Notes under the pieces: generated by a model
Databases searched by the model: none
What the model saw: the letters and a program-made list of their open reading frames with translations, nothing else
Told to the model about the DNA's origin: nothing
Shown: positions 1-6,257 of the stretch, piece by piece
How positions within the stretch are numbered: the first letter of the stretch is position 1
How the letters are laid out: every line of letters begins with the position of its first letter
Assembly (NCBI GenBank): GCA_003694825.1
Contig: RFJS01000299.1
Span: 1 to 6,257, forward strand
Direction of reading: 5' to 3'
Length of the DNA stretch: 6,257 nt
Origin: Verrucomicrobiota bacterium
GTDB taxonomy: Bacteria; Verrucomicrobiota; Verrucomicrobiia; Opitutales; Opitutaceae
Made by a program: the position numbers and the translations under genes

Positions 1-55
1 CCCCCCGCCTCTCTATTGCCACCGCCAGCCCTCTCCTTGCACCCGAGAGCGTGCC

Positions 56-310
56 TCAGAACTGCAGACGCTCGTTGCGAAACCCGCAGCGGGGGCAGGG
101 ACAGGTCTCCGTGCCGGCCCGGGCCGAGTAGAGTTTGTCGCAACGGATGCAGTGAAAGATCGTCCGACGTCGCTGTGTCTCGTAGAGCCCCCGGTCACGA
201 AAGTCATAATACAACCAGAGCCCGAAGATGAGCGCGCAGGCACTGAGAGTGTAGATCAGGGCGCCAAGGCTGAGGGATACAGTGAACACGTTTGCCTGCT
301 TAGTTTGCAC
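56..310 (-). CDS. Small membrane protein with C-terminal zinc ribbon, function unknown
   Basis: I do not recognise this as a named gene. The 84-residue product has one hydrophobic segment at about residues 13–36. A basic juxtamembrane stretch follows (FRDRG, then QRRR), so by the positive-inside rule the C-terminal half should be cytoplasmic. That half carries a zinc-ribbon pattern: C54-x2-C57, then C70-x-C72-x2-C75, with CPRCG as the second knuckle. The start is uncertain. The longest frame opens with GTG at 310, but a second GTG at 289 (giving VFTVSL...) lies just before the membrane segment, and neither has a Shine-Dalgarno site. The gene lies downstream of the rplQ terminator on the same strand, so it depends on read-through or on its own promoter, which I could not identify. 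Zinc ribbons of this size may bind nucleic acid, protein or only metal; no function can be assigned. Coding status is supported by the coherent membrane-plus-zinc-ribbon layout. Confidence 0.72.
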   Translation of the reverse strand: MQTKQANVFTVSLSLGALIYTLSACALIFGLWLYYDFRDRGLYETQRRRTIFHCIRCDKLYSARAGTETCPCPRCGFRNERLQF

Positions 311-394
311 GCACCGGCCCGCTTCGCAAAGCGTGAATCCGGAGTGACTCCCGCCGCTTCGCTTCCCGGCCGCCGCAAGGATCCGGGGGATCGA

Positions 395-429
395 AGGAAA
401 AGAAAACGCCGACCCCGCGAGGTCGGCGT
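395..429 (-). terminator. Rho-independent terminator of the alpha operon
   Basis: Read on the minus strand, a perfect 9-bp GC-rich stem (ACGCCGACC pairing with GGTCGGCGT, 406–414 with 421–429) encloses a 6-base loop. It is followed at once by TTTTCTTTTCC. It begins 24 bases after the rplQ stop codon. The plus-strand side has no T-run, so it is directional and ends the transcript that includes rplQ. Confidence 0.88.
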
Positions 430-453
430 GAAAAGCAACGATGGGACGAAGCC

Positions 454-972
454 TTATTCAGCCTTCTGCTCTTCGCCTTCGGCCGGGGCCGCTTCCGCCT
501 GCTCGGCAGCGGCAGCTTCGCCGGCGGCGGCCGCGGCAGCCGCGTTGGCCTCGCTCTGGCTCGGGGCGGCCTTCGACTTCGCCCGGCCACGCGACTTCTT
601 GTAGCCGGTGTCGCTGGCGCTCACGAACTCGATGATCGCCATGTCGGCGGCATCGCCGAGGCGCGGAGTGGCGAGCTTGTAGATGCGGGTGTAGCCACCA
701 TTGCGCTCCTTGAACTCGCTGACGCGCTCGTCGAAGAGTGTCTTGACCGCCTCCTTGTCCCGCAGACGCGAGAGCGCGATGCGGCGGCGGTGAAGATCTC
801 CCTTTTTCGCCAGAGTGATCATTCGCTCCACGAAGGGCCGAAGCGCCTTGGCCTTGGCCGTGGTCGTGCGGATGCGACCCTTCTTGATCAGAGAGGAGGC
901 AAGGTTGGCGAGCAGGGCACTGCGGTGCTCCTTCTTGACGCCGAGAATGTGTCGATGCTTGCGGTGACGCAT
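454..972 (-). CDS. rplQ: Ribosomal protein bL17 with Ala/Glu-rich C-terminal tail
   Basis: This is bL17 of the large ribosomal subunit, near the peptide exit tunnel. The N-terminus MRHRKHRHILG and the following block (KKEHRSALLANLASSLI, then GRIRTTTAKAK) are the family signature, and GGYTRIYKL at about residues 92–100 is also characteristic. The conserved core ends near residue 118 (IIEFV). The product is 172 residues, against roughly 115–130 for most bL17. The extra part starts with a basic segment (about 124–134, YKKSRGRAKSK) and then becomes an Ala/Glu-rich acidic low-complexity tail to residue 172. The ATG at 972 is the only start compatible with the conserved N-terminus; it has no Shine-Dalgarno site and is preceded by CCACC. 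It is the last gene of the alpha operon, 122 bases after rpoA, and is followed by an intrinsic terminator. Confidence 0.97.
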   Translation of the reverse strand: MRHRKHRHILGVKKEHRSALLANLASSLIKKGRIRTTTAKAKALRPFVERMITLAKKGDLHRRRIALSRLRDKEAVKTLFDERVSEFKERNGGYTRIYKLATPRLGDAADMAIIEFVSASDTGYKKSRGRAKSKAAPSQSEANAAAAAAAGEAAAAEQAEAAPAEGEEQKAE

Positions 973-1094
973 GGTGGATTTGGTGCCGTTGCTTCCGGTG
1001 CGGCCGGGCCGGATATCCCGGTCCTGACGGAAGCGATGTTAACTCGTGTGATTCGTTGTGATCAGCGGGGAGGAATGGCGCGGGAGGCGCGAGT

Positions 1095-2096
1095 TCACAT
1101 GTCCTTGCGGGTGTCGAGCAACCGATCGTCGAACTTCATGCCGAGCGACAGGCCGAGCGCTTCGAGTTTGTCCTTGATCTCGTTGAGCGACTTTTTGCCG
1201 AAGTTGCGGTATTTGAGCATCTCCTGTTCGGTCTTCATGGCGAGTTCGCCGACCGTGGTGATGTTCGCGTTGTTCAGGCAGTTGGCCGCACGAACCGAAA
1301 GCTCGATCTCGTTGACCGACATATTGAGGAGCTTGCGCAGCTTGTTCTGCTCTTCGCTGACCTCGGCGGCCTGGTTTTCGAATTCGAAATTCTCGTCGGA
1401 GACGCGATCGAAGACATCGAGGTGATGCTTCAGGATGGCCGCAGCCTGCTTGAGGGCGTCTTCCGGCGTGATCCGGCCGTCCGTGGTGATCTCGAGGATG
1501 AGCTTGTCGTAGTCGGTGATCTGACCGACGCGGGTGTTCTCAACCGCGTATTTGACGAGACGCACCGGACTGAAGAGCGAGTCGATGGGGATGACGCCGA
1601 TGGGCTGATCCTCCTGCTTGTTTTCCTCACCCGGGCAATAGCCGCGGCCCGTGCGCACCTCGAGTTCGGCCGAGAAGGTCATATTGCGGTCGAGCGTGCA
1701 GATGAGCTGCTCCGGATTGACCACCTGGATGTTGGCATCCGGCTCGATGTCTCCCGCAGTGACCGGGCCCTCTTTGGTGACGTTGAGCCGAAGCCGCACC
1801 GTGTCGCGGGTATGCGAGATCAGGAGCACCTTCTTGAGGTTGAGCACGATGTCGGTGACATCCTCGACAACACCGTCGATGCTCTGGAACTCGTGGTTCA
1901 CGCCATCGATGCGCACCGAGGAGATGGCCGCGCCCTCGATGGAGCTGAGCAGCACGCGGCGAAGGCTGTTGCCGATGGTGTGGCCGTAGCCGGCCTCGAA
2001 AGGCTCCGCGATGAACCGGGCAAAGGTGGGCGAAGAGCCCTCCTCTACCTTGATGAGACGATTGGGAAGTTCGAATTTGCCAAGGCGTTTCGGCAT
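1095..2096 (-). CDS. rpoA: DNA-directed RNA polymerase subunit alpha
   Basis: The alpha subunit dimerises to nucleate RNA polymerase assembly and contacts UP elements and activators through its C-terminal domain. At 333 residues it is of normal length. The N-terminal domain (about 1–235) contains GYGHTIGNSLRRVLLSSIEG at residues 36–55, the dimerisation and assembly block. A Glu/Asn-rich linker (about 236–255) leads to the C-terminal domain, with SVRAANCLNNANI at 267–279 and FGKKSLNEIKDKLEALGLSL at 299–318. By alignment R269, N272 and K302 match E. coli R265, N268 and K298, so UP-element DNA binding should be retained. The start at ATG 2096 gives the expected MPKRLGKFELP N-terminus; no Shine-Dalgarno site precedes it. 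It lies between rpsD (75-base gap with a hairpin and an A/C-rich leader motif) and rplQ (122-base gap), the usual alpha-operon place. Confidence 0.98.
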   Translation of the reverse strand: MPKRLGKFELPNRLIKVEEGSSPTFARFIAEPFEAGYGHTIGNSLRRVLLSSIEGAAISSVRIDGVNHEFQSIDGVVEDVTDIVLNLKKVLLISHTRDTVRLRLNVTKEGPVTAGDIEPDANIQVVNPEQLICTLDRNMTFSAELEVRTGRGYCPGEENKQEDQPIGVIPIDSLFSPVRLVKYAVENTRVGQITDYDKLILEITTDGRITPEDALKQAAAILKHHLDVFDRVSDENFEFENQAAEVSEEQNKLRKLLNMSVNEIELSVRAANCLNNANITTVGELAMKTEQEMLKYRNFGKKSLNEIKDKLEALGLSLGMKFDDRLLDTRKDM

Positions 2097-2122
2097 GGCG
2101 GTGTAATGTGTGCGGCTTCTGC

Positions 2123-2143
2123 GGTTGGTTGTTTTTGTGAAAG
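2123..2143 (-). promoter_or_regulatory. A/C-rich leader motif upstream of rpoA
   Basis: On the mRNA strand this segment reads CTTTC, then two bases, then AAAACAACCAACC, ending 26 bases before the rpoA start codon. The same motif with one base change (AAAACAATCAACC, also preceded by CTTTC) lies before rpsM at 3804–3822. It is G-free and should be unstructured. A role as ribosome or S1 standby site, or as a regulatory protein site, is inference; the similarity itself is read directly. Confidence 0.4.
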
Positions 2144-2146
2144 CAA

Positions 2147-2163
2147 ACGGGGGGAATCCCCGT
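2147..2163 (-). other. Hairpin in the rpsD–rpoA gap, possible attenuator
   Basis: On the mRNA strand ACGGGG pairs with CCCCGT across a 5-base loop (ATTCC), followed by TTTGCTTTC. It starts 8 bases after the rpsD stop codon. The stem is strong but short (6 bp) and the tail is only partly U-rich. It could weakly terminate, pause polymerase, or protect an upstream 3' end, setting rpoA level relative to the ribosomal proteins. It is not a convincing full terminator. Confidence 0.35.
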
Positions 2164-2171
2164 GTCAGCCA

Positions 2172-2783
2172 TTACTGGCGGCTGTAGAATTCCACGATCA
2201 ACTGGTCGTTGATCGTCGGATCGAGCTCATCACGCACCGGCAGGCGGGTGACGGTGCCCCGGAGGGCGTCTTCCTGGCGCGTGAGCCACGGCGGCAGCTC
2301 GCGCATGCGCGTCTCCTCCAGGCAGCGCGTGGCCAGCTGACGGGAGCTCGGCGAGTCCTTCACGCTGATCTCGTCGCCCGGCTTGAGCTGGTAGCTCGGG
2401 ATGTCGACCTTTCGCCCATTCACGCGGATGTGACCGTGGTTGACGAACTGACGAGCGGCGCGGCGGGTGCGGGCGAAACCGAGCAGATAGACCACACTGT
2501 CGAGACGCGTCTCGAGAAGCTGCATGAAGCGCTCGCCGGTGACGCCGCGCTCACGCTTGGCCTTCTCGAAGGTCCGGCGGAACTGCTTCTCGAGCAGGCC
2601 ATACATGTAGCGAAGCTTCTGCTTCTCCATGAGGCCGAGCGCATATTCACTGTGCTTGCGGCGTGAGCGGGGGCCGTGAACTCCGGGCGGATAGGAGCGC
2701 TTCTCGAGCGCCTTGCAGGGGCCGAAGAGGGCCTGGCCAAAACGGCGGGAAATTCGAGCGGAAGGACCTGTGTAGCGTGCCAT
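2172..2783 (-). CDS. rpsD: Ribosomal protein uS4
   Basis: uS4 is a primary 16S rRNA binding protein that nucleates 30S assembly; in E. coli it also represses translation of the alpha operon. The 203-residue product matches the usual length. The N-terminus MARYTGPSARISRR and the GVHGPRSRRKHSEY block (about 34–47) are typical. KQKLRYMYGLLEKQFRRTF (about 54–72) is the conserved helical block. The S4 RNA-binding domain lies at about 92–150 (RLDSVVYLLGFARTRRAARQ, then FVNHGHIRVNGRKV). The C-terminus ends INDQLIVEFYSRQ. It has a single cysteine (C23) and no four-cysteine N-terminal cluster, so it is the zinc-free type. The start at ATG 2783 has no Shine-Dalgarno site. It sits 30 bases after rpsK and 75 bases before rpoA, the common alpha-operon order. 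Confidence 0.98.
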   Translation of the reverse strand: MARYTGPSARISRRFGQALFGPCKALEKRSYPPGVHGPRSRRKHSEYALGLMEKQKLRYMYGLLEKQFRRTFEKAKRERGVTGERFMQLLETRLDSVVYLLGFARTRRAARQFVNHGHIRVNGRKVDIPSYQLKPGDEISVKDSPSSRQLATRCLEETRMRELPPWLTRQEDALRGTVTRLPVRDELDPTINDQLIVEFYSRQ

Positions 2784-2813
2784 GGATGGACTCGTGCTAT
2801 TTCGGGATTGGGA

Positions 2814-3383
2814 TTAGACGCGACGGCGCTTGCGCGGGCGGCAACCGTTGTGCGGGACCGGCGTCACATCGACGATGGCGTTGATTTCAAGGCCGATGGC
2901 CTGCAGAGCGCGGATGGCGGAATCACGACCGAGGCCGGGGCCCTTCACGTGCACCGTAACCTCCTTCACGCCGTGAGACATCGCCGTGCGGGCGGCATCC
3001 TGGGAAACCACCTGCGCGGCATAGGCCGTCGACTTGCGCGAACCGCGGAAGTTGCACTTGCCGGCGCTGGACCAGGAGATGACGTTGCCCTTCGTGTCGG
3101 TGAAGGACACGATCGTGTTGTTGAAGGTGGCGTGGATGTGAACGATCGCCGTGGAGATGTTCTTGCTGCCCTTCGCCTTGCGGATCTTGATCGCGCCGAT
3201 CTCTTCCTTGAGGAGATCCTCGGCAGTGGGCGCAGACGGACGGGCCGGCGCCTCCTCGGTTTTCTCGGCGGGCGCCTTGGCGGCGTCGGCAGCGGCCGGT
3301 TTGGCCTCGGCCGGCGCGGCCTGCTGGGCCGGAGTTTCGACCTTTGCTTCAGCCGTTTTATCCTGTGCGTTCTCTTCAGCCAT
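2814..3383 (-). CDS. rpsK: Ribosomal protein uS11 with long N-terminal tail
   Basis: uS11 is part of the 30S platform and lines the mRNA exit channel near the 3' end of 16S rRNA. The core, about residues 64–189, matches the family closely: [22 protein letters not shown] (about 79–100), [15 protein letters not shown] (112–126), [15 protein letters not shown] (146–160) and the C-terminus [15 protein letters not shown]. The protein is 189 residues, against roughly 125–135 normally. The excess is an N-terminal tail of about 60 residues, rich in Ala, Glu, Pro and Lys, ending in TAEDLLKEE. The ATG at 3383 lies 26 bases after the rpsM stop. The tail is open and in frame with biased composition, so it looks genuinely translated, but an internal start cannot be excluded by sequence alone. 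A GTG or ATG close to the core is not evident. It lies between rpsM and rpsD as usual. Confidence 0.96.
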
Positions 3384-3409
3384 GGTGACGGTGATCGTGG
3401 ATCAATAGG

Positions 3410-3784
3410 TTATTTCTTGCGCTGGACACCGACGGTGCGGCGAGCGCCCTTGCGGGTGCGGGCGTTGGTGGAAGTGCGCTGACCGCGAACCGGAAGTCCG
3501 CGGCGGTGACGAATGCCGCGGTAGCAGTTGATGGCCTGCAGGCGCTTGAGGTTGGCCGCGATTTCCCGGCGCAGATCGCCTTCCACGGCCCACTTTTTCT
3601 CGGCGATGATCGCCATGAGCCGGTTGATCTGCTCTTCGGTCAGCTCGTGGGCGCGCATGTTCGGATCGATGCCGGCCTCTTCGACCAGGATCTTCGCACG
3701 CGTCGGCCCGATCCCGTAGATGGATCGGAGACTGTATTCGATTTTACTTTTGGAAGGAATGTCTACGCCGAGGAGACGAGGCAT
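3410..3784 (-). CDS. rpsM: Ribosomal protein uS13
   Basis: uS13 is in the head of the small subunit, where it contacts the large subunit (bridges B1a and B1b) and P-site tRNA through its basic C-terminal tail. At 124 residues the length is normal. The N-terminus [10 protein letters not shown], the helix-two-turn-helix segment [13 protein letters not shown] (about 21–33), [21 protein letters not shown] (about 81–101) and [12 protein letters not shown] (102–113) are all family signatures. It ends in the lysine-rich QRKK. The start at ATG 3784 is fixed by the conserved N-terminus. Its leader, 56 bases from the map stop, has no Shine-Dalgarno site and contains a 43-base stretch without G on the mRNA strand. 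It is the first gene of the alpha-operon part of the cluster. The leader does not show an obvious counterpart of the E. coli S4-binding pseudoknot. Confidence 0.98.
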
Positions 3785-3787
3785 GAC

Positions 3788-3830
3788 GTTGTGTTGGTTA
3801 GGTGGTTGATTGTTTTGGAAAGTTTTTTTT
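3788..3830 (-). promoter_or_regulatory. G-free leader of rpsM with shared A/C-rich motif
   Basis: The mRNA strand has no G over 43 bases between map and rpsM, starting with eight A residues, in an otherwise GC-rich region. Within it, 3804–3822 reads CTTTCC followed by AAAACAATCAACC, nearly the same as the segment before rpoA at 2123–2143. The motif ends 19 bases before the start codon. Such a segment cannot pair with the anti-Shine-Dalgarno and should stay single-stranded. A role in ribosome loading or autoregulation is inferred. I found no clear -35/-10 promoter in it. Confidence 0.45.
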
Positions 3831-3840
3831 CACGGAGCGG

Positions 3841-4626
3841 TCAGCCGGCGCCGACAGCTCGTGGAGCGGGGATCGTGAGGATCTCCGGCTCGTTTGCGGT
3901 GATGAGCACGGTGTGTTCGAAGTGCGCCGAGGGCTGATGGTCGCGAGTGACGACGGTCCAGCCATCGTCGAGCACCCGGACGGCGGCAGAGCCCATGTTG
4001 ACCATCGGTTCGATCGCGAGGGTCATCCCCGGCTTCAAGCGAGGTCCCGATCCACGACGGCCGAAATTGGGAATCTGCGGCTCTTCGTGCATGGAACGAC
4101 CAACCCCGTGACCGACGAACTCGCGAACGACGGAAAATCCGTTGCGCTCGACGTGCCGTTGCACGGCATTGGAGATATCGCCGACACGGTTTCCGCTGCG
4201 CGCCTGATCGATGCCGATCTGCAGAGCTTCCTCGGTGACGCGGAGAAGCTTCTCGGCGCGGGGATCGATTTCGCCGACCGGGACGGTGCAGGCGTTGTCG
4301 CCGATAAATCCCTGGTAGGAGACGGCGACATCGAGCGACACGAGATCGCCGTTTCGCAGCACCCGCCTGGGTGAACCGATGCCGTGGACGACCTCGTCGT
4401 TGACGGAAATGCACGTGTAGGCCGGAAACCGACGGGAACCGACGCGATAGTTGTAACAGGCACTGGTGGCGCCCTCCTCCATCATCAGATCCCGTCCGAG
4501 CTGATCGAGCTCGTAGGTCGTAACGCCTTCGCGCACAGCCGCACGCAACCCGGCAAGCACGTTTGCCGCGATCCGGCAGGCTTCGCGCATCCGAGCGATT
4601 TCGGCCTCTGTCTTTACCGGAATCAT
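3841..4626 (-). CDS. map: Methionine aminopeptidase, type I
   Basis: This enzyme removes the initiator methionine from nascent proteins when the second residue is small. The 261-residue product has all five metal ligands in family context: D99 (VSLDV), D110 (FIGDNA), H173 (VGHGVG), E206 (AIEPM) and E237 (HFEHTV). The substrate-contact H81 (EVVHGIGS) is also present. Type I is supported by the absence of the large insert of type II. The start is the ATG at 4626, giving MIPVKTEAEIARMREACRIA, a standard MAP-I N-terminus. This ATG overlaps the TGA of the upstream gene as ATGA, which supports translational coupling. A longer in-frame extension back to 4764 is open but would add an Arg-rich segment unlike the family and run deep into the upstream gene. 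It has no Shine-Dalgarno site. It is followed by rpsM after 56 bases, without infA or rpmJ between them. Confidence 0.97.
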   Translation of the reverse strand: MIPVKTEAEIARMREACRIAANVLAGLRAAVREGVTTYELDQLGRDLMMEEGATSACYNYRVGSRRFPAYTCISVNDEVVHGIGSPRRVLRNGDLVSLDVAVSYQGFIGDNACTVPVGEIDPRAEKLLRVTEEALQIGIDQARSGNRVGDISNAVQRHVERNGFSVVREFVGHGVGRSMHEEPQIPNFGRRGSGPRLKPGMTLAIEPMVNMGSAAVRVLDDGWTVVTRDHQPSAHFEHTVLITANEPEILTIPAPRAVGAG

Positions 4627-5276
4627 CGATCGACGGTGACGGCGGCGGCGACTCCGGCCACCTCCTCGAAGGAGGTCCGGGAGGCATCGAACCGGAAGAG
4701 TTGCCCGCGCTCGCGGTAATAGGCGGCCGTCTGCTCGGCCACAGCCGCGCGTTCGGCGAACCACGTGTCGACTTCCGCCACAGCCTGTTCGCTGTCATCG
4801 CTCATCGTGGCGCCACACAGCTCGCATTGATGGGTTTCGCCCGCCTCAACGTAAGCCACCTGGCCGTGATCTCGACAGGCGACCCGACGGCGCGCCTGGC
4901 TGAGCGCTTCGTCCCGGGACATATCGAGCCAGAGACATCCACTGAGGGATTCGTCGCGACAGTCGAGCCACTCGTCCAGGAGGGTGGCCTCAAACGTGTC
5001 GGCGGGAAAGCCCTGCAGAAGAAAACCATGGTTTTTCTTTCGCGAGAAAAACCAGTGGCGCATATCGCGAATGAGCCGTTCGCGGGCGCCGGGCCCACGG
5101 TGCACGGTCCGTCCCTCCCCGGAATTGTCGGAGAGGTCGGTGTTGATGTGCTCAAAATGCTTCAAAGAACGAACTGATCTGGCAACGCGGTGTTCCAGAA
5201 CCCCGGCAGCTCCCAGCAGCACGAACTTCGCTCGGGCGCTTGCGAGGGGCGAAAAGGAAACCGAATTGGCAGCCAT
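4623..5276 (-). CDS. Degenerate adenylate-kinase-like protein, probably catalytically inactive
   Basis: It occupies the adk position between secY and map. Resemblance to adenylate kinase is visible along its length (217 residues, numbered from the ATG at 5276): beta-1 strand KFVLLGAAG (17–25), HGFLLQGFPADTFEATLLDEWL (83–104, compare GFLLDGFPRT), RRRV (129–132), a LID with C134-x2-H137 and C151-x2-C154, and EQTAAYYRERGQLFRFDAS (181–199, compare TAPLIDYYRKKG). Key residues are gone. The P-loop GxPGxGKGT is replaced by GAAGVLEHRV, without the lysine. DGFPRT has become QGFPAD, losing the Asp and Arg. The Arg of the STGDxLR helix, and those in the LID and the following helix, are not found. Adenylate kinase activity is therefore unlikely. 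Neither other frame encodes a proper P-loop, so a single frameshift does not explain it. A TTG at 5303, overlapping the secY stop as TTGA, is an alternative start. The 3' end overlaps map by four bases. Confidence 0.85.
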   Translation of the reverse strand: MAANSVSFSPLASARAKFVLLGAAGVLEHRVARSVRSLKHFEHINTDLSDNSGEGRTVHRGPGARERLIRDMRHWFFSRKKNHGFLLQGFPADTFEATLLDEWLDCRDESLSGCLWLDMSRDEALSQARRRVACRDHGQVAYVEAGETHQCELCGATMSDDSEQAVAEVDTWFAERAAVAEQTAAYYRERGQLFRFDASRTSFEEVAGVAAAVTVDR

Positions 5277-5299
5277 ACCGGGTCGATGCAAGAGCGAAA

Positions 5300-6257
5300 T
5301 CAAAAACGCTGGAGAGCCCAGGCGAGCAGCCCCACGAGGAAGATCGCGCCGAGGGTCGCGTAGAGCACGCCGGCATTCTTGATTTCAGCGGACGCCGAGA
5401 GACTGGCCGCCCGCCCTGATGCACTGCGGCCCCGGATCCGGCCCTTCTTGAGGAAGCCGTCGTAGTGCCGCTGCAGGAGGTAGGTCTCGATCTGCCGCAT
5501 GGTGTCGAGCACAACACCGACGGTGATGAGCATGCCCGTGCCACCGAAGAAGGTGGCGATGCGGGTCGGGACGTGATACTCGAAGAGAAGAAAGTCCGGG
5601 AAAATCGCGATGATGGTGAGGAAGATCGCGCCGAAAAGCGTCAGCCGCGTCATCACGAAATCCAGAAAACGGGCCGTGGGCTCGCCAGGCCGCACCCCGG
5701 GGATGTAACCGCCATACTTCTTGAGGTCATCGGCAATCTGGATCGGTTTGAACATCACCGAGACCCAGAAGTAGGAGAAGAAAAGGATGAGCACCGAATA
5801 CAGGACATAATACATCCAGTGCCCGCGCAGGAGGTTCGCCGCGAAGTCGGTGAGGAACGGCAGATCGAACGCCGCCCCAAGGTGCGAGAAGATCTGCTGC
5901 GGGAAGAGCAGAATCGCGCTGGCGAAGATCACCGGCATCACGCCGGAGTAGTTCACCTTCAACGGCAGGTAGGAGCTTTGGCCGCCATAGACCTTCCGCC
6001 CGACCACCCGCTTGGCATACTGTACGGGAATCTTACGCACCGCCTGGGTGATGGCGACGATGCTGGCGATGACCCCGATCAACAGACCACCCATGAGCAC
6101 CGCGTGGGGCAGGCCGAGACGGGTGCCCACGCCGACCGGCTGGGTGAAGAGCGTCCATGTGGCGGCAACTGCTCCCGGCAGATCCGCGAGGATGCCGATG
6201 GTGATCAAGAGGGAGACGCCGTTGCCGATGCCCCGCTGGGTGATCTGTTCGCCCAGC
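5300..6257 (-). CDS. secY: Protein translocase channel subunit SecY, 5' end missing
   Basis: SecY forms the protein-conducting channel of the Sec translocon in the cytoplasmic membrane. The reading frame is open to the window edge; the first codons give LGEQITQRGIGNGVSLLI, a conserved SecY segment near residue 170 of the E. coli protein. About 318 residues are present, so roughly the first 165–180 lie outside. Conserved cytoplasmic loops are visible: PVQYAKRVVGRKVYGGQSSYLPLKVNYSGVMPVIFAS in outline, with the Y-A-K-R and LPLKVN motifs, and later LKKYGGYIPGVRPGEPTARF with the RPGE motif, followed by MTRLTLFGA. Several hydrophobic segments alternate with these. After the usual end (LKKGRIRGR) there are 41 more residues, including a strongly hydrophobic segment AGVLYATLGAIFLVGLLAWA, a possible eleventh membrane helix. 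The TTG at 6208 is an internal codon, not the start. The TGA at 5302 abuts or overlaps the next gene. Confidence 0.97.
   Translation of the reverse strand, partial: LGEQITQRGIGNGVSLLITIGILADLPGAVAATWTLFTQPVGVGTRLGLPHAVLMGGLLIGVIASIVAITQAVRKIPVQYAKRVVGRKVYGGQSSYLPLKVNYSGVMPVIFASAILLFPQQIFSHLGAAFDLPFLTDFAANLLRGHWMYYVLYSVLILFFSYFWVSVMFKPIQIADDLKKYGGYIPGVRPGEPTARFLDFVMTRLTLFGAIFLTIIAIFPDFLLFEYHVPTRIATFFGGTGMLITVGVVLDTMRQIETYLLQRHYDGFLKKGRIRGRSASGRAASLSASAEIKNAGVLYATLGAIFLVGLLAWALQRF

Follow-up and report, generated by a model that had tools for sequence, protein, structure and literature searches.

A probably dead adenylate kinase homologue between secY and map of Opitutaceae, and the boxA-like RNA element that its gene may carry

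The gene that occupies the adk slot between secY and map in Opitutaceae has lost the main catalytic residues of adenylate kinase, and it may persist because its coding sequence doubles as a predicted RNA element of the Nus-factor type, to which a predicted protein fold may add a second layer; this reading is tentative and is given a probability of about 0.36. Titles and abstract openings in the literature yielded no paper on a dead adk in Opitutaceae or on an RNA element in this slot. The window, which is the whole stretch of 6,257 nucleotides that was analysed, comes from a draft genome of 601 contigs that is 80.6% complete. Its minus strand carries secY (partial), the slot gene, map, rpsM, rpsK, rpsD, rpoA and rplQ, in this order:

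5300..6256, minus strand: secY, partial (Pfam SecY)
4623..5303, minus strand: slot gene, encoding an adenylate kinase homologue that is very probably without catalytic activity; 226 aa from the TTG start
4623..5276, minus strand: slot gene from the likelier ATG start at 5276, 217 aa (start regions of the window, L005 and L024)
3841..4629, minus strand: map, methionine aminopeptidase, overlapping the slot-gene end (Pfam Peptidase_M24)
3410-3784, minus strand: rpsM, downstream of map (Pfam)
2814-3383, minus strand: rpsK (Pfam)
2172-2783, minus strand: rpsD (Pfam)
1095-2096, minus strand: rpoA (Pfam)
454-972, minus strand: rplQ (Pfam), the rpsM to rplQ stretch being 454..3784

The frame reported by an earlier note between secY and map is real and lies on the minus strand, and ATG 5276 is a likelier start than the TTG because the close relatives L005 and L024 also start there. 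The map start (4629) overlaps the slot-gene end by 7 nt.

For the distribution of the slot gene, 57 genomes were searched, comprising 37 Opitutaceae (the window's included) and 20 genomes from other families of the order, and a slot-protein match at E up to 0.01 was found in 33. The 30 loci analysed represent one per genome out of these 33, with the family set by named records, and all 30, including the window, have secY, the slot gene and map in that order on one strand. Seven family genomes lack the locus and are not clear losses: three have map with no secY nearby, and four have no map match at E 1e-30, one of which carries the RNA element described below at a contig end. A second set consists of the best 80 of 159 stretches encoding a slot relative, labelled Opitutaceae, Opitutus, Lacunisphaera, Cephaloticoccus, Opitutia, Opitutae, or just Verrucomicrobia or bacterium; the two sets overlap, no fewer than 11 of the 30 loci being identical with one of these. 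The frame runs to its stop in 79 of the 80 slot genes, with map then at -7 to +15 nt, and the remaining one (L160) runs off its contig end. Together with the 30 family loci, these counts bear out the view that the frame is maintained rather than decaying, although the 80 were picked by similarity, so that broken copies could be under-represented. A simple pseudogene was considered for L024 (genome G013), in which an in-frame TAG precedes the ATG, and was rejected because 159 aa are open from that downstream ATG. In other families of the order the slot is empty, with secY-map gaps of 0-228 nt (15 loci), and an intact secY-adk-map arrangement was present in 13 of the 28 adk loci examined (other orders and G051).

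The residue losses were mapped in an alignment of 91 slot proteins (from the 80 contigs, the window and ten more, some contigs being present twice) with two canonical adenylate kinases; positions are named by the residue numbers of the E. coli enzyme (R36, R123, R156, R167). At the P-loop Lys position the window has L, and Q and A stand in place of the Asp and Arg of DGFPR, exactly as had been read from the window before; the R36-type position holds N, and the R156- and R167-type positions hold D and W. The same losses recur among the relatives. No P-loop of the form G4GK[ST] occurs in the 80, L086 alone having GKS near that site; the DGFPR Arg is replaced in 87 of the 91 proteins and kept in four; and the R156-/R167-type positions are gaps in 89 and D and W in two long forms, with Arg in none. 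The R36-type Arg is found in 38 of the 91. At the R123-type position (within RRRV) two alignments give R for both the window and L005, while a third gives a gap in 91/91, so that one catalytic-type arginine has probably survived: the earlier claim that they were lost holds for the R36-, R156- and R167-type positions but probably not for this one. Twelve residues are invariant in all 29 proteins of a separate alignment, R, W, W and R among them, and none is a known catalytic Lys or Arg.

The adenylate kinase landmarks previously noted in the window, GFxLxGFP, RRRV and a YYRERG-like C-terminal end, are present, but the zinc LID is there just in part. The window and one relative retain part of it, whereas it is deleted in most relatives, and most copies are proteins of 137-175 aa without a LID. 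A role in metal sensing, as had been suggested, therefore fits poorly. The slot gene nevertheless shares its synteny and predicted fold with adenylate kinases (Pfam PF00406, TIGR01351; secY-adk-map). The AlphaFold model of the window protein has a mean pLDDT of 85.5 (29 sequences in the input), that of a LID-less relative 89.1, and in both cases each of the 50 PDB matches listed is an adenylate kinase. The Pfam ADK profile does match the window protein, but at 16.7 bits, under its cut-off of 26.8, and NCBIfam adenylate kinase models match it at E 1.6e-11, far under their cut-offs; two short relatives score 45.7 and 46.7 on Pfam ADK, over the same cut-off, and stay under those of NCBIfam. With the predicted fold retained and most catalytic residues lost, the nucleotide chemistry of the slot protein is very probably gone. 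Weak residual nucleotide kinase activity, to which the fold, the adenylate or nucleoside monophosphate kinase names in the sources and the R123-type Arg of the window could be taken to point, is extremely unlikely given the loss of the P-loop Lys, the DGFPR motif and the R156/R167-type residues.

A better kinase candidate, as the earlier note had expected, is encoded elsewhere. In the window's genome a single ADK match exceeds the cut-off: contig C137 carries a frame of 438 aa in which GAPGAGKGT and DGFPRT are intact and the AMP-site stretch is unlike that of canonical adenylate kinases. This long form (about 400-440 aa) occurs in 32 of the 37 family genomes, when matches are classified by frame length and profile position. 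Of the 37, 13 have a canonical-type adk, a count that takes in tandem forms and requires E below 1e-20, and the 24 genomes without one, the single-contig G004 and G020 among them, all have the long form. Among the best 120 of 7999 matches, the 119 other proteins are 69-81% identical to it, and the matches listed include Opitutaceae, Pelagicoccus and Puniceicoccaceae. The slot protein and the long nucleoside monophosphate kinases of the same order (P0132, P0199 and others) belong to a common ADK superfamily, but the latter have intact GAPGxGKGT and DGFPR and a long C-terminal extension, and in the window's genome the gene does not adjoin secY-map. The long kinase-like protein probably performs the essential adenylate kinase job in this genome, and may supply that activity in the family; its use of AMP is inferred, since it lacks the STGDxxR stretch of canonical adenylate kinases.

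Synonymous sites of the slot gene are frozen to an unusual degree. Across the 80 loci, conservation of at least 95% is reached at 20 of 140 third codon positions, the corresponding figures being 12 of 297 for secY and 5 of 253 for map, with codons for Trp and Met included throughout; first and second positions are conserved less in the slot gene than in secY or map. Four-fold divergence was compared in the 75 loci with long enough secY and map, the conserved blocks having been defined after the data were seen. With secY divergence as the sole criterion (27 pairs), it is 0.198 in the slot gene, 0.343 in secY and 0.332 in map, the slot value lying under that of secY in 23 pairs and under that of map in 25; in 28 pairs chosen by map divergence alone the values are 0.175, 0.401 and 0.282, and over all 2775 pairs they are 0.375, 0.521 and 0.511, respectively. 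Pairs used earlier for synonymous rates had been picked partly for little slot-gene difference and were therefore biased, and those chosen by secY or map show a smaller but clear effect. In that earlier pair-selected comparison (1980 pairs), the slot gene has a median dN/dS of 0.52, secY one of 0.14 and map one of 0.18; the expectation of a ratio well below 1 thus failed, partly because the synonymous sites are themselves constrained. Overlapping frames were rejected as the cause of the frozen codons, as the other sense frames are open in 3/80 and 0/80; antisense frames are open in 1, 58 and 40 of 80 over the region and in 13, 2 and 0 of 80 over the whole gene.

A remnant in slow decay, retained just to let ribosomes travel on from secY to map, would agree with the emptied slot in other families, with the variable lengths and tight spacing to map, and with a dN/dS of about 0.5. 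It is very unlikely, however, in view of the 79 intact frames, the invariant residues and the frozen codons.

The most constant nucleotide feature resembles boxA. The nucleotide features of the window, including those of the predicted structure, are as follows:

5290..5295, minus strand: GCTCTT at the secY-slot junction, weak in the window; many relatives have GYTCTTTA there
5162..5170, minus strand: boxA-like GTTCTTTGA, 129 nt past the secY stop, with the core GTTCTTT
5114..5136, minus strand: hairpin CCTCTCCG/CGGGGAGG of the window's own fold, assigned to stem P2 of the relatives by position alone
5029..5053, minus strand: inverted repeat TGGTTTTTC/GAAAAACCA in the slot gene, paired in the window's fold
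4982..5179, minus strand: weak match (21.8 bits) to RNA model R1, built from relatives

Such a nucleotide-level constraint, and the boxA-like motif and hairpin that lie within the slot-gene frame, were absent from the earlier note. The core GTTCTTT is invariant, lying 115-139 nt past the secY stop in all 30 family loci (129 in the window), whereas G[CT]TCTTT occurs in none of the 13 intact secY-adk-map loci and in 2 of the 15 empty slots. The codons of the core are CGT in 75, TCT in 79 and TTG in 73 of the 80 loci; when the first is changed it reads TGT (3/80) or AGT (1/80, and also in L024), and the bases after the core vary (GA in 62/80). A second boxA-like site, GYTCTTTA, is found in 45 of the 80 loci between -25 and +45 relative to the secY stop; elsewhere on that strand it occurs 8 times in 403 kb. 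The full GYTCTTTAANA, a gammaproteobacterial consensus, is present at the secY stop in 9/80, and the window has just GCTCTTGC there. GYTCTTTAANA is the boxA consensus published for gammaproteobacteria (PMC5725501). In the one family 16S leader that was readable (L170), GCTCTTTGAA and GTTCTTTGA both occur; the 16S start pattern was not found in 7 of 8 genomes.

The slot loci have in common with boxA sites bound by NusB-S10 (NusE) the GYTCTTTA and GTTCTTTG cores, often two sites per locus, and a location near ribosomal-protein genes. They differ in that one site lies in coding sequence with a hairpin after it. In PMC5725501 boxA is described for rRNA and suhB and at sites no more than 50 bp from a gene start, unlike the slot site. 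GTTCTTT, together with GYTCTTTA at the secY stop, may represent putative boxA sites bound by NusB-S10.

RNAalifold suggested a multibranch fold of four stems (P1-P4) 3' of the boxA core. Taken as a whole (69 sequences), the structure has 91.9% of cells paired, compared with at most 55.3% in slid controls, but its covariation score is hardly higher (0.069 versus 0.067 in the -3 slide), slid controls have 6 to 10 pairs with two-sided changes versus 6 in the real structure, and further pair types do not exceed those of shuffles, of which 481 of 500 reach as high a value; P1, P3 and P4 hardly vary across sequences. For P2 by itself, 84.5% of cells are paired in the 69 sequences and the covariation score is 0.207, compared with a shuffle mean of 0.114 (0/500 as high) and at most 0.152 in slid controls; its outer pairs fail in 16-30 of the 69. 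In the main clade this hairpin keeps its pairing while some letters change. Against synonymous-codon shuffles (78 sequences), the four stems are 94.5% paired versus 69.6%, with 0/500 as high, a result that supports but does not prove the structure, since it was derived from the same sequences on which it was tested. In 20 sampled sequences the folding energy is lower than in such shuffles by a mean of 2.3 standard deviations, and single-sequence folds of the 78 contain P2 in 70, P1 and P3 in 32 each and P4 in none.

At E below 1e-12 the RNA model was found in 28 of the 57 genomes, all Opitutaceae and all in the slot; as many of these genomes or their like built the model, this is evidence of single-copy location and not independent support. 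No match to Rfam 15 covariance models at E up to 0.1 was obtained in the window, L011, L152, L098 or L087, and no tRNA or tmRNA was found in five loci. It is in the short-form clade that the nucleotide evidence is strongest, not in the window, whose copy is the least typical member, being longer, with part of the LID and little RNA structure beyond the boxA core and a hairpin near the P2 position. Its boxA core is present and the rest of the element is weakly recognisable: the window RNA folds no better than synonymous shuffles (z -0.34), and by eye it lacks the 3' partner of P1.

The pairing of P2 also bears on whether the signal acts as RNA. The nearly invariant blocks, the single-copy strong matches fixed in place and a position upstream of the rpsM-rplQ genes would suit a signal acting as DNA, such as an operator or internal promoter that serves the genes further along. 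This is unlikely, because P2 keeps its pairing while letters change, which is more typical of RNA. An RNA element that serves as a ribosomal-protein feedback site (for S4 or another downstream-gene protein), with its likeness to boxA incidental, would fit its place upstream of map and rpsM-rpsK-rpsD-rpoA-rplQ and the suggested multibranch fold. Two boxA-like sites recur, however, and the longest match to one 16S-containing stretch is 12 nt (E 0.03), which also led to the rejection of rRNA mimicry; the feedback site is rather unlikely.

RNA alone does not explain the slot gene, because conservation is also seen at the protein level: in 19 of the 23 unpaired codons whose amino acid is at least 93% conserved, the third letter varies freely, a pattern indicating that the slot protein is under selection too, besides the nucleotides. 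These 19 codons, the twelve invariant non-catalytic residues and the confident predicted folds would also be expected of a purely protein-level pseudoenzyme with a new binding role, partnering SecY, Map, the ribosome or the long kinase, the frozen codons then being an incidental product of translation or of mutation patterns at the locus. Such a pseudoenzyme is possible but doubtful, given that single codons (CGT, TCT, GAG, CAC, GTC) are frozen in 75-80 of the 80 loci, that substitutions hit the first base of the Arg codon and leave GT TCT untouched, and that P2 shows the pairing counts above. It is quite improbable, in turn, that the slot protein is an RNA-binding regulator recognising the element in its own codons, with factor and target in one gene, and so sets downstream ribosomal-protein expression.

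In the favoured reading, in which the slot gene carries a Nus-factor-type RNA element, the long kinase would have taken over first, leaving the old adk free to lose its chemistry. The secY-map transcript of Opitutaceae would now have boxA-like sites and a hairpin, and these may load NusB-S10 and partners on RNA polymerase before the map to rplQ genes. Acting as RNA, the element may thereby affect read-through or expression of map-rpsM-rpsK-rpsD-rpoA-rplQ; this order of events, the binding of NusB-S10 and the effect on transcription at the slot are all inferred. In E. coli, Nus factors, S4 and SuhB are described as acting jointly in rRNA synthesis (PMC6614801).

If the favoured reading is true, a housekeeping enzyme gene has lost its function across a family while its locus gained a nucleic-acid role, and the slot gene would clearly illustrate how a gene can be retained for the work of its RNA. 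The results also reveal a naming problem, as those of the 120 listed relatives that carry names are called adenylate kinase or nucleoside monophosphate kinase, in a family where 24 of 37 genomes show no canonical-type adk elsewhere. The long kinase is a candidate for an unusual adenylate kinase.

A kinase-like protein of approximately 400-440 aa, with both the P-loop and the DGFPR motif intact, is encoded in 32 of the 37 Opitutaceae genomes searched, including the window's own genome, where the copy (L001) lies on contig C137. An adk of the canonical type is missing from 24 of these 37 genomes. Canonical adks contain a STGDxxR stretch, whereas the long kinase-like protein lacks it. In addition, several genomes encode two-domain tandem adenylate kinases (L035, L036, L037, L038, L039, L040, and L041), with open frames of 413-576 aa, and the P-loop lysine is replaced by arginine in the second domain of the proteins from L038-L041. 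16S rRNA was not found in five of five genomes when searched by family, or in seven of eight when searched by conserved pattern, perhaps reflecting withheld or masked sequence.

Two features of the window concern its first few hundred positions and the gene order 3' of map:
56-310, minus strand: frame of 84 aa that contains a hydrophobic segment and, close to its end, cysteine pairs
3785-3840: gap of 56 nt between map and rpsM

A Pfam search of the 84 aa frame returned no match. The genes infA and rpmJ, which often occupy the map-rpsM interval in other bacteria, are not present between map and rpsM here.

In two families of the order in which secY and map are adjacent without the slot gene, the catalytically dead adk homologue, GTTCTTTG persists in the short secY-map gap (L073 and L074), 34-35 nt past the secY stop. 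At the secY-slot junction, CTTTAC occurs in 75 of the 80 named loci (the best 80 of 159 stretches encoding a slot-gene relative), against an expectation of 0.011 per 67-nt stretch of this kind, and ends approximately 10 nt 5' of the slot start codon, close to the usual Shine-Dalgarno place.
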